NCBI RefSeq assembly: GCF_900101785.1
Contig: NZ_LT629688.1
Span: forward strand, 3,844,001 to 3,908,000
Length of the DNA stretch: 64,000 nucleotides
Source: Auraticoccus monumenti
GTDB lineage: Bacteria > Actinomycetota > Actinomycetes > Propionibacteriales > Propionibacteriaceae
Reading direction: 5' to 3'
A model generated the notes under the pieces. That model was not told where the DNA came from. It worked only from the letters and a program-made list of their open reading frames with translations, and did not search any database. The translations under genes were made by a program, and so were the position numbers. This document shows positions 1 through 64,000 of the stretch, piece by piece. Positions within the stretch are counted from its first letter, which is position 1. Each line of letters opens with the position of its first letter.

Positions 1-2
1 CC

Positions 3-644
3 GAGGAGTGGTGGGAGCAGGTCGTCGGCCTGGCCGGGGACGGGGAGGTGCGGGTGCTGGCCGGGGATGCGGCGACCACGGCCCTGGTGCTCGCCGGACA
101 CGTGCGGCGCACGCGGGTCCGGGTGGAGCCGGTGCTGCTCGGCTCGGGCGCGCCGCTGCTGCCCTCGCCGGACCGGCTGGCGCTGGAGCTGGACCGGGTG
201 CGGAGCGAGGACGGGGCGGTGGTGCTGGAGCACCGCGTCACCTCGACCGGACGGGTGCCGGCGCACCTCCCGGGGTCGGTCGCCGACTTCGTGCTGGCCC
301 GGCTCGCCGAGGACGAGGAGGTGGCCCGGGCGGCCACCGGACCGCGCTGGGTGCCCGCCGTCGACCGCGCGGCCGGCGCCGGCTGGACCGACGTCACGGG
401 GTGGTTGGCCACCCTCCCCAACGACGGCTACAGCGACCGTCCGGGAGCCACCGTGGCCACCCTCGGCGAAGCGGCCGACCAGCGGCACGTGGTGCGCTGG
501 GACCCGGCACGGGTGCTGGCCGAGTGCGCCGCCCGTCGCCGCCTGGTCACCGCCTGCGCCGACCTGCCCGAGGTGCTCGCCGAGCTCGCGCTGGTGTGGG
601 TCGACCACCCCGACCACGACCCCGGGTGGCGACCGGCCGGGTGA
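3..644 (+). CDS. RibD C-terminal-like / DUF6221 fusion protein (5' truncated)
   Basis: The frame is open from base 3 and runs to TGA at 642-644, so the true start is outside the window. The first ~80 visible residues resemble the end of a dihydrofolate-reductase/RibD_C domain: a TTALVLAG helix, then VEPVLLGSGAPLLP, the typical late strand and loop. From about residue 95 the chain resembles DUF6221: VADFVLARLAEDEEVARAA, later DPARVLAECAARRRLV and a final WVDHPDHDPGW. Both assignments come from motif memory. Joining them in one protein is unusual, and no activity can be stated. The next gene follows closely and may be coupled through a GTGA overlap at 641-644. Confidence 0.6.
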   Translation, partial: EEWWEQVVGLAGDGEVRVLAGDAATTALVLAGHVRRTRVRVEPVLLGSGAPLLPSPDRLALELDRVRSEDGAVVLEHRVTSTGRVPAHLPGSVADFVLARLAEDEEVARAATGPRWVPAVDRAAGAGWTDVTGWLATLPNDGYSDRPGATVATLGEAADQRHVVRWDPARVLAECAARRRLVTACADLPEVLAELALVWVDHPDHDPGWRPAG

Positions 645-679
645 GCGTCGTCGACGCCGGTCCGCAGGGGCCGATCGCG

Positions 680-685
680 TACACT
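680..685 (+). promoter_or_regulatory. -10 box of a leaderless ABC ATPase mRNA
   Basis: TACACT fits TANNNT and is followed by six bases and GTG at 692. This is the usual actinobacterial leaderless layout and favours the 692 start over the GTG at 641. No clear -35 was seen. Confidence 0.45.
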
Positions 686-691
686 CCCGCA

Positions 692-1417
692 GTGCCCTCC
701 TCCGCCTCGAGCCCGCTGCTGCAGGCGGTCGACCTGCGGCTGGTGCTCGGCGGACGCACCGTCCTGGACGCCCTCTCGCTCACCGCCCAGACCGGTCGCA
801 TCACGGCGCTGCTGGGGCCGAACGGGGCGGGCAAGACCACCTTCATCCGCTGCTGCACCGGCATCCTCGACCCCGACGAGGGCGACGTCCGCATCGCCGG
901 CGGCAGCGTGCGCGCGGCGGTCGCGGCGGGCCGGGTCGGGGTGATGCCGCAGGAGAGCGGGGCCTGGTCCGGGATCCGGCCGCTGGAGATGCTGCACCAC
1001 CTCGCCGGGCTGCACGCCTCGCCGCTGCCGGTGGACGCCCTGGCCGAGCGGCTGGGGCTGCACGACTTCGCCCGGACCCCCTACCGGCGTCTCAGCGGTG
1101 GCCAGAAGCAGGCGGTCAACCTCGCCGGGGCCCTGGTCGGGCGACCCGAGCTGGTCTTCCTCGACGAGCCGACGTCCGGCATGGACCCGCACACCCGCCG
1201 CGCCGTCTGGGGGCTGCTGCGCGAGCTGCGGGACAGCGGTGTCACCGTGCTCCTCACCACCCACGCCATGGGTGAGGCCGAGCAGCTGGCCGACCAGGTC
1301 CACATCGTCGACGCCGGACGGATCAGCATCTCCGGCACGGTGGCCGAGCTGGCCTCCGAGGGGGCCGACCTGGAAGAGGTCTTCCTGCGCCACACCACCG
1401 CGAGGATCCGCCCGTGA
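692..1417 (+). CDS. ABC transporter ATP-binding protein (ABC-2/CcmA type)
   Basis: A 241-residue ATPase of an exporter; it would power the membrane protein encoded directly downstream. It has Walker A GPNGAGKTT, the signature LSGGQKQ, Walker B LVFLDEPTSGMD and the switch His in TTHAMGEAEQ. GTG at 692 lies six bases after a TACACT -10 box and gives a normal N-terminus. An in-frame GTG at 641, overlapping the previous stop, would add 17 residues. The stop overlaps the next start as GTGA (1414-1417). The pair followed by ctaA mirrors an arrangement in Mycobacterium (Rv1458c-Rv1456c). The cargo is unknown; a link to heme or cytochrome biogenesis is only suggested by position. Confidence 0.88.
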   Translation: MPSSASSPLLQAVDLRLVLGGRTVLDALSLTAQTGRITALLGPNGAGKTTFIRCCTGILDPDEGDVRIAGGSVRAAVAAGRVGVMPQESGAWSGIRPLEMLHHLAGLHASPLPVDALAERLGLHDFARTPYRRLSGGQKQAVNLAGALVGRPELVFLDEPTSGMDPHTRRAVWGLLRELRDSGVTVLLTTHAMGEAEQLADQVHIVDAGRISISGTVAELASEGADLEEVFLRHTTARIRP

Positions 1418-2193
1418 CCGCCGCCGCACTCGACCTCTCCCCCGCCCCCGGCGCCGCGCCCTGGCCACGACGGGTGCTGCGTCACGCCCGCACCGAGTTC
1501 GGCCTGCTGGTCCGCAACGGCGAGCAGCTGCTGCTGGCCCTGGTGATCCCCGTCGGGGTGCTGGTCGCCGGCCGGCTGCTGCCCGCGGGGATCTCCGACC
1601 GCCTGGGCGGGCTGGACGGGCTGGCCCCGTCGGTGCTCGCGCTGGCCGTCTGGTCCACGTCGTTCACCTCGACCGCGATCGCCACCGCCTTCGAGCGTCG
1701 CTACGGCGTGCTCGAGCGGCTGGCCACGACCCCGCTGGGACGTCCGGGGCTGGTGGCCGGCAAGGCGCTGGCCCTGGTGCTGGTGCTGCTCGGGCAGCTG
1801 CTGGTGCTCTCGGTGGTCGCCGTCGCGCTGGGCTGGCGGCCCGCCGGTGAGGTCGTCCCCTGGCTGGTCGCCGTGGTCGCCGTGGTGCTCGCGGTGGTCT
1901 GCTTCGCCTCCTGGGCGCTGGTGCTCGCCGGACGGCTGCGGGCCGAGGCCACCCTGGCGCTGGCCAACCTGGTCTACCTGGCGCTGGCTGCCGGGGGCGG
2001 GCTGCTGCTGAGCCCCGAGGCCCACCCCGGCCTGATGGCCACCCTGGTGCGGGCGCTGCCGACGGCGGCGCTCGGTGAGAGCCTGCGCAACGCCTCGGTC
2101 GGGGTGGTCGACGCCTCGCACCTGCTGGTGCTGCTGATCTGGACGCTGCTGGGCCTGCTGACTGCGAGGAGGACGTTCCGATGGACCGCGTGA
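1414..2193 (+). CDS. ABC-2 type exporter permease
   Basis: A 259-residue integral membrane protein with about six hydrophobic segments, the fold expected of an ABC-2 permease that dimerises and pairs with the upstream ATPase. A cytoplasmic loop with RRYGVLERLATTPLGRPGL is typical of ABC-2 permeases. The GTG start overlaps the ATPase stop by four bases, and the end overlaps ctaA by 13 bases, so the three genes are translationally coupled. The substrate cannot be read from sequence. Confidence 0.85.
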   Translation: MTAAALDLSPAPGAAPWPRRVLRHARTEFGLLVRNGEQLLLALVIPVGVLVAGRLLPAGISDRLGGLDGLAPSVLALAVWSTSFTSTAIATAFERRYGVLERLATTPLGRPGLVAGKALALVLVLLGQLLVLSVVAVALGWRPAGEVVPWLVAVVAVVLAVVCFASWALVLAGRLRAEATLALANLVYLALAAGGGLLLSPEAHPGLMATLVRALPTAALGESLRNASVGVVDASHLLVLLIWTLLGLLTARRTFRWTA

Positions 2194-3116
2194 TCGACGG
2201 GCTGGGGTCGGAGCGCTCACTGCGCGGCTGGTCGCTGGCCCTGCTGGTGGCCAACTGCGTGATCGTGCTGACCGGGGCATTGGTGCGCCTGACCGGCTCC
2301 GGTCTCGGCTGCCCCACCTGGCCGCGGTGCACCGACGAGTCCTACGTGACCACCCCGGAGATGGGCGTCCACGGGGTGATCGAGTTCGGCAACCGGCTGC
2401 TCACCTTCGTGCTGATCCTGATCGCGCTGGGCACCGTGGCCGCGGCCCTGGCCCACGCCCACGTGGACGTCCGCCGTCCGGACGGGCCCCCCGGGCACCG
2501 GGTGCGGCTGCTGGCGCTGGGCATCGCCTTCGGCATCCCGTTCCAGGGGGTGATCGGCGGCATCACGGTGCTGACCCAGCTCAACCCGTTCGTGGTCGCC
2601 CTGCACCTGCTGCTGTCGGTGGTGCTGATCTGCCTGTCGGTGTGGTTGGTGCGCACGGTGTGGCGGGCTCCCCGTGAGCCCGTCGACGGCCTCCGGTGGT
2701 GGCTGGCCCGGGTGGTCTTCGTGCTCGCCTGGGTGGCCAGCTGGCTGGGTACCGTGGCGACCGGCAGCGGTCCGCACGCGGGTGACGCCACCTCCCCGCG
2801 GACCGGTTTCGACGTCGAGCTGGTGGCCAAGGTGCACGCCGGCAGCGTCTGGCTGCTGGTCATCGCCAGCGTGCTGGCCCTCGTGCTGCTCCGCTCGCGT
2901 GCGGCGCTGCTGCTGGTCCTGGTCGAGGTGGGTCAGGGCGTCGTCGGCTACGTGCAGTACTTCACCGGGGTGCCGATCACTCTGGTGATGCTGCACATGC
3001 TGGGTCTGTGCCTGGTGATGGCCGCAGCCATGAACCTGCTGCTGTCGGTGCGCCGGCCGCGTCCCGAGGACGCCCTCCCCTCCCCCAGCAGCTCGTTGGC
3101 CGTCGTCGGGGAGTGA
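2181..3116 (+). CDS. ctaA: Heme A synthase (COX15/CtaA)
   Basis: Converts heme O to heme A in the membrane for aa3-type cytochrome oxidase. The 311-residue protein has about eight membrane segments. The N-terminal loop has GSGLGCPTWPRC, the paired-cysteine motif (C44, C50) of CtaA, followed by HGVIEFGNRLLT. The second half repeats the pattern with GSGPHAGD before the conserved helices. The start lies inside the permease gene, so it is the third gene of a coupled unit. ctaB, the preceding enzyme of the pathway, lies 3 kb away on the other strand. Confidence 0.93.
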   Translation: MDRVIDGLGSERSLRGWSLALLVANCVIVLTGALVRLTGSGLGCPTWPRCTDESYVTTPEMGVHGVIEFGNRLLTFVLILIALGTVAAALAHAHVDVRRPDGPPGHRVRLLALGIAFGIPFQGVIGGITVLTQLNPFVVALHLLLSVVLICLSVWLVRTVWRAPREPVDGLRWWLARVVFVLAWVASWLGTVATGSGPHAGDATSPRTGFDVELVAKVHAGSVWLLVIASVLALVLLRSRAALLLVLVEVGQGVVGYVQYFTGVPITLVMLHMLGLCLVMAAAMNLLLSVRRPRPEDALPSPSSSLAVVGE

Positions 3117-3485
3117 GTCGGCTGGGGACATCGGCGTGGTGCCGACGTCTGCGCCGCCCCCATCGACTCGCCACCACGTGGCTCGTCACGACGACCCCAG
3201 AGTCAGTCCGCGGATGACGAGTCGCCGCGAGGGGTGAGTCGCCGCGAGGAGTCGCCTGGCCGACGCTCGAGGCGACATCTGGTGGCGACTCGCTACCACC
3301 CGCGGGAGCGGAGGGCGATCCACGGGGTGCGCGTGACCTGGAGGCGAGGTGGTCCCCGGGCTCCAGAGACTCGGACCGGAGGCAGCAGCACGTCGCAGGA
3401 CCGCCATCCCCAGCGGCGGGACCGGCCCGACGTGGCTGCGGATCCGCCGGACGAGGGCGCGGGCCCTGGCGTCGGCGGAGCAGAA
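3117..3485 (+). other. Non-coding stretch with GAGTCGCC repeats
   Basis: Space between ctaA and the DUF222-HNH gene. It holds GAGTCGCCGCGAG twice (3219-3231 and 3236-3248), a shortened copy straight after (3250-3257), and a near-inverted pair (CGACTCGCCACCA near 3163, TGGTGGCGACTCG near 3280). No open frame looks genuine and no clear hairpin terminator follows ctaA. Confidence 0.5.
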
Positions 3486-3508
3486 GTGTCAGAGGCGGTC
3501 CGTAGCTT
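3486..3508 (+). promoter_or_regulatory. Damage-type (PafBC-like) promoter of the DUF222-HNH gene
   Basis: GTGTCAGAG (3486-3494), eight bases, then TAGCTT (3503-3508), six bases before ATG 3515. It has the same geometry as the promoters of uvrA, uvrB, uvrC and polA in this window and resembles the mycobacterial TTGTCRGTG-N8-TANNNT motif. Confidence 0.6.
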
Positions 3509-3514
3509 CGCTGC

Positions 3515-5035
3515 ATGGTCGCAGTCCACGAGGTGCTCGCAACGGTGCCGCAGTCGCTGGCCCCGGTCGATCCCCTCGTGCCCGACGAGGCGCCCGGTGC
3601 TGAGCTCAGTGCGTCCTCGATCGGGTCGTGGACCGAGCGTCTGGCGGCTACCGGCCTGCGCGGTGTGGAGCCGGCGGCACTCGTCGATGTGATCCGGGCG
3701 TTGGAGGGGCTGAAGTGCGCTGCCGAGGCGGTCCAGGCCGCCGCCGCGACCGCCCTGGACCGGGAGACCCGCGCCGAGGAACAACGCCAGGGTGTCCCCG
3801 CGGCCCGGCAGGGGCGGGGTGTGGCCGCCCAGGTCGCCCTGGCCCGGCGGGAGTCACCCGCGCGGGGCCGGCAGCACCTCGGCCTGGCGCTCGTGCTGGA
3901 CCGGGAGCTGCCCCACACCTTCGCAGCGCTCCGGGCCGGGCGGATCACCGAGTGGCGGGCCACCCTGCTGGCCCGGGAGACCGCCTGCCTGTCCCGGGAG
4001 CACCGCCGCGAGGTCGACCAGGCACTCGCCGCCGACGCGGACCGGTTGGAGGCGATGGGCGAGGGAGAGCTGGTCGCCGAGGCCCGCGCCCGCTCCTACC
4101 GGCTCGACCCCGAGGCCGCGGTGCAGCGACGCCGTCGCGCCGAGGCCGAGCGGCGGGTCAGCCTGCGACCGGCGCCGGACACGATGAGCCAGCTCAGCGC
4201 CCTGCTCCCGGTGAAGGACGGGGTCGCGGTCCACGCCTCCCTCTGCCGGCAGGCCGACGCCGTGGTCGCCGCCGGTGACGGACGCAGCCGCGGGCAGATC
4301 ATGGCCGACACCCTGGTCGAGCGCATCCTCGGCACCAGCCACCCCAGCGCCCGGCCGCACCAGAGCGAGGACGCAGCTGCCCGGTCCCAGCCCCACGAGC
4401 ACCAGGCCAGCGGCGGCGCGGCCACGGACGGCGGGGTGGGTGGCAGCTCAGGTGGGAGGAGTGAAGGGGCGAGCGCGGCGGACACGTCGGTGATGATCCA
4501 CCTCCTGGTCTCCGACTCCGTCCTGTTCGGGGCCCCTGGAGCGGGTCATGTCGACGGCTACGGACCCGTCCCCGGCGACCTGGCCCGCCAGCTCGCCACC
4601 GCCGACCGCGCCTGGATCCGCCGCCTCTACACCACTCCCACCACCGGCGAGCTGATCGCCGCCGAGAGCCGCGCCCGCCGGTTCCCACCCCGGCTGGCCC
4701 AGCTGGTCCGACTGCGGGACCGGACCTGCCGCACCCCGTGGTGCGACGCCCCGATCCGGCACACCGACCACATCATCGCCGCCAGCGACGGCGGCACCAC
4801 CTCGCTCGCCAACGGGCAAGGACTTTGCGAGGCCTGCAACTACGCCAAGGAGTCACCCGGCTGGACCGCCCGACCACGCCCCGGGCCCCGCCACACCGCC
4901 CAGACCACCACGCCCACCGGGCACGGCTACCAGTCCACGGCACCACCGCCGCTCGATCCCCTGCGCCCGGATGTGTCGGTCGCCCCGTCCTCACCCCGGG
5001 ATGAAGCGAGGCAGGAGCACACGCTGACGGCGTGA
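3515..5035 (+). CDS. DUF222 / HNH endonuclease (13E12-repeat-type protein)
   Basis: A 506-residue protein with an N-terminal DUF222 region (about residues 30-270) and a C-terminal HNH nuclease module (about 400-445) reading CRTPWCDAPIRHTDH, then SLANGQGLCEACNYAK: paired cysteines, the DH catalytic dyad and a late Asn. This architecture is the actinobacterial 13E12 repeat family, often multicopy and partly DNA-damage inducible. A 50-residue low-complexity insert rich in Gly, Ser and His separates the domains. ATG at 3515 sits six bases after a TAGCTT -10 box, so the mRNA is probably leaderless. The natural substrate is unknown. Confidence 0.88.
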   Translation: MVAVHEVLATVPQSLAPVDPLVPDEAPGAELSASSIGSWTERLAATGLRGVEPAALVDVIRALEGLKCAAEAVQAAAATALDRETRAEEQRQGVPAARQGRGVAAQVALARRESPARGRQHLGLALVLDRELPHTFAALRAGRITEWRATLLARETACLSREHRREVDQALAADADRLEAMGEGELVAEARARSYRLDPEAAVQRRRRAEAERRVSLRPAPDTMSQLSALLPVKDGVAVHASLCRQADAVVAAGDGRSRGQIMADTLVERILGTSHPSARPHQSEDAAARSQPHEHQASGGAATDGGVGGSSGGRSEGASAADTSVMIHLLVSDSVLFGAPGAGHVDGYGPVPGDLARQLATADRAWIRRLYTTPTTGELIAAESRARRFPPRLAQLVRLRDRTCRTPWCDAPIRHTDHIIAASDGGTTSLANGQGLCEACNYAKESPGWTARPRPGPRHTAQTTTPTGHGYQSTAPPPLDPLRPDVSVAPSSPRDEARQEHTLTA

Positions 5036-5263
5036 CGGGGCGAGCCCTCTCGATGGCTGGTGTCCAAGCAGTCATGCCTGCCGAAGGGAGCCAGCTCCAG
5101 GCAACCGCAGCGGTGCAGCCCCTCCGTGCCGCGTCCCGGGCTGTGGTCCCCTCCGTGCCGTCGCGGACTGTCCCTCGAGAGGGCCGTGCAGGCCCGCTGC
5201 CCCGACGCCGATCGGGTGAGGCGCCGCCGGACGTCCTGGGTCCCGCCCGGGTCCGTCCCCGGG

Positions 5264-6193
5264 TCACTCCGAGGTCGGCTGTCCGTCGGTCGCCTCCGGC
5301 TCGGGGAGCTCGGCGAGCTCGGCGAGGAACCGTCGGACCTCGTGCACGAAGCGCTCGTGCGCCTCCAGCTGGGCCCAGTGGCCGACGTCGGGCAGCTCCA
5401 CCAGCCGGGCGTGGGGCATCCGCCGCACCGCGCTCCGCGACCCCTCCACCGGCACCAGCCGGTCCCGCTGCCCGTGCACGAACAGCGCAGGCAGCTCGAC
5501 CCGCCCCACCCGGCCCAGCAGCTGGTTGGTCATCCCGCCCGGACCGAGGGTGGACTGGTTGTACCGCAGGTAGCCCTCGGCGGACCGGGGCTCCCGCGCC
5601 ACCCGCACGAACTCCTCCACCACCTCGGCGGGCACCGTCGCCGGGTCGTGCACCATCGCCCGCAGGGCAGTGCGGCTGAACCGGTTGGCCGCGGCCGCCA
5701 GCCGCAGCAGCACCGGGTCCGGCAGCCTGGAGAACGCCCACGCAGCACGGTGCACCAGCGGACGACCCACCGACCCGACCAGCCCCCCAGGTGCCACCAG
5801 CACCAGCCCGCGGAGCAGCCGGGGAGAGCGGAGCGCCAGGTTCAGCACGACGTCACCGCCCATCGAGACCCCGACGGCCACCGCCGGTGCCAGCCCCAGC
5901 CCACCCATCCAGCGGGCCACCAGGTCCGCCATCGCCTCCGGGCGTCCCAGCGGGGCGATCCCCGTCGTGGCGCCGAAGCCCGGGAGGTCCAGCGCCCACA
6001 CCTCGCGGTCGACCGCCAGCGCGGGCAGCGCGCGGTACCAGGACAGCGCGGCGGCGTCGGTGCCGCCTCCGTGCACCAGCACGAGGGGCGGCCGCGGACC
6101 GGGGACACCGGCGTGGAGGGTGCGGACCAGGCCGCCGCCCAGCGGGACGGACAGGCTGCTGGCCCCGGGCGGCAGGAGCCGTCCCGAGGTCAT
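5264..6193 (-). CDS. Alpha/beta-fold hydrolase
   Basis: A 309-residue hydrolase with the complete fold signature: oxyanion HGGG at 41-44, nucleophile elbow GVSMGG (Ser110), acid Asp244 in HGQRDRLVP, and His272 in [11 protein letters not shown]. The ATG at 6191-6193 overlaps the ctaB stop (ATGA), so it is probably co-transcribed with and coupled to ctaB. The longer open frame upstream is only the shadow of ctaB. The family includes esterases, C-C hydrolases and haloperoxidase-like enzymes; the substrate cannot be told. Confidence 0.85.
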
Positions 6194-7128
6194 CGCAGCA
6201 GCGGGTCGACGGCGGCGGCGATGAACAGCAGCGCGAGGTAGCTGTTGGACCAGTGGAACAGCCGCATCGGCTTCAGCTCGGTGTCCACCAGACCGGCCTT
6301 CGCCCGCAGGTGCAGCCGGACGGCCTCGACCAGGAACGCGGCACCGAGCACGGCCGCCACCACCGGGTACAGCCAGCCCGTGCCGGCCACCGGCCAGAGC
6401 AGCAGGCTGACCGCGACGGTGAGCACCGAGTAGGCCAGGATCCGGATGGTCACGCCGGGCGCGGGCAGCACCACCGGCAGCATCGGCACCCCGGCCGCGG
6501 CGTAGTCGGCGCGGTAGCGGATGGCCAGGGCCCACGTGTGCGGAGGGGTCCAGAAGAAGACGATGGCGAACAGCACCCAGGGGGCCCAGGACAGCTCGCC
6601 GGTGACGGCCGTCCACCCGATCAGCGGCGGGAAGCACCCGGCGATACCGCCCCAGACGATGTTCTGGGAGAACCGCCGCTTCAGCCACATCGTGTAGACG
6701 AAGACGTAGAAGGCGTTGGCGGCCAGGGCCAGCACCGCCGACAGCCAGTTGACCGCCACCAGGAACACCACCGTGGAGGCGACCCCCAGCAGCGAGGCGA
6801 AGACCACCGCGGCCGCCGTCCCCACCTGGTGGCGCGGGAGCGGGCGCCGGCGGGTGCGGCGCATCAGCTCGTCGATGTCGCGGTCCAGGACGCAGTTGAA
6901 CGCGTTCGCGCTGGCGGCGGCGAGCGCCCCGGCCAGCAGCGTGACCAGCACCAGCCCCAGGTCCGGCACACCCCCGGCAGCCAGGAACATCGCCGGGATC
7001 GTGGTCACCAGCAGCAGCTCGATGATGCGCGGCTTGGTCAGGGCCAGGTAGGCCCCCACCACGTCCCGTGCGCGCGCAGGGGCGAGCGACCGCTCGACCT
7101 CGCGTGCCGCGTGCTGCAGGCTCGTCAA
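6190..7128 (-). CDS. ctaB: Protoheme IX farnesyltransferase (heme O synthase)
   Basis: A UbiA-family prenyltransferase that attaches a farnesyl group to heme B, giving heme O, the substrate of CtaA. The 312 residues form about nine membrane helices. The first Asp-rich motif is clear: [18 protein letters not shown], followed by RPLP. Translation starts at TTG (7126-7128), supported by AGGAGG eight bases upstream. The hydrolase gene follows with a 4-base overlap. A TAGACT -10 box lies upstream, divergent from the transketolase promoter. Confidence 0.94.
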
Positions 7129-7159
7129 CGCCCCGCCCTCCTGCTCGGAAACCGTGAGC

Positions 7160-7165
7160 AGTCTA
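7160..7165 (-). promoter_or_regulatory. -10 box of ctaB
   Basis: On the minus strand TAGACT fits TANNNT and lies 31 bases before the TTG start. Beside it is the short inverted repeat CTGCTC...GAGCAG (7141-7161), which overlaps the expected transcript start. Confidence 0.4.
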
Positions 7166-7266
7166 GGGGCTGCCCCCCGCGGAGGACGATTCGCGGGGGC
7201 CCGGCGAAGGGGTGGTGTGAGTCACCCCGACCCCCTGCGTCCACCACCCGACGGGCACCCGCGAGC

Positions 7267-7289
7267 CTGTCGGTGGAGCCCACTAGGGT
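7267..7289 (+). promoter_or_regulatory. Damage-type (PafBC-like) promoter of the tkt operon
   Basis: CTGTCGGTG (7267-7275), eight bases, TAGGGT (7284-7289). It matches TTGTCRGTG-N8-TANNNT at all but one defined position. Unlike the repair genes here it is not leaderless: ATG 7373 lies about 77 bases downstream of the predicted transcript start, and the leader contains a CCCCGG-CTCGA-CCGGGG hairpin (7327-7343). Confidence 0.5.
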
Positions 7290-7372
7290 GGAACCGTCAG
7301 CTCGCACGACTCGAGCCTTCGGACGTCCCCGGCTCGACCGGGGTATCGACGAGTGAAGGGAACGCCTCCGCG

Positions 7373-9595
7373 ATGAGCACCACCACCACGAGCCACGCCG
7401 TCCACCCCGACGACTGGACCGAGGTCGACGCCCGCGCGGTCGACACCGTCCGCGTCCTGGCTGCCGACTCCGTCCAGAACAAGGGCAACGGCCACCCCGG
7501 GACGGCCATGAGCCTGGCCCCGGTGGCCTACCAGCTCTTCCAGAAGACGATGGTCCACAACCCGGCCAACCACCAGTGGCCCGGCCGCGACCGCTTCGTG
7601 CTCAGCTGCGGGCACTCCGCCCTCACCCTCTACATCCAGCTCTACCTGGGCGGCTGGGGGCTCGAGCTCGAGGACCTCCGCGCCCTGCGCACGCACGGCT
7701 CGAAGACCCCCGGCCACCCCGAGCACGGCCACACCGACGGCGTCGAGGTCACCACCGGCCCGCTCGGCCAGGGCATCGGCAACGCGGTGGGCATGGCCAT
7801 GGCCGCCCGTCGCGAGCGCGGCCTGTACGACCCCGAGTCCGCCCCGGGCGAGTCGCTGTTCGACCACCAGATCTACTGCCTGGCCTCCGACGGCGACATC
7901 GAGGAGGGCATCTCCAGCGAGGCCTCCTCCCTGGCCGGCACCCAGAAGCTCGGCAACCTCACCCTCATCTACGACGCGAACCAGATCTCCATCGAGGACG
8001 ACACGGTGATCGCGCTGTCGGAGGACACCGCCGCCCGCTACGCCGCCTACGGCTGGCACGTCCAGACCATCGACTGGACCGCTGGTGGCGACTACGTCGA
8101 GGACGTCGCCGCGTTCGCCGACGCGCTGGCCGCGGCCCGCGCCGAGACCGACCGCCCGAGCTTCATCCAGCTCCGCACCATCATCGGCTTCCCCGCCCCG
8201 AAGCTGCAGAACACCGGCAAGGCGCACGGGTCCGCGCTGGGGGCCGAGGAGGTCGCCGCCACCAAGGAGGTGCTCGGCTTCGACCCCGAGAAGTCCTTCG
8301 AGGTCTCCGAGGAGGTCATCGCGCACACCCGCGGGCTGCTCGAGCGCGGTCAGCAGGTCGAGGCCGAGTGGCAGCAGCGCTTCGACCAGTGGGCCGAGGC
8401 CAACCCCGAGCGCCACCAGCTCTGGCAGCGGATGCAGACCCGCACCCTCCCCGACGGCTGGGACGCCGACCTGCCGACCTGGGACGCCGACCCCAAGGGC
8501 GTCGCCACCCGCAAGGCCTCCGGCGCGGTGATCAACGCCATCGGCGCCAAGGTGCCGGAGTTCTGGGGCGGCTCGGCCGACCTCGCCGAGTCCAACAACA
8601 CCACCCTCGAGGACTCCCCCAGCTTCCTGCCCGAGGACCGCTCCTCGAAGATGTTCAGCGGCAACCGCTACGGCCGGGTGCTCCACTTCGGCATCCGAGA
8701 GCACGCCATGGGCGCGATCATGAACGGCATCGCCGTGCACGGCGGGACCCGCCCCTTCGGCGGCACCTTCCTGACCTTCAGCGACTACATGCGCCCCTCG
8801 GTCCGCCTCGCCGCGCTGATGAACCTCCCGGTCACCTACGTCTGGACCCACGACTCCATCGGTCTGGGCGAGGACGGCCCCACCCACCAGCCGATCGAGC
8901 ACGTCCCCTCGCTGCGGCTGATCCCGGGGCTGGACGTCGTCCGCCCCGCCGACGCCAACGAGACCGCCGCGGCCTGGGCGCAGGTCATGCGCAACAACGA
9001 CCGCCCGGCCGGGCTCGCCCTCAGCCGGCAGAACCTGCCGGTCTTCCCCCGCGGAGAGGACGGCTTCGCCACCACCGAGCACGTGGCCAAGGGTGCCTAC
9101 GTCCTCAAGGACTTCGGTGACGGTGAGCCGCAGGTGCTGCTGATCGGCACCGGCTCGGAGGTCCAGCACGCCGTCGCCGCCGCCGAGAGCCTGGCCGCCG
9201 AGGGCATCACCGCCCGGGTCGTCTCGATGCCCTGCCGGGAGTGGTTCGACGAGCAGGACGACGCCTACCGCGAGTCCGTGCTGCCCTCCTCGGTCAAGGC
9301 CCGGGTCAGCATCGAGGCCGCCGTGCCGCAGGGCTGGCACGACATCACCGGTGACGCCGGGCGGGCCATCGGGATCAACCACTTCGGCGCCTCCGCCCCG
9401 GCGGAGACCCTCTTCGAGGAGTACGGCTTCACCGCCGAGAACGTGGTGGCCGCCGCCCGCGAGAGCCTGGCCGCCGCCGAGGCGCTCACCTCCGCGCCCG
9501 GCACCGTCCCCACGCACCGCGGCCAGTCCGGCCCTGCCTCGGTCGGCGACGACGCGGCCAACCCCGAGGCCGAGGGCACCAACGAGCGTTCCTGA
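7373..9595 (+). CDS. tkt: Transketolase
   Basis: A thiamine-diphosphate enzyme moving two-carbon ketol units in the non-oxidative pentose phosphate pathway. The 740 residues include [13 protein letters not shown] near 39, the thiamine-binding [14 protein letters not shown] near 171-184, and [11 protein letters not shown] of the pyrimidine domain. It is slightly long for the family because of a polar C-terminal tail of about 35 residues ending in [14 protein letters not shown] 7373 is preceded by AAGGGA at a long spacing; the open frame further upstream lacks family similarity. It is the first gene of the pentose-phosphate operon. Confidence 0.96.
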
Positions 9596-9638
9596 CCGCC
9601 GGTCAGCCAGCACACCCCGTGGAGTGGAAGGAAGCACG

Positions 9639-10751
9639 ATGAGCGAGCGACTGCAGCAGCTGGCCGAGGCCGGCGTCTCGATCTGGCTGGACGACCTGTC
9701 CCGGGAGCGGATCGCCTCCGGCGACCTGGCCCGCCAGGTGGCCGAGCGGTCGGTGACGGGGGTGACCACCAACCCGACCATCTTCGCCACCGCGGTCTCC
9801 ACGGGCGACAGCTACGAGCCCCAGCTGACCGAGCTCAAGGGCAGCGAGGTGTCTGACGCCATCACCGCGATCACCACCGACGACGTCCGCGCGGCCTGCG
9901 ACGTGCTCGGCCCGGTCGCCACCAGGACCGACGGCGTCGACGGCCGGGTCTCGATCGAGGTCGAGCCCGGGCTGGCCATGGACACCGACGGCACCGTCGC
10001 CCAGGCCAAGGACCTCCGCGCGCGGGTCGGGCGGCCCAACGTGCTGATCAAGATCCCGGCCACCGAGCCGGGCCTCCCGGCGATCCGTTCCGTCATCGCG
10101 GCGGGGATCAGCGTCAACGTCACGCTGATCTTCTCCCTGCAGCGCTACCGCGCCGTCCTCGACGCCTACCTCAGCGGGCTCGAGGACGCCGCCGACGCCG
10201 GGCACGAGCTGTCCGACATCCACTCGGTGGCCTCGTTCTTCGTCTCCCGCGTGGACTCCGAGGTCGACAAGCGCCTGGACGCCATCGGCACCGACGAGGC
10301 CAAGGCCCTCAAGGGCAAGGCCGCCGTGGCCAACGCCCGGCTGGCCCACGCCCTGTTCCGCCGGGTGGTCTCCGGGGAGGAGCTGGACGGCCGCTGGCCC
10401 GCCCTGGCGGCCAAGGGCGCCCGCCCGCAGCGTCCGCTCTGGGCCTCCACCGGCGTCAAGGACCCGAACCTGCCCGACACCCTCTACGTCACCGAGCTGG
10501 TCACCTCCGACACGGTCAACACCATGCCCGAGAAGACCATGGACGCCTTCGCCGACCACGGCGAGGTCGAGGGCGACCGGGTGGTGGACCTGGTCGCCGA
10601 GGCCGAGGCCACCATGGCCGACCTGGAGCGCGTCGGGATCGACATCGACGACGTCACCCGGGTCCTGGAGGAGGAGGGCGTGAAGAAGTTCGCCGACTCC
10701 TGGGACGAGCTGGTCAGCACCGTCCAGGAAGCCATCAGCGCCGCCGCCTGA
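9639..10751 (+). CDS. tal: Transaldolase
   Basis: Transfers dihydroxyacetone units between sugar phosphates in the pentose phosphate pathway. At 370 residues it belongs to the long actinobacterial type. VTTNPTIF (42-49) and the Schiff-base lysine K138 in NVLIKIPAT are intact, as is an [12 protein letters not shown] segment later. ATG 9639 follows GGAAGGA at good spacing, 43 bases after tkt. Confidence 0.95.
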
Positions 10752-10785
10752 GCGTCGGACCGCTGCGAGACCAAGGAGCCCTGCG

Positions 10786-12321
10786 TTGCTCGACCTGAAC
10801 CGCCCCAACCCGCTGCGGGATGCCCAGGACCGGCGGCTGCCCCGCATCGCCGGGCCCTGCGTGCTGGTCATCTTCGGCGTCACCGGTGACCTCTCGCGCA
10901 AGAAGCTGATGCCCGCGGTCTACGACCTGGCCAACCGGGGGCTGCTGCCGCCCGGCTTCGCGCTGGTCGGCTTCGCCCGCCGCGACTGGGCCAACGAGGA
11001 CTTCGCCCAGATCGTGCACGACTCGGTCAAGGAGCACGCCCGCACCCCCTTCCGCGAGGAGGTGTGGCAGCAGCTGCTGGAGGGCATCCGCTTCGTCCCC
11101 GGCGACCTCAACAGCGACGCCTCGTTCGAGGAGCTGAAGAACACCATCCTCGAGCTCGACGAGGCCCGCGGCACCGGGGGCAACCACGCCTTCTACCTCT
11201 CCATCCCGCCGGGTCTCTTCGACGAGGTGGTCGGCCAGCTCCGCCGCCACGGCCTCGCCGAGCAGCGTGGCGGGCAGTGGAGCCGGGTGGTCATCGAGAA
11301 GCCCTTCGGTCACGACCTCGAGAGCGCGCAGGAGCTCAACCGGATCGTGTCCAGCGTCTTCCCCTCCCAGTCGGTCTTCCGCATCGACCACTACCTGGGC
11401 AAGGAGACGGTCCAGAACATGCTGGCGCTGCGCTTCGCCAACCAGCTGTTCGAGCCGGTGTGGAACCGCAACTACATCGACCACGTGCAGATCACCATGG
11501 CCGAGGACATCGGCATCGGCGGGCGTGCCGGGTACTACGACGGCATCGGCGCCGCCCGCGACGTGATCCAGAACCACCTGCTGCAGCTGCTGGCGCTGAC
11601 GGCGATGGAGGAGCCCACCTCCTTCGACGCCCGCCAGCTCCGCTCGGAGAAGCAGAAGGTGCTCGCCGCGGCCCGCCCACCGGTCGACCTGGACGCCCAC
11701 ACCGCCCGCGGCCGCTACGACGGCGGCTGGGCCGGCGGGGTCAAGGTCAACGGCTACGCCGAGGAGGAGGGGGTCTCCCCGGAGTCCATCACCGAGACCT
11801 TCGCCGCGATCCGGGTCGACATCGACAACCGGCGCTGGGCCGGGGTGCCCTTCTACCTGCGCACCGGCAAGCGGCTGGCCCGCCGCGTCACCGAGGTGGC
11901 GCTCAGCTTCCGCAAGGCGCCGCACCTGCCCTTCACCAACTCCGACACCGAGGCCCTGGGCACCAACGCCCTGGTGATGCGGATCCAGCCCGACGAGGGC
12001 ATCACGCTCCGCTTCGGGGCCAAGGTCCCGGGCACCCAGATGGAGATCCGCGAGGTCAACATGGACTTCGCCTACGGGGGCGCCTTCACCGAGTCCAGCC
12101 CGGAGGCCTACGAGCGGCTGATCCTCGACGTCCTGCTGGGTGACCCGCCGCTGTTCCCCCAGCACGAGGAGGTCGAGCTCTCCTGGAAGATCCTCGACCC
12201 GGTGCTGGACCACTGGGCGGAGACGGCGACCAAGCCGGAGAAGTACCACCCCGGCTCGTGGGGCCCGCAGAGCGCGCACGACATGCTCGCGCGCGACGGC
12301 TTCACCTGGCGACGGCCCTGA
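10786..12321 (+). CDS. zwf: Glucose-6-phosphate 1-dehydrogenase
   Basis: Oxidises glucose-6-phosphate to 6-phosphogluconolactone with NADP+, the entry step of the oxidative branch. The 511 residues carry the N-terminal nucleotide loop IFGVTGDLSRKKL and the active-site signature RIDHYLGKE. It starts at TTG 10786, supported by AAGGAG eight bases upstream. It lies 34 bases after tal and just before opcA, whose product is needed for full activity of actinobacterial Zwf. Confidence 0.96.
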   Translation: MLDLNRPNPLRDAQDRRLPRIAGPCVLVIFGVTGDLSRKKLMPAVYDLANRGLLPPGFALVGFARRDWANEDFAQIVHDSVKEHARTPFREEVWQQLLEGIRFVPGDLNSDASFEELKNTILELDEARGTGGNHAFYLSIPPGLFDEVVGQLRRHGLAEQRGGQWSRVVIEKPFGHDLESAQELNRIVSSVFPSQSVFRIDHYLGKETVQNMLALRFANQLFEPVWNRNYIDHVQITMAEDIGIGGRAGYYDGIGAARDVIQNHLLQLLALTAMEEPTSFDARQLRSEKQKVLAAARPPVDLDAHTARGRYDGGWAGGVKVNGYAEEEGVSPESITETFAAIRVDIDNRRWAGVPFYLRTGKRLARRVTEVALSFRKAPHLPFTNSDTEALGTNALVMRIQPDEGITLRFGAKVPGTQMEIREVNMDFAYGGAFTESSPEAYERLILDVLLGDPPLFPQHEEVELSWKILDPVLDHWAETATKPEKYHPGSWGPQSAHDMLARDGFTWRRP

Positions 12322-12337
12322 GCACGGAGAGGCACCG

Positions 12338-13525
12338 ATGATGATCGAGCTGAAGTCCACCAACTCCTCCAAGGTCGCCAGCGCCCTGATCAAGGCCCGT
12401 CGCAACGCCGGCAGCCCGACCATGGGCATGGTGATGACCCTGATCGTGGTGACCGACGGTCGCGGTTACCAGCGGGCCGCCGAGGCGGCGCTGGCCGCCA
12501 GCCGCGAGCACCCCTGCCGGCTGCTGCTGGTGGTCACCTCCACCACCACGAAGACCTCCGGCCTGGACGCCGAGATCCACCTCGGCGAGCGGGTGCCCGG
12601 GGAGACCGTGGTGCTGCGGATGCGCGGCGAGGTGGCCGAGCACCCGGCCTCCGTCGTCCTCCCGCTGCTGCTGCCGGACTCCCCCGTGGTCGCCTGGTGG
12701 CCCGGGGACGCCCCGCACTCGCTGTCGGAGGACCCGATCGGTGCGCTGGCCAACCGCCGGATCACCGACGCCGACGGCACCCGCGACCCGGTGGGCAGCC
12801 TGGAGGCCCGTGCCGCCCACCACGGTCCCGGCGAGACCGACCTGACCTGGACCCGGCTCACCCCCTGGCGCGCCCTGCTGGCCGCGGCCGTCGACCAGTA
12901 CCCGGCCACCTTCACCGCCGCGGCGGTGGAGGCCAAGCGCGGTCACGCCGGCGCCCAGCTGATGGCGGCCTGGCTGGAGGACCGGCTGGGCGTCGAGGTC
13001 GCGGTGAAGGCCACCAAGGGCCCGGGCATCACCGGGGTCCGGCTGACCACCGCGGCCGGTGACATCTCCCTGACCCGCGACGACGGCCTGCTGGCCGAGT
13101 ACGCGGTGCCCGGGCAGCCTCGGCGGCTGGTCGCCCTCAAGCGGCGCGACACCGAGGACCTGATCGCCGAGGAGCTGCGGCGGATGGACGACGACGACAT
13201 CTTCGAGTCCGCCGCCCACGTCCTGGTCCGACGCTCCGAGCGCGCCAGGGCGGCCAAGGCGAAGGACACCGGCACGGGCACCACGAAGACCACCGGGACG
13301 GCCACGAAGAAGACCGCCGCGGCCAGGAAGACCGCGGGCACGACCAAGAAGGCGGCGACCTCGCGTCCGCGCAGGTCCATCGCCGCGAAGACGTCAGACA
13401 GCACCAGCAACGGCCCGTCGGGGTCGGGCCGTCCGGAACCCACCTCGAGCACCGAGGGTCCCGGCTCCGGCGGCAGCGCCACCCACGAGGCGACCGACGC
13501 CCCCGGGGCGACCACCACCAGCTGA
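12338..13525 (+). CDS. opcA: Glucose-6-phosphate dehydrogenase assembly protein OpcA, with H1-like tail
   Basis: OpcA is required for assembly or activity of Zwf in cyanobacteria and actinobacteria. Residues 1-300 look like the normal family, including LVVVTSTTTK and VVAWWPGDAP. The remaining ~95 residues are unusual: a Lys/Ala/Thr-rich stretch (for example TKKTAAARKTAGTTKKAATS) resembling histone H1 or HupB tails, then a Gly/Ser/Thr-rich end. Family members are typically near 300 residues, so this one (395) is extended. The start is one of two adjacent ATGs (12338, 12341) after GGAGAGG. Confidence 0.93.
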   Translation: MMIELKSTNSSKVASALIKARRNAGSPTMGMVMTLIVVTDGRGYQRAAEAALAASREHPCRLLLVVTSTTTKTSGLDAEIHLGERVPGETVVLRMRGEVAEHPASVVLPLLLPDSPVVAWWPGDAPHSLSEDPIGALANRRITDADGTRDPVGSLEARAAHHGPGETDLTWTRLTPWRALLAAAVDQYPATFTAAAVEAKRGHAGAQLMAAWLEDRLGVEVAVKATKGPGITGVRLTTAAGDISLTRDDGLLAEYAVPGQPRRLVALKRRDTEDLIAEELRRMDDDDIFESAAHVLVRRSERARAAKAKDTGTGTTKTTGTATKKTAAARKTAGTTKKAATSRPRRSIAAKTSDSTSNGPSGSGRPEPTSSTEGPGSGGSATHEATDAPGATTTS

Positions 13526-13536
13526 GGAGATCACCC

Positions 13537-14244
13537 GTGGCCACCCGCACCATCGTGCACAGCGACCCCGAGGCACTGATCCAGAGCGCGTCCAGCCGGC
13601 TGCTGGAGCGGCTGTCGCACCTGCAGTCCAGCGAGGGGGTGGCCCAGCTCTGCCTCACCGGCGGGCGGATCGCCAACCGCATCTACCGGGGCCTGGCCGA
13701 GCAGCTGCCCGGCTCCCCGCTCGACGGCACCCGCGTGGAGCTGTGGTGGGGCGACGAGCGCTTCGTCCCCACCGAGGACCCCGACCGCAACGCCGGCGAG
13801 GCCCTGGCCATCCTGGCGCCCTCGCTCGCCATGGACCCGTCCCGGGTGCACCCCATGCCGGCCGCCGACGGGAACGTCTCGATCGAGGACTCCGCCGCCG
13901 GCTACGCCACCGAGCTGGGTGAGACGACCTTCGACATCTGCCTGCTCGGGGTCGGCCCGGACGGGCACGTCGCCTCGATCTTCCCCGACCACCCCAGCCT
14001 GGAGCCCACCCCGGCCCGGGTGCTGGCGGTGCACGACTCCCCCAAGCCGCCGCCGCTGCGGCTCAGCCTCTCCCTGGCCACGCTGAACCGCTCCCGCGAG
14101 GTGTGGTTCGTGGTGAGCGGCGCGGACAAGGCCGAGGCGGTGCGCCGGGCCCAGTCCGGTGAGACGGGTCTGCCGGCGGCCATGGTCACCGGCCAGGAGG
14201 CGACGATCTGGCTGATCGACGAGGACGCGGCCTCCCAGCTCTGA
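13537..14244 (+). CDS. pgl: 6-phosphogluconolactonase
   Basis: Hydrolyses 6-phosphogluconolactone made by Zwf. The 235 residues contain LCLTGGRI near the N-terminus, WWGDERFVP and GVGPDGHVASIFPDH, all family hallmarks. GTG 13537 follows GAGGAG, 11 bases after opcA. It is the last gene of the tkt operon, followed by a strong hairpin at 14273-14308. Confidence 0.95.
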   Translation: MATRTIVHSDPEALIQSASSRLLERLSHLQSSEGVAQLCLTGGRIANRIYRGLAEQLPGSPLDGTRVELWWGDERFVPTEDPDRNAGEALAILAPSLAMDPSRVHPMPAADGNVSIEDSAAGYATELGETTFDICLLGVGPDGHVASIFPDHPSLEPTPARVLAVHDSPKPPPLRLSLSLATLNRSREVWFVVSGADKAEAVRRAQSGETGLPAAMVTGQEATIWLIDEDAASQL

Positions 14245-14272
14245 GCAGCCACCCGCACCACCGGTGGACGCA

Positions 14273-14308
14273 GCACGGCCCCCGGACCGCGAGGTCCGGG
14301 GGCCGTGC
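14273..14308. terminator. Bidirectional terminator between pgl and rbpA
   Basis: A perfect 16-base-pair stem (GCACGGCCCCCGGACC with its complement) and a GCGA tetraloop, placed between convergent genes. It has no T-run, as is common in actinobacteria. Confidence 0.85.
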
Positions 14309-14329
14309 TCGTCGCGGCTCAGGGCCGGA

Positions 14330-14686
14330 TCAGTAGATGACCTCGCCGCGGGCCCGACGGTCCTGCAGCATCTGCAGGGCCTCGGCCAGGATCGCCTTGG
14401 CCTCCTTGTCGGAGCGGCGCTCCTTCACGTAGGCCAGGTGCGTCTTGTACGGCGTCGTCTTCGGTGGCGGCGGCGGGTTGTCCTGGTCGAGGTTGGCCGG
14501 GAGCCCGCAGCGCGGGCAGTCCCAGGTCTCGGGAGCCTGCACGTCGGCGGCGAACGCCGGGCGGGTCTCGTGGGAGTTGGAGCAGAAGTAGGAGACGTAC
14601 AGCCGGGGAGCGGCGTCGCCGCGCTCCGCCTCCCCCATCGGTCCCGCTCCGACGCGGCTGCCACGGATGGCACTACCACCAGCCAC
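14330..14686 (-). CDS. rbpA: RNA polymerase-binding protein RbpA
   Basis: An actinobacterial RNA polymerase partner that binds the principal sigma factor and stabilises the open complex. The 118 residues show the N-terminal AIRGSRVG tail, the core domain with C35, H39, C57 and C60 (a zinc-site pattern as in Streptomyces RbpA), the basic linker around KTTPYKTH, and the sigma-interaction helix ending RRARGEVIY. The GTG start at 14684-14686 has GAGGAG nine bases upstream. Confidence 0.95.
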   Translation of the reverse strand: MAGGSAIRGSRVGAGPMGEAERGDAAPRLYVSYFCSNSHETRPAFAADVQAPETWDCPRCGLPANLDQDNPPPPPKTTPYKTHLAYVKERRSDKEAKAILAEALQMLQDRRARGEVIY

Positions 14687-14708
14687 TGTGTCGTACTCCT
14701 CGGTCTAG

Positions 14709-14728
14709 GTGCCGCCAGCAGGCGGCAC
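14709..14728 (-). terminator. Hairpin after secG
   Basis: GTGCCGCC-AGCA-GGCGGCAC, a perfect 8-base-pair stem between secG and rbpA. It probably ends the gap-pgk-tpiA-secG transcript; it lies close to where rbpA transcription must begin, so it could also be part of that leader. Confidence 0.5.
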
Positions 14729-14769
14729 GGTTGGGCGGTCAGGTCGTCCGGACCGCTACGTCGGTGGTC

Positions 14770-15021
14770 TCAGATGCTCCAGCGGTACAGCACCAGCAGC
14801 GTCAGGATGCTCAGGAACCAGACCAGGCCGAGCACGATGGTGATCCGGTCGAGGTTGCGCTCGGCCACGGACGTCCCACCCATCGAGGTGGACATGCCGC
14901 CACCGAACAGGTCCGACATGCCACCACCGCGACCCTTGTGCAGCAGCACCGACAGCGCGAGCAGGACGCTCGTCGCCACCAGCACGATGGACACGCTCAC
15001 CTGGGGCCAAGTCACCGGCAC
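14770..15021 (-). CDS. secG: Preprotein translocase subunit SecG
   Basis: A small SecYEG component with two membrane helices. The 83 residues contain LLHKGRGGGMSDLFGG, the conserved SecG loop, between the helices. Two in-frame GTGs (15021 and 15015) could start it; the upstream one is used here. It lies 43 bases after tpiA on the same strand, as in other actinobacteria. Confidence 0.93.
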   Translation of the reverse strand: MPVTWPQVSVSIVLVATSVLLALSVLLHKGRGGGMSDLFGGGMSTSMGGTSVAERNLDRITIVLGLVWFLSILTLLVLYRWSI

Positions 15022-15064
15022 ACCTTACTTCACGCCCTCGTGATCCGCAGAACCGAAGCGCAGC

Positions 15065-15856
15065 TCAGCCGAGGGTGGGCAGGTCGTAGAAGCGGGCGAT
15101 GGCGGAGAAGTCCTCCACCTGCAGGCTCGCGCCGCCGACCAGGGCCCCGTCGACGTCGGTCTGGGCCATGATCTCGACCACGTTCGAGCCCTTCACCGAG
15201 CCGCCGTAGAGCACGCGCACGGTGTCGGCGGTCTCGTCCCCGTGCTGCTCGCGGACCCACCCGCGGATCGCCGCGCACACCTCCTGGGCGTCCTCGGGGG
15301 TGGCCACCTCACCGGTGCCGATGGCCCAGACGGGCTCGTAGGCGATCACCAGGGAGGCGACCTGCCCGGCGTCGAGACCGTCCAGGGCGCCGGCCACCTG
15401 GGCCAGCGTGTGCGCCACGTGCTCGCCGGCCTGGCGGACCTCCAGGCCCTCGCCGACGCACACGATCGGGGTGATCCCCGCGGCCAACGCCTTGCGGGTC
15501 TTGGCCCCCACCAGCGCGTCGTCCTCGGCGTGGTACTGACGGCGCTCGGAGTGCCCGACGGCCACGTAGCCGCAGCCCAGCTTGGCCAGCATCGAGGCCG
15601 AGACCTCACCGGTGTAGGCGCCGGAGTCGTGCGCGGAGACGTCCTGGGCGCCGTAGCCGAGGGTGAGGCGGTCCCCCTCGACCAGGGTCTGCACGGTCCG
15701 GATGTCGGTGAACGGCACCAGTACCACCACCTCGCTCCTGGCCGGGTCGTGCCTCTTGTCGCTGAGGGTCCAGGCCAGCTTCTGCACCAGTCCGGTGGCC
15801 TCGACGTGGTTGAGGTTCATCTTCCAGTTGCCGGCCATCAGGGGCGTGCGGGTCAT
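15065..15856 (-). CDS. tpiA: Triose-phosphate isomerase
   Basis: Interconverts dihydroxyacetone phosphate and glyceraldehyde-3-phosphate. The 263-residue TIM barrel has all catalytic residues: N10 and K12 (GNWKMN), H102 (VAVGHSERR), E174 ([11 protein letters not shown]), and the late phosphate loop LYGGSV. ATG 15856. Third gene of the gap-pgk-tpiA-secG unit. Confidence 0.97.
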
Positions 15857-15901
15857 CGGGCGTCCTTCGTTCGGGGAGTGGAGGGTGTGCTGCGGGAGGG
15901 C

Positions 15902-17095
15902 TCAGCCCTCGAGGACGTCCAGCCCGGGGAGCTGCTTGCCCTCCAGGTACTCGAGGCTGGCGCCGCCGCCGGTGGAGATGTGGCCGAACTCGTCGTCGCC
16001 GAAGCCCAGCGCACGGACGGCCGCCGCGGAGTCACCGCCGCCCACCACGCTCAGCCCGTCGACCTGGGTCAGGGCACGGGCCACGGCGCGGGTGCCGCCG
16101 GCGAAGGCGTCCCACTCGGCCACGCCCATCGGGCCGTTCCAGAAGACGGTGCGGGAGGAGGAGATGGCGGCGGCGAACGCGGCGGCGGAGTCGGGGCCGA
16201 TGTCCAGCCCGAGCTGCTCGTCGGGGATGGCGTCGGCGGCCACCACCGTGGCCGGGGAGTCGGCCTTGAACTCCGGGGCCACCACGATGTCCGTGGGGAG
16301 CACGATCTGCTTGCCGGTGCGCTCGGCCTCGGCCAGGTAGCCGCGGACGGTCTCGACCTGGTCCTCCTCCAGCAGGCTCTTGCCCACCGGGTGGCCCTGG
16401 GCGGCCAGGAAGGTGAAGACCATCCCGCCACCGACGAGCAGGGTGTCCGCGGTGGTCAGCAGGTTCTCGATCACGGCCAGCTTGTCCGACACCTTGGCGC
16501 CGCCGAGGACCACGGCGTAGGGGCGGGCGGGCTCGGTGGTGAGGCGGCGCAGCACCTCGACCTCGGCCTCGACCAGACCGCCGGCGGCGTTGGGGAGCAG
16601 CCTCGCCACGTCGAAGACCGAGGCCTGCTTGCGGTGCACCACGCCGAACCCGTCGGAGACGAAGACGTCACCGAACTCCGCGTAGCGGCGCGCGAGCGCG
16701 GTGCGCTCCGCCTCGTCCTTGGACTCCTCGCCCGGCTCGTAGCGGACGTTCTCCAGCATCGCCACGTCGCCGTCACCGAGCCCGGCCACGACCTGGCGGG
16801 CGGACTCACCCACCACGTCCTCGGCCAGCCGCACCTCGGCGCCGAGCAGCTCACCCAGCCGGGCGGCCGCGGGGGCCAGGGAGTACTTCGGGTTCACCGT
16901 CCCCTTGGGACGTCCCAGGTGGGCCATCACCACGACGCGGGCGCCGGCCTCGCGGAGCCGGGTGAGGGTCGGGACGGAGGCGCGGATGCGGCCGTCGTCG
17001 GTGATCGCGCCGGAGTCGTCCAGCGGGACGTTGAGGTCGCAGCGGACCAGCACGCGGGTGCCGGCGAGGTTGCCGAGGTCGGCGATGCTCTTCAC
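15902..17095 (-). CDS. pgk: Phosphoglycerate kinase
   Basis: Makes ATP from 1,3-bisphosphoglycerate. The 397 residues carry [18 protein letters not shown], the hinge region, and the nucleotide loop GGGDSAAAV near the end. GTG 17095 is supported by AAGGAG about eight bases upstream. Between gap and pgk there is a hairpin at 17165-17193. Confidence 0.97.
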
Positions 17096-17164
17096 CAGGG
17101 GCTCCTTGGTCAGTCGGGGTCGGGGTGCCCGGCTCGCGGGAGCGGGGCGGGTCGGACGGCCGAC

Positions 17165-17193
17165 GCGGCGCAGCCCGGCGTGGGCTGCGCCGC
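17165..17193 (-). terminator. Intra-operon hairpin between gap and pgk
   Basis: A 12-base-pair perfect stem (GCGGCGCAGCCC, loop GGCGT). It could partially terminate, making gap mRNA more abundant than pgk-tpiA, or stabilise the gap 3' end. Confidence 0.55.
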
Positions 17194-17218
17194 GGCGGGT
17201 GTCACTGCGGGGTGGTGC

Positions 17219-18361
<1,143 letters not shown>

Positions 18362-18368
18362 TCACAGG

Positions 18369-18410
18369 TTCGGACCAGTGACCGACTGGACCGGCTTCGG
18401 ACCAGTGACC
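18369..18410. repeat. Direct repeat TTCGGACCAGTGACC between whiA and gap
   Basis: The 15-mer occurs at 18369-18383 and 18396-18410, start to start 27 bases, each carrying one dre half-site (ACTGGTC on the minus strand). They lie just after the whiA stop and upstream of gap, so they may be accessory operator boxes. Confidence 0.6.
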
Positions 18411-18411
18411 C

Positions 18412-19395
18412 TCAAGCGTCCTCGAGCAGCTCGGGGCTGACGCTGGCCTCGGTGCTGGGGATGCCCAGCTCGGCCGCGCGCTTGTCGGCGGTGGCCAGCA
18501 GCCGACGGATCCGGCCGGCCACGGCGTCCTTGGTCAGCGGCGGGGTGTGCAGCTGACCGAGCTCCTCCAGACTGACCTGCTTGTTCTGCACGCGCAGCAC
18601 GCCGGCCTCGCGGAGGTGGTCCGGGACGTCCTCCCCCAGGATCTCCAGGGCCCGCTCGACCCGGGCGCCGGCGGCCACCGCGGCCCGCGCGGAGCGACGG
18701 AGGTTGGCGTCGTCGAAGTTCGCCAGCCGGTTCGCCGAGGCCCGGACCTCGCGGCGCATCCGGCGCTCCTCCCAGGCCAGCAGCGTCTCGTGGGCGCCCA
18801 TCTTGGTGAGCATGGCCGCGATCGCGTCGCCGTCGCGGACCACCACCCGGTCCACCGCCCGCACCTCGCGCGCCTTGGCCGGGATCTGCAGCCGGCGGGC
18901 CGCCCCCACCAGGGCCAGCGCGGCCTCCGGTCCGGGGCAGGTCACCTCCAGCGACATCGAGCGGCCCGGCTCGGTCAGCGACCCGTGGGCCAGGAAGGCA
19001 CCCCGCCAGGCGGCCACGCAGTCGCACAGGCCCCCACCGACCACCTGCGGCGGCAGACCACGGGCGGGGCGGTTGCGGGAGTCGACCAGCCCGGTCTGGC
19101 GGGCCAGCGCCTGACCGTCCTTCACCACCCGGACCACGTAGCGGGTCCCGCGGCGCAGCCCGGCGCCGCTGAGCACGGCCAGCTCGCTCTGGTGGCCGAA
19201 GACGTCGAGGATCGCCGTGCGGAGGCGCCGCGCGGCGGCACCGGTGTCCAGCTCGACCTCGATCACGATCCGTCCACCGCTGATGTGCAGCCCACCTGCG
19301 AAGCGCAGGATGGTGGCCACCTCGGAGCGGCGGCAGCAGGGCTTGGAGACCGCGATCGTGGCCAGCTCCGCCTTCACCTGCTGAGTCATCGCCAT
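18412..19395 (-). CDS. whiA: Sporulation/division regulator WhiA
   Basis: A DNA-binding protein combining a homing-endonuclease-like fold with a C-terminal helix-turn-helix; in Streptomyces it activates division and sporulation genes with WhiB. The 327 residues begin [12 protein letters not shown], a typical WhiA start. Near the C-terminus [20 protein letters not shown] is the HTH. Third gene after rapZ and yvcK, the standard order. Confidence 0.95.
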
Positions 19396-19435
19396 CCCGG
19401 CATCCTGCCACAGGTCGGGGGTCCGCCCCGAGCCG

Positions 19436-20437
19436 TCAGAGACCCATCACCTCGGCGTAGGCCGACGCCAGCCGGAGGGTGTCGTGGCGGGCGCTGCCGT
19501 CCCGCATCGCCACGTCGGCGAGCACCAGCCGGGCCCCCAGGGAGGCCACGTAGGACTCCAGGTGCGGGTCGTCCGCGGCGGCGCGCTCGTCGGCCAGCAC
19601 CACGTCCAGCCGCAGCCGCGGGGCGTGGTCGGCCAGCAGCTCGACGTGGCGGGAGAGGCTCATCCCCCGCGTCTCGCCGTCGGGGCTGAGGTTGAGGGTG
19701 AGGATCCGCCGGCAGTCGGAGGCCGCGAGGGTCTCGGCCAGCTCGGGCACCAGCAGGTGCGGGATCACCGAGGTGAACCAGGACCCCGGACCCAGCACCG
19801 CCCAGTCCGCGGCCCGGACGGCCTCCAGGCACTCCGGTCGGGCCGGCGGGTCGGCCGGCAGCAGCCGGACGGCGGTCACCTCCCCGTCGGTGGTGGCCAC
19901 CGTGGCCTGGCCGCGGAGGGTGCTGGTCTCGTCGGGGGCGGCGGGGTCGAGCCCGATCACGTCGGCCTCGATCTGCAGCGGCACCGAGGCCATCGGGAGC
20001 ACCCGGCCCCGGGCACCCAGCAGGGAGGCCACCATGTCCAGCCCGGCCACCGGGTCGCCGAGCTGCTGCCAGAGCCCGGCGATCAGCAGGTTGCCGATGG
20101 CGTGCCCACCCAGCGGGCCGTCGCCGGTGAACCGGGCCTGCAGCACGTCCGCCCAGGTCCGTCCCACCGGGTCGTCGTCGCAGAGCGCGGCCAGCGCCAT
20201 CCGCAGGTCCCCCGGCGGCAGGATGTCGAACTCCCCCCGCAGCCGGCCCGAGGAGCCGCCGTCGTCGGCCACGGTGACGATGGCGGTGAGCCGGTCGGTC
20301 AGGTGCTGCAGCGCCCGCAGGTTCACCGACATCCCGTGGCCGCCGCCGAAGACCACCACGCCCGGGCGCGGTCGGAAGCCACCCGGCCCGCTGCCGAGGG
20401 GCCGCGTCGACGCGGCGGCGTGGGAGGACCGGCTCAC
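19436..20437 (-). CDS. yvcK: Gluconeogenesis/cell-envelope factor YvcK (CofD-like)
   Basis: A UDP-sugar-binding CofD-fold protein needed for cell-shape maintenance on gluconeogenic carbon (CuvA in mycobacteria). The 333 residues show [13 protein letters not shown] at 31-43 and [15 protein letters not shown] 20435-20437 overlaps the rapZ stop (GTGA); the longer open frame is a shadow of rapZ. Confidence 0.92.
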
Positions 20438-21327
20438 TCCAGCCCCAGGTCCCGGTGCATGACCTCCACCCGCATCCCCGAGGCCGACAGGCGGCGTCCC
20501 AGCTCGGTGGCCAGGGCGGTGCTGCGGTGCTTGCCCCCGGTGCACCCGACGCCGACCGTCAGGTGGTGCTTGCCCTCGCGCAGGTAGCCCGGCGACACCA
20601 GTCGCACCAGCCCCTCCACCTGCTGCAGGAAGGGCTCGGCGTCGGACTGGTCGAGCACGTAGTCGCGCACCGCGGGCTGCAGCCCCGTCTGCGAGCGCAG
20701 CTCGGGCACCCAGTGCGGGTTGGGCAGGAAGCGGGCGTCCACCACGAGGTCGGCGTCCACCGGGACCCCGTTCTTGAACCCGAAGGAGAGCAGCAGCACC
20801 CGCAGCTCACCGGCCCGCTCGGAGGCGAAGAAGTGCGCGACCCTGGACGCCGTCTGGTGCGGGTTGAGCCGGGTGGTGTCGATCACCACGTCGGCCACCG
20901 AGCGCAGGTCGGCCAGCAGCGAGCGCTCGACCTGGACACCGTCGGCCAGCCGCCCGTCGCCCTGCAGCGGGTGCGGGCGCCGGGCCGAGGACTGGCGGCG
21001 CACGATGGCCTCGTCCGAGGCGTCCAGGAACAGCACCTCGGGGCTGATCCCGCGCCGGGCCAGGTCCTCGTACATGGTGGGCAGCTGCTCGAACAGCGAC
21101 CAGGAGCGGACGTCGAGCACCACCGCGAGCTGCTCGACCCCGGCCGCCTCCATCTGGGAGCACAGGTCGTCCAGCATCGCTGGGGGCAGGTTGTCGACGA
21201 CGTACCAGCCGAGGTCCTCCAGGGCGTGGGCCGCGGTGCTGCGGCCGGCGCCGCTCATGCCGGTCACCACCAGCACCCGCAGCGTGGCGTCGTCGGTCCC
21301 GGCCTCGGCTGCGCTGGTCACGCGCAC
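20434..21327 (-). CDS. rapZ: RapZ/YvcJ-family nucleotide-binding protein
   Basis: A P-loop protein; E. coli RapZ is an RNA adaptor controlling amino-sugar synthesis, and the actinobacterial role is undefined. The 297 residues have Walker A GMSGAGRST at 23-31, VVDNLPP, and the C-terminal GCTGGKHRS segment typical of the family. Two GTG starts are possible (21327 and 21321). It is first of the rapZ-yvcK-whiA unit and divergent from narK. Confidence 0.93.
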   Translation of the reverse strand: MRVTSAAEAGTDDATLRVLVVTGMSGAGRSTAAHALEDLGWYVVDNLPPAMLDDLCSQMEAAGVEQLAVVLDVRSWSLFEQLPTMYEDLARRGISPEVLFLDASDEAIVRRQSSARRPHPLQGDGRLADGVQVERSLLADLRSVADVVIDTTRLNPHQTASRVAHFFASERAGELRVLLLSFGFKNGVPVDADLVVDARFLPNPHWVPELRSQTGLQPAVRDYVLDQSDAEPFLQQVEGLVRLVSPGYLREGKHHLTVGVGCTGGKHRSTALATELGRRLSASGMRVEVMHRDLGLE

Positions 21328-21389
21328 AGTCTGCCACCGGGACGCCCTCCCGGGTTCTCACAGGCCCTCCGGCGGGGTGTGCGGTGAGC

Positions 21390-21427
21390 GTCACCGGAGT
21401 TTCACGTGCGCCGTCACGCCGCGAAAC
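21390..21427 (+). promoter_or_regulatory. GlnR-like box array upstream of narK
   Basis: Boxes at 11-base steps: GTCAC (21390), TTCAC (21401), and GAAAC (21423, +33). The 22-offset box is poor, though GTCAC occurs one base later. GlnR sites in actinobacteria follow GTNAC-N6-GAAAC with this period. A candidate nitrogen-control site for the nitrate cluster. Confidence 0.4.
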
Positions 21428-21453
21428 ACGCGCTCGGGAGGCTCGGGGACGTC

Positions 21454-21469
21454 TCGTCACCCGTGACGA
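21454..21469. promoter_or_regulatory. 16-base palindrome before narK
   Basis: TCGTCACCCGTGACGA: perfect 7-base arms around CC, 20 bases before the narK ATG and just ahead of its ribosome-binding site. A likely operator; it also contains GTCAC and GTGAC, so it could belong to the GlnR-type array. Confidence 0.45.
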
Positions 21470-21488
21470 CCCGACCTGGAGGAGCACC

Positions 21489-22844
21489 ATGAGCGCACCC
21501 ACCCGTGAACCCCGCACCGGGGACGGTCCCGCCGCCACCCCGGTACGGCGCGGTCGCTGGCTGTCGGACTGGGACCCCGAGGACCACGTCTCCTGGGAGG
21601 GCGGAGGCCGCCGCGTGGCCCGCCGCAACCTGGTGGCCTCGATCAGCTGCGAGTTCCTCGGCTTCTGCGTCTGGGCGCTGTGGAGCGTGGTGGTCCCCCA
21701 GCTGCCGGCCGCCGGCTTCTCCCTCACCGTGGACCAGCAGTTCTGGCTGATCGCGCTGCCGGCCCTGGTGGGTGCGGCGCTGCGGATCCCCTACACCTTC
21801 GCCGTGCCGCTGTTCGGCGGGCGCACCTGGACCGTCATCTCCGCCCTGCTGCTGCTGCTCCCGGTGGCCGCCCTCACCTGGGTGGTCGGACGTCCCGAGA
21901 CCTCCTTCGGCGTGCTGCTGGCGGTGGCCGCGCTGGCCGGTCTGGGCGGTGGCAACTTCGCCTCCTCGATGACCAACATCACCTTCTTCTTCCCCGAGCG
22001 GGAGAAGGGTCGGGCGCTGGGCATCAACGCCGCCGGCGGCAACCTGGGCACCGGCATCGTCCAGCTGGCGGTGCCGGCCATCATCACCATCGGCGCCGGC
22101 GTGCAGCTGCAGCGGATCGGCCTGGTGCTGGTACCGCTGATCCTGGTGGCCGCCGTGCTGGCCTGGCGGCTGATGGACAACCTGGCCTCGGTGCGGGCGG
22201 ACTACCGCTCCTTCGCCCTGGCCGCGGCCCACCGCCACACCTGGATCATCTCCTTCCTCTACGTCGGGACCTTCGGCTCCTTCATCGGCTACTCCGGCGC
22301 GTTCCCGACGCTGCTGAAGACCCAGTTCGCCGGGGCCAACCCCGCGCTGGCCTTCCTCGGTGCCCTGATCGGCGCGCTCAGCCGGCCCCTCGGCGGGATG
22401 CTGGCCGACCGGCTCGGCGGCGCGCGCGTCACGATCGCCTCCTTCGGGCTGCTGACGCTGGGCGCGGTCGGTGCCCTGGTGGCCCTGGACCAGCAGAGCT
22501 TCGTGCTCTTCTTCACCTCCTTCATGGTGCTCTTCCTCGGCACCGGGCTCGGCAACGGCGCCACCTACCGGATGATCCCGGCGGTCTTCCGCGCCACCGC
22601 GCTGTCCCGCGGCGCCGACGTGGTCGCGGCCCGCAAGGCGGCGGCCGGGTGCCTGGGCATCGCCGGTGCGGTGGGGGCCTTCGGCGGGTTCCTGATCCCC
22701 CGCGGCTTCGCGATGTCGACCACGGCCACCGGCTCGATCGCCACCGCCATCGTCTGCTTCCTGGTCGCCTACCTGGTGATGGCCGCGCTGACCTGGGCGG
22801 TCTACCGCCGCCCGGGCTCGGCGCTGGCCGGGGAGTCGATCTGA
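21489..22844 (+). CDS. narK: Nitrate/nitrite transporter (NarK/NasA MFS family)
   Basis: A 451-residue, 12-helix transporter of the nitrate/nitrite porter family. Diagnostic stretches are RIPYTFAVPLFGGRTW and the nitrate-signature glycine-rich helix GLGGGNFASSMTNITFFFP, with a second glycine-rich helix later (FLGTGLGNGATYRMI). ATG 21489 follows GGAGG. First gene of the nitrate assimilation cluster; nasA follows after five bases. Confidence 0.92.
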   Translation: MSAPTREPRTGDGPAATPVRRGRWLSDWDPEDHVSWEGGGRRVARRNLVASISCEFLGFCVWALWSVVVPQLPAAGFSLTVDQQFWLIALPALVGAALRIPYTFAVPLFGGRTWTVISALLLLLPVAALTWVVGRPETSFGVLLAVAALAGLGGGNFASSMTNITFFFPEREKGRALGINAAGGNLGTGIVQLAVPAIITIGAGVQLQRIGLVLVPLILVAAVLAWRLMDNLASVRADYRSFALAAAHRHTWIISFLYVGTFGSFIGYSGAFPTLLKTQFAGANPALAFLGALIGALSRPLGGMLADRLGGARVTIASFGLLTLGAVGALVALDQQSFVLFFTSFMVLFLGTGLGNGATYRMIPAVFRATALSRGADVVAARKAAAGCLGIAGAVGAFGGFLIPRGFAMSTTATGSIATAIVCFLVAYLVMAALTWAVYRRPGSALAGESI

Positions 22845-22849
22845 GCGCG

Positions 22850-25024
22850 ATGGACGTCACCGAGGCCGTCCCCACCGCCACCCACTGCCCCTACTGCGCG
22901 CTGCAGTGCGCCCAGACGCTGACCCGCACCCCCACCGGGGTGGAGGTGTCGGCCCGGGACTTCCCCACCAACCGCGGCGGGATGTGCCAGAAGGGCTGGA
23001 CCTCGGCCCGGCTGCTGGACGTCCCCGACCGGCTCACCACCCCGCTGCTGCGGGTGGGCGGGGAGCTGGTGGAGGTGGACTGGGACACCGCCCTGGACCA
23101 CCTGGCCGGACGGCTGGCCGCCATCCGGGCCGAGTCCGGTCCGGACGCGGTGGCCGTCTTCGGCGGCGGCGGGCTGACCAACGAGAAGGCCTACCAGCTG
23201 GGCAAGTTCGCCCGGGTCGCGCTGGGCACGGCCAACATCGACTACAACGGCCGGTTCTGCATGTCGAGCGCGGCGGCGGCGGCCAACCGCTCCCTCGGGC
23301 TGGACCGCGGGCTGCCCTTCCCGCTGGAGGACCTCCGGGGGGCCCAGGCCGTGCTGCTGCTGGGCAGCAACCTGGCCGAGACGATGCCACCCGGTCTCAA
23401 CCACCTCGCCGACGTCCGCGCCGGCGGCGGGCTGCTGGTGGTGGACCCGCGTCGCAGCGCGACCGCCGCGCTGGCCGCCGACGGCGGCGGTCTGCACCTC
23501 CAGCCCGTGCCCGGGACGGACCTGCCGGTGCTGCTGGGCCTGACCCACGTGGTGCTCCGCGACGGCCTGGCCGACGAGCAGTACCTGGCGACCCGCACCA
23601 GCGGGGCCGAGGACGTCCGCGCCTCGGTCTCGGCCTGGTGGCCCGAGCGCGTCGAGCAGGTCACCGGCGTCCCGGTGGCCTCGCTGGTCCGCGCCGCCCG
23701 CCGGCTGGCCGCGGCGTCCCCGGTGCACGGCGGAACCGGGGGCTACGTGCTGACCGGCCGCGGGGTCGAGCAGTCCAGCCAGGGCACCGACACCGTCACC
23801 GCCGCCATCAACCTGGCCCTGGTGCTCGGGCTGTGCGGGCGGCAGGGCAGCGGCTACGGTGCGATCACCGGGCAGGGCAACGGCCAGGGCGGCCGCGAGC
23901 ACGGGCAGAAGGCCGACCAGCTCCCCGGCTACCGGATGATCGACGACCCCGCCGCCCGCGCCCACGTGGCCGGGGTGTGGGGCGTGCACCCGGACTCGCT
24001 GCCGGGCAGGGGCCTGCCGGCGGTCGCGCTGCTGGCCTCGCTGGGGACCCCCGGCGGCCCGCGGGCGCTGATGGTGCACGGCGCGAACGTGCGGGTCAGC
24101 GCGCCCAACGCCGGCGACGTCGCCGAGCGGCTGGCCGCGCTGGACCTGCTGGTGGTCTGCGACATCGTCCCGTCCGAGACCGCGCGGCTGGCCGACGTGG
24201 TGCTGCCGGTGACCCAGTGGGCCGAGGAGGAGGGCACCATGACCTCCCTGGAGGGGCGGGTGATCCGGCGCCGCCGGGCGGTCCCGGCCCCGGACGGGGT
24301 GCGCAGCGAGCTGTGGATCCTCTCCGAGCTGGCCCGCCGGCTCGGGGCGCCGAGCCGCTGGCCCACCGCCCCGGCCGAGGTCTTCGACGAGCTGGCCCGG
24401 GCGAGCGCGGGTGGGCGGGCGGACTACTCCGGGCTGAGCCATGCGCGGCTCGACGGCGGGGAGGCGCTGTTCTGGCCCTGCCCCGCGGTGCCGGCCGGGA
24501 GCCCGGCCCACCCCGGGACGCCGAGACCCTTCCTGGACCGCTTCCCCACCCCCGACGGCCGGGCCCGGATGGTCCCGGTGGAGCACCGGGGCCCGCAGGA
24601 GCGCCCCGACGCCGGCCGGCCGCTGCACCTGGTCACCGGCCGGGTGCTGCAGCACTACCAGTCCGGGGCCCAGACCCGGCGGGTGCCGGAGCTGCTGGCC
24701 GCCTCCCCCGAGGCGTTCGCCGAGCTGCACCCGCTGACCGCCGAGCGGCTCGGGGTGGCCGACGGCGTCTGGGTCCGGCTCTCCAACCGGCGCGGGGAGG
24801 TGCGGGTGCGGGCCCGGCTCAGCGCCGACGTCCGCACCGACACCGTGTTCGTCCCCTTCCACTTCCCCGGGGCCGGCAGCGTCAACGAGATCACCAACGA
24901 CGCCGTCGACCCGGTCTCGCAGATGCCCGAGTTCAAGGTGTGCGCGGTGGACCTCCGCCCGGAGGTGCCGGCCGGTGCGGCCCCGGCCCCGGCGGTCCCG
25001 ACGAGGAGAGGAGGCGGCCGGTGA
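22850..25024 (+). CDS. nasA: Assimilatory nitrate reductase catalytic subunit (Mo-bisMGD)
   Basis: Reduces nitrate to nitrite in the cytoplasm. The 724 residues begin with a 4Fe-4S site (C13, C16, C20, C46), then the Mo-binding cysteine C137 in NGRFCMSS, and the molybdopterin-binding segments of the DMSO-reductase family, ending with the dinucleotide-binding domain (FVPFHFPGAGSVNEIT). There is no Tat signal, as expected for an assimilatory enzyme. The stop overlaps the GTG of the reductase gene that should feed it electrons. Confidence 0.93.
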   Translation: MDVTEAVPTATHCPYCALQCAQTLTRTPTGVEVSARDFPTNRGGMCQKGWTSARLLDVPDRLTTPLLRVGGELVEVDWDTALDHLAGRLAAIRAESGPDAVAVFGGGGLTNEKAYQLGKFARVALGTANIDYNGRFCMSSAAAAANRSLGLDRGLPFPLEDLRGAQAVLLLGSNLAETMPPGLNHLADVRAGGGLLVVDPRRSATAALAADGGGLHLQPVPGTDLPVLLGLTHVVLRDGLADEQYLATRTSGAEDVRASVSAWWPERVEQVTGVPVASLVRAARRLAAASPVHGGTGGYVLTGRGVEQSSQGTDTVTAAINLALVLGLCGRQGSGYGAITGQGNGQGGREHGQKADQLPGYRMIDDPAARAHVAGVWGVHPDSLPGRGLPAVALLASLGTPGGPRALMVHGANVRVSAPNAGDVAERLAALDLLVVCDIVPSETARLADVVLPVTQWAEEEGTMTSLEGRVIRRRRAVPAPDGVRSELWILSELARRLGAPSRWPTAPAEVFDELARASAGGRADYSGLSHARLDGGEALFWPCPAVPAGSPAHPGTPRPFLDRFPTPDGRARMVPVEHRGPQERPDAGRPLHLVTGRVLQHYQSGAQTRRVPELLAASPEAFAELHPLTAERLGVADGVWVRLSNRRGEVRVRARLSADVRTDTVFVPFHFPGAGSVNEITNDAVDPVSQMPEFKVCAVDLRPEVPAGAAPAPAVPTRRGGGR

Positions 25025-26538
25025 GCCGCGTCGTGGTGGTGGGCAACGGGATGGTGGGGTCGCGGTTCGCCGCGGACCTCGTCGAGGGCGACGGTGGGCG
25101 CTTCCGCGTCACCGTGCTGGGCGCGGAGGGGCCGACCCCGTACAACCGGGTGCTGCTCAGCCAGGTGGTGGCCGGCCGCTACGACCCGGACGCCATCGGG
25201 CTGCCCTCCCCCGACCCCGAGCGGGTCAGCGTCCGGGCCGGGACGGTCGCGGTGGCCGTCGACCGGGAGGACCGCTCGGTGCTGGCCTCGGACGGCTCAC
25301 GGCACCGCTACGACTTCCTGGTGCTGGCCACCGGGGCCGCCGCCCGCGTGCCGGACCTGGCGGGGGCGGACCCGGCGCCGGAGGGCCTGCACACCCTGCG
25401 CACCCTCGAGGACGCCCGCGCCGTCGTCGCGGCCACCCGCGAGGCCCGCCGGGCCGTGGTCCTCGGAGCCGGCGTGCTCGGGGTGGAGACGGCCGTCGCG
25501 CTGTCCCGCCGTGGGCTGGCCGTCACCGTGGTCCACCCGTCCTCGCTGATGGACCGCCAGCTGGACCGCTCCGCCGCCGAGGTGCTGGCCGCCGGCATGG
25601 ACCGGCTGGGCATCGCCCACCGCTCCGGCGTCCGGGCCAGCCGGGTGCTCAGCCGCCAGAGGCGGGTCAGCGGGTTGGCCCTGGCCGACGGCAGCACCCT
25701 GGAGGCGGAGCTGCTGGTGCTCTGCGTGGGCACCGTGCCCGAGACCGACCTGGCCCGCGCCGCCGGGCTGCCGGTCCGGCGGGGCGTGGTGGTGGACGAG
25801 CACCTGGCCAGCCCGGCGGACCGCCGGGTCTTCGCCGTCGGCGACTGCGCCGAGCCGCCGGAGGGGGCGAGCGGGCTGATCGCCCAGGGCTGGGAGCAGG
25901 CCGCGCGCCTGGTCGCCCGGCTGCGGGCCACCGGCACCGGGACGGGCGCCCTGCCCCCTCGTCGGGACCGGGTGGCCGACGACGTGGTGACGCTCAAGGC
26001 CGAGGGGCTCGACGTCGTCACCATGGGGGTGACCGGGGACCGCACCCGCGACCCCTCGCTGCGCACCCTGCAGCTCAGCGACCCCGGCGCGGGCCGACAC
26101 GTCCAGGTGGTGGTCTCCGGGGAGCGGCTGGTCGGGGCCACCTGCCTGGGCGACCCCGAGGTCGCGGCGGAGCTGCTGACCACCTACACCCGGGGGGCGC
26201 CCGTGCCCAGCGACCCGGCCCGGCTGCTGCTCACCGCCCTCGCCTCCACCGCCGGGCCCGCGGCGGCGGTCACCGACCTGCCCGAGGAGGCGGTGGTCTG
26301 CCGCTGCAACGGCGTCACCCGCGGGGCGATCGAGCACGCCTGCCGGCAGGGCGCGCGGACCCTGGAGCAGGTGGCCGCGCGGACCCGGGCCAGCACCGGC
26401 TGCGGCGGCTGCCGGGCCGACGTGTGCGCCCTGCTGGCCGCCCGCCCGGCGCCCTCACCGACCCCCCTCGACGACTGTGAGGACAGCGTTACCACGGTGT
26501 CATCGCTGGCGTCGTCCGCTGTGACCTCGGCTTCGTAG
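25021..26538 (+). CDS. FAD-dependent NAD(P)H reductase with BFD-like [2Fe-2S] domain (nitrate reductase electron-transfer subunit)
   Basis: A 505-residue flavoprotein of the NirB/NasB-N type: N-terminal VVVGNGMVGSRF Rossmann loop, a second nucleotide site VVLGAGVLGVE, FAVGDCAEPP near residue 275, and a C-terminal bacterioferritin-associated-ferredoxin-like cluster site (VCRCNGVTRGAIE then STGCGGCRADVC). It resembles NasB/NasC proteins passing NAD(P)H electrons to NasA; the overlap with nasA supports that. The end contains a GlnR-like array for nirB. Confidence 0.87.
   Translation: MSRVVVVGNGMVGSRFAADLVEGDGGRFRVTVLGAEGPTPYNRVLLSQVVAGRYDPDAIGLPSPDPERVSVRAGTVAVAVDREDRSVLASDGSRHRYDFLVLATGAAARVPDLAGADPAPEGLHTLRTLEDARAVVAATREARRAVVLGAGVLGVETAVALSRRGLAVTVVHPSSLMDRQLDRSAAEVLAAGMDRLGIAHRSGVRASRVLSRQRRVSGLALADGSTLEAELLVLCVGTVPETDLARAAGLPVRRGVVVDEHLASPADRRVFAVGDCAEPPEGASGLIAQGWEQAARLVARLRATGTGTGALPPRRDRVADDVVTLKAEGLDVVTMGVTGDRTRDPSLRTLQLSDPGAGRHVQVVVSGERLVGATCLGDPEVAAELLTTYTRGAPVPSDPARLLLTALASTAGPAAAVTDLPEEAVVCRCNGVTRGAIEHACRQGARTLEQVAARTRASTGCGGCRADVCALLAARPAPSPTPLDDCEDSVTTVSSLASSAVTSAS
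26488..26525 (+). promoter_or_regulatory. GlnR-like box array upstream of nirB
   Basis: GTTAC (26488), GTCAT (26499, +11) and GTGAC (26521, +33), the same 0/11/33 spacing as the boxes before narK. It lies inside the last codons of the preceding gene and just upstream of the nirB -10 box. Confidence 0.4.
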
Positions 26539-26541
26539 CGT
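26536..26541 (+). promoter_or_regulatory. -10 box of a leaderless nirB mRNA
   Basis: TAGCGT, seven bases before ATG 26549. It implies an internal promoter in the nitrate cluster so that nirBD-cobA-nnaR can be made independently. Confidence 0.45.
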
Positions 26542-26548
26542 GACCGTC

Positions 26549-29152
26549 ATGGCCGACACCACCGCCCCCGAGCCCGTTCCCACCCCGACCCGCGTGGTCG
26601 TGGTCGGCGCCGGCATGGTCGCCCAGCGCTTCGTCGAGGCGCTGGTGCAGCGCGACACCGCCGGCGCCTTCACCGTCACCGTGCTCGGTGAGGAGGCGCA
26701 CCCGCCCTACGACCGGGTCGCCCTCACCTCCTTCTTCGGCGGCGCCGGCCCGGCCGAGCTGGCCCTCGGCGACCCGACCCTCTGGGAGCACCCGCGGGTC
26801 CGGCTGGAGCTCGGCGCGGCGGTGACGACCCTGGACCGCGACGCCCGCACGGTCACCACCGCCGACGGCACCGTGCACCGCTACGACGAGCTGGTGCTGG
26901 CCACCGGCTCCAGCGCCTTCGTCCCCCCGATCCCCGGCGCGGACCTGCCGGGGGTCTTCGTCTACCGCACCCTCGACGACGTCGCCGCCCTGCAGGCCTG
27001 GGTCGGCGAGCGGGCCGCGGCCACCGGACGGCCGGTCCGCGGCGCGGTGATCGGCGGCGGCCTGCTCGGGCTCGAGGCGGCCGGCGCACTGCAGTCCATG
27101 GGCGCCCGCAGCACGGTGATCGAGTTCGCGCCGCGGATGATGGCCGTCCAGGTCGACGAGGGAGCCGGCCAGGCGCTGGAGCGCATCATCTCCCGGCTCG
27201 GCATCGATGTCCGCACCAGCACCGGCACCACTTCGATGACCGCCGGCCCGGACGGCGCGGTGGCCACCATGACGTTCACCGACGAGTCCAGCATCGACGT
27301 CGACGTGGTGGTGGTCGCCGCCGGCATCCGTCCCCGCGACGAGCTGGCCCGCACGGCCGGCCTGCCGGTCGGCCCGCGGGGTGGGCTGGTGGTCGACGAC
27401 CGCTGCCTCAGCGAGGACGAGCACGTCTCGGCCGTCGGCGAGGTGGCCTGCATCCAGGGCAGCACGCTGGGCCTGGTCGCCCCCGGCTACACCATGGCCG
27501 AGATCACCGCGGACCGGCTGCTGGGCGGTGAGGGCACCTTCCCCGGCGCCGACATGTCCACCAAGCTCAAGCTGCTCGGCGTCGACGTGGCCTCCTTCGG
27601 CGACGCCTTCGCCACCACGCCCGGCGCGCTGGAGGTGGTCTACGCCGACCCCGGCGCCGGGGTCTACAAGAAGCTCGTGGTCTCCGACGACGCCGAGGTG
27701 CTGCTCGGCGGCATCCTGGTCGGCGACGCCAGCGCCTACGCCTCGCTGCGACCGATGGTGGGGCGCCGGCTGGGGGTCGACCCGGCCGCGTTCCTGCTGC
27801 CCGAGGGCACCGCCGGGGGGACGGCCGGGCTGGAGCTCCCCGACGAGGCCGTGGTCTGCTCCTGCAACAACGTCACCGCGGGGCAGATCCGGTGCGCGGT
27901 CTCCGAGCAGGGCGCCTGCGACCTGGCCGCGGTCAAGGGCTGCACCCGGGCCGGCACCAGCTGCGGGTCCTGCCTGCCGCTGACCAAGAAGCTGATGACC
28001 ACCGAGATGGAGAAGTCCGGGCTGACGGTCAGCCGGGCCCTCTGCGAGCACTTCGAGCAGACCCGTGCAGAGCTGTACGAGATCGTCCGGGTCACCCGGC
28101 TCACCACGTTCAGCGAGATCATCAGCCGGCACGGCCGCGGTCGCGGCTGCGACATCTGCAAGCCGGTGGTCGCCTCGATCCTGGCCTCCCAGGGCAACGG
28201 CCACATCCTGTCCGGTGAGCAGTCGGCACTGCAGGACACCAACGACCACGTGCTGGCCAACCTGCAGAAGGACGGCTCCTACTCGGTGGTGCCCCGCATC
28301 GCCGGCGGCGAGGTCACCCCCGAGGGCCTGATCGCCATCGGGGAGGTGGCCCGCGACTTCGGTCTCTACACCAAGATCACCGGCGGGCAGCGGATCGACC
28401 TCTTCGGCGTCCGGCTGGAGCAGCTGCCGTCGGTCTGGAAGCGCCTGATCGACGCCGGGTTCGAGTCCGGGCACGCCTACGGCAAGTCGCTGCGCACGGT
28501 GAAGTCCTGCGTCGGGTCGACCTGGTGCCGCTACGGCGTCCAGGACTCCGTCGGTCTGGCGGTGGCGCTGGAGCTGCGCTACCGGGGGCTGCGCTCCCCG
28601 CACAAGATCAAGCTCGGCGTCTCCGGCTGCGCCCGCGAGTGCGCCGAGGCCCGCGGCAAGGACGTCGGGGTGATCGCCACCGACCAGGGCTGGAACCTCT
28701 ACGTCGGCGGCAACGGCGGGGCCACCCCGCGCCACGCCCAGCTGCTGGCCGGGGACCTGGACACCGACACGCTGGTCCGGACCATCGACCGCTTCCTGAT
28801 GTACTACGTCCGCTCCGCCGACCGGCTGCAGCGCACCGCCGTCTGGATGCAGGAGGTGGAGGGCGGGCTGGACCACGTCCGCGACGTGGTGCTCGGGGAC
28901 TCCCTGGGCATCGGCGCTGACCTGGACGAGGCCATGGCGCACCACGTCGAGGCCTACGGCGACGAGTGGGCCGCCGTGCTGGCCGACCCCGAGCAGCTGC
29001 GGAAGTTCAGCGCCTTCGTGAACGCCCCCGACCACGTCGACGAGGCCCTGCAGTACGTCCCCGAGCGCGGCCAGATCCGCCCCGCCACCGACACCGACCG
29101 CTCCTCCGGCGCCGTCCTGATCGCCGGAGCTGACCTGGAGGTACGACGATGA
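26549..29152 (+). CDS. nirB: NADH-dependent nitrite reductase large subunit
   Basis: A siroheme enzyme reducing nitrite to ammonium. The 867 residues run: FAD/NAD domain (VVVGAGMVAQRF, VIGGGLLGLEAA), BFD-like [2Fe-2S] domain (VCSCNNVTAGQI then TSCGSCLP), ferredoxin-like half-domains, and the 4Fe-4S/siroheme site (CVGSTWCRYG and GVSGCARECAEA, C-x5-C and C-x3-C). ATG 26549 is chosen because TAGCGT lies seven bases upstream; a GTG at 26540 falls on that box. nirD overlaps its stop. Confidence 0.95.
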   Translation: MADTTAPEPVPTPTRVVVVGAGMVAQRFVEALVQRDTAGAFTVTVLGEEAHPPYDRVALTSFFGGAGPAELALGDPTLWEHPRVRLELGAAVTTLDRDARTVTTADGTVHRYDELVLATGSSAFVPPIPGADLPGVFVYRTLDDVAALQAWVGERAAATGRPVRGAVIGGGLLGLEAAGALQSMGARSTVIEFAPRMMAVQVDEGAGQALERIISRLGIDVRTSTGTTSMTAGPDGAVATMTFTDESSIDVDVVVVAAGIRPRDELARTAGLPVGPRGGLVVDDRCLSEDEHVSAVGEVACIQGSTLGLVAPGYTMAEITADRLLGGEGTFPGADMSTKLKLLGVDVASFGDAFATTPGALEVVYADPGAGVYKKLVVSDDAEVLLGGILVGDASAYASLRPMVGRRLGVDPAAFLLPEGTAGGTAGLELPDEAVVCSCNNVTAGQIRCAVSEQGACDLAAVKGCTRAGTSCGSCLPLTKKLMTTEMEKSGLTVSRALCEHFEQTRAELYEIVRVTRLTTFSEIISRHGRGRGCDICKPVVASILASQGNGHILSGEQSALQDTNDHVLANLQKDGSYSVVPRIAGGEVTPEGLIAIGEVARDFGLYTKITGGQRIDLFGVRLEQLPSVWKRLIDAGFESGHAYGKSLRTVKSCVGSTWCRYGVQDSVGLAVALELRYRGLRSPHKIKLGVSGCARECAEARGKDVGVIATDQGWNLYVGGNGGATPRHAQLLAGDLDTDTLVRTIDRFLMYYVRSADRLQRTAVWMQEVEGGLDHVRDVVLGDSLGIGADLDEAMAHHVEAYGDEWAAVLADPEQLRKFSAFVNAPDHVDEALQYVPERGQIRPATDTDRSSGAVLIAGADLEVRR

Positions 29153-29535
29153 GCCTGGACACCGCACCCCTCACCACCCCGGGCACCACCGGGGAGACCG
29201 TCGTGGTCTGCTCCCTGGCCGAGCTCGTCCCCGAGCGCGGGGTGGCCGCGCTGGTCGACGGCCGGCAGGTCGCGCTGTTCCGGATGGTCGACGACACCGT
29301 CCTCGCCGTCCAGCAGCACGACCCCTACTCCGGGGCGAACGTGATGTCCCGTGGTCTGGTGGGCACCCGGGGTGACCGCTGGACCGTGGCCTCCCCGATG
29401 TACAAGCAGGTCTTCGACCTGGCCACCGGGGAGTGCCTGGAGACCCAGGGGAAGACGCCCACCCGGCTGCTGACCTGGTCGGTGGTCTGCGAGGACGGTC
29501 TGGTGCGCGTCGGCCTGCAGCCCCGGGGTCGGTGA
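29149..29535 (+). CDS. nirD: Nitrite reductase small subunit
   Basis: A Rieske-fold partner of NirB. The 128 residues keep the fold (VFDLATGECLE) but lack the Cys-X-His and Cys-X2-His ligands, as is normal for NirD, so it should bind no cluster. ATG 29149 overlaps the nirB stop (ATGA). Confidence 0.93.
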   Translation: MSLDTAPLTTPGTTGETVVVCSLAELVPERGVAALVDGRQVALFRMVDDTVLAVQQHDPYSGANVMSRGLVGTRGDRWTVASPMYKQVFDLATGECLETQGKTPTRLLTWSVVCEDGLVRVGLQPRGR

Positions 29536-29536
29536 C

Positions 29537-30604
29537 GTGGTGCTGTCGGTCGAGCTGACCGGTCGCGACGTGCTGGTGGCCGGCGGCGGCCCCGCCGCCG
29601 CCGGGCTCGCCGGTGAGCTGCTCGAGCAGGGCGCGGTGGTCACGGTGGCTGCCGCCGAGCTGTGCGAGGACCTGCGGGACCTGCTGGCGGCCGGCCGGGT
29701 GCGCTGGCACGCCGCCGACGCCACGCCCACCGACCTGGCCGGACGGTGGCTGGTGGCCCTGGCCACCGGCGGCGGCCTGTCCGACGCCCGGCTGGCCGCG
29801 GCCGCCGAGGAGCGGCGGGTCCTCACCGTGCGGGCCCCCTCCGCCGCACCCCTCCCGCCGGCGAGGACCGGGCCGGGACGGGTGGTGCTGGTCGGGGGCG
29901 GCCCGGGGGCGGAGGACCTGATCACCGTCCGCGGGCTCCGCTGGCTGGAGCGCGCCGACGTGGTGGTGACCGACCGGCTGGGGCCGAGCACGCTGCTGCG
30001 CCGGCTGCCGGCCGGCGTCGAGGTGGTGGACGTGGGCAAGACCCCGGGCGCGCACAAGGTGTCCCAGACCGAGATCAACCAGGTGCTGGTGGACCAGGCC
30101 CGGCTGGGCCGCACGGTGGTCCGGCTCAAGGGGGGCGACCCGTTCCTGTTCGGCCGCGGCGGTGAGGAGTGGCTGGCCTGCCGGGAGGCCGGTGTCGAGG
30201 TCGAGGTGGTGCCCGGAGTGAGCAGCGCCCTCTCCGTGCCGGCCCTGGCCGGGGTGCCGGTGACCCACCGCGGGCTGGCCACCGGCGTCCTGGTCGAGCA
30301 CGGCCACGGCGAGCTGAGCGGTGCCGCGGTGCGCGCGGTGGTCACCGGCGAGGCCACCCTGGTGGTGCTGATGGGGATGGCGCTGCTGGGTCGCCACGTG
30401 CAGCGGCTGCTGGACGCAGGGGCCGACCCGGACACGCCGGCCGCAGTGGTCGAGCGCGGCAGCACGCCGGAGGAGCGCTCGGTGCGCGCTCCCCTGGCCG
30501 GGCTGGTCGAGGCCGTCGCGGCCGGTGGTCTGGCGGCCCCCGCGGTGGTCGTGGTCGGCGCCGTGGTGCGGGCGCTGTCCCCGGGCGAAGAGAATGGGGC
30601 ATGA
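29537..30604 (+). CDS. cobA: Uroporphyrinogen-III C-methyltransferase with partial CysG-type N-domain
   Basis: Makes precorrin-2, the precursor of the siroheme used by NirB. Residues ~112-350 are the methyltransferase: VGGGPGAEDLITVRG, VRLKGGDPFLFGRGGEE and VPGVSSALSVPALAG. Residues 1-110 look like a shortened precorrin-2 dehydrogenase (VLVAGGGPAAAGL Rossmann loop) with roughly half the usual CysG N-terminal region, so dehydrogenase/ferrochelatase activity is doubtful. GTG 29537 starts one base after the nirD stop; a GTG at 29540 is an alternative. Confidence 0.9.
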   Translation: MVLSVELTGRDVLVAGGGPAAAGLAGELLEQGAVVTVAAAELCEDLRDLLAAGRVRWHAADATPTDLAGRWLVALATGGGLSDARLAAAAEERRVLTVRAPSAAPLPPARTGPGRVVLVGGGPGAEDLITVRGLRWLERADVVVTDRLGPSTLLRRLPAGVEVVDVGKTPGAHKVSQTEINQVLVDQARLGRTVVRLKGGDPFLFGRGGEEWLACREAGVEVEVVPGVSSALSVPALAGVPVTHRGLATGVLVEHGHGELSGAAVRAVVTGEATLVVLMGMALLGRHVQRLLDAGADPDTPAAVVERGSTPEERSVRAPLAGLVEAVAAGGLAAPAVVVVGAVVRALSPGEENGA

Positions 30605-31728
30605 CCTCAGCACTGGATCCGGTGATGGCGGGCTGCGTCGTGCTGGTGACCGCCGACCGCCGCTCCGGTGAGCTGGCCTCGGCCCTGACCCGGCGCGGGG
30701 CCACCGTCCGGCACGCCCCCGCCCTCAGCATCGTCCCCCACCAGGAGGACGAGCAGCTGGTCGCCGACACCCGCGCGCTGCTCGCCGACCCGCCCGACGT
30801 GCTGGTGGTGACCACCGGCATCGGGCTGCGGGGCTGGATCGAGGCCGCCGACGTGGCCGGGCTGGCCGACGAGCTGGTCAGCACCCTGGCCGGGGCCCGG
30901 ATCATCGCCCGCGGTCCCAAGGCCCGCGGCGCGATCCAGGCCGCCGGGCTGCAGGCGGACTGGGTGGCGGAGTCGGAGACGTCGGCGGAGATCCTCGAGC
31001 TGCTGCTGGACGAGGGCGTCACCGGGACCTCGATCGCGGTGCAGCACCACGGTGCCGGGGCCGACGGCCTGGACACCGAGCTGGCGGCGGCCGGGGCGAG
31101 CGTGCGGAGCCTGGTGGTCTACCGCTGGGGTCCTCCGCCGGACCCGGTGGCGGTGCGCGAGTCGGTGCTGGCCGCCGCCCGTGGCGAGCTGGACGCCGTC
31201 GTCTTCACCTCCGCCCCGGGCGCGGCGGCCTGGCTGGCGGCCGTCGTCGAGCAGGGCGTGCTGGAGGCGGTGGTGGAGCGGACCCGCGCCGGCTGCCTGG
31301 TGGCGGCGGCCGTCGGCCCGGTCACCGCGCGGCCGCTGCAGGAGCACGGGATCGAGCCGCTGGTGCCGGAGCGGGGGCGGCTGGGGGCGCTGGTCCGCAC
31401 CCTGATCCACCACTTCGAGCAGGCGGCCACCACCGCGGTGGGGACCCGGCAGGGACCGTTGCAGGTGCGTCGGACGGTGGCGCTGCTGGACGGCCACGTG
31501 CTGCCGGTCTCGCCCAGCGGCCTGGAGGTGCTCCGCGCCCTGGCCGACGCGCGCGGCGGGGTGGTGTCGCGGGAGGAGCTGCTGCGGGTGCTCCCCGGGG
31601 ACTCCTCGGACCCGCACACCGCCGAGGTCGCGGTGGCCCGGCTGCGCGAGGCGGTCGGGCGCGACCTGGTCCAGACGGTGGTCCGCCGCGGCTACCGGCT
31701 CGCCGTCGGGGAGACGGTGGGCGGCTAA
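30601..31728 (+). CDS. nnaR: NnaR-type regulator: uroporphyrinogen-III synthase-like domain plus winged helix
   Basis: A 375-residue two-domain protein. Residues 1-265 resemble HemD (uroporphyrinogen-III synthase): [35 protein letters not shown]. The last ~95 residues form an OmpR-type winged helix ([25 protein letters not shown], then [14 protein letters not shown] and [10 protein letters not shown]). This architecture is that of NnaR, a nitrate/nitrite assimilation regulator that works with GlnR in Streptomyces and mycobacteria. Its place at the end of the nitrate cluster fits. The start overlaps the cobA stop (ATGA). Whether the HemD part is still enzymatic is unknown. Confidence 0.85.
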
Positions 31729-33698
31729 CCCTCCAGCACCTCACCGGTGGCGGTGTTGACCGCCTCCCCGCGTGGCTCCTCGACCAGCGCGGTGGCGATG
31801 GTGGTCGCCAGCCGGGGTCCGATGCCGGGCACCTGGGCGATCTCCTCCGGCGTGGCGGCACGCATCTTCCGCATCGAGCCGAAGTGGTTGACCAGCGCCT
31901 TGCGGCGGATCTCGCCCAGCCCCGCCACCTGGTCCAGCGCGGACTCCACCATGGTCTTGCTGCGCCGGCCCCGGTGGTGGGTGATGGCGAAGCGGTGGGC
32001 CTCGTCACGGATGCGCTGCAGCAGGTAGAGCCCCTCGCTGGTGCGGGGCAGGATCACCGGGTACTCCTCCCCCGGCACCCACACCTCCTCCAGCCGCTTG
32101 GCCAACCCGCAGAGGGCCACGTCGGTGATCCCCAGCTCGGCCAGCGCCTGCTCCGCGGCCGCCACCTGCGGCGGTCCGCCGTCGACCACCACCAGCGACG
32201 GGGTGTAGGCGAACTTCCGCGGCGCCCCGGTGGTGGGGTCGATCAGCAGCGGGCCGTCGGGGTCATCGGGGTCGGTGAGCTCGCGCCGCTCCTCCAGCAG
32301 CCGGCGGAAGCGGCGGGTGATCACCTCGTGCATCGAGGCGACGTCGTTCTGCCCGTCGACGCCGCGGATCACGAAGCGCCGGTACTCCCCCTTGCGGGCC
32401 AGACCGTCCTCGAAGACGACCATCGAGGCGACCACCTCGGTGCCCTGCAGGTTCGAGACGTCGTAGCACTCGATCCGCAGCGGCACCTCGGGCAGGTCGA
32501 GGGCCTGCTGGATCTCCTCCAGCGCCCGGTTCCGGGTGGAGAGGTCGCTGGCCCGCTTGGTCTTGTGCCGCACCAGGGCCTCCGCGGCGTTCTGACCCAC
32601 CGTCTCCATCAGGGTGCGCTTGTCACCGCGCTGAGGCACCCGCAGCGAGACCGCCGAGCCGCGCAGCCCGCTGAGCCACTCGTGCAGGGTGGGGTCCGTC
32701 GGCAGCACCGGGACCAGGATCTCCTTGGGCACGGGGCTGCCGGTGTCGGCGGTGCGGGCCTCGTCGTCGGCGTAGAGCTGGACCAGGAAGGCCTGGATCA
32801 GCTCCGGGGTGGTGCTGTCGTCCATCCGGTCCGCCACCCAGCCGCGCTCGCCCCGGATGCGTCCGCCGCGGACGTGGAAGACCTGGACCGCGACCTCGAG
32901 CGGGTCCTCGGCCAGGGCGATCACGTCGGCGTCGGTGCCGTCGGCGAAGACGACCGCGTTCTTCTCCATCGCCCGGCGCAGCGCCCCGATGTCGTCGCGC
33001 AGCCGGGCCGCCCGCTCGTACTCCATGGTCTGGGAGGCCTGCTTCATCTCCCGCTCCAGACGGCGGATCAGCGGGCCGGACTGGCCGCCGACGAAGCTGC
33101 AGAAGTCGTCCACGATGGCGCGGTGCTGCTCGGCGTCCACCCGGTTCACGCAGGGGGCGGCGCACTTGTCGATGTAGCCGAGCAGGCAGGGCCGGCCGGT
33201 CTGGGCGGCGTTGCGGAAGACGCCCTTGGTGCAGGAGCGCATCGGGAAGACGCGCAGCAGCAGGTCCATCGTCTCCCGGATGGCCCAGGCGTGGCTGTAG
33301 GGGCCGTAGTAGCGGGTGCCCTTGCGCTTGGGTCCGCGGCCGACGAAGACCCGGGGGAACTCCTCGGACCAGGTGACGGCCAGCCAGGGGTAGGACTTGT
33401 CGTCGCGGTACTTGACGTTGAAGCGGGGGTCGAACTCCTTGATCCAGGCGAACTCCAGCTGCAGCGCCTCGACCTCGGTCTGCACCACCGTCCAGTCGAC
33501 CCGGGCGGCGGTCATCACCATGGTCTGGGTGCGGTGGTGCAGGGAGGCCGGGTCGGCGAAGTAGGAGTTCAGCCGCTGGCGCAGGCTCTTGGCCTTGCCC
33601 ACGTAGATGACCCGGCCGTGGGCGTCGCTGAACCGGTAGACCCCGGGGTTGGTGGGGATGGAGCCGGGGGCGGGCCGGTAGGTGGAGGGATCGGGCAC
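31725..33698 (-). CDS. uvrC: Excinuclease ABC subunit C
   Basis: The dual-incision nuclease of nucleotide excision repair. The 657 residues comprise the GIY-YIG domain ([23 protein letters not shown] split over residues 18-40), a Cys-rich middle ([13 protein letters not shown]), the UvrB-binding UVR region, the RNase-H-like domain ([11 protein letters not shown]) and C-terminal helix-hairpin-helix repeats (VPGIGPRLA). GTG 33698 lies six bases after a TAAGGT -10 box, so the transcript is probably leaderless. Its stop codon overlaps the nnaR stop by three bases, convergently. Confidence 0.96.
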
Positions 33699-33704
33699 CC
33701 GCCC

Positions 33705-33727
33705 ACCTTAGGACGCGGCTCCGACAG
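33705..33727 (-). promoter_or_regulatory. Damage-type (PafBC-like) promoter of uvrC
   Basis: On the minus strand CTGTCGGAG (33727-33719), eight bases, TAAGGT (33710-33705), six bases, GTG. It is embedded in the last codons of the GH95 gene, so uvrC is transcribed separately. TAAGGTGG could be mistaken for a ribosome-binding site. Confidence 0.65.
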
Positions 33728-36173
33728 TCTCCTCCTCCGCGGCCGGGGGCCACCAGGTGGGCCCGTCGGCGCTCAGGTCGAGGACCAGGGGCCCCGTGCC
33801 GGGAGCGTGCAGCACCACCTGCTGGTCGGTCGGGGAGGTGACGCCCAGCCGCTGCACCGCCCCGTCGCGCCAGGTCAGGTCGAGCACCAGCCCGCCCCGG
33901 GCGCGCACCCCGCGCAGCGACCCCGAGGACCACTCCGCCGGGAGGCAGGGCAGCAGGTCCAGCACCGGACGTCCGCGGTCGAGCTCGGAGGACTGCACCA
34001 GCATCTCCAGCACCCCGGCGGCGACGCCGAAGTTGCCGTCGATCTGGAACGGCGGGTGGGCGCAGAGCAGGTTGCGGTAGACCCCGCCGGCCACCGCGGT
34101 CTGGCCGTGGCGGTCGTCGGTGCCGTCGTCGACCTGGGTGAGGTAGTGGCCCAGGCTGGCCACCGCAGCGGGGACGTCGGCCAGCCGCGCGTGCAGCGCC
34201 ACCCGCCAGGCGATGGACCAGCCGGTGGAGTGGCTGCCCCGCAGCCGCAGCGTCTCGGCCACCGCCTCCAGCCGGGCCCGGTGGTCGGGGTCGTGTCGGT
34301 GCAGGGCGTCTCCGGGGTGCACGTCGTAGAGGTGGGACTGGTGGCGATGGGCGGGCTCGGCCTCGGGCAGGTCGGAGTGCCACTCCGGGTAGGTCCCGCG
34401 GGCGGTGGGCTCGGGCAGCGGCAGCCGGGCCAGGGCGTCCGCCACCTGGCGACGTCGGTCGGGGTCGACCGGCGGGTCGGCCGGGACGTCGTCGCCCCGG
34501 CCGAGCAGCTCCGCGCAGGTGGTCCAGGTCCGCAGCAGGTCCCGGGCCAGGGCCAGGTCCATGGTGGAGGAGACGGTCACCGCGGCGGAGCCGGAGGTGG
34601 TCAGGAAGCGGTTCTCCGGGGAGGTGGAGGGCGCCGTGCCCAGCGTGCCGTCGGGGAGCACCACCAGCCAGGAGAGGACGAACTCCACCGCCCCGTCGAC
34701 CAGCGGCCAGCCGCGCGAGAGCAGCAGCCCCGGATCACCGGTGTAGCGGTGGTGCTCGGCCAGCTGGCGCAGCAGCCACGGTCCGGCCATCGGCCAGGCC
34801 GCCCAGCAGGGATCGGAGTCGCCCTGGCCGACCGGCATCGAGTACCCCCAGACGTCGGAGTTGTGGTGCGCGGCCCAGCCGGGACGGCCGTAGACGCGGC
34901 GGGCGGTCTCCCGGCCCGTGCGGGCGATGTCCTCGACCAGCCCGTGCAGCGGCTCGGCGCACTCGAGCAGGTTGCCCGGGGCGGCCAGCCAGTAGTTCAT
35001 CTCGGTGTTGATGTTGACCGTGTAGTTGCTGCTCCACGGCGGCTGCAGCAGCCGGTTCCAGATCCCCTGCAGGTTGCTGGCCCGTGACCCGGGCCGGGAG
35101 GAGGCGATCATCAGGTACCGGCCGAGCTGGACGGCGAGGGTCACCAGCGCGGGGCTGACGTCACCGCCCCGAGCCCGGGCCAGCAGCGCGTCGGTGTCGT
35201 CGTCGGGCTGGTCGGTGCCGTCGCCGAGGACCAGCTCCAGACGGTCGAAGAGGGCGCGGTGGTCGGCCTCGTGCTCGGCCCTGAGGCCGGCCACGTCGCG
35301 CCCCGCCACCGCGTCGGCCCGGTCGCGGACGTCGGCGAGCACCTCGTCCACGCGTCCGTGCGGCGGGGTGGCGGCGTCCACGAAGTCCGAGCCGGTGGTC
35401 ACCACCAGGGTGAGCCGGGTGGAGGCGGTCACCTGCAGCCGCCCCGGACCGGCGGGGTCGTCGGGGCCGGTGACGGTGAGCGCGCCGTCGGTGCGGACCC
35501 GGACGGCCAGCGCCGCGGTGACGGCCCGACCGGGAGCGGGGTCGAACCGGATCGGGTCGTCGGTGCGCTCGTGGCTGGGCCAGACGTCGCTGGGCATCCG
35601 GCTGACCAGGGTGAGCCCGTCCTCGTCGGTCTCCACCCGGCAGAAGCCGAGGCCGGCGTGCGCGGCGGTGAGCAGCACCCGGACGTCGGTGGGCCGCTCC
35701 CAGCGGTGCTCGGCGACCACCGCCCCGGCCGGGGCGCTGACGAACGCCTCCACCTCCCCCGTGCCGGTGGGACCGTCGGTCTGCCACCGGGCCACCCCGG
35801 TGGACAGGTCCAGCCGGCGGTGCAGCAGCCGGGTGGTCGGGTCGGTGACCACGGTGAGGGCGGCCAACGGCTGGTAGGACTGGCTGTGGCCGTGCTGGAC
35901 CTTGCGGATCTCGCGCTCGGCGGTCTCCACGTCGCCGTCGAGCAGCGCCTGCCGGACCCGCTCCACCACCTCCGGGGACGGCTCGTCGGAGGCGGGACGC
36001 CCGGCGGTGGTGGCGGGTGAGCCGGACCAGCAGGTGTCGTCGTTGAGGTCCCAGCGCACCTCCCCGGCCTCGCCGTGGACCATCACCCCGGTCCGGCCGT
36101 TGCCGAGCGGGAAGCCGTCGTTCCAGCTGAGGGCCGGGGTGGTGGAGGACAGGGCGGGCGTGGCGGTGGGCAC
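33708..36173 (-). CDS. GH95 family alpha-L-fucosidase-like glycoside hydrolase
   Basis: An 821-residue glycoside hydrolase of family 95 (inverting 1,2-alpha-L-fucosidase or related alpha-L-galactosidase). Hallmarks: FPLGNGRTGVMVHG near residue 21, the catalytic-domain NLQGIWN with NTEMNYWLA supplying the paired Asn/Glu region, HHNSDVWGYS, and HPPFQIDGNFG with the conserved Asp. No signal peptide is visible, so it is probably cytoplasmic and acts on imported oligosaccharides. GTG 36173 has AGGAGA seven bases upstream. No transporter or fucose pathway genes accompany it. Confidence 0.9.
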   Translation of the reverse strand: MPTATPALSSTTPALSWNDGFPLGNGRTGVMVHGEAGEVRWDLNDDTCWSGSPATTAGRPASDEPSPEVVERVRQALLDGDVETAEREIRKVQHGHSQSYQPLAALTVVTDPTTRLLHRRLDLSTGVARWQTDGPTGTGEVEAFVSAPAGAVVAEHRWERPTDVRVLLTAAHAGLGFCRVETDEDGLTLVSRMPSDVWPSHERTDDPIRFDPAPGRAVTAALAVRVRTDGALTVTGPDDPAGPGRLQVTASTRLTLVVTTGSDFVDAATPPHGRVDEVLADVRDRADAVAGRDVAGLRAEHEADHRALFDRLELVLGDGTDQPDDDTDALLARARGGDVSPALVTLAVQLGRYLMIASSRPGSRASNLQGIWNRLLQPPWSSNYTVNINTEMNYWLAAPGNLLECAEPLHGLVEDIARTGRETARRVYGRPGWAAHHNSDVWGYSMPVGQGDSDPCWAAWPMAGPWLLRQLAEHHRYTGDPGLLLSRGWPLVDGAVEFVLSWLVVLPDGTLGTAPSTSPENRFLTTSGSAAVTVSSTMDLALARDLLRTWTTCAELLGRGDDVPADPPVDPDRRRQVADALARLPLPEPTARGTYPEWHSDLPEAEPAHRHQSHLYDVHPGDALHRHDPDHRARLEAVAETLRLRGSHSTGWSIAWRVALHARLADVPAAVASLGHYLTQVDDGTDDRHGQTAVAGGVYRNLLCAHPPFQIDGNFGVAAGVLEMLVQSSELDRGRPVLDLLPCLPAEWSSGSLRGVRARGGLVLDLTWRDGAVQRLGVTSPTDQQVVLHAPGTGPLVLDLSADGPTWWPPAAEEETVGAAS

Positions 36174-36490
36174 GGGTGCTCTCCTGGTGGCGTCGATCGA
36201 GCGTGTCGGGGGCGGCTCGGCGGTCGGTGGGGCGGGTCGGCGGGTCTGGGCGGTCGGGCCACCTGCTGCGGCAGCCCGGGGGAACGGCTCGGCTGGGACC
36301 GTCGGGTCGGACGCGGGCGTCCCGGTCGGCGTGCGGGGGTCGGGGGTGGAGACGAGGAGTGGTCGGATGACAGCACAGGCCGGCCGACGGCCGCAAGGAC
36401 CCCCGCCGCGCCGTGGACGCCCTGGGCTCCGTGGAGGTCGGACGAGCGACCTACCATCGCAGCAGGAACCACGCCCACCCTGGAGGAACC
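36174..36490. other. Divergent non-coding region between the GH95 and Rieske genes
   Basis: About 317 bases, rich in short GTCGG/GGTCGG runs on the plus strand. It must hold promoters for both genes; only a weak TACCAT (36452-36457) is visible for the Rieske gene. No hairpin or repeat longer than a few bases was seen. Confidence 0.5.
36452..36457 (+). promoter_or_regulatory. Possible -10 box of the Rieske gene
   Basis: TACCAT fits TANNNT, 33 bases before the ATG. No convincing -35. Confidence 0.3.
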
Positions 36491-37015
36491 ATGACGCAGC
36501 CCCGGACCACCACCAGCCGACGTGCGCTGCTCCGCGGCGGGGGGATCGCCGCCGTGGCCCTGGGCGGTGGTCTCACCGCCTGCGCGGCCGAGCAGCCGAC
36601 CGCGGGCAGCCCCTCGGACCCGGCCGGCTCGGCTGCCGCGACGCCGGGTCCGTCGGCCGGCTCGACCAGCCCCAGCGCCTCCGCGGCCCCGAGCGCCACG
36701 GCGTCACCCAGCGCCGCGGCACCCACGGGTGGGGTGCAGGTGGCGGCGGCCCAGGTGCCGGTGGGCGGGGGCACCATCCTCGAGGACGCGGACTACGTGG
36801 TCACCCAGCCCGAGGCCGGGCAGTTCAAGGCGTTCTCCAAGATCTGCACCCACCAGGGCTGCCCGGTCAGCGACGTCGCCGAGTCCGAGATCGTCTGCTT
36901 CTGCCACGGCTCGGCCTTCTCCATCAGCGACGGCTCGGTGCTCCGGGGACCCGCCGACCAGCCGCTGGCCGAGACCCCGGTGACCGCCTCGGGCGACCAG
37001 CTCTCCATCGGCTGA
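36491..37015 (+). CDS. Tat-exported Rieske [2Fe-2S] lipoprotein
   Basis: A 174-residue protein. The N-terminus has a twin-arginine motif (SRRALLRGG), a hydrophobic stretch and a lipobox LTAC with C31, so it is predicted to be folded before export and lipid-anchored outside the membrane. A Ser/Ala/Pro-rich linker (35-75) follows. The Rieske site is complete: CTHQGC (C119, H121, C124) and CFCHGS (C136, C138, H139). ATG 36491 follows GGAGGA. It stands alone; its electron partner is unknown, and it is too small to be the QcrA subunit. Confidence 0.88.
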   Translation: MTQPRTTTSRRALLRGGGIAAVALGGGLTACAAEQPTAGSPSDPAGSAAATPGPSAGSTSPSASAAPSATASPSAAAPTGGVQVAAAQVPVGGGTILEDADYVVTQPEAGQFKAFSKICTHQGCPVSDVAESEIVCFCHGSAFSISDGSVLRGPADQPLAETPVTASGDQLSIG

Positions 37016-37051
37016 GCCGGCTCGTCGAGGCGGCCCCGGCGGGCCGAGCGG

Positions 37052-40129
<3,078 letters not shown>

Positions 40130-40136
40130 TCGAGCC

Positions 40137-40159
40137 ATGCTATGCGGGGCTCCTGACAG
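40137..40159 (-). promoter_or_regulatory. Damage-type (PafBC-like) promoter of uvrA
   Basis: Minus strand CTGTCAGGA (40159-40151), eight bases, TAGCAT (40142-40137), seven bases, GTG 40129. The final AT of TAGCAT plus the next G form the spurious ATG start. Confidence 0.65.
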
Positions 40160-40181
40160 TTTCCCCATCGCCGCCGGTGGC

Positions 40182-40187
40182 TACTGT
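40182..40187 (+). promoter_or_regulatory. -10 box of the MBL-fold gene
   Basis: TACTGT, giving a transcript start near 40194 and a leader of about 50 bases; divergent from the uvrA promoter 22 bases away. Confidence 0.35.
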
Positions 40188-40245
40188 CTGGCCGAGGAGG
40201 TCGACCGCCTCCTGCACGCACGGGCACCCTGCCGAGAGGACCACG

Positions 40246-40917
40246 ATGAGCGCGCACGAGCTGCCGATCGGCCACGTCGAGCCCGGAGGACCACCGCTGC
40301 GCCAGCAGATCACCCTCGAGGTGGAGCTGGTCAAGGTGTCGGTGGGCGAGATGGACAACAACGCCTACCTGCTGACCGTCAGGGACGAGACCGTGGTCAT
40401 CGACGCGGCGGCCGAGCCGCAGCGCCTGCTGGAGACCCTCGGCGGCCGGCCGGTCCGCACCGTCGTGACCACCCACCGCCACTCCGACCACGTCGCCGCC
40501 CTGGCCGCGGTAGCGGAGGCGACCGGCGCCCGGCTGGTCTGCGGCGAGGCCGACCTGGCGGCCATCGAGGAGGCCACCGGCACGACCCAGCAGCCGCTCC
40601 GGGACGGCGGCGTGGTCCCGCTCGGGCTGGGGACCCTCGACGTCATCACCCTGGTCGGGCACACCCCCGGGTCGGTGGCCCTCGGACTGCGCGTGGTGGA
40701 GGGTCCGGACCACCTCTTCACCGGCGACAGCCTCTTCCCCGGCGGACCGGGCCGGACCCAGAGCCCGGAGGACTTCGCCTCGCTGATGGAGGACCTGGAG
40801 TCCAAGGTGTTCCGCCACTACGACGACGACACGGTGGTGCACCCCGGTCACGGCGACGACACCACCCTGGGCCGGGAGCGGCCCCACCTCGCGGAGTGGC
40901 GCGCCCGGGGCTGGTGA
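40246..40917 (+). CDS. Metallo-beta-lactamase-fold hydrolase (glyoxalase II-like)
   Basis: A 223-residue MBL-fold enzyme with the full metal set: THRHSDH (H77, H79, D81, H82), H139 in VGHTPGS, D161 in FTGDSLF, and H199/H202 in HPGHGDD. GHTPGS and FTGDSLF are typical of the hydroxyacylglutathione-hydrolase-like group; in an organism likely to use mycothiol the true thioester substrate is open. ATG 40246 follows GAGAGGA. In mycobacteria a similar gene also sits next to uvrA. Confidence 0.87.
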   Translation: MSAHELPIGHVEPGGPPLRQQITLEVELVKVSVGEMDNNAYLLTVRDETVVIDAAAEPQRLLETLGGRPVRTVVTTHRHSDHVAALAAVAEATGARLVCGEADLAAIEEATGTTQQPLRDGGVVPLGLGTLDVITLVGHTPGSVALGLRVVEGPDHLFTGDSLFPGGPGRTQSPEDFASLMEDLESKVFRHYDDDTVVHPGHGDDTTLGRERPHLAEWRARGW

Positions 40918-40937
40918 GGCACGGCCCCCCGCGACCA

Positions 40938-40977
40938 CGACGACGGCCCGCCCCCTGCCGGGGACGGGCCGTCGTCG
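40938..40977. terminator. Bidirectional terminator between the MBL gene and terC
   Basis: CGACGACGGCCCG and its exact complement flank a 14-base centre that itself pairs in part (CCCC/GGGG). It sits between convergent genes. Confidence 0.8.
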
Positions 40978-40982
40978 TCGAG

Positions 40983-42134
40983 TCAGGAGGAGCGCCGCGG
41001 TCCCTGCTGGTCCGAGGTGTGCTCCTCGTGGGAGGAGACCGGCGGGTCGACCAGGTCGCGGGCGTCCAGGGCGGTGCCGTCGACCTCGTCGGGGGTGGTC
41101 ACCTCGGCGGAGTCCCGGGCGGTGTCCTCGACGAAGCGGGACTTCACCAGGCTGGCCACCGTGGTGAGCAGCAGGACGCCGATGATGACCGTGAGCGACA
41201 GCCAGATCGGGATCTCGCCCTCGGCGGGCAGGGTGATCACCCAGTCGTGCATGGCGGTCATCGCGCCGCCGATGACGGGCCAGTCGCCGTACTGACCGGC
41301 CTCGTGCATGGCGTGCAGCACCAGCTTGACGCCGATGAAGGCCAGGATGATCGACAGGCCGAGCGACAGGTAGACCAGGCGCTTCAGCAGGCCGCCGATG
41401 AGGAAGTAGAGCTGGCGCAGACCCATCAGGGCGAACACGTTGGCGGTGAAGACCAGGTACGGCTCCTGGGTCAGGCCGTAGATCGCCGGGATCGAGTCCA
41501 GCGCGAAGAGCAGGTCGGTGCTGCCGAGGGCCAGGATGACCAGCGCCATGGCGGTGAGGACCCGCTTGCCGTCGACGTGGGTGAAGAGCTTGGTGCCGTG
41601 GTACTCGTCGGTGAAGGGCAGCCGCTTGCGGGCGAACCGCACCAGGGCGTTCTCGGACTCGTCCTCGTCCTCGTGCTTGCTGTAGTCGATGACCAGCTTG
41701 ACGGCGGTGTAGATCAGGAAGGCGCCGAAGATGAAGAAGATCCAGGAGAAGCGCTCGATGGCCACCGCGCCGACGGCGATGAAGAGGCCGCGGAAGATCA
41801 GGGCCAGCACGATGCCGACCATCAGGGCGAACTGCTGCAGGTGCCTGGGGACCTTGAGCGAGCCCATGATGATGATGAAGATGAAGAGGTTGTCCAGGGA
41901 CAGGCTGTACTCGGTCAGCCAGCCGGCGAAGAACTCACCGGCGAACTGCGGACCCGAGAACCCCCACACCCCGAGGCCGAAGACGATCGCCAGCGCGACG
42001 TAGATGCCGACGAAGAGGCCGGCCTCCTTCATCGAGGGTTCGTGCGGCCGTCGTCCGATCACGAGGATGTCGATGGCCAGCACGGCCACCAGGACGACGG
42101 CGGTGATCACCCAGGTGTAGAGGTGGATGTCCAT
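40983..42134 (-). CDS. TerC/Alx-family membrane protein (probable Mn exporter)
   Basis: A 383-residue protein with about nine membrane helices. The conserved TerC blocks are present: EYSLSLDNLFIFIIIM and the duplicated LGSTDLLFALDSIPAI with acidic residues inside helices. TerC/Alx proteins export Mn2+ or load metalloenzymes at the membrane. The C-terminal ~60 residues are an acidic cytoplasmic tail. ATG 42134 follows GGAAGG. The upstream leader is a yybP-ykoY-type Mn riboswitch, which strongly supports a manganese role. Confidence 0.9.
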   Translation of the reverse strand: MDIHLYTWVITAVVLVAVLAIDILVIGRRPHEPSMKEAGLFVGIYVALAIVFGLGVWGFSGPQFAGEFFAGWLTEYSLSLDNLFIFIIIMGSLKVPRHLQQFALMVGIVLALIFRGLFIAVGAVAIERFSWIFFIFGAFLIYTAVKLVIDYSKHEDEDESENALVRFARKRLPFTDEYHGTKLFTHVDGKRVLTAMALVILALGSTDLLFALDSIPAIYGLTQEPYLVFTANVFALMGLRQLYFLIGGLLKRLVYLSLGLSIILAFIGVKLVLHAMHEAGQYGDWPVIGGAMTAMHDWVITLPAEGEIPIWLSLTVIIGVLLLTTVASLVKSRFVEDTARDSAEVTTPDEVDGTALDARDLVDPPVSSHEEHTSDQQGPRRSS

Positions 42135-42180
42135 GCAGGTGCTGCCTTCCGAGAGCTGAGGCGGGTCTCGGAGGTCTCTT

Positions 42181-42291
42181 CCACCGGCTGCACCGAGCCG
42201 GCCCACGGCACCGGGTCCGCGCCCTGCGCAGCGCGCGGGAACCGATCCGTGATGACGATGCCGAAGTCAGGGAATACTCCCCTCCGGTGGT
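42181..42291 (-). promoter_or_regulatory. yybP-ykoY (Mn2+) riboswitch upstream of terC
   Basis: The minus-strand leader starts ACCACCGG, continues GGGGAGTA (conserved first loop) and then CATCGTCATCAC (second conserved loop), and closes with CCGGTGG (42187-42181), which pairs perfectly with CCACCGG (42289-42283) as stem P1. Spacing and motifs follow the class that turns on Mn exporters. Between the loops there is a GC-rich arm. It ends 47 bases before the start codon. Confidence 0.8.
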
Positions 42292-42293
42292 CA

Positions 42294-42299
42294 AACTAC
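42294..42299 (-). promoter_or_regulatory. -10 box of terC
   Basis: TAGTTT on the minus strand places the transcript start at about the first base of riboswitch stem P1. Confidence 0.5.
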
Positions 42300-42356
42300 C
42301 GCAGCCCCCGGAAGATTCCCGCACGGCGGCACGCGGAGGACGCCGGGGACGAACCC

Positions 42357-44444
42357 TCAGCGGTTGGCCTCCAGCATCTGGCGCAGCTCCTTCTTCAGCT
42401 CCTGGATCTCGTCGCGCAGCCGGGCCGCCACCTCGAACTGCAGGTCCCCGGCGGCGGTGTGCATCTGGGTGGTCAGCTGCTGCACCAGGTCGGCCAGGTC
42501 GGTGGCCGGCATCTGCACCAGGTCGCGCTTGTGGGCGCCCAGCTCCGGCACCGGCGAGCGCTGCTGCTTGCGGCTCATCCCGGCCCGGGCCATCACGTCG
42601 GCGGTGTCGGCGTCCTCGCGGGCCAGCATGTCGGTGATGTCGGCGATGCGCTTGCGCAACGGCGTGGGGTCGATGCCGTGCTCGAGGTTGTAGGCGATCT
42701 GCAGCTCGCGGCGACGGTTGGTCTCGCTGATGGCCGACTCCATCGAAGGCGTGATCTTGTCGGCGTACATGTGGACCTGGCCGTTGACGTTGCGGGCGGC
42801 GCGGCCGATGGTCTGGATGAGCGACTTGTCGCTGCGGAGGAACCCCTCCTTGTCGGCGTCCAGGATGCTGACCAGCGACACCTCCGGCAGGTCGAGGCCC
42901 TCACGCAGCAGGTTGATGCCGACCAGCACGTCGTACTCGCCCATCCTGAGCTCGCGGAGCAGCTCGATCCGGCGCAGGGTGTCGACCTCGGAGTGCAGGT
43001 AGCGGGTGCGGACGCCGTTCTCCAGCAGGTAGTCGGTGAGGTCCTCCGACATCTTCTTGGTCAGCGTCGTCACCAGCACCCGCTCGTCGCGGTCGGCCCG
43101 CAGCTTGATCTCCCCCATCAGGTCGTCGATCTGGCCCTGGGTGGGCTTGATGATGACCTCGGGGTCGATCAGGCCGGTGGGGCGGATCAGCTGCTCGACG
43201 AAGCCGTCGGAGCGCGCCATCTCGTAGTTGCCGGGGGTGGCCGAGAGGTAGACCGTCTGCCCGATCCGGTCGACGAACTCCTCGAACCGCAGCGGCCGGT
43301 TGTCCATCGCGCTGGGCAACCGGAACCCGTGCTCGACCAGCGTCCGCTTGCGCGACATGTCGCCCTCGTACATGCCGCCGATCTGCGGGATGGTGACGTG
43401 GGACTCGTCGACCACCAGCAGGAAGTCCTCGGGGAAGTAGTCGAGCAGGCAGTTCGGGGCCGACCCGGGCTCGCGTCCGTCGATCGGCTGGGAGTAGTTC
43501 TCGATGCCCGAGCAGGTGCCGATCTGGCGCATCATCTCGATGTCGTAGGTGGTGCGCATCCGGAGTCGCTGGGCCTCCAGCAGCTTCTGCTGCGACTCCA
43601 GCTCGGCCAGCCGCTGCTCGAGCTCGTGCTCGATCCGGGTGATGGCCGACTCCAGCCGGTCCGGACCGGCGACGTAGTGGCTGGCCGGCATCAGGTGGAC
43701 CTGCTGGTCCTCCGAGAGCACCTCACCGGTCAGCGGGTGCATGGTGCTGAGCCGCTCGATCTCGTCGCCGAAGAACTCGACCCGGACCGCCATCTCCTCG
43801 TACTTGGGGAAGACCTCGAGGGTGTCCCCGCGCACGCGGAAGGTGCCGCGGGTGCCGGCCAGGTCGTTGCGGGCGTACTGGATGTCGACCAGCCGGCGGA
43901 GCAGCAGGTCGCGGTCGATCTGCTGCCCGACGTCGAGGGTGATCATCCGCTCGATGAACTCCTCGGCGCTGCCCAGGCCGTAGATCGCGGACACCGTGGC
44001 GACCACGACCACGTCGCGGCGGGTCAGCAGCGAGTTGGTGGCCGAGTGCCGCAGCCGCTCCACCTCCTCGTTGAGGGAGGAGTCCTTCTCGATGTAGGTG
44101 TCGGTCTGGGGGACGTAGGCCTCGGGCTGGTAGTAGTCGTAGTAGGAGACGAAGTACTCCACCGCGTTCTTCGGGAAGAAGTGGCGCAGCTCGTTGGCGA
44201 ACTGGGCGGCCAGCGTCTTGTTGGGCTGCATCACCAGCACCGGGCGCTGGAGCTTCTCGGCCAGCCAGGCCACGGTGGCGGTCTTCCCGGTGCCGGTGGC
44301 CCCGAGCAGGACGACGTCCTGCTCACCGGCGGTGATCCGGCGCTCCAGCTCGGCGATGGCGGTCGGCTGGTCACCGGAGGGCTCGAAGTCGGCCTCGACC
44401 CGGAACGGGGCCACCTGGCGCTGCAGCTCTTGGATCGGACGCAT
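42357..44444 (-). CDS. uvrB: Excinuclease ABC subunit B
   Basis: The helicase-like core of nucleotide excision repair. The 695 residues have Walker [14 protein letters not shown], the beta-hairpin region [21 protein letters not shown] (residues ~94-114), the DEAD-like VVDESHVT, later helicase motifs (TIGRAARN) and a C-terminal UVR motif that contacts UvrC. ATG 44444 is six bases after a TAGGCT -10 box: probably leaderless. Confidence 0.97.
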
Positions 44445-44450
44445 GCGAGG

Positions 44451-44473
44451 AGCCTACGACGGGGCTCCGACAG
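44451..44473 (-). promoter_or_regulatory. Damage-type (PafBC-like) promoter of uvrB
   Basis: Minus strand CTGTCGGAG (44473-44465), eight bases, TAGGCT (44456-44451), six bases, ATG. The 9-mer is identical to that of uvrC. Confidence 0.7.
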
Positions 44474-44503
44474 TTCTGAGCGGTCGGGTCCTGCTCGGCG
44501 AAC

Positions 44504-44537
44504 ACGGGGGTGGGCGCCGTCAGGCGCCCACCCCCGT
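44504..44537 (-). terminator. Terminator of the GGYPPQ-repeat protein gene
   Basis: A perfect 15-base-pair stem (ACGGGGGTGGGCGCC) with a GTCA loop, 27 bases after the stop codon. Confidence 0.85.
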
Positions 44538-44563
44538 CCGGTCCGTCCCTGCGGGACCCGGGC

Positions 44564-45550
44564 TCAGAGGTCCTCGAGCATGGACAGGGTCATCGCGGTC
44601 CAGTCCTCCACCGCCTGGTCGTCGCTGCCCGACGTGGTGGCCAGCGAGCCCATCGCCAGCACGCCCTCGTCGTTGATCCCCAGCAGCGAGATCACGACGA
44701 TGGTGGTGCTCCCGCTGCCGCTGGAGTCGGTGAGCATCACGGCGCCGATGGCGGAGTCCAGGCCGCCGCCCAGGCCGGCGTCCTCGGGCGCCGCCACCAC
44801 CTCGGCGTCGGCGAACTCCTTGCCGAGCTGCTCGTGGTAGCGGGTCAGCACCGTGGTGGCCGACTGACCCTCCAGACCGTCGGCGGACTCGGCCAGCACG
44901 ACCTCGGTGCCGTTGCTGAGGGAGACGTAACCCTTCTGCTCCTGCTCGACCGTCCAGCCGTCGGCCAGGGTCACCGAGACGCCGTTGCCGAGGTCGACCT
45001 CCTCACCGCCACCGCTGGGCTCCTCGCTCGGCTCCTCGCTGGGCTCCTCCGAGGGGGTGGCGTCGGGCGTGGGCTCGCTGGGCTCCGGGCTCGGGTCGGG
45101 GGCGGGCGCGGACGTGCTCGGGACCGGCGACGGAGGGACCACGTCGTCCTGGCCCGTCAGCGCCCAGATGATGCCACCGATCGCCGCGACCAGCACCAGG
45201 CCGGCAACCACGATGCCGATCAGCAGCAGCGGCGACCGTCCGCCTCCACCGCCGGTGGGCGGCTGCGGCTGGTAGCCACCCTGCCCCGGCGGGAACCCGC
45301 CGCCCTGCGGGGGGTAGCCGCCCTGCGGGGGATAGCCGCCCTGCGGGGGGTAGCCGCCCTGCTGGGGCGGGTAGCCGCCCTCCTGAGGCGGGTAGCCACC
45401 CTGCTGAGGCGGGTAGCCACCCTGGGACTGCCCGAAGGAGGGACCTGGCCCACCCTGGGGGGGTGGGCCGCCCTGCGGCGCGCCGAAGGCGGGCTGACCG
45501 GGCCCGGCCTGCGGCTGCTGGGGGTTCTGGCCCCACGGGGTCTGGCTCAT
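44564..45550 (-). CDS. Membrane-anchored protein with GGYPPQ repeats
   Basis: A 328-residue protein of unknown function. Residues 1-105 are Gly/Pro/Gln-rich with six GGYPPQ units (44-82) and one variant. One membrane helix spans 107-131 (LLLIGIVVAGLVLVAAIGG). A Pro/Ser/Glu linker (138-185) with EEPSEEPSEEPSG leads to an outer globular domain of about 140 residues. The likely topology is a cytoplasmic repeat region with an extracytoplasmic C-domain. The ATG overlaps the stop of the PrsW-like gene (ATGA), so the two are probably partners. Confidence 0.75.
   Translation of the reverse strand: MSQTPWGQNPQQPQAGPGQPAFGAPQGGPPPQGGPGPSFGQSQGGYPPQQGGYPPQEGGYPPQQGGYPPQGGYPPQGGYPPQGGGFPPGQGGYQPQPPTGGGGGRSPLLLIGIVVAGLVLVAAIGGIIWALTGQDDVVPPSPVPSTSAPAPDPSPEPSEPTPDATPSEEPSEEPSEEPSGGGEEVDLGNGVSVTLADGWTVEQEQKGYVSLSNGTEVVLAESADGLEGQSATTVLTRYHEQLGKEFADAEVVAAPEDAGLGGGLDSAIGAVMLTDSSGSGSTTIVVISLLGINDEGVLAMGSLATTSGSDDQAVEDWTAMTLSMLEDL
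45290..45425. repeat. Tandem repeat encoding GGYPPQ units
   Basis: Units of 18 or 21 bases (plus-strand consensus GGGTAGCCGCCCTGCGGG or close variants), about seven copies. Copy number could vary between strains. Confidence 0.75.
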
Positions 45551-46923
45551 CGCTCGGCCTCCTGGTCGAAGAAGCTGTCCGAACCGGGCTCACCGCGGCC
45601 CGGCGGTCGGGCTGCCGGGCCGGCCCCGCCCGGGGGTGGCGCGGCGGAGGCGGCGGGCCGCTCGCCGGCCTGCGGCGGCGAGCCCTCCGCGGTCACGGCC
45701 TCGGTGGCCGGCGCCTCTGCGGCCGGCGCCGTGGTCCCGGGGGCCCCGGCGGTGGCGTGCACCCGGTGCCGCTCGGGGTGCAGCGACTGCTGCACCCGCA
45801 GCGCCGCCCCGCAGGCGTTGCAGAAGACGGCGTGGGACACCAGCGGCATCTCGCAGCGGCGGCAGAACTGCAGCTCGGCCTCCCCCAGCTCCTCCCGGGC
45901 CTCGGCCTCCAGAGCGGCCTCCATCAGGCCGTGGTGCAGGACGTTGCGCACCCGCAGGATCAGCACCGCGGCGATCAGCAGGCCCCAGATGACGCTGAGC
46001 AGCACGCCCAGGGTCGGGCTGCCGACGAAGCCGAAGAGGTAGACCCCACCGCCGTAGAGGACGTTGGCCACCACCGCCTCGAGCAGACCGCGCCAGTAGC
46101 GCGGGGTGAACCCGTCGTAGCCGCGGCCCAGACCGGAGAACTCCGCGCAGGCGATGCCCGTGGCGGTGCCCATCACGATCGGCTTGACGAAGCCCTCCAG
46201 GAAGATCAGCGACGCCCACATGCCCGGCTCGTCGGTTCCCACCCCGCCACCGGTGACCAGGTCCCAGTGCTTGACCACCGTGTCGAAGGAGGCGTAGGCG
46301 ACCCCGGAGATGATGCCGAAGGTGAGGCCGTCCATCAGGTCGTCGAAGTGCGGACGGCTGGCCAGCAGCAGCGGGCCGACCTGTCGCAGGGCCTCCCCCA
46401 CCAGCGGCACCAGCAGCGCGGCGAGCAGGAAGTCGGTCACCTGCGGGCCCGGGCCCAGCAGACCGCCCCCGGAGGCGTCGATCCCGCCCAGCCGGAAGGT
46501 CTCGCCGCGGAGCATGGTCCAGGCGATGGTGAAGAGAAGCGAGAGGGCACCGGTGAGGACGAAGGCGAGCGCCACCACGGGCACCGGCTCGTCCTCCCAG
46601 AGGTTCACGTCGTAGAGGTAGACGATGTAGACGATCGGGATGGCGAAGGCGGCGATCATCACCGCCAGCGGCAGCGCCCCGAAGATCGCCGTGACCAGCG
46701 CCAGGGTGAGGGCCACCACGAGCGCCAACCGGTAGGTCTGCGGGTGCTCGGAGACCCCTCGCGGCATGATGGTGGAGACGAGGGAGAACGAGGCCACCGG
46801 CTCGTCGGGCTTCACCGCGAAGGACTTCCGCCGGCTGACGTCGGTGCTTCGGACGTCGAGGCCACAGTGGTGGCAGAAGTGCGCGACGTCGGGCAGCTGG
46901 GTCTGGCAACGTGGGCAGTCCAC
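45547..46923 (-). CDS. PrsW-like multi-spanning protein with two zinc ribbons
   Basis: A 458-residue protein. It opens with a zinc ribbon (C3, C6, C17, C20), has about eight membrane helices (65-370) and closes with a second zinc ribbon (CRRCEMP then CNACGAAL) and an Ala/Pro-rich tail. The membrane core resembles PrsW-family intramembrane proteases (YDVNLWEDEP, then HFDDLMDGLTFGIISGVAY), but the glutamate pair expected in the EExxK motif reads EALRQ (177-181) and the later Glu/His motif is not apparent, so proteolysis is doubtful. GTG 46923 has AGGAGG six bases upstream. It overlaps the GGYPPQ protein gene. Confidence 0.72.
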   Translation of the reverse strand: MDCPRCQTQLPDVAHFCHHCGLDVRSTDVSRRKSFAVKPDEPVASFSLVSTIMPRGVSEHPQTYRLALVVALTLALVTAIFGALPLAVMIAAFAIPIVYIVYLYDVNLWEDEPVPVVALAFVLTGALSLLFTIAWTMLRGETFRLGGIDASGGGLLGPGPQVTDFLLAALLVPLVGEALRQVGPLLLASRPHFDDLMDGLTFGIISGVAYASFDTVVKHWDLVTGGGVGTDEPGMWASLIFLEGFVKPIVMGTATGIACAEFSGLGRGYDGFTPRYWRGLLEAVVANVLYGGGVYLFGFVGSPTLGVLLSVIWGLLIAAVLILRVRNVLHHGLMEAALEAEAREELGEAELQFCRRCEMPLVSHAVFCNACGAALRVQQSLHPERHRVHATAGAPGTTAPAAEAPATEAVTAEGSPPQAGERPAASAAPPPGGAGPAARPPGRGEPGSDSFFDQEAER

Positions 46924-47058
46924 GTGGCACCTCCTGGGTCCTCTGGCGGGCCGGTCGCGCCCACCGCCCCCAGGGTGGCGCATGGCGGGGTGAGGCAGCC
47001 CGGTCGGCCTCGCCGGCCAAGGTCTCGATTGCGTAACGTCTCCGCCGGACCGGCAGGG

Positions 47059-47649
47059 TCAGGTGGCCGACCGCTCCCGCCACCACCGCACCACCTGGGC
47101 CCGCAGCTCCTCCGGCGTCCCGTCGTTGTGCCACACCACGTCCGCCGCGGCCAGCCGGGTGGCCCGGTCGGCCTGGGCGGCCACCCTGGCCCCGGCCTGC
47201 TCCTCGTCCAGGCCGTCGCGGGCCCGCAGCCGGCGCAGCTGGGTCGCGGGCTCCACGTCGACCACCAGCACGGTGCCGAAGGCGTCCTGCTGACCGGTCT
47301 CGACCAGCAGCGGGATCACCTGCACCACGAGCGCCCCTGGCGGTGCCGCCGCCTCCCGCTCGGCGGCCAGCGCGCGCACCCGGGGGTGCACGATCGCCTC
47401 GAGGTCGCGCCGGGCCGCCGCGTCGGCGAACACCACCCTGCCGAGGGCCGGCCGGTCCAGCGCGCCGTCGGGGCGCAGCACGCCCGGTCCGAACCGGTCC
47501 ACCACCTCGGCGAGGCCGGGGGTGCCCGGAGCCACCACCTCGCGGGCCAGGACGTCGGAGTCGACCACGACGGCGCCGAGCTCCTCCAGCACCGCCGCGG
47601 CGGCGCTCTTGCCCGAGGCGATGGCTCCGGTCAGTGCGGTGCGCGGCAT
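47059..47649 (-). CDS. coaE: Dephospho-CoA kinase
   Basis: Catalyses the last step of coenzyme A synthesis. The 196 residues have the P-loop LTGAIASGKSAAAA, VVDSDVLAREVV and QVIPLLVETG. Some actinobacterial CoaE proteins carry a C-terminal UPF0157 domain; this one does not. ATG 47649 lies seven bases after a TACGAT -10 box, which argues for a leaderless mRNA and against the longer upstream frame. Adjacent to rpsA, as in mycobacteria. Confidence 0.94.
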   Translation of the reverse strand: MPRTALTGAIASGKSAAAAVLEELGAVVVDSDVLAREVVAPGTPGLAEVVDRFGPGVLRPDGALDRPALGRVVFADAAARRDLEAIVHPRVRALAAEREAAAPPGALVVQVIPLLVETGQQDAFGTVLVVDVEPATQLRRLRARDGLDEEQAGARVAAQADRATRLAAADVVWHNDGTPEELRAQVVRWWRERSAT

Positions 47650-47656
47650 GCTCCCG

Positions 47657-47662
47657 ATCGTA
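47657..47662 (-). promoter_or_regulatory. -10 box of a leaderless coaE mRNA
   Basis: TACGAT on the minus strand, seven bases before ATG. It lacks the TGTC element of the repair-gene promoters. Confidence 0.5.
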
Positions 47663-47705
47663 GGACCGGGGCGGCGGCCGGGACCGCTCCGGGTGGCGGG
47701 AACGG

Positions 47706-47743
47706 CCGAGGGCCCCTCCACCGGGTGGTGGAGGGGCCCTCGG
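47706..47743 (-). terminator. Terminator of rpsA
   Basis: A perfect 17-base-pair stem (CCGAGGGCCCCTCCACC) and a GGGT loop, 24 bases after the rpsA stop. It isolates coaE from rpsA. Confidence 0.88.
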
Positions 47744-47766
47744 GCCGGGTCAGACAGCGACCTGGG

Positions 47767-49236
47767 TCAGCTGCCGCCGCCCGTGAGCTTCTCGCGCAGG
47801 GCCTGCAGGGCCTCGTCGGAGGCCAGCGAACCGACCTCGTCCGGGGTCTCCGTGCTGGCGACCGGTGCTGCGGAGGAGTAGGAAGCCGCAGGCGCCGTGG
47901 CGGCGGTCTGGTCGGCGTTCTCCGCCTCCTCCACCTGACGCTTGTGGGCCTCCCAGCGGGAGTGCGCCTCGGCGTACTGCTGCTCCCAGGCGTTCCGCTG
48001 CTCGTCGTAGCCTTCCTTCCACTCCTGGGTCTCCGGGTCGAAGCCCTCGGGGTAGAGGTAGTTGCCCTGGTCGTCGTAGGACGCGGCCATGCCGTAGAGG
48101 GTCGGGTCGAAGTCCTCGGCGGCGACGTCCAGCCCCTCGTTGGCCTGCTTGAGCGACAGCGAGATGCGGCGACGCTCGAGGTCGATGTCGATGATCTTGA
48201 CCATGACCTCGTCGTTGACCGTGACTACCTGCTCGGGGATCTCGACGTGGCGCTCGGCCAGCTCCGAGACGTGCACCAGTCCCTCGATGCCCTCCTCGAC
48301 GCGCACGAACGCACCGAAGGGGACCAGCTTGGTGACCTTGCCGGGCACGATCTGCCCGATCTGGTGCAGGCGGGCGAAGGCCTGCCACGGGTCCTCCTGG
48401 GTCGCCTTCAGCGACAGGGAGACGCGCTCGCGGTCCAGGTCGACGTCGAGCACCTCGACGGTGACCTCGGTACCGACCTCGACGACCTCGGACGGGTGGT
48501 CGATGTGCTTCCAGGACAGCTCGGAGACGTGCACCAGGCCGTCGACGCCACCCAGGTCCACGAAGGCACCGAAGTTGACGATGGAGGACACGACACCCTT
48601 GCGGATCTGGCCCTTCTGGAGCTGGGTGAGGAAGTTCTGGCGGACCTCGGACTGGGTCTGCTCCAGCCACGCACGACGCGACAGGACCACGTTGTTGCGG
48701 TTCTTGTCGAGCTCGATGATCTTCGCCTCGAGCTCCTGACCCACGTAGGGCTGGAGGTCGCGGACGCGACGCATCTCCACCAGCGAGGCGGGGAGGAACC
48801 CGCGCAGGCCGATGTCGATGATCAGACCACCCTTGACCACCTCGATGACGTGGCCGGTGACCACGCCGTCCTCCTCCTTGATCTTCTCGATCGTGCCCCA
48901 GGCGCGCTCGTACTGAGCCCGCTTCTTGGACAGGATCAGACGACCCTCCTTGTCCTCCTTCTGCTGGACCAGGGCCTCGATCTCATCACCCACGCTGACC
49001 ACGTCGAACGGGTCGACGTCGTGCTTGATGGAGAGCTCCTTGGAGGGAATCACCCCCTCGGTCTTGTAGCCGATGTCGAGGAGGACCTCGTCACGATCGA
49101 CCTTGACGACGGTTCCGGTGACGATGTCACCGTCGTTGAAGTACTTGATGGTGGCGTCGATGGCCGCCAGAAAAGCTTCCGGGGACCCGAAGTCGTCGAC
49201 TGCGACCTGTGGGGCTGCCTCGAGGGAGGACGTCAT
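47767..49236 (-). CDS. rpsA: 30S ribosomal protein S1
   Basis: An RNA-binding translation protein. The 489 residues contain four S1 domains (about 35-105, 123-188, 209-277, 294-363), each with the G-x-V...GAFV/GFLP pattern and SLK endings, instead of the six in E. coli; this is the actinobacterial form. The C-terminal 120 residues are acidic and disordered. ATG 49236. A leader of about 93 bases separates it from a TAGGGT -10 box. Confidence 0.96.
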   Translation of the reverse strand: MTSSLEAAPQVAVDDFGSPEAFLAAIDATIKYFNDGDIVTGTVVKVDRDEVLLDIGYKTEGVIPSKELSIKHDVDPFDVVSVGDEIEALVQQKEDKEGRLILSKKRAQYERAWGTIEKIKEEDGVVTGHVIEVVKGGLIIDIGLRGFLPASLVEMRRVRDLQPYVGQELEAKIIELDKNRNNVVLSRRAWLEQTQSEVRQNFLTQLQKGQIRKGVVSSIVNFGAFVDLGGVDGLVHVSELSWKHIDHPSEVVEVGTEVTVEVLDVDLDRERVSLSLKATQEDPWQAFARLHQIGQIVPGKVTKLVPFGAFVRVEEGIEGLVHVSELAERHVEIPEQVVTVNDEVMVKIIDIDLERRRISLSLKQANEGLDVAAEDFDPTLYGMAASYDDQGNYLYPEGFDPETQEWKEGYDEQRNAWEQQYAEAHSRWEAHKRQVEEAENADQTAATAPAASYSSAAPVASTETPDEVGSLASDEALQALREKLTGGGS

Positions 49237-49335
49237 GTAGTAGGGCTCCGATTGGGACTGCGTGGACGGTGCGCCGCGACCGGTTACACCGGCGGGACGG
49301 TCTCAGCAGGGACCGGGACCCGACCCGGAGTGCGG

Positions 49336-49341
49336 ACCCTA
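49336..49341 (-). promoter_or_regulatory. -10 box of rpsA
   Basis: TAGGGT on the minus strand, with TTCCTG at a 17-base spacing as a weak -35. The transcript would have a leader of about 93 bases. Confidence 0.4.
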
Positions 49342-49411
49342 CTCGGTACGAGGGCACGCAGGAAGCAGCGGTAGGCAAGCCTATCCCTCGGGGCCGGGAC
49401 CGGCAAGCGGG

Positions 49412-52153
49412 TCAGTGCGCCGCCTCGAACCAGGAGCGCCCGACCCCCACCGAGACGTCCAGCGGCACGTCCAGCTGCATGGCTCGGCCCATCTGGGTGC
49501 GGACCAGCTCCTCGAGCTGCTCCCGCTCACCCGGTGCCACCTCGAGCACCAGCTCGTCGTGCACCTGGAGCAGCATCCGGCTGCGCAGCCCCTCGGCCAC
49601 CAGGGCCCGCTCGACGTTCAGCATGGCCACCTTGATGATGTCGGCGGCCGATCCCTGGATGGGGGCGTTGAGGGCCATCCGCTCGGCCATCTCGCGGCGC
49701 TGGCGGTTGGAGCTCATCAGGTCGGGGAGGTAGCGGCGCCGGCCCAGCAGCGTCTCGGTGTACTCGGTGCGCCGGGCCTGGGCCACGACCCCCTGGAGGT
49801 AGTCGCGGACGCCGCCGAAGCGCTCGAAGTACTCCTCCATCAGCCCCTTGGCCTCGGCGGTGTCGATGCCCAGCTGCTGGCTGAGGCCGAAGGCGCTGAG
49901 GCCGTAGGCCAGGCCGTAGTTCATCGCCTTGATCTTGGCCCGCTGCTCCGGGCCGACCTCCTCCGGCGCGACCGCGAAGACCCGCGAGGCCGTCACGGTG
50001 TGGAAGTCCTCCCCGCTGCGGAAGGCCTCGATCAGCCCCTCGTCGGCCGAGACGTGGGCCATGATCCGCATCTCGATCTGGGAGTAGTCGGCGGTGAGCA
50101 GCGACTCGTGGCCCGCACCCACCACGAAGGCGCGGCGGATGCGGCGGCCCTCCTCGGTCCGGATCGGGATGTTCTGCAGGTTGGGGTCGGTGCTGGAGAG
50201 GCGGCCGGTGGCGGCGATGGTCTGCAGGTAGGTGGTGTGGATCCGGGCGTCGTCGGCCACCGACTTGAGCAGCCCCTCGACCGTCTGGCGGAGCCGGATC
50301 GCGTCGCGGTGGGCCAGCAGGTGCGCCAGGAACGGGTGCTCGGTGCGGGCGTGGAGACCTTGGAGGGCGTCGGCGTCGGTCGTCCAGCCCGTCCGGGTGC
50401 GCCGGGTCTTGGGCATCCCCAGCTCCTCGAAGAGGACCACCTGGAGCTGCTTGGGCGAGCCGAGGTTGATCTCCTTGCCGAGGACGTCGTAGGCCGCCTG
50501 CTGGGCGGCGCGCACGCTGGTGTCGAACTCGGACTCCAGCTCGGTCAGGTAGTCGACGTCGACCGCGATGCCGGTGCGCTCCATCTGGCCGAGGGTGCGC
50601 AGCAGCGGGAGCTCGAGGTCGCGCAGCAGCCCGAGGGAGGCGCGCTTGTCCAGCTCCGCGTCGAGCACCTCGGCCAGGTCGATCACCGCGCGCGCCCGCA
50701 CCATCGAGGCGCTGGCGGCGACGTCGGTGCCGGAGTCGTCGTCGCCGAGCTCGGGGTCGGCGAAGTCCAGGGCGTCCTGGGCGCTGTCGGCCGGGGCGGC
50801 GTCGACCCGGAGCTCACGCTTGAGGTGGCGCACGCAGAGGTCGGCCAGGTCGAAGGTGCGCTGGTCGGGGCGGAGCAGGTAGGCCGCGAGCTGGGTGTCG
50901 GACTCGAGCCCGCCCAGCTCCCAGCCTCGGGACCACAGGGCCAGCAGCGGGCCCTTGGCGTCGTGCAGGGTCTTCTTCTGCTCGGGGTCGGCCAGCCAGC
51001 CGGCCAGCGCCTCCTCGTCCTCGGGCGACAGCGCGGAGGCGTCCACCCAGGCGGCGGCACCGGCCACGGAGGCCACGGCGAGTCCGGCCACGTCGCCCGC
51101 ACCGGAGCCCCAGTGGCCGATCACGTCCAGACCGCAGCGCACCCCGGCGGCGTGCTCGGCCAGCCAGCCGGCCACCTCGCCCGGCTGCAGCACCTCACCG
51201 ACCACCTCGAACCCGCCCTCGGGCTGCGGCTCCTCCTGCGGGAAGGTCTCCAGCAGGCGGTCGCGCAGCACCCGGAACTCGAGGCTGTCGAAAAGCTGGT
51301 GGGTGGCCTCGCGGTCCCACTCGCGGCGGACCAGGTCGTCGAGGGCGACCGGCAGCTCGAGGTCGCGGACCAGCGCGTTGACCTGCCGGTTCACCCGGAC
51401 CCCCGTCAGGTGGTCGCGCAGGGACTCCCCCACCTTGCCCTTGATCTCGTGGGCGCGGTCGAGGACGTTCTCCAGGCCGTCGTAGAGGGTCAGCCACTTC
51501 GCCGCGGTCTTGGGCCCGACCCCGGGCACCCCCGGCAGGTTGTCGCTGGTCTCCCCCACCAGGGCGGCCAGCTCGGGGTAGCGGGCCGGGGTGACCAGGT
51601 ACTTCTCCTGCACCGCCTCCGGCGTCATCCGAGCCAGGTCGGAGACGCCCTTGCGCGGGTAGAGCAGCGTCACCCGGTCGCTCACCAGCTGCATCGCGTC
51701 GCGGTCGCCGGAGCAGATCAGCACGTCCATGTCGGCGGCCTGGGCCTGGGTGGCCAGGGTCGCGATGATGTCGTCGGCCTCCCACCCCTCGAGCTCGACG
51801 TGGACGATGTTGAGCGCGTCCAGCACCTCCTTGACCAGACCGACCTGGCCCTTGAACTCGCTCGGGGAGGTCGTCCGGTTGCCCTTGTACTCGGGGAAGA
51901 CCTCGGTGCGGAAGGTGGTGCGGGAGACGTCGAAGGCCACCGCGATGTGGGTGGGGCGCTCGTCGCGGAGCACGTTGATCAGCATCGAGGTGAAGCCGAA
52001 GACGCCGTTGGTGTGCTGCCCGGTGACGGTGGAGAAGTTCTCCACCGGGAGGGCGAAGAAGGCCCGGTAGGCCACCGAGTGACCGTCGATCAGGAGCAGC
52101 CGGGGGCGCTCGGCGGCGGTCTCGGCGGGCGTCTTCGCTGCTGTGGTCACCAC
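49412..52153 (-). CDS. polA: DNA polymerase I
   Basis: A 913-residue repair/Okazaki polymerase. Residues 1-300 are the 5'-3' exonuclease (DGHSVAYRAFFALP, GVPGVGPKTAAKW). Residues ~320-500 keep the 3'-5' exonuclease fold but the Asp-Glu motif reads LDVIGHW, so proofreading is probably lost, as in related actinobacteria. The polymerase domain has LLTADYSQIEMR and QVHDELVLEV. GTG 52153 is seven bases after a TAGGGT -10 box: probably leaderless. Confidence 0.97.
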   Translation of the reverse strand: MVTTAAKTPAETAAERPRLLLIDGHSVAYRAFFALPVENFSTVTGQHTNGVFGFTSMLINVLRDERPTHIAVAFDVSRTTFRTEVFPEYKGNRTTSPSEFKGQVGLVKEVLDALNIVHVELEGWEADDIIATLATQAQAADMDVLICSGDRDAMQLVSDRVTLLYPRKGVSDLARMTPEAVQEKYLVTPARYPELAALVGETSDNLPGVPGVGPKTAAKWLTLYDGLENVLDRAHEIKGKVGESLRDHLTGVRVNRQVNALVRDLELPVALDDLVRREWDREATHQLFDSLEFRVLRDRLLETFPQEEPQPEGGFEVVGEVLQPGEVAGWLAEHAAGVRCGLDVIGHWGSGAGDVAGLAVASVAGAAAWVDASALSPEDEEALAGWLADPEQKKTLHDAKGPLLALWSRGWELGGLESDTQLAAYLLRPDQRTFDLADLCVRHLKRELRVDAAPADSAQDALDFADPELGDDDSGTDVAASASMVRARAVIDLAEVLDAELDKRASLGLLRDLELPLLRTLGQMERTGIAVDVDYLTELESEFDTSVRAAQQAAYDVLGKEINLGSPKQLQVVLFEELGMPKTRRTRTGWTTDADALQGLHARTEHPFLAHLLAHRDAIRLRQTVEGLLKSVADDARIHTTYLQTIAATGRLSSTDPNLQNIPIRTEEGRRIRRAFVVGAGHESLLTADYSQIEMRIMAHVSADEGLIEAFRSGEDFHTVTASRVFAVAPEEVGPEQRAKIKAMNYGLAYGLSAFGLSQQLGIDTAEAKGLMEEYFERFGGVRDYLQGVVAQARRTEYTETLLGRRRYLPDLMSSNRQRREMAERMALNAPIQGSAADIIKVAMLNVERALVAEGLRSRMLLQVHDELVLEVAPGEREQLEELVRTQMGRAMQLDVPLDVSVGVGRSWFEAAH

Positions 52154-52160
52154 GTCGGTG

Positions 52161-52183
52161 ACCCTACTGCGTGCCGCTGACAG
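52161..52183 (-). promoter_or_regulatory. Damage-type (PafBC-like) promoter of polA
   Basis: Minus strand CTGTCAGCG (52183-52175), eight bases, TAGGGT (52166-52161), seven bases, GTG 52153. Confidence 0.65.
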
Positions 52184-52209
52184 TTCGCTGCGGCCGGGCG
52201 CGGCTCTGC

Positions 52210-52215
52210 CACAGT
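52210..52215 (+). promoter_or_regulatory. Possible -10 box of a leaderless thioesterase mRNA
   Basis: CACAGT, six bases before ATG 52222; it lacks the first T of TANNNT, so support is weak. Confidence 0.3.
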
Positions 52216-52221
52216 GGGGCC

Positions 52222-52647
52222 ATGAGCGACGTGGAGCCCGGGTCCCTGCTGCCCGGCTGGATGGACGGCATGGTCAGCGCGCTGGACGCGAAGATGGGCC
52301 TGGAGCTGCTGGAGCTGAGCGCGGAGCGGGCGGTGGGGCGGATGCCGGTGGCCGGCAACACCCAGCCCTTCGGGCTGTGGCACGGCGGCGCCTCCTGCGT
52401 GCTGGTGGAGACCCTCGGCTCGATGGCCGCCCACGCCCACGCCCGCACCCTGGAGAAGGTCGCGGTCGGGGTGGACGTCAACGCCACCCACCACCGGGCG
52501 GCCCGGGAGGGCTTCGTCACCGGCACCGCCACCGCGCTCCGGCTGGGGCGCAGCGTGACCATGCACGAGGTGGTGCTCACCGATGACGCCGGCGAGCGGC
52601 TCTGCACCGCCCGCCTCACCTGCCAGCTGGTCCGCCCGGCGAGCTGA
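52222..52647 (+). CDS. Hotdog-fold thioesterase (PaaI/MenI type)
   Basis: A 141-residue single hotdog domain. The active-site region LWHGGASCVLVETLGSMAA has the HGG loop and the catalytic acidic residue (E) of PaaI/YbgC-like acyl-CoA thioesterases; VDVNATHHRAAREG is the typical second strand pair. ATG 52222 fits family length; the upstream extension is not family-like. It lies divergent from polA and convergent with livF. The acyl-CoA substrate is unknown. Confidence 0.87.
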   Translation: MSDVEPGSLLPGWMDGMVSALDAKMGLELLELSAERAVGRMPVAGNTQPFGLWHGGASCVLVETLGSMAAHAHARTLEKVAVGVDVNATHHRAAREGFVTGTATALRLGRSVTMHEVVLTDDAGERLCTARLTCQLVRPAS

Positions 52648-52662
52648 GGCGGCGCGGGGCGC

Positions 52663-53362
<700 letters not shown>

Positions 53363-53370
<8 letters not shown>

Positions 53371-54244
53371 GGGGCTCCTCCTCCGGGGTCGGCTCGGACG
53401 CGGTGTCGTCCAGGACCGTGTCGTCGGCGCTGCCGATGTAGGCCTCGATCACCCGCGGGTCGGACTGGACGACCTCGGGGGTACCCTCCACCAGCACCTC
53501 GCCCCGCACCAGGCACAGCACCCGGTCGCACAGGTTGAAGATGAAGCGCATGTCGTGCTCGATCACCACCACGGCCAGCCCGGAGTCGCGGATCCGGAAG
53601 ATCAGCTCCTCGGCCTGGCGGGTCTCCTGGGGGTTCATCCCCGCGGTCGGCTCGTCCAGCAGCAGCAGCTTGGGGTCGGTGGCCAGGGCCCGGGCGATCT
53701 CCAGCCGGCGCTGGTCGCCGTAGGGCAGGTTCCGGGCCAGGGTCTCCCCCACGTCGGGCATGCCGACGAACTCCAGCAGCTCCTGCGCCCGGTCGCGGGT
53801 CTCGGCCTCCTCGCGCCGGAACTTCGGCCCCCGAATGATCGAGGTGAACGGCCCGGACGAGGTGCGGCAGTAGCGCCCCACCATCACGTTCTCCAGGGCG
53901 CTCATGTTCTGGAACAGCCGGATGTTCTGGAAGGTGCGGGCCATCCCGGCCTGGACGACCTTGCGCGGCCGCGGCGGCAGGGCGCGGCCGGCGAAGGAGA
54001 CCTGACCGGCGGAGGGCTTGTAGAGCCCGGTGAGGCAGTTGAAGAAGGTGGTCTTGCCGGCTCCGTTCGGGCCGATCAGACCGACGATCTCCCCGCCGTG
54101 GACGGCCATGTCGACCGAGTTGACCGCCACCAGCCCGCCGAAGCGCATGGTGACCCCGGCGGCCTGCAGCAGCAGCTCGCCCCTGGGGACGGTGTCGAAG
54201 GTGGCCTCGGGCTCGGGGGCCATGGCGTGGGCGGCGGTGGTCAT
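53363..54244 (-). CDS. livG: Branched-chain amino acid ABC transporter ATPase LivG
   Basis: The second importer ATPase. The 293 residues have Walker A GPNGAGKTTFFN, ARTFQNIRLF and Walker B LLLLDEPTAGMNPQE, all LivG-typical. N- and C-terminal extensions of about 20 residues each are acidic. ATG 54244 overlaps the livM stop (ATGA). Confidence 0.94.
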
Positions 54245-55949
54245 CGTGCTCCCTCGGTCGTGGGGACGGTCGGGTCGATCTTGTCGGCCAGCTCCTCGTC
54301 GTCCTCGTGGAACTCCAGCTGGCGCTGCCGGCTGGCCACCAGACCCTCGGGGCGGAAGCGCATCATCAGCACCAGCAGGGCACCGAAGATGAGCAGCCGG
54401 TACTCGTCGACGAAGCGCAGCTTCTCCGGCATCAGCCGCAGCAGCACCGCGCCGAGCAGCACGCCGACGATGGTGCCCATGCCGCCCAGCACCACGGCCG
54501 CCAGCAGGAAGGCCGACTCCAGGAAGATGTACTGGTCCGGCGTCACGCTGATGTCGTGGTGGGCCCGCACCGCGCCGGCGACCCCGGCCAGGAACGCGCC
54601 GCCGGCGAAGGCGAAGAGCTTCAGCCCGAAGACGTTCACCCCCATCGCCTCGGCCGCCTTCTCGTCCTCGCGGATGGCCACCCAGCCACGGCCGATCCGG
54701 CTGCGGTTGAGGTTGTTGAAGACCACCATGATCAGCGCGATGACCAGCAGCAGCAGGAAGTAGTAGTTCGCGAAGCGCCCGATCTCGATGCCGAGGATGA
54801 CGTGGGACTCCCCGAAGTCGTACCCGAAGAAGTTGAGGTCGGGCACCCCCGGGATGCCGTTGGACCCGTTGGTCAGGTCCGGGCCGTCCGAGCCGTCCAG
54901 GTTGATCATCACCAGCCGGAAGATCTCACCGAAGGCCAGCGTCACGATGGCCAGGTAGTCACCCGACACCCGCAACGTCGGCGAGCCGATGATCAGGCCC
55001 AGCAGCGAGGCCACCAGACCGCTGATCAGCACCGTGACGATGAAGGGCGGGTTCCAGCCGACCGCGCTGAAGGCCGACCCCGACAGGATGGCGGCCACGA
55101 ACGCGCCCGCGCCGAGGAAGGCGATGTAGCCGAGGTCGAGCAACCCCGCCAGACCGACCACGATGTTCAGCCCCAGCGCGGTGGCCGCGAAGATCAGCAC
55201 CTGGGTGGCGATGGACATGTTGGCCTCGGACCCGTCCTGGGTGAACGGGAACGCGAAGGCGGCCACGAACGCCGCCATCACCAGCACCGCGCGGTAGCGC
55301 CGGGTCTGCGCGGAGAACCACGGCCCCAGACCCACCCGCAGCAGGATCACCACCACGGTGACCAGGAAGACCAGCAGCGCCACGAAGATGCCGGGGTCGT
55401 CCTGGTCCAGGGCGTAGGCCACCGTGAGCAGGAGCACCAGCATGACCACGGCGATGGTGACGATGACCAGCCACGCCGGGGAGCTGACGCGGGCCACGGT
55501 GGGGGCGGGCGCGGGCGGCAGCAGCCGGGTGCCCACCAGGGCCACGACGGCACCGACGAGGGCCACCCAACCGCCGTACTCGACGTTGATCAGTCCACCG
55601 AGCTCGAGGGTGACGGCCAGCAGCACCACGGCGACGTAGACCGCGGCGCCGACCGCGGCCGCCTTGGCCCCGCCGGCGAAGGCGAACCACCGCGAGCGGC
55701 GCCCGGTCAGGAGCCGGCCGGAGAAGCGGACCCCGAGCAGGCAGACCAGCAGCAGCGCACCCAGACCGAGCCCGAGGAACTGCGTCGGCGACGGCCCACC
55801 GAGGTAGGTCATGTCGTCCAGGGCGTCCGAGCCGTAGGCCCAGGGCAGGTACGGGCTGCCGACGAGCAGCACGGCGCCGACCAGGGCGACGAGCCACCCC
55901 GTGCGCCCGTGCCGCTGCTGCAGCTCGGGGGTGAAGACAGTCGGGATCC

Positions 55950-55953
<4 letters not shown>
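54241..55953 (-). CDS. livM: Branched-chain amino acid ABC transporter permease LivM (N-terminally extended)
   Basis: A membrane permease of the importer. Residues ~270-545 are a standard LivM: GLNIVVGLAGLLDLGYIAF, SGDYLAIVTLAFGEI, REDEKAAEAMGVN (ATPase coupling loop) and GGMGTIVG. Residues 1-265 add about six further membrane helices with no obvious LivM similarity, making the protein 570 residues instead of the usual 300-420. ATG 55953 overlaps the livH stop; an extension further upstream is only the livH shadow. Confidence 0.9.
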
Positions 55954-56924
<971 letters not shown>

Positions 56925-56945
56925 CGAACTCACTCCTGACGCAGT

Positions 56946-56975
56946 GGCGGGGGCGGGCCGCAGCCCGCCCCCGCC
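56946..56975 (-). terminator. Hairpin between livK and livH
   Basis: A perfect 13-base-pair stem (GGCGGGGGCGGGC) and a CGCA loop, directly after livK. Within the operon it probably acts as a partial terminator or 3'-end stabiliser, so that the binding protein is made in excess over the membrane complex. Confidence 0.75.
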
Positions 56976-56998
56976 CACGGATGGCTAGCGGTAGGAGA

Positions 56999-58243
56999 TC
57001 ATCCCTGGAACTCGTCGGTCACCAGGGGCGCCCAGGCGCCGTCGGTGACCTCGTAGACCGTCAGCACGCGCGTGGTGGCGTCACCGAACTCGTCGAAGGC
57101 GACCTCACCGCTGGCGCCGGAGAAGGACACGCTGGCCATGGCGTCGACGGTGGCCTGACGGGCGTCCTCGGCGGTCTCGGCCTCGGGCAGGGACACCTTG
57201 AGGGCCTCGATCACGGCCTGCGCCGCGTCGTAGGCGTAGGGACCGTAGGCGGCGTAGGGGTCGGCGAAGTTGGCGGCCTCGTAGGCGGCGACGAACTCCT
57301 GCGCCGACTCCAGGTCCTCGGTCGGGGCACCGACGGAGGTCGCGAGGTCACCCTCGGACCCGTCACCGGCGAGCTCGACGTAGGTGGGGTCGTACATGCC
57401 GTCCCCACCCATCAGCGGCACGTCGAGACCGGCCGCCTTCATCTGCTGGGAGAGCGGGCCGGACTGCGGGTACTCACCGCCGTAGTAGACCGCGTCCGGC
57501 TCGCCGCTGGAGACGGCGCTGATCACGGCGGAGAAGTTGGTGTCGTCGGGGTTGATGGTCTCGGCGGCGACGACCTCACCACCCAGGCTCTCGAACTCGG
57601 CGGCGAAGGCCTCGACCAGACCCTGGCCGTAGGCCTTCTTGTCGTGGATGGTGGCGACCTTGGTGATGCCGGCGGTCTCGTACAGGTACTGGGCCGCGAA
57701 GGGGCCCTGGACCGCGTCGGTGGTGCAGGTGCGGAAGTAGGTCTCGTACGGACGCTCCGGGGCGGTGTCGAACTCCGCGCCGCGGGTCAGCGCCGGGCTG
57801 GTGTTGGCCGGCGAGACCTGCACGATGCTGGCGGCGTCGAAGACGGGCTGGATGGCCTGCCCGACCGAGGAGTTCAGCGGGCCGACCATGCCCACCACGT
57901 CGGAGTCCGACGACAGCGAGGTCGCCGCGTTGCGCCCGGGGTCGGGCTGACCCTGGTCGTCCTCGGCCTGGACCTCGAGCTCCCAGCCCGGGATGGCCCC
58001 GGACTCGTTGGCCTGCTGGACCGCGAGCTCGACGGAGTGCTGGATGCCCAGACCCAGGGGGGCGAGCGGACCGCTGAGGGGTGCCACGACACCGATGACG
58101 GCGGTCTTGGTCTCGGCGCCACCGCCACCCTCGCCGCCGCCTCCGCCGCCGCCGCCTTCCTCAGCACGGGTACCACAGGCCGACATCGCCATCGTGGCCG
58201 CGAGCAGGGTGGCCCCTGCGATGATCATGCGGTTCTTGCGCAC
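56999..58243 (-). CDS. livK: Branched-chain amino acid-type substrate-binding lipoprotein
   Basis: A 414-residue type I periplasmic-binding-fold lipoprotein. GTG 58243 follows AGGAGG. The signal ends in the lipobox MSAC; then comes a Gly/Glu-rich linker and the LivJ/K fold (IGVVAPLSGPLAPLGLG, VGMVGPLNSSVGQA, YYGGEYPQSGPL). First gene of livKHMGF. Specificity (Leu/Ile/Val, amides, urea or others) cannot be told from sequence; homologous systems carry many substrates. Confidence 0.9.
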   Translation of the reverse strand: MRKNRMIIAGATLLAATMAMSACGTRAEEGGGGGGGGEGGGGAETKTAVIGVVAPLSGPLAPLGLGIQHSVELAVQQANESGAIPGWELEVQAEDDQGQPDPGRNAATSLSSDSDVVGMVGPLNSSVGQAIQPVFDAASIVQVSPANTSPALTRGAEFDTAPERPYETYFRTCTTDAVQGPFAAQYLYETAGITKVATIHDKKAYGQGLVEAFAAEFESLGGEVVAAETINPDDTNFSAVISAVSSGEPDAVYYGGEYPQSGPLSQQMKAAGLDVPLMGGDGMYDPTYVELAGDGSEGDLATSVGAPTEDLESAQEFVAAYEAANFADPYAAYGPYAYDAAQAVIEALKVSLPEAETAEDARQATVDAMASVSFSGASGEVAFDEFGDATTRVLTVYEVTDGAWAPLVTDEFQG

Positions 58244-58480
58244 GCTTCCTCCTGAAAAGTCATGGTCGACCGGCCTGGAGCCGTCGGCTCCGCGAGTCGA
58301 GCCGAACACTACGCCCGGGGATCCTCCGGTGGTGGGCGCCGAACACGCTCGTTGCCACTTCGTTATGCGCCTGGTTCCGCACGGTTCCCGGCGCAACACG
58401 ACCGCAACACGAGGATCTGCAGGAGGGTGCCCCGCTGCGGTCGGCTCAGCGGACGCGGGAGGCACCCCGGGACGCGCGAG
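58244..58480. other. livK upstream region
   Basis: About 240 bases with no open frame that looks genuine. It holds the livK ribosome-binding site, a TAGTGT -10 box (58306-58311) and TAAC/CAAC boxes near 58350-58362 that do not clearly fit a known operator. Confidence 0.4.
58306..58311 (-). promoter_or_regulatory. Possible -10 box of livK
   Basis: TAGTGT on the minus strand, about 63 bases before the GTG start. No convincing -35. Confidence 0.35.
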
Positions 58481-58515
58481 GGCCCGCCGCGGTCATCTCG
58501 GGACCGGGGCGGGCC
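58481..58515 (-). terminator. Terminator of pdtaR
   Basis: GGCCCGCC/GGCGGGCC arms with an inner GGTC/GACC pairing and one 2-base internal mismatch, 30 bases after the pdtaR stop. Confidence 0.65.
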
Positions 58516-58544
58516 GTCGCGGAGGAGGACCGAGGGAGCAGGAC

Positions 58545-59183
58545 TCAGCGGGTGGGCCGCTTGATGGTGGAGGCCTTGTTGGTCTTCGCGTGCTCGATGA
58601 CCCCCTCGGCCACCTCCCGCATCGACTTCCGCAGGTCCATCGCGGTCTTCTGGATCCACCGGAACGCCTCCGGCTCGCTCAGCCCGAGCCCGGTCTGCAG
58701 CAGCCCCTTGGCCTGGTCGACGGCCTTGCGCGACTCCAGCCGCTCGGTCAGGTCGGCGACCTCGGCCTCGATGGCCTTGATCTCGGCGAAGCGGCCGAGG
58801 GCGATCTCGATGGCCGGGACCACGTCGGAGGCCTCGAACGGCTTGACCACGTAGGCCATGGCGCCGGCCTGGCGGGCGCGCTCGACCAGCTCGCGCTGGC
58901 TGAAGGCGGTCAGCATCACCACGGGGGCGATGCGCTCCTCGGCGATGACCTGGGCGGCGGTGATGCCGTCCATCTTGGGCATCTGCACGTCCATCACGAC
59001 CAGGTCGGGCACGAGCTCCTGCGCCATCGCGACGGCCTGCTCGCCGTCGGCGGCCTCGCCGACGACCTCGTAGCCCTCCTCGGTGAGCAGCTCGACGAGG
59101 TCCAGCCGGATCAGCGCCTCGTCCTCGGCCACCAGGACCCGGGGCTTCGTCGCGACCTGCGCCTCGGTGCTCTTCTCAGTCAT
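58545..59183 (-). CDS. pdtaR: ANTAR-domain response regulator PdtaR
   Basis: A 212-residue response regulator. The receiver has acidic E20/D21, phosphoacceptor D65 (VMDVQMPKMDG), T92 and K114 (VVKPF). Residues ~135-200 form an ANTAR RNA-binding domain (coiled coil, then KAVDQAKGLLQTGLGLSEPEAF split over ~149-170), which in Mycobacterium PdtaR (Rv1626) acts as a transcription antiterminator on ethanolamine/nitrogen genes. The partner kinase PdtaS is not in the window. The position between pyk and polA matches mycobacteria. ATG 59183. Confidence 0.93.
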   Translation of the reverse strand: MTEKSTEAQVATKPRVLVAEDEALIRLDLVELLTEEGYEVVGEAADGEQAVAMAQELVPDLVVMDVQMPKMDGITAAQVIAEERIAPVVMLTAFSQRELVERARQAGAMAYVVKPFEASDVVPAIEIALGRFAEIKAIEAEVADLTERLESRKAVDQAKGLLQTGLGLSEPEAFRWIQKTAMDLRKSMREVAEGVIEHAKTNKASTIKRPTR

Positions 59184-59236
59184 GCTGCCTCGCTGTCGTC
59201 CTGCTCTGCTGGTGCCCGGGTGGTCCACCGGGTGCC

Positions 59237-59242
59237 ACCGTA
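59237..59242 (-). promoter_or_regulatory. -10 box of pdtaR
   Basis: TACGGT on the minus strand, about 54 bases before the ATG; divergent from the tRNA-Leu promoter. Confidence 0.35.
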
Positions 59243-59268
59243 CCGCTCCGCGCCCCGCCGCCGCTGGC

Positions 59269-59297
59269 GCGACAGCCGCCGCGGGCGTGGCTACGAT
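59269..59297 (+). promoter_or_regulatory. tRNA-Leu promoter
   Basis: -35 GCGACA (59269-59274), a 17-base spacer and -10 TACGAT (59292-59297), giving a start about 7 bases before the mature tRNA. The best conventional sigma-70-type promoter in the window. Confidence 0.6.
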
Positions 59298-59310
59298 GGT
59301 CGACGCCCTG

Positions 59311-59393
59311 GCCGGGCTGGCGGAACGGTAGACGCGGGCGACTCAAAATCGTCTGTCCGGAAGGACGTAGGGGTTCGAGTCCCCTGCCCGGTA
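59311..59393 (+). tRNA. tRNA-Leu (anticodon CAA)
   Basis: The acceptor arms GCCGGGC and GCCCGGT pair (one G-U), with discriminator A at 59393. D-arm TGGCGGAACGGTAGACGC; anticodon loop CTCAAAA with anticodon CAA reading UUG; a long variable arm (GTCCGGAAGGAC) as expected for leucine; T-arm GGGGTTCGAGTCCCC. CCA is not encoded. Class II size, 83 bases. Confidence 0.95.
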
Positions 59394-59399
59394 CGCAGC

Positions 59400-59435
59400 A
59401 CGACGGCCCGACCCCTCCCGGGGTCGGGCCGTCGT
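59400..59435. terminator. Bidirectional terminator between tRNA-Leu and pyk
   Basis: A perfect 16-base-pair stem (ACGACGGCCCGACCCC) with a TCCC loop between convergent transcripts. Confidence 0.88.
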
Positions 59436-59460
59436 CGTGTCAGCGGGCGGAGGGCTCAGC

Positions 59461-60879
<1,419 letters not shown>

Positions 60880-60886
60880 AGCCCCG

Positions 60887-60892
60887 ACCCTA
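60887..60892 (-). promoter_or_regulatory. -10 box of a leaderless pyk mRNA
   Basis: TAGGGT on the minus strand, seven bases before GTG 60879. No TGTC element at the damage-promoter position. Confidence 0.5.
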
Positions 60893-60947
60893 ATCGGTCC
60901 GGCGGCCTCCCGACGCCACCGGCGGAGGTGCGGTCCACCAGCCGGGA

Positions 60948-60986
60948 CCCCGACCAGACCACTTCGGCTGGTGGGTCCAGACCAAT
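60948..60986 (-). promoter_or_regulatory. Tandem DasR-like (dre) boxes upstream of pyk
   Basis: Minus strand: ATTGGTCTGGACCCAC (60986-60971), whose core matches 10 of 12 positions of TGGTCTAGACCA, followed by AGTGGTCTGGTCGGGG (60963-60948), which has a perfect left half. Same type as the site before gap. Confidence 0.45.
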
Positions 60987-61003
60987 GTGGCGCTGGGCTC
61001 GCC

Positions 61004-61924
61004 TCAGCCGGCGCGGAGCCGGTCGAGGGCCTGCTGCAGGTCCTCGGGGTAGTCGGAGGAGAAGGTCGCCCAGTCCCCCGTGCCCGGGTGCCAGAACCCG
61101 AGCCGGGTGGCGTGCAGCCACTGCCGCTCCAGCCCCAGCCGGGCGGCGAGCACCGGGTCGCCGCCGTAGAGCGGGTCGCCGACGCAGGGGTGCCGGACGG
61201 CCTGCATGTGCACCCGGATCTGGTGCGTGCGGCCGGTCTCGAGGTGGATCTCGAGCAGCGTCGCGGCCGCGTGCGCCTCGAGGGTCGCGTAGTGGGTGAC
61301 CGAGTGCCGGCCGCCGTCGATGATCGCCATCTTCCAGTCGTGGCCGGGGTGGCGGGCGATCGGGGCGTCGATGGTGCCGGTGAACGGGTCGGGGTGGCCC
61401 TGCACCAGCGCGTGGTAGACCTTCTCCACCGTCCGCTCCCGGAACGCGCGCTTGAGCACGGTGTAGGCGTGCTCGCTCTTGGCCACCACCATCAGCCCGG
61501 ACGTGCCGACGTCCAGACGCTGCACGATCCCCTGCCGCTCCGGCGCCCCGGAGGTGGAGATGCCGAAACCGGCCCCGGCCAGGTGCTCCACCACCGACGG
61601 GCCGTCCCAGCCCTGGGTGGGGTGCGCGGCCACCCCGACCGGCTTGTCCACCACCACCACGTCGGCGTCGTCGTGCACGATGCGGACCCCGGCCACGGTC
61701 TGCGGCACCACCGTCACCGACCTCGGCGCGTCGGGGAGGGTCACCTCCAACATGGCCCCGCCGGTCACCTGGTCGGACTTGCTCACCGAGCGGCCCTCGA
61801 GCAGCACCGCGCCCTCGGCGATCAGGTCCGCGACCTGGCTCCGCGAGAGCCCGAGCATCCGGGCCGCCGCGGCGTCGACCCGCTGCCCGTCCAGGCCGTC
61901 GGGCACCAGCAGCACGCGGTTCAC
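61004..61924 (-). CDS. rluD: RluD-family 23S rRNA pseudouridine synthase
   Basis: A 306-residue RluA-family enzyme. An N-terminal S4 RNA-binding domain (about 12-60, [18 protein letters not shown]) precedes the catalytic domain with D138 in [13 protein letters not shown] and [12 protein letters not shown] near the end. The exact target uridine is uncertain. The GTG start overlaps the lspA stop (GTGA), so the two are coupled, an arrangement common in bacteria. Confidence 0.93.
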
Positions 61925-62451
61925 GACCGCCCCTCCTCGACCGGCACCTCGCCGGCCAGGGTGGCGTGGCCGAACAGCGAGATCCAGCCGATCAGCACCG
62001 CGGCGGCGGTGACGCAGACGTCGGCCACGTTGAAGATGGCGGGGAAGTAGGGCAGGACCAGGAAGTCGACGACGTGCCCGTGCAGCACGGCCGGGGGCCG
62101 CACCAGCCGGTCGGTCAGGTTGCCGCAGACCCCGGCGCAGAGCAGGCCCAGGGCCAGCGCCCAGCCCCGGTGCCGCACCCGCGGGGCCAGCACCACCAGC
62201 ACGCCCACCAGCACCACCAGGGAGAGCAGGCTGAACACGATGGTCAGGTCCTGGCCCATCCCGAAGGCGGCGCCGGAGTTGAAGATCAGCCGCAGCGTCA
62301 GCAGCCCACCCAGCAGCCGGACCGGCTCGTCGGGCTGCAGCCGGGCGAGCACCAGCTGCTTGGTGAGCTGGTCGGCGGCGAAGCCGACGACCAGAACGAC
62401 CCCGAGCAGCAGCCGGGCCGTCCGAGCGCTGACCCGGCCGCGTGCCGGCAC
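61921..62451 (-). CDS. lspA: Lipoprotein signal peptidase
   Basis: An aspartic membrane protease cutting signal peptides of diacylated prolipoproteins (here it would process LivK and the Rieske lipoprotein). The 176 residues have four helices, [12 protein letters not shown], and the two catalytic aspartates in GNLTDRL and [11 protein letters not shown] 62451 is the only standard start in range but has a poor ribosome-binding site. A CTG at 62494-62496 overlaps the upstream stop (CTGA) and has GAGGAG at ideal distance; it would add 15 residues. Confidence 0.9.
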
Positions 62452-62492
62452 CGGTGCCGCCGAGGGCTCGACGTCCCCCGCCGGGGTGGAGG

Positions 62493-62951
62493 TCAGCGCC
62501 GCTCCTCGCGCTGCTTGCAGGTGACGCACAGGTTGGCCCGCGGGAACACCTGCAGACGCCCCTTGCCGATGGCCTGGCCGCAGTTCTCGCAGGCCCCGTA
62601 GTGCCCGGTGCGGATGGCGCGCAGGGCCGACTGGCTCTGCTCGAGCATCTCCCGGGCGCTGTGCACCAGGGACATCTCCTGGTCGCGCTCGAAGTTGTTG
62701 GAGCCGACGTCGGCCGGGTCCCGGCCCGCCCCGTCGGTGCCGTCGCGGAGGTCGGCCAGCTCGTGCTCGGCCACCGCGATGGCGGTCTGCTGCTTGGTGA
62801 TGTCGGCGAACAGCTCGTCGATCACCTCGTCGACGTCGGCGCGGGTCCACGCCTCCTCGCCCTCACGGAAGGGAAGGGCGTCCGGGTCGACGGTCTCGCG
62901 CCACGACGTGTCCTCGGGTGCGGCGCCCGCACCCTGCTTGGCAGAGCTCAC
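62493..62951 (-). CDS. DksA/TraR-family zinc-finger protein
   Basis: A 152-residue protein. A helical N-terminal region is followed by the family's C4 zinc finger, [17 protein letters not shown] then [11 protein letters not shown]. DksA/TraR proteins act in the RNA polymerase secondary channel; in actinobacteria such short forms are poorly characterised. GTG 62951 has AGGAGG five bases upstream. It is upstream of and probably co-transcribed with lspA-rluD. Confidence 0.88.
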
Positions 62952-63005
62952 TGCCGCCTCCTGAAGTGGGTCCCCGACCCCTCGAGGTGACGAGAGGTCC
63001 GGCTG

Positions 63006-63011
63006 AGAGTA
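63006..63011 (-). promoter_or_regulatory. Possible -10 box of the DksA-lspA-rluD unit
   Basis: TACTCT on the minus strand, 55 bases before the GTG. Confidence 0.35.
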
Positions 63012-63107
63012 CACGACAGCCGCAACCCAGAGGTCGGAGCGGGAGAACGGTCCCCCGGCGGTGGAGGTGCCCGCCCCTGGGGCCTGGCTGCCGGTGGGCA
63101 CGGAGCA

Positions 63108-63139
63108 GCCCAGGGCCCCACCGGAGTGGGGCCCTGGGC
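63108..63139 (-). terminator. Terminator of divIVA
   Basis: A 14-base-pair perfect stem (GCCCAGGGCCCCAC) and a CGGA loop, 42 bases after the divIVA stop. Confidence 0.82.
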
Positions 63140-63181
63140 CCCGTGGTCGTGCGGGGGTGCCGGGCCGGTGGCCCGGCGGCG

Positions 63182-64000
63182 TCAGCCGTTGTCGCGGATC
63201 AGCGCGTCCAGCCGCGGGGTGCTGGACTGGTCGTGGCCGCGGCGGCCGGCCGGGGTCTGCTCGTCGCCCTCGTCCTCCAGCAGCGCCGGGGTGCTGGCCG
63301 GGCGGCTGCTGCCGTTCTTGAGGGCGCTGAGCTGCTCCTCCAGCTGGGTGGTGAAGGAACGGCGGTACTCGGCCTCGAAGTCGGCCAGCTCGCGGACCGC
63401 GGCCTGCAGGCCGTCGCGCTGCTGCTCCAGCTGGGTGAACAGCGTGCTGCGGCGCTCCTCGACCTGGCGGTCGACCTCGCTCGCCTTCGCGGCGGCCTCG
63501 TTGCGGAGGCGCTCGGCGTTGACGCGGGCCTCGGACTCGACGCGCTCGGCCTTGGTGCGGGCGTCGGTGGTGATCTCGTGGGCCTCGCGGCGGGCGCTCT
63601 CCACGGTCTCCTTGGCCCCGGCCGCAGCCTCGGCCATCCAGCGCTCGGCGTCCTCGGCGGCGTTCTGGACGATCTTGGCCGCCCACGGGCTGGCGTCGGC
63701 CGGCGTGCGCACCACGACCTGCTGGGGCCCGGTGCCGACGGTGACGCTGGTGCCGTCCTCGTCCTCGTCCTCGGCGGGGGCGGCGGCCTCAGGGGCCGGG
63801 GCCGCGGCGGCGGGGGCCTGCTGCTTGGCCGGGGGCTGCTGCCGGACGGTGTCGTCGGCCCCGTCCTCGTCGGAGAGGGGGGCGTCGCCCTGGGAGGACT
63901 TCAGCGCCTCGATCTGGCGCTTGAGCATCTGGTTCTCCTCCACGAGCTGCGCGAAGGACGCCTCGACGCGGTCGACGAAGAGATCGACGTCGGTCACCTC
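63182..64000 (-). CDS. divIVA: DivIVA/Wag31-type polar growth protein (5' end outside window)
   Basis: A coiled-coil polar scaffold. The visible 272 codons start within the conserved N-terminal domain (VDLFVDRVEASFAQLVEENQ split across ~4-23), which corresponds to a family position some 25 residues into the protein, so the start lies beyond base 64000; the GTG at 63997 is unlikely to be the start. A Pro/Ala/Glu linker (about 50-90) precedes a long coiled coil (110-245) rich in Ala, Glu and Arg. Such linkers are typical of actinobacterial Wag31. Confidence 0.9.
   Translation of the reverse strand, partial: EVTDVDLFVDRVEASFAQLVEENQMLKRQIEALKSSQGDAPLSDEDGADDTVRQQPPAKQQAPAAAAPAPEAAAPAEDEDEDGTSVTVGTGPQQVVVRTPADASPWAAKIVQNAAEDAERWMAEAAAGAKETVESARREAHEITTDARTKAERVESEARVNAERLRNEAAAKASEVDRQVEERRSTLFTQLEQQRDGLQAAVRELADFEAEYRRSFTTQLEEQLSALKNGSSRPASTPALLEDEGDEQTPAGRRGHDQSSTPRLDALIRDNG

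Follow-up and report, generated by a model that had tools for sequence, protein, structure and literature searches.

The analysed window, 64,000 nucleotides of the Auraticoccus monumenti genome, carries five pentose-phosphate genes that follow one another on the same strand in the order tkt-tal-zwf-opcA-pgl (Table 1). This order, proposed in a preliminary description of the window, was confirmed by family matches, that of opcA falling below the NCBIfam curated cut-off. Gaps within the operon do not exceed about 45 nt when tal and opcA are taken to start at the beginning of their family matches and zwf at the earliest start codon in its frame; the actual zwf start could be about 70 nt downstream of that codon. 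Upstream of tkt and divergent from it lies ctaB (heme o synthase). A GTGGT...GTCAC-like segment between the two genes (window positions 7210-7232) is kept in the two closest relatives and is perhaps part of the ctaB promoter.

Table 1. Features of the pentose-phosphate operon, its promoter and the comparison sites in the A. monumenti window.
Feature	Position in window	Strand	Remarks
Comparison site before DUF222/HNH (13E12-type) gene, leaderless	3487..3508	+	same motif
PafBC-type -26 element CTGTCGGTG (RecA-NDp upstream half)	7267..7275	+	assigned by consensus matches and matrix score 25.6
Spacer GAGCCCAC, 8 nt between -26 and -10 elements	7276-7283	+	
-10 element TAGGGT	7284..7289	+	8 nt past the -26 element; CACTAGG(G/C)TGG kept in two closest relatives
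Predicted 77-nt 5' leader of tkt	7296..7372	+	start site 7296 inferred
tkt, transketolase	7373..9595	+	TIGR00232, 778 bits
tal, transaldolase	9639..10751	+	TIGR00876, 418 bits; start approximate, from family match
zwf, glucose-6-phosphate dehydrogenase	10786..12321	+	TIGR00871, 661 bits; first start codon of frame
opcA, glucose-6-phosphate dehydrogenase assembly protein	12338..13525	+	TIGR00534, 198.9 bits (curated cut-off 256.25 bits); start approximate
pgl, 6-phosphogluconolactonase	13537..14244	+	TIGR01198, 195 bits
Comparison site before uvrC, leaderless	33705..33726	-	same motif
Comparison site before uvrA, leaderless	40137..40158	-	same motif; two mismatches in -26 part
Comparison site before uvrB, leaderless	44451..44472	-	same motif
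Comparison site before polA, leaderless	52161..52182	-	same motif

The promoter region of tkt contains CTGTCGGTG-N8-TAGGGT at 7267-7289, 83 nt upstream of the ATG, with the sequence and coordinates first given for it. A TGTCRGTG-like -26 element separated by 8 nt from a TANNNT -10 is the arrangement that defines PafBC (RecA-NDp) promoters, for which the mycobacterial consensus is quoted as tTGTCRgtg-8 nt-TannnT (PMC5656591). Searching the window for TTGTCRGTG-N8-TANNNT with up to three mismatches returned 45 matches, against 17.2 expected from shuffles. The tkt site is the only one with a single mismatch and the other 44 have two or three, which bears out the suggestion that it is the closest match in the window. 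A consensus scan of 7130-7400 found no ordinary sigma-70 -35/-10 pair. SOS boxes follow the consensus TCGAAC-N4-GTTCGA near the promoter; the window has four matches with at most two mismatches, none of them near 7267, and we rejected tkt as a LexA-controlled SOS gene.

The core of the motif, TGTCRG-N10-TANNNT, occurs six times in the window, compared with 0.08 expected from 100 shuffles, and TGTCRG-Nk-TANNNT gave window sites at k=10 only, with zero matches at 30 other spacings. The six core sites precede tkt, uvrA, uvrB, uvrC, polA and a DUF222/HNH gene, and the earlier proposal that the tkt promoter is of the same type as those of the repair genes uvrA, uvrB, uvrC and polA thus stands. The genome is a single contig of 4,461,688 bases. 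Allowing at most one mismatch, it contains 95 matches to TGTCRGTG-N8-TANNNT, against 5 for the reversed pattern. Exact matches number 17, tkt included, where about 0.24 would be expected from window frequencies. It is therefore unlikely that the tkt site is a chance match.

We built a matrix from 21 leaderless A. monumenti sites, leaving tkt out. C precedes TGTC in 18 of these 21 sites, at the position where the mycobacterial consensus has T. Since the genome's own consensus begins with C, the one mismatch of the tkt site is the local norm and no real mismatch. The tkt site scored 25.6, within the leave-one-out range of 11.8 to 27.1 for the matrix sites and above 16 of the 21.

We retained 54 sites with an intact -10, namely 53 picked by eye from the 95 genome matches and the uvrA site, added from the window. 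Forty of them count as leaderless, a start codon following 5-9 nt after the -10; downstream reading frames were picked mechanically and are least certain at the non-leaderless sites. The tkt site is one of the 14 that are not leaderless, in agreement with the contrast drawn initially between tkt, which has a leader, and the repair genes, which have none. The leader was also said to contain a hairpin, and a CCCCGG-CTCGA-CCGGGG stem-loop can indeed be drawn in it. This part of the description did not hold up: the folding energy of the leader is no better than that of shuffled sequences (z +0.49; 135 of 200 shuffles as good).

These data bear on a different explanation, in which the real regulatory element would be the 5' leader of tkt with its hairpin, acting as an attenuator or RNA thermometer. 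A GC-rich stem is visible in the leaders of both A. monumenti and its sibling species Auraticoccus cholistanensis, and the two closest relatives have leaders about as long after their -10 (76 and 77 nt from -10 to ATG, versus 83 in A. monumenti). Yet 77-nt stretches from A. monumenti, the sibling and an allied genus (G015) gave z values of +0.49, -0.50 and +1.33, none better than shuffles; no Rfam family reached its gathering score in the window, and 7130-7400 holds no terminator-like site. On these grounds we rejected a hairpin or attenuator in the leader, and we give hardly any credence to leader-based control. The two relatives have their similar leader without the motif, which makes the leader a property of the tkt promoter and not of the damage motif.

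Family libraries were used to scan 31 of the 54 target genes, a chosen and not a random subset, and 15 of these 31 are repair or replication genes; the motif thus stands before repair genes of the genome itself, a second defining feature of PafBC (RecA-NDp) control. Besides uvrA, uvrB, uvrC and polA in the window, they encode an A-family polymerase, a SRAP protein, DnaX-like (DNA_pol3_delta2), AlkZ-like, UvrD-like, PriA-like, RecC-like and Mfd-like proteins, exonuclease VII, an exonuclease-domain protein and deoxyribonuclease IV. The remaining 16 scanned targets include a proteasomal ATPase, NAD kinase, MshC, a sigma factor, two peptidases, a luciferase-like protein and tkt. The NAD kinase gene, nadK (G000:C1:3637715-3638712; loci L339 and L351), has a leaderless damage-type motif scoring 18.8, and the gene for MshC, the mycothiol cysteine ligase (L014, G000:C1:3672522), has an exact leaderless one.

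Several further sites were observed in the same survey. A leaderless damage motif precedes the gene for a sigma-70 family factor of the SigX5/TIGR02960 type (L030, G000:C1:1051652). Exact motifs lie before genes for a patatin-like phospholipase (L007, G000:C1:2559793) and a YobI-like P-loop NTPase (L009, G000:C1:2791707), which are possibly defence genes under damage control. Nine of the 54 sites precede DUF222/HNH (13E12-type) genes, one of them in the window (3487-5035) and the others at L001, L006, L012, L017, L018, L327, L329 and L344, a group assigned by sequence grouping, with a Pfam check on the window copy only. These genes form a multicopy damage-linked family that is possibly mobile.

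WYL-domain matches occur at five places in the genome. At one of them, genome positions 3613753-3615854, homologues of PafB and PafC lie next to each other, so that both subunits are encoded, the third defining feature of PafBC (RecA-NDp) control. The PafB homologue matches chain 7p5x_AY of the Mycobacterium smegmatis PafBC structure (E 7e-60) and shares with the solved chain an AFxRxFERDKxELR stretch near the N-terminus. The PafC homologue, in which the Pfam HTH_PafC domain is present, matches chain 7p5x_AX (E 1.3e-37). According to published structural work, PafBC is activated by single-stranded DNA and is placed between the promoter and sigma domain 4, its PafB subunit lying over the -26 motif (PMC11804915); outward arginines of a PafB helix have been put forward as possible DNA contacts (PMC6789036). 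The tkt site fits this model of structure and activation without special assumptions.

The same motif, as P1, was once proposed to be read by ClgR, and a damage-type promoter in A. monumenti might likewise answer to an activator other than PafBC. Work cited in PMC5656591 describes the P1 motif as ClgR-recognised and the induction of repair genes as impaired in a clgR mutant. Later reports tie the motif to PafBC (PMC8223512, PMC11804915), in the solved complex it is PafB that occupies the -26 element, and A. monumenti encodes homologues of both subunits. We regard control by another activator as very improbable.

We read these sequences as likely to make tkt-tal-zwf-opcA-pgl damage-inducible, because the promoter is of the type found at the repair genes, repair and replication functions are frequent in the genome-wide set and both PafBC subunits are encoded. 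In this reading, to which we give a probability of about 0.7, a PafBC-type (RecA-NDp) element has been set onto an ordinary pentose-phosphate promoter and would raise transcription of the operon upon damage. RNA polymerase with the housekeeping sigma factor would use the tkt -10 at a basal level. As single-stranded DNA accumulates, PafB would bind the -26 element beside sigma, by the sigma adaptation solved for M. smegmatis. Activation by PafBC would then increase transcription of tkt-tal-zwf-opcA-pgl, and the capacity to supply NADPH and ribose-5-phosphate would be greater during repair. The gain from PafBC may be small for an operon of central metabolism whose expression is already high.

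Conservation before tkt had been suggested as a check on the motif, and its outcome was negative. We searched 147 genomes of the family (Propionibacteriaceae), found a tkt match in 139 and obtained 138 upstream regions from 137 genomes, A. monumenti included; G130 and G135 were left out for contig ends, as were second copies of G003, G031, G060, G077, G079, G094 and G102, and the upstream regions at L113, L270 and L281 are short. A second set, of named genomes, provided 79 of 80 tkt loci (L173 was dropped for having too little upstream sequence) and overlaps the family set, L172 for instance being the sibling. The tkt promoter of A. cholistanensis (F435) has CACTAGGCTGG at the -10, as does that of the allied genus (G015), and in neither is TGTCRG present at the right spacing. 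The -10 of A. monumenti aligns with those of its closest relatives, and only the upstream TGTCGGTG, which stands at the exact spacing, is new.

Among the 138 family regions, TGTCRG-N10-TANNNT was found in three, against 0.08 expected per spacing; other spacings gave one match at 18 and none at the remaining 29. Besides A. monumenti, the three comprise G067 (L110) and G116 (L113), with TGTCGG at the exact spacing (2 of 137 versus about 0.08 expected). These are two species of one other genus, and the site is missing from the upstream regions of the other ten genomes of that genus in which tkt was matched. The motif is thus absent from the sibling and from all but two of the 137 other family regions. 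The two sites scored 16.4 and 16.9, respectively, where the reversed-sequence control reached at most 11.0. No score was comparable to the 25.6 of A. monumenti in any of the 137 other family regions (best 16.9) or the 79 named ones (best 8.6). Retention at the same gene in relatives, which would support but does not define PafBC (RecA-NDp) control, is thus not seen at tkt.

Turnover is fast at other sites too. Among the 30 closest loci, the strict core was found once before tkt (A. monumenti itself) versus 15 times before polA, A. monumenti included. For polA and nadK these loci are the best 30 matches of 57 genomes searched and lean to close relatives; 14 of the 30 polA loci score at least 13, the A. 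monumenti polA site having been part of the matrix. With 8 of its 30 closest loci, A. monumenti included, scoring at least 10.7, nadK is weak as a conserved target, and its site is weaker in the sibling (14.6 versus 18.8). The uvrC site of the sibling is degenerate, GTGTCGCCG-N8-TAAGGT, with a score of 11.3. We counted a site as shared when its gene had more than 60% BLASTP identity to the gene behind a sibling site with at most one mismatch (L324, at 47%, was not counted). By this measure, once the DUF222 group is set aside, 9 of 31 leaderless A. monumenti sites have a counterpart at the same gene in A. cholistanensis; for the 14 sites that are not leaderless, tkt among them, the count is zero.

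Because the edges of the regulon turn over this quickly, even sites that are likely true are more often absent from the sibling than present there, and the lack of the motif in relatives makes the tkt site private without disproving it. Most of the compared sites differ between two species of one genus, which makes conservation a poor test for single PafBC sites. The same data could also mean that the match of TGTCGGTG upstream of the tkt -10 is fortuitous or neutral and of no regulatory importance. It is absent from the sibling and from almost all relatives examined, and tkt stands apart from the mostly leaderless sites in a class whose 0 of 14 recurrence indicates that it is richer either in chance sites or in private ones. 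Against this, exact matches exceed expectation genome-wide, the tkt score lies in the upper part of those of the training sites, and TGTCGGTG sits exactly on the -10 common to relatives; even a site that arose by chance would probably still work at this spacing. We consider a match of no consequence unlikely. Damage control of the operon is the reading we prefer, and the tkt site is probably a lineage-specific addition to the PafBC regulon; judging by the species compared, it looks like a recent and species-specific one.

If the site works, it would show in a simple way how an operon of central metabolism can be drawn into a stress regulon: where the activator acts by reprogramming the housekeeping polymerase, some eight bases at a fixed place before an existing -10 are enough. 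DNA repair would then be linked with the supply of NADPH and ribose, in parallel with the transketolase of the Deinococcus radiation regulon. Auraticoccus is named in the titles of papers on stone ruins and deserts.

Among the publications covered, none brings together PafBC, its promoter and transketolase, but the link may already have been described elsewhere; the main texts of two damage studies, PMC8151990 and PMC5656591, mention neither tkt nor zwf and use no transketolase or pentose terms. We rate the PafBC/RecA-NDp kind of promoter as already known and the tkt operon as new in being a species-private member. The A. monumenti site resembles the LexA-independent PafBC/RecA-NDp regulon of mycobacteria in its exact spacing, in the repair genes among the targets and in the presence of homologues of both PafB and PafC. 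It differs in that the A. monumenti consensus starts with C and not T, and in that the operon controlled from tkt would serve central carbon metabolism and has a predicted leader of 77 nt.

Within A. monumenti, the closest parallel in function is nadK, which encodes an NADP-supplying enzyme behind the same type of motif and, unlike tkt, is leaderless. That nadK and MshC also carry the motif suggests a reductant branch of the regulon, and the reported membership of ergothioneine genes in the PafBC regulon of M. smegmatis (PMC8223512) fits such a branch. In Deinococcus radiodurans, tkt (DR2256) belongs to the DdrO/IrrE radiation-desiccation response regulon; DdrO sites are listed for it, and it appears to have risen late in a strain losing DdrO (PMC8533742). 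Transketolase there is under a DNA-damage regulon, as we predict for A. monumenti, but the regulators and operators are unrelated, with repression by DdrO in Deinococcus and predicted activation by PafBC in A. monumenti. A broader proposal, tentative and rather doubtful at present, is that the supply of NADPH and pentoses has come under damage regulons repeatedly: in addition to repair, PafBC would drive a reductant branch made up of the pentose-phosphate operon, NAD kinase and MshC, and the capture of transketolase would have happened at least twice, through DdrO and through PafBC, and perhaps again in the genus of G067 and G116.
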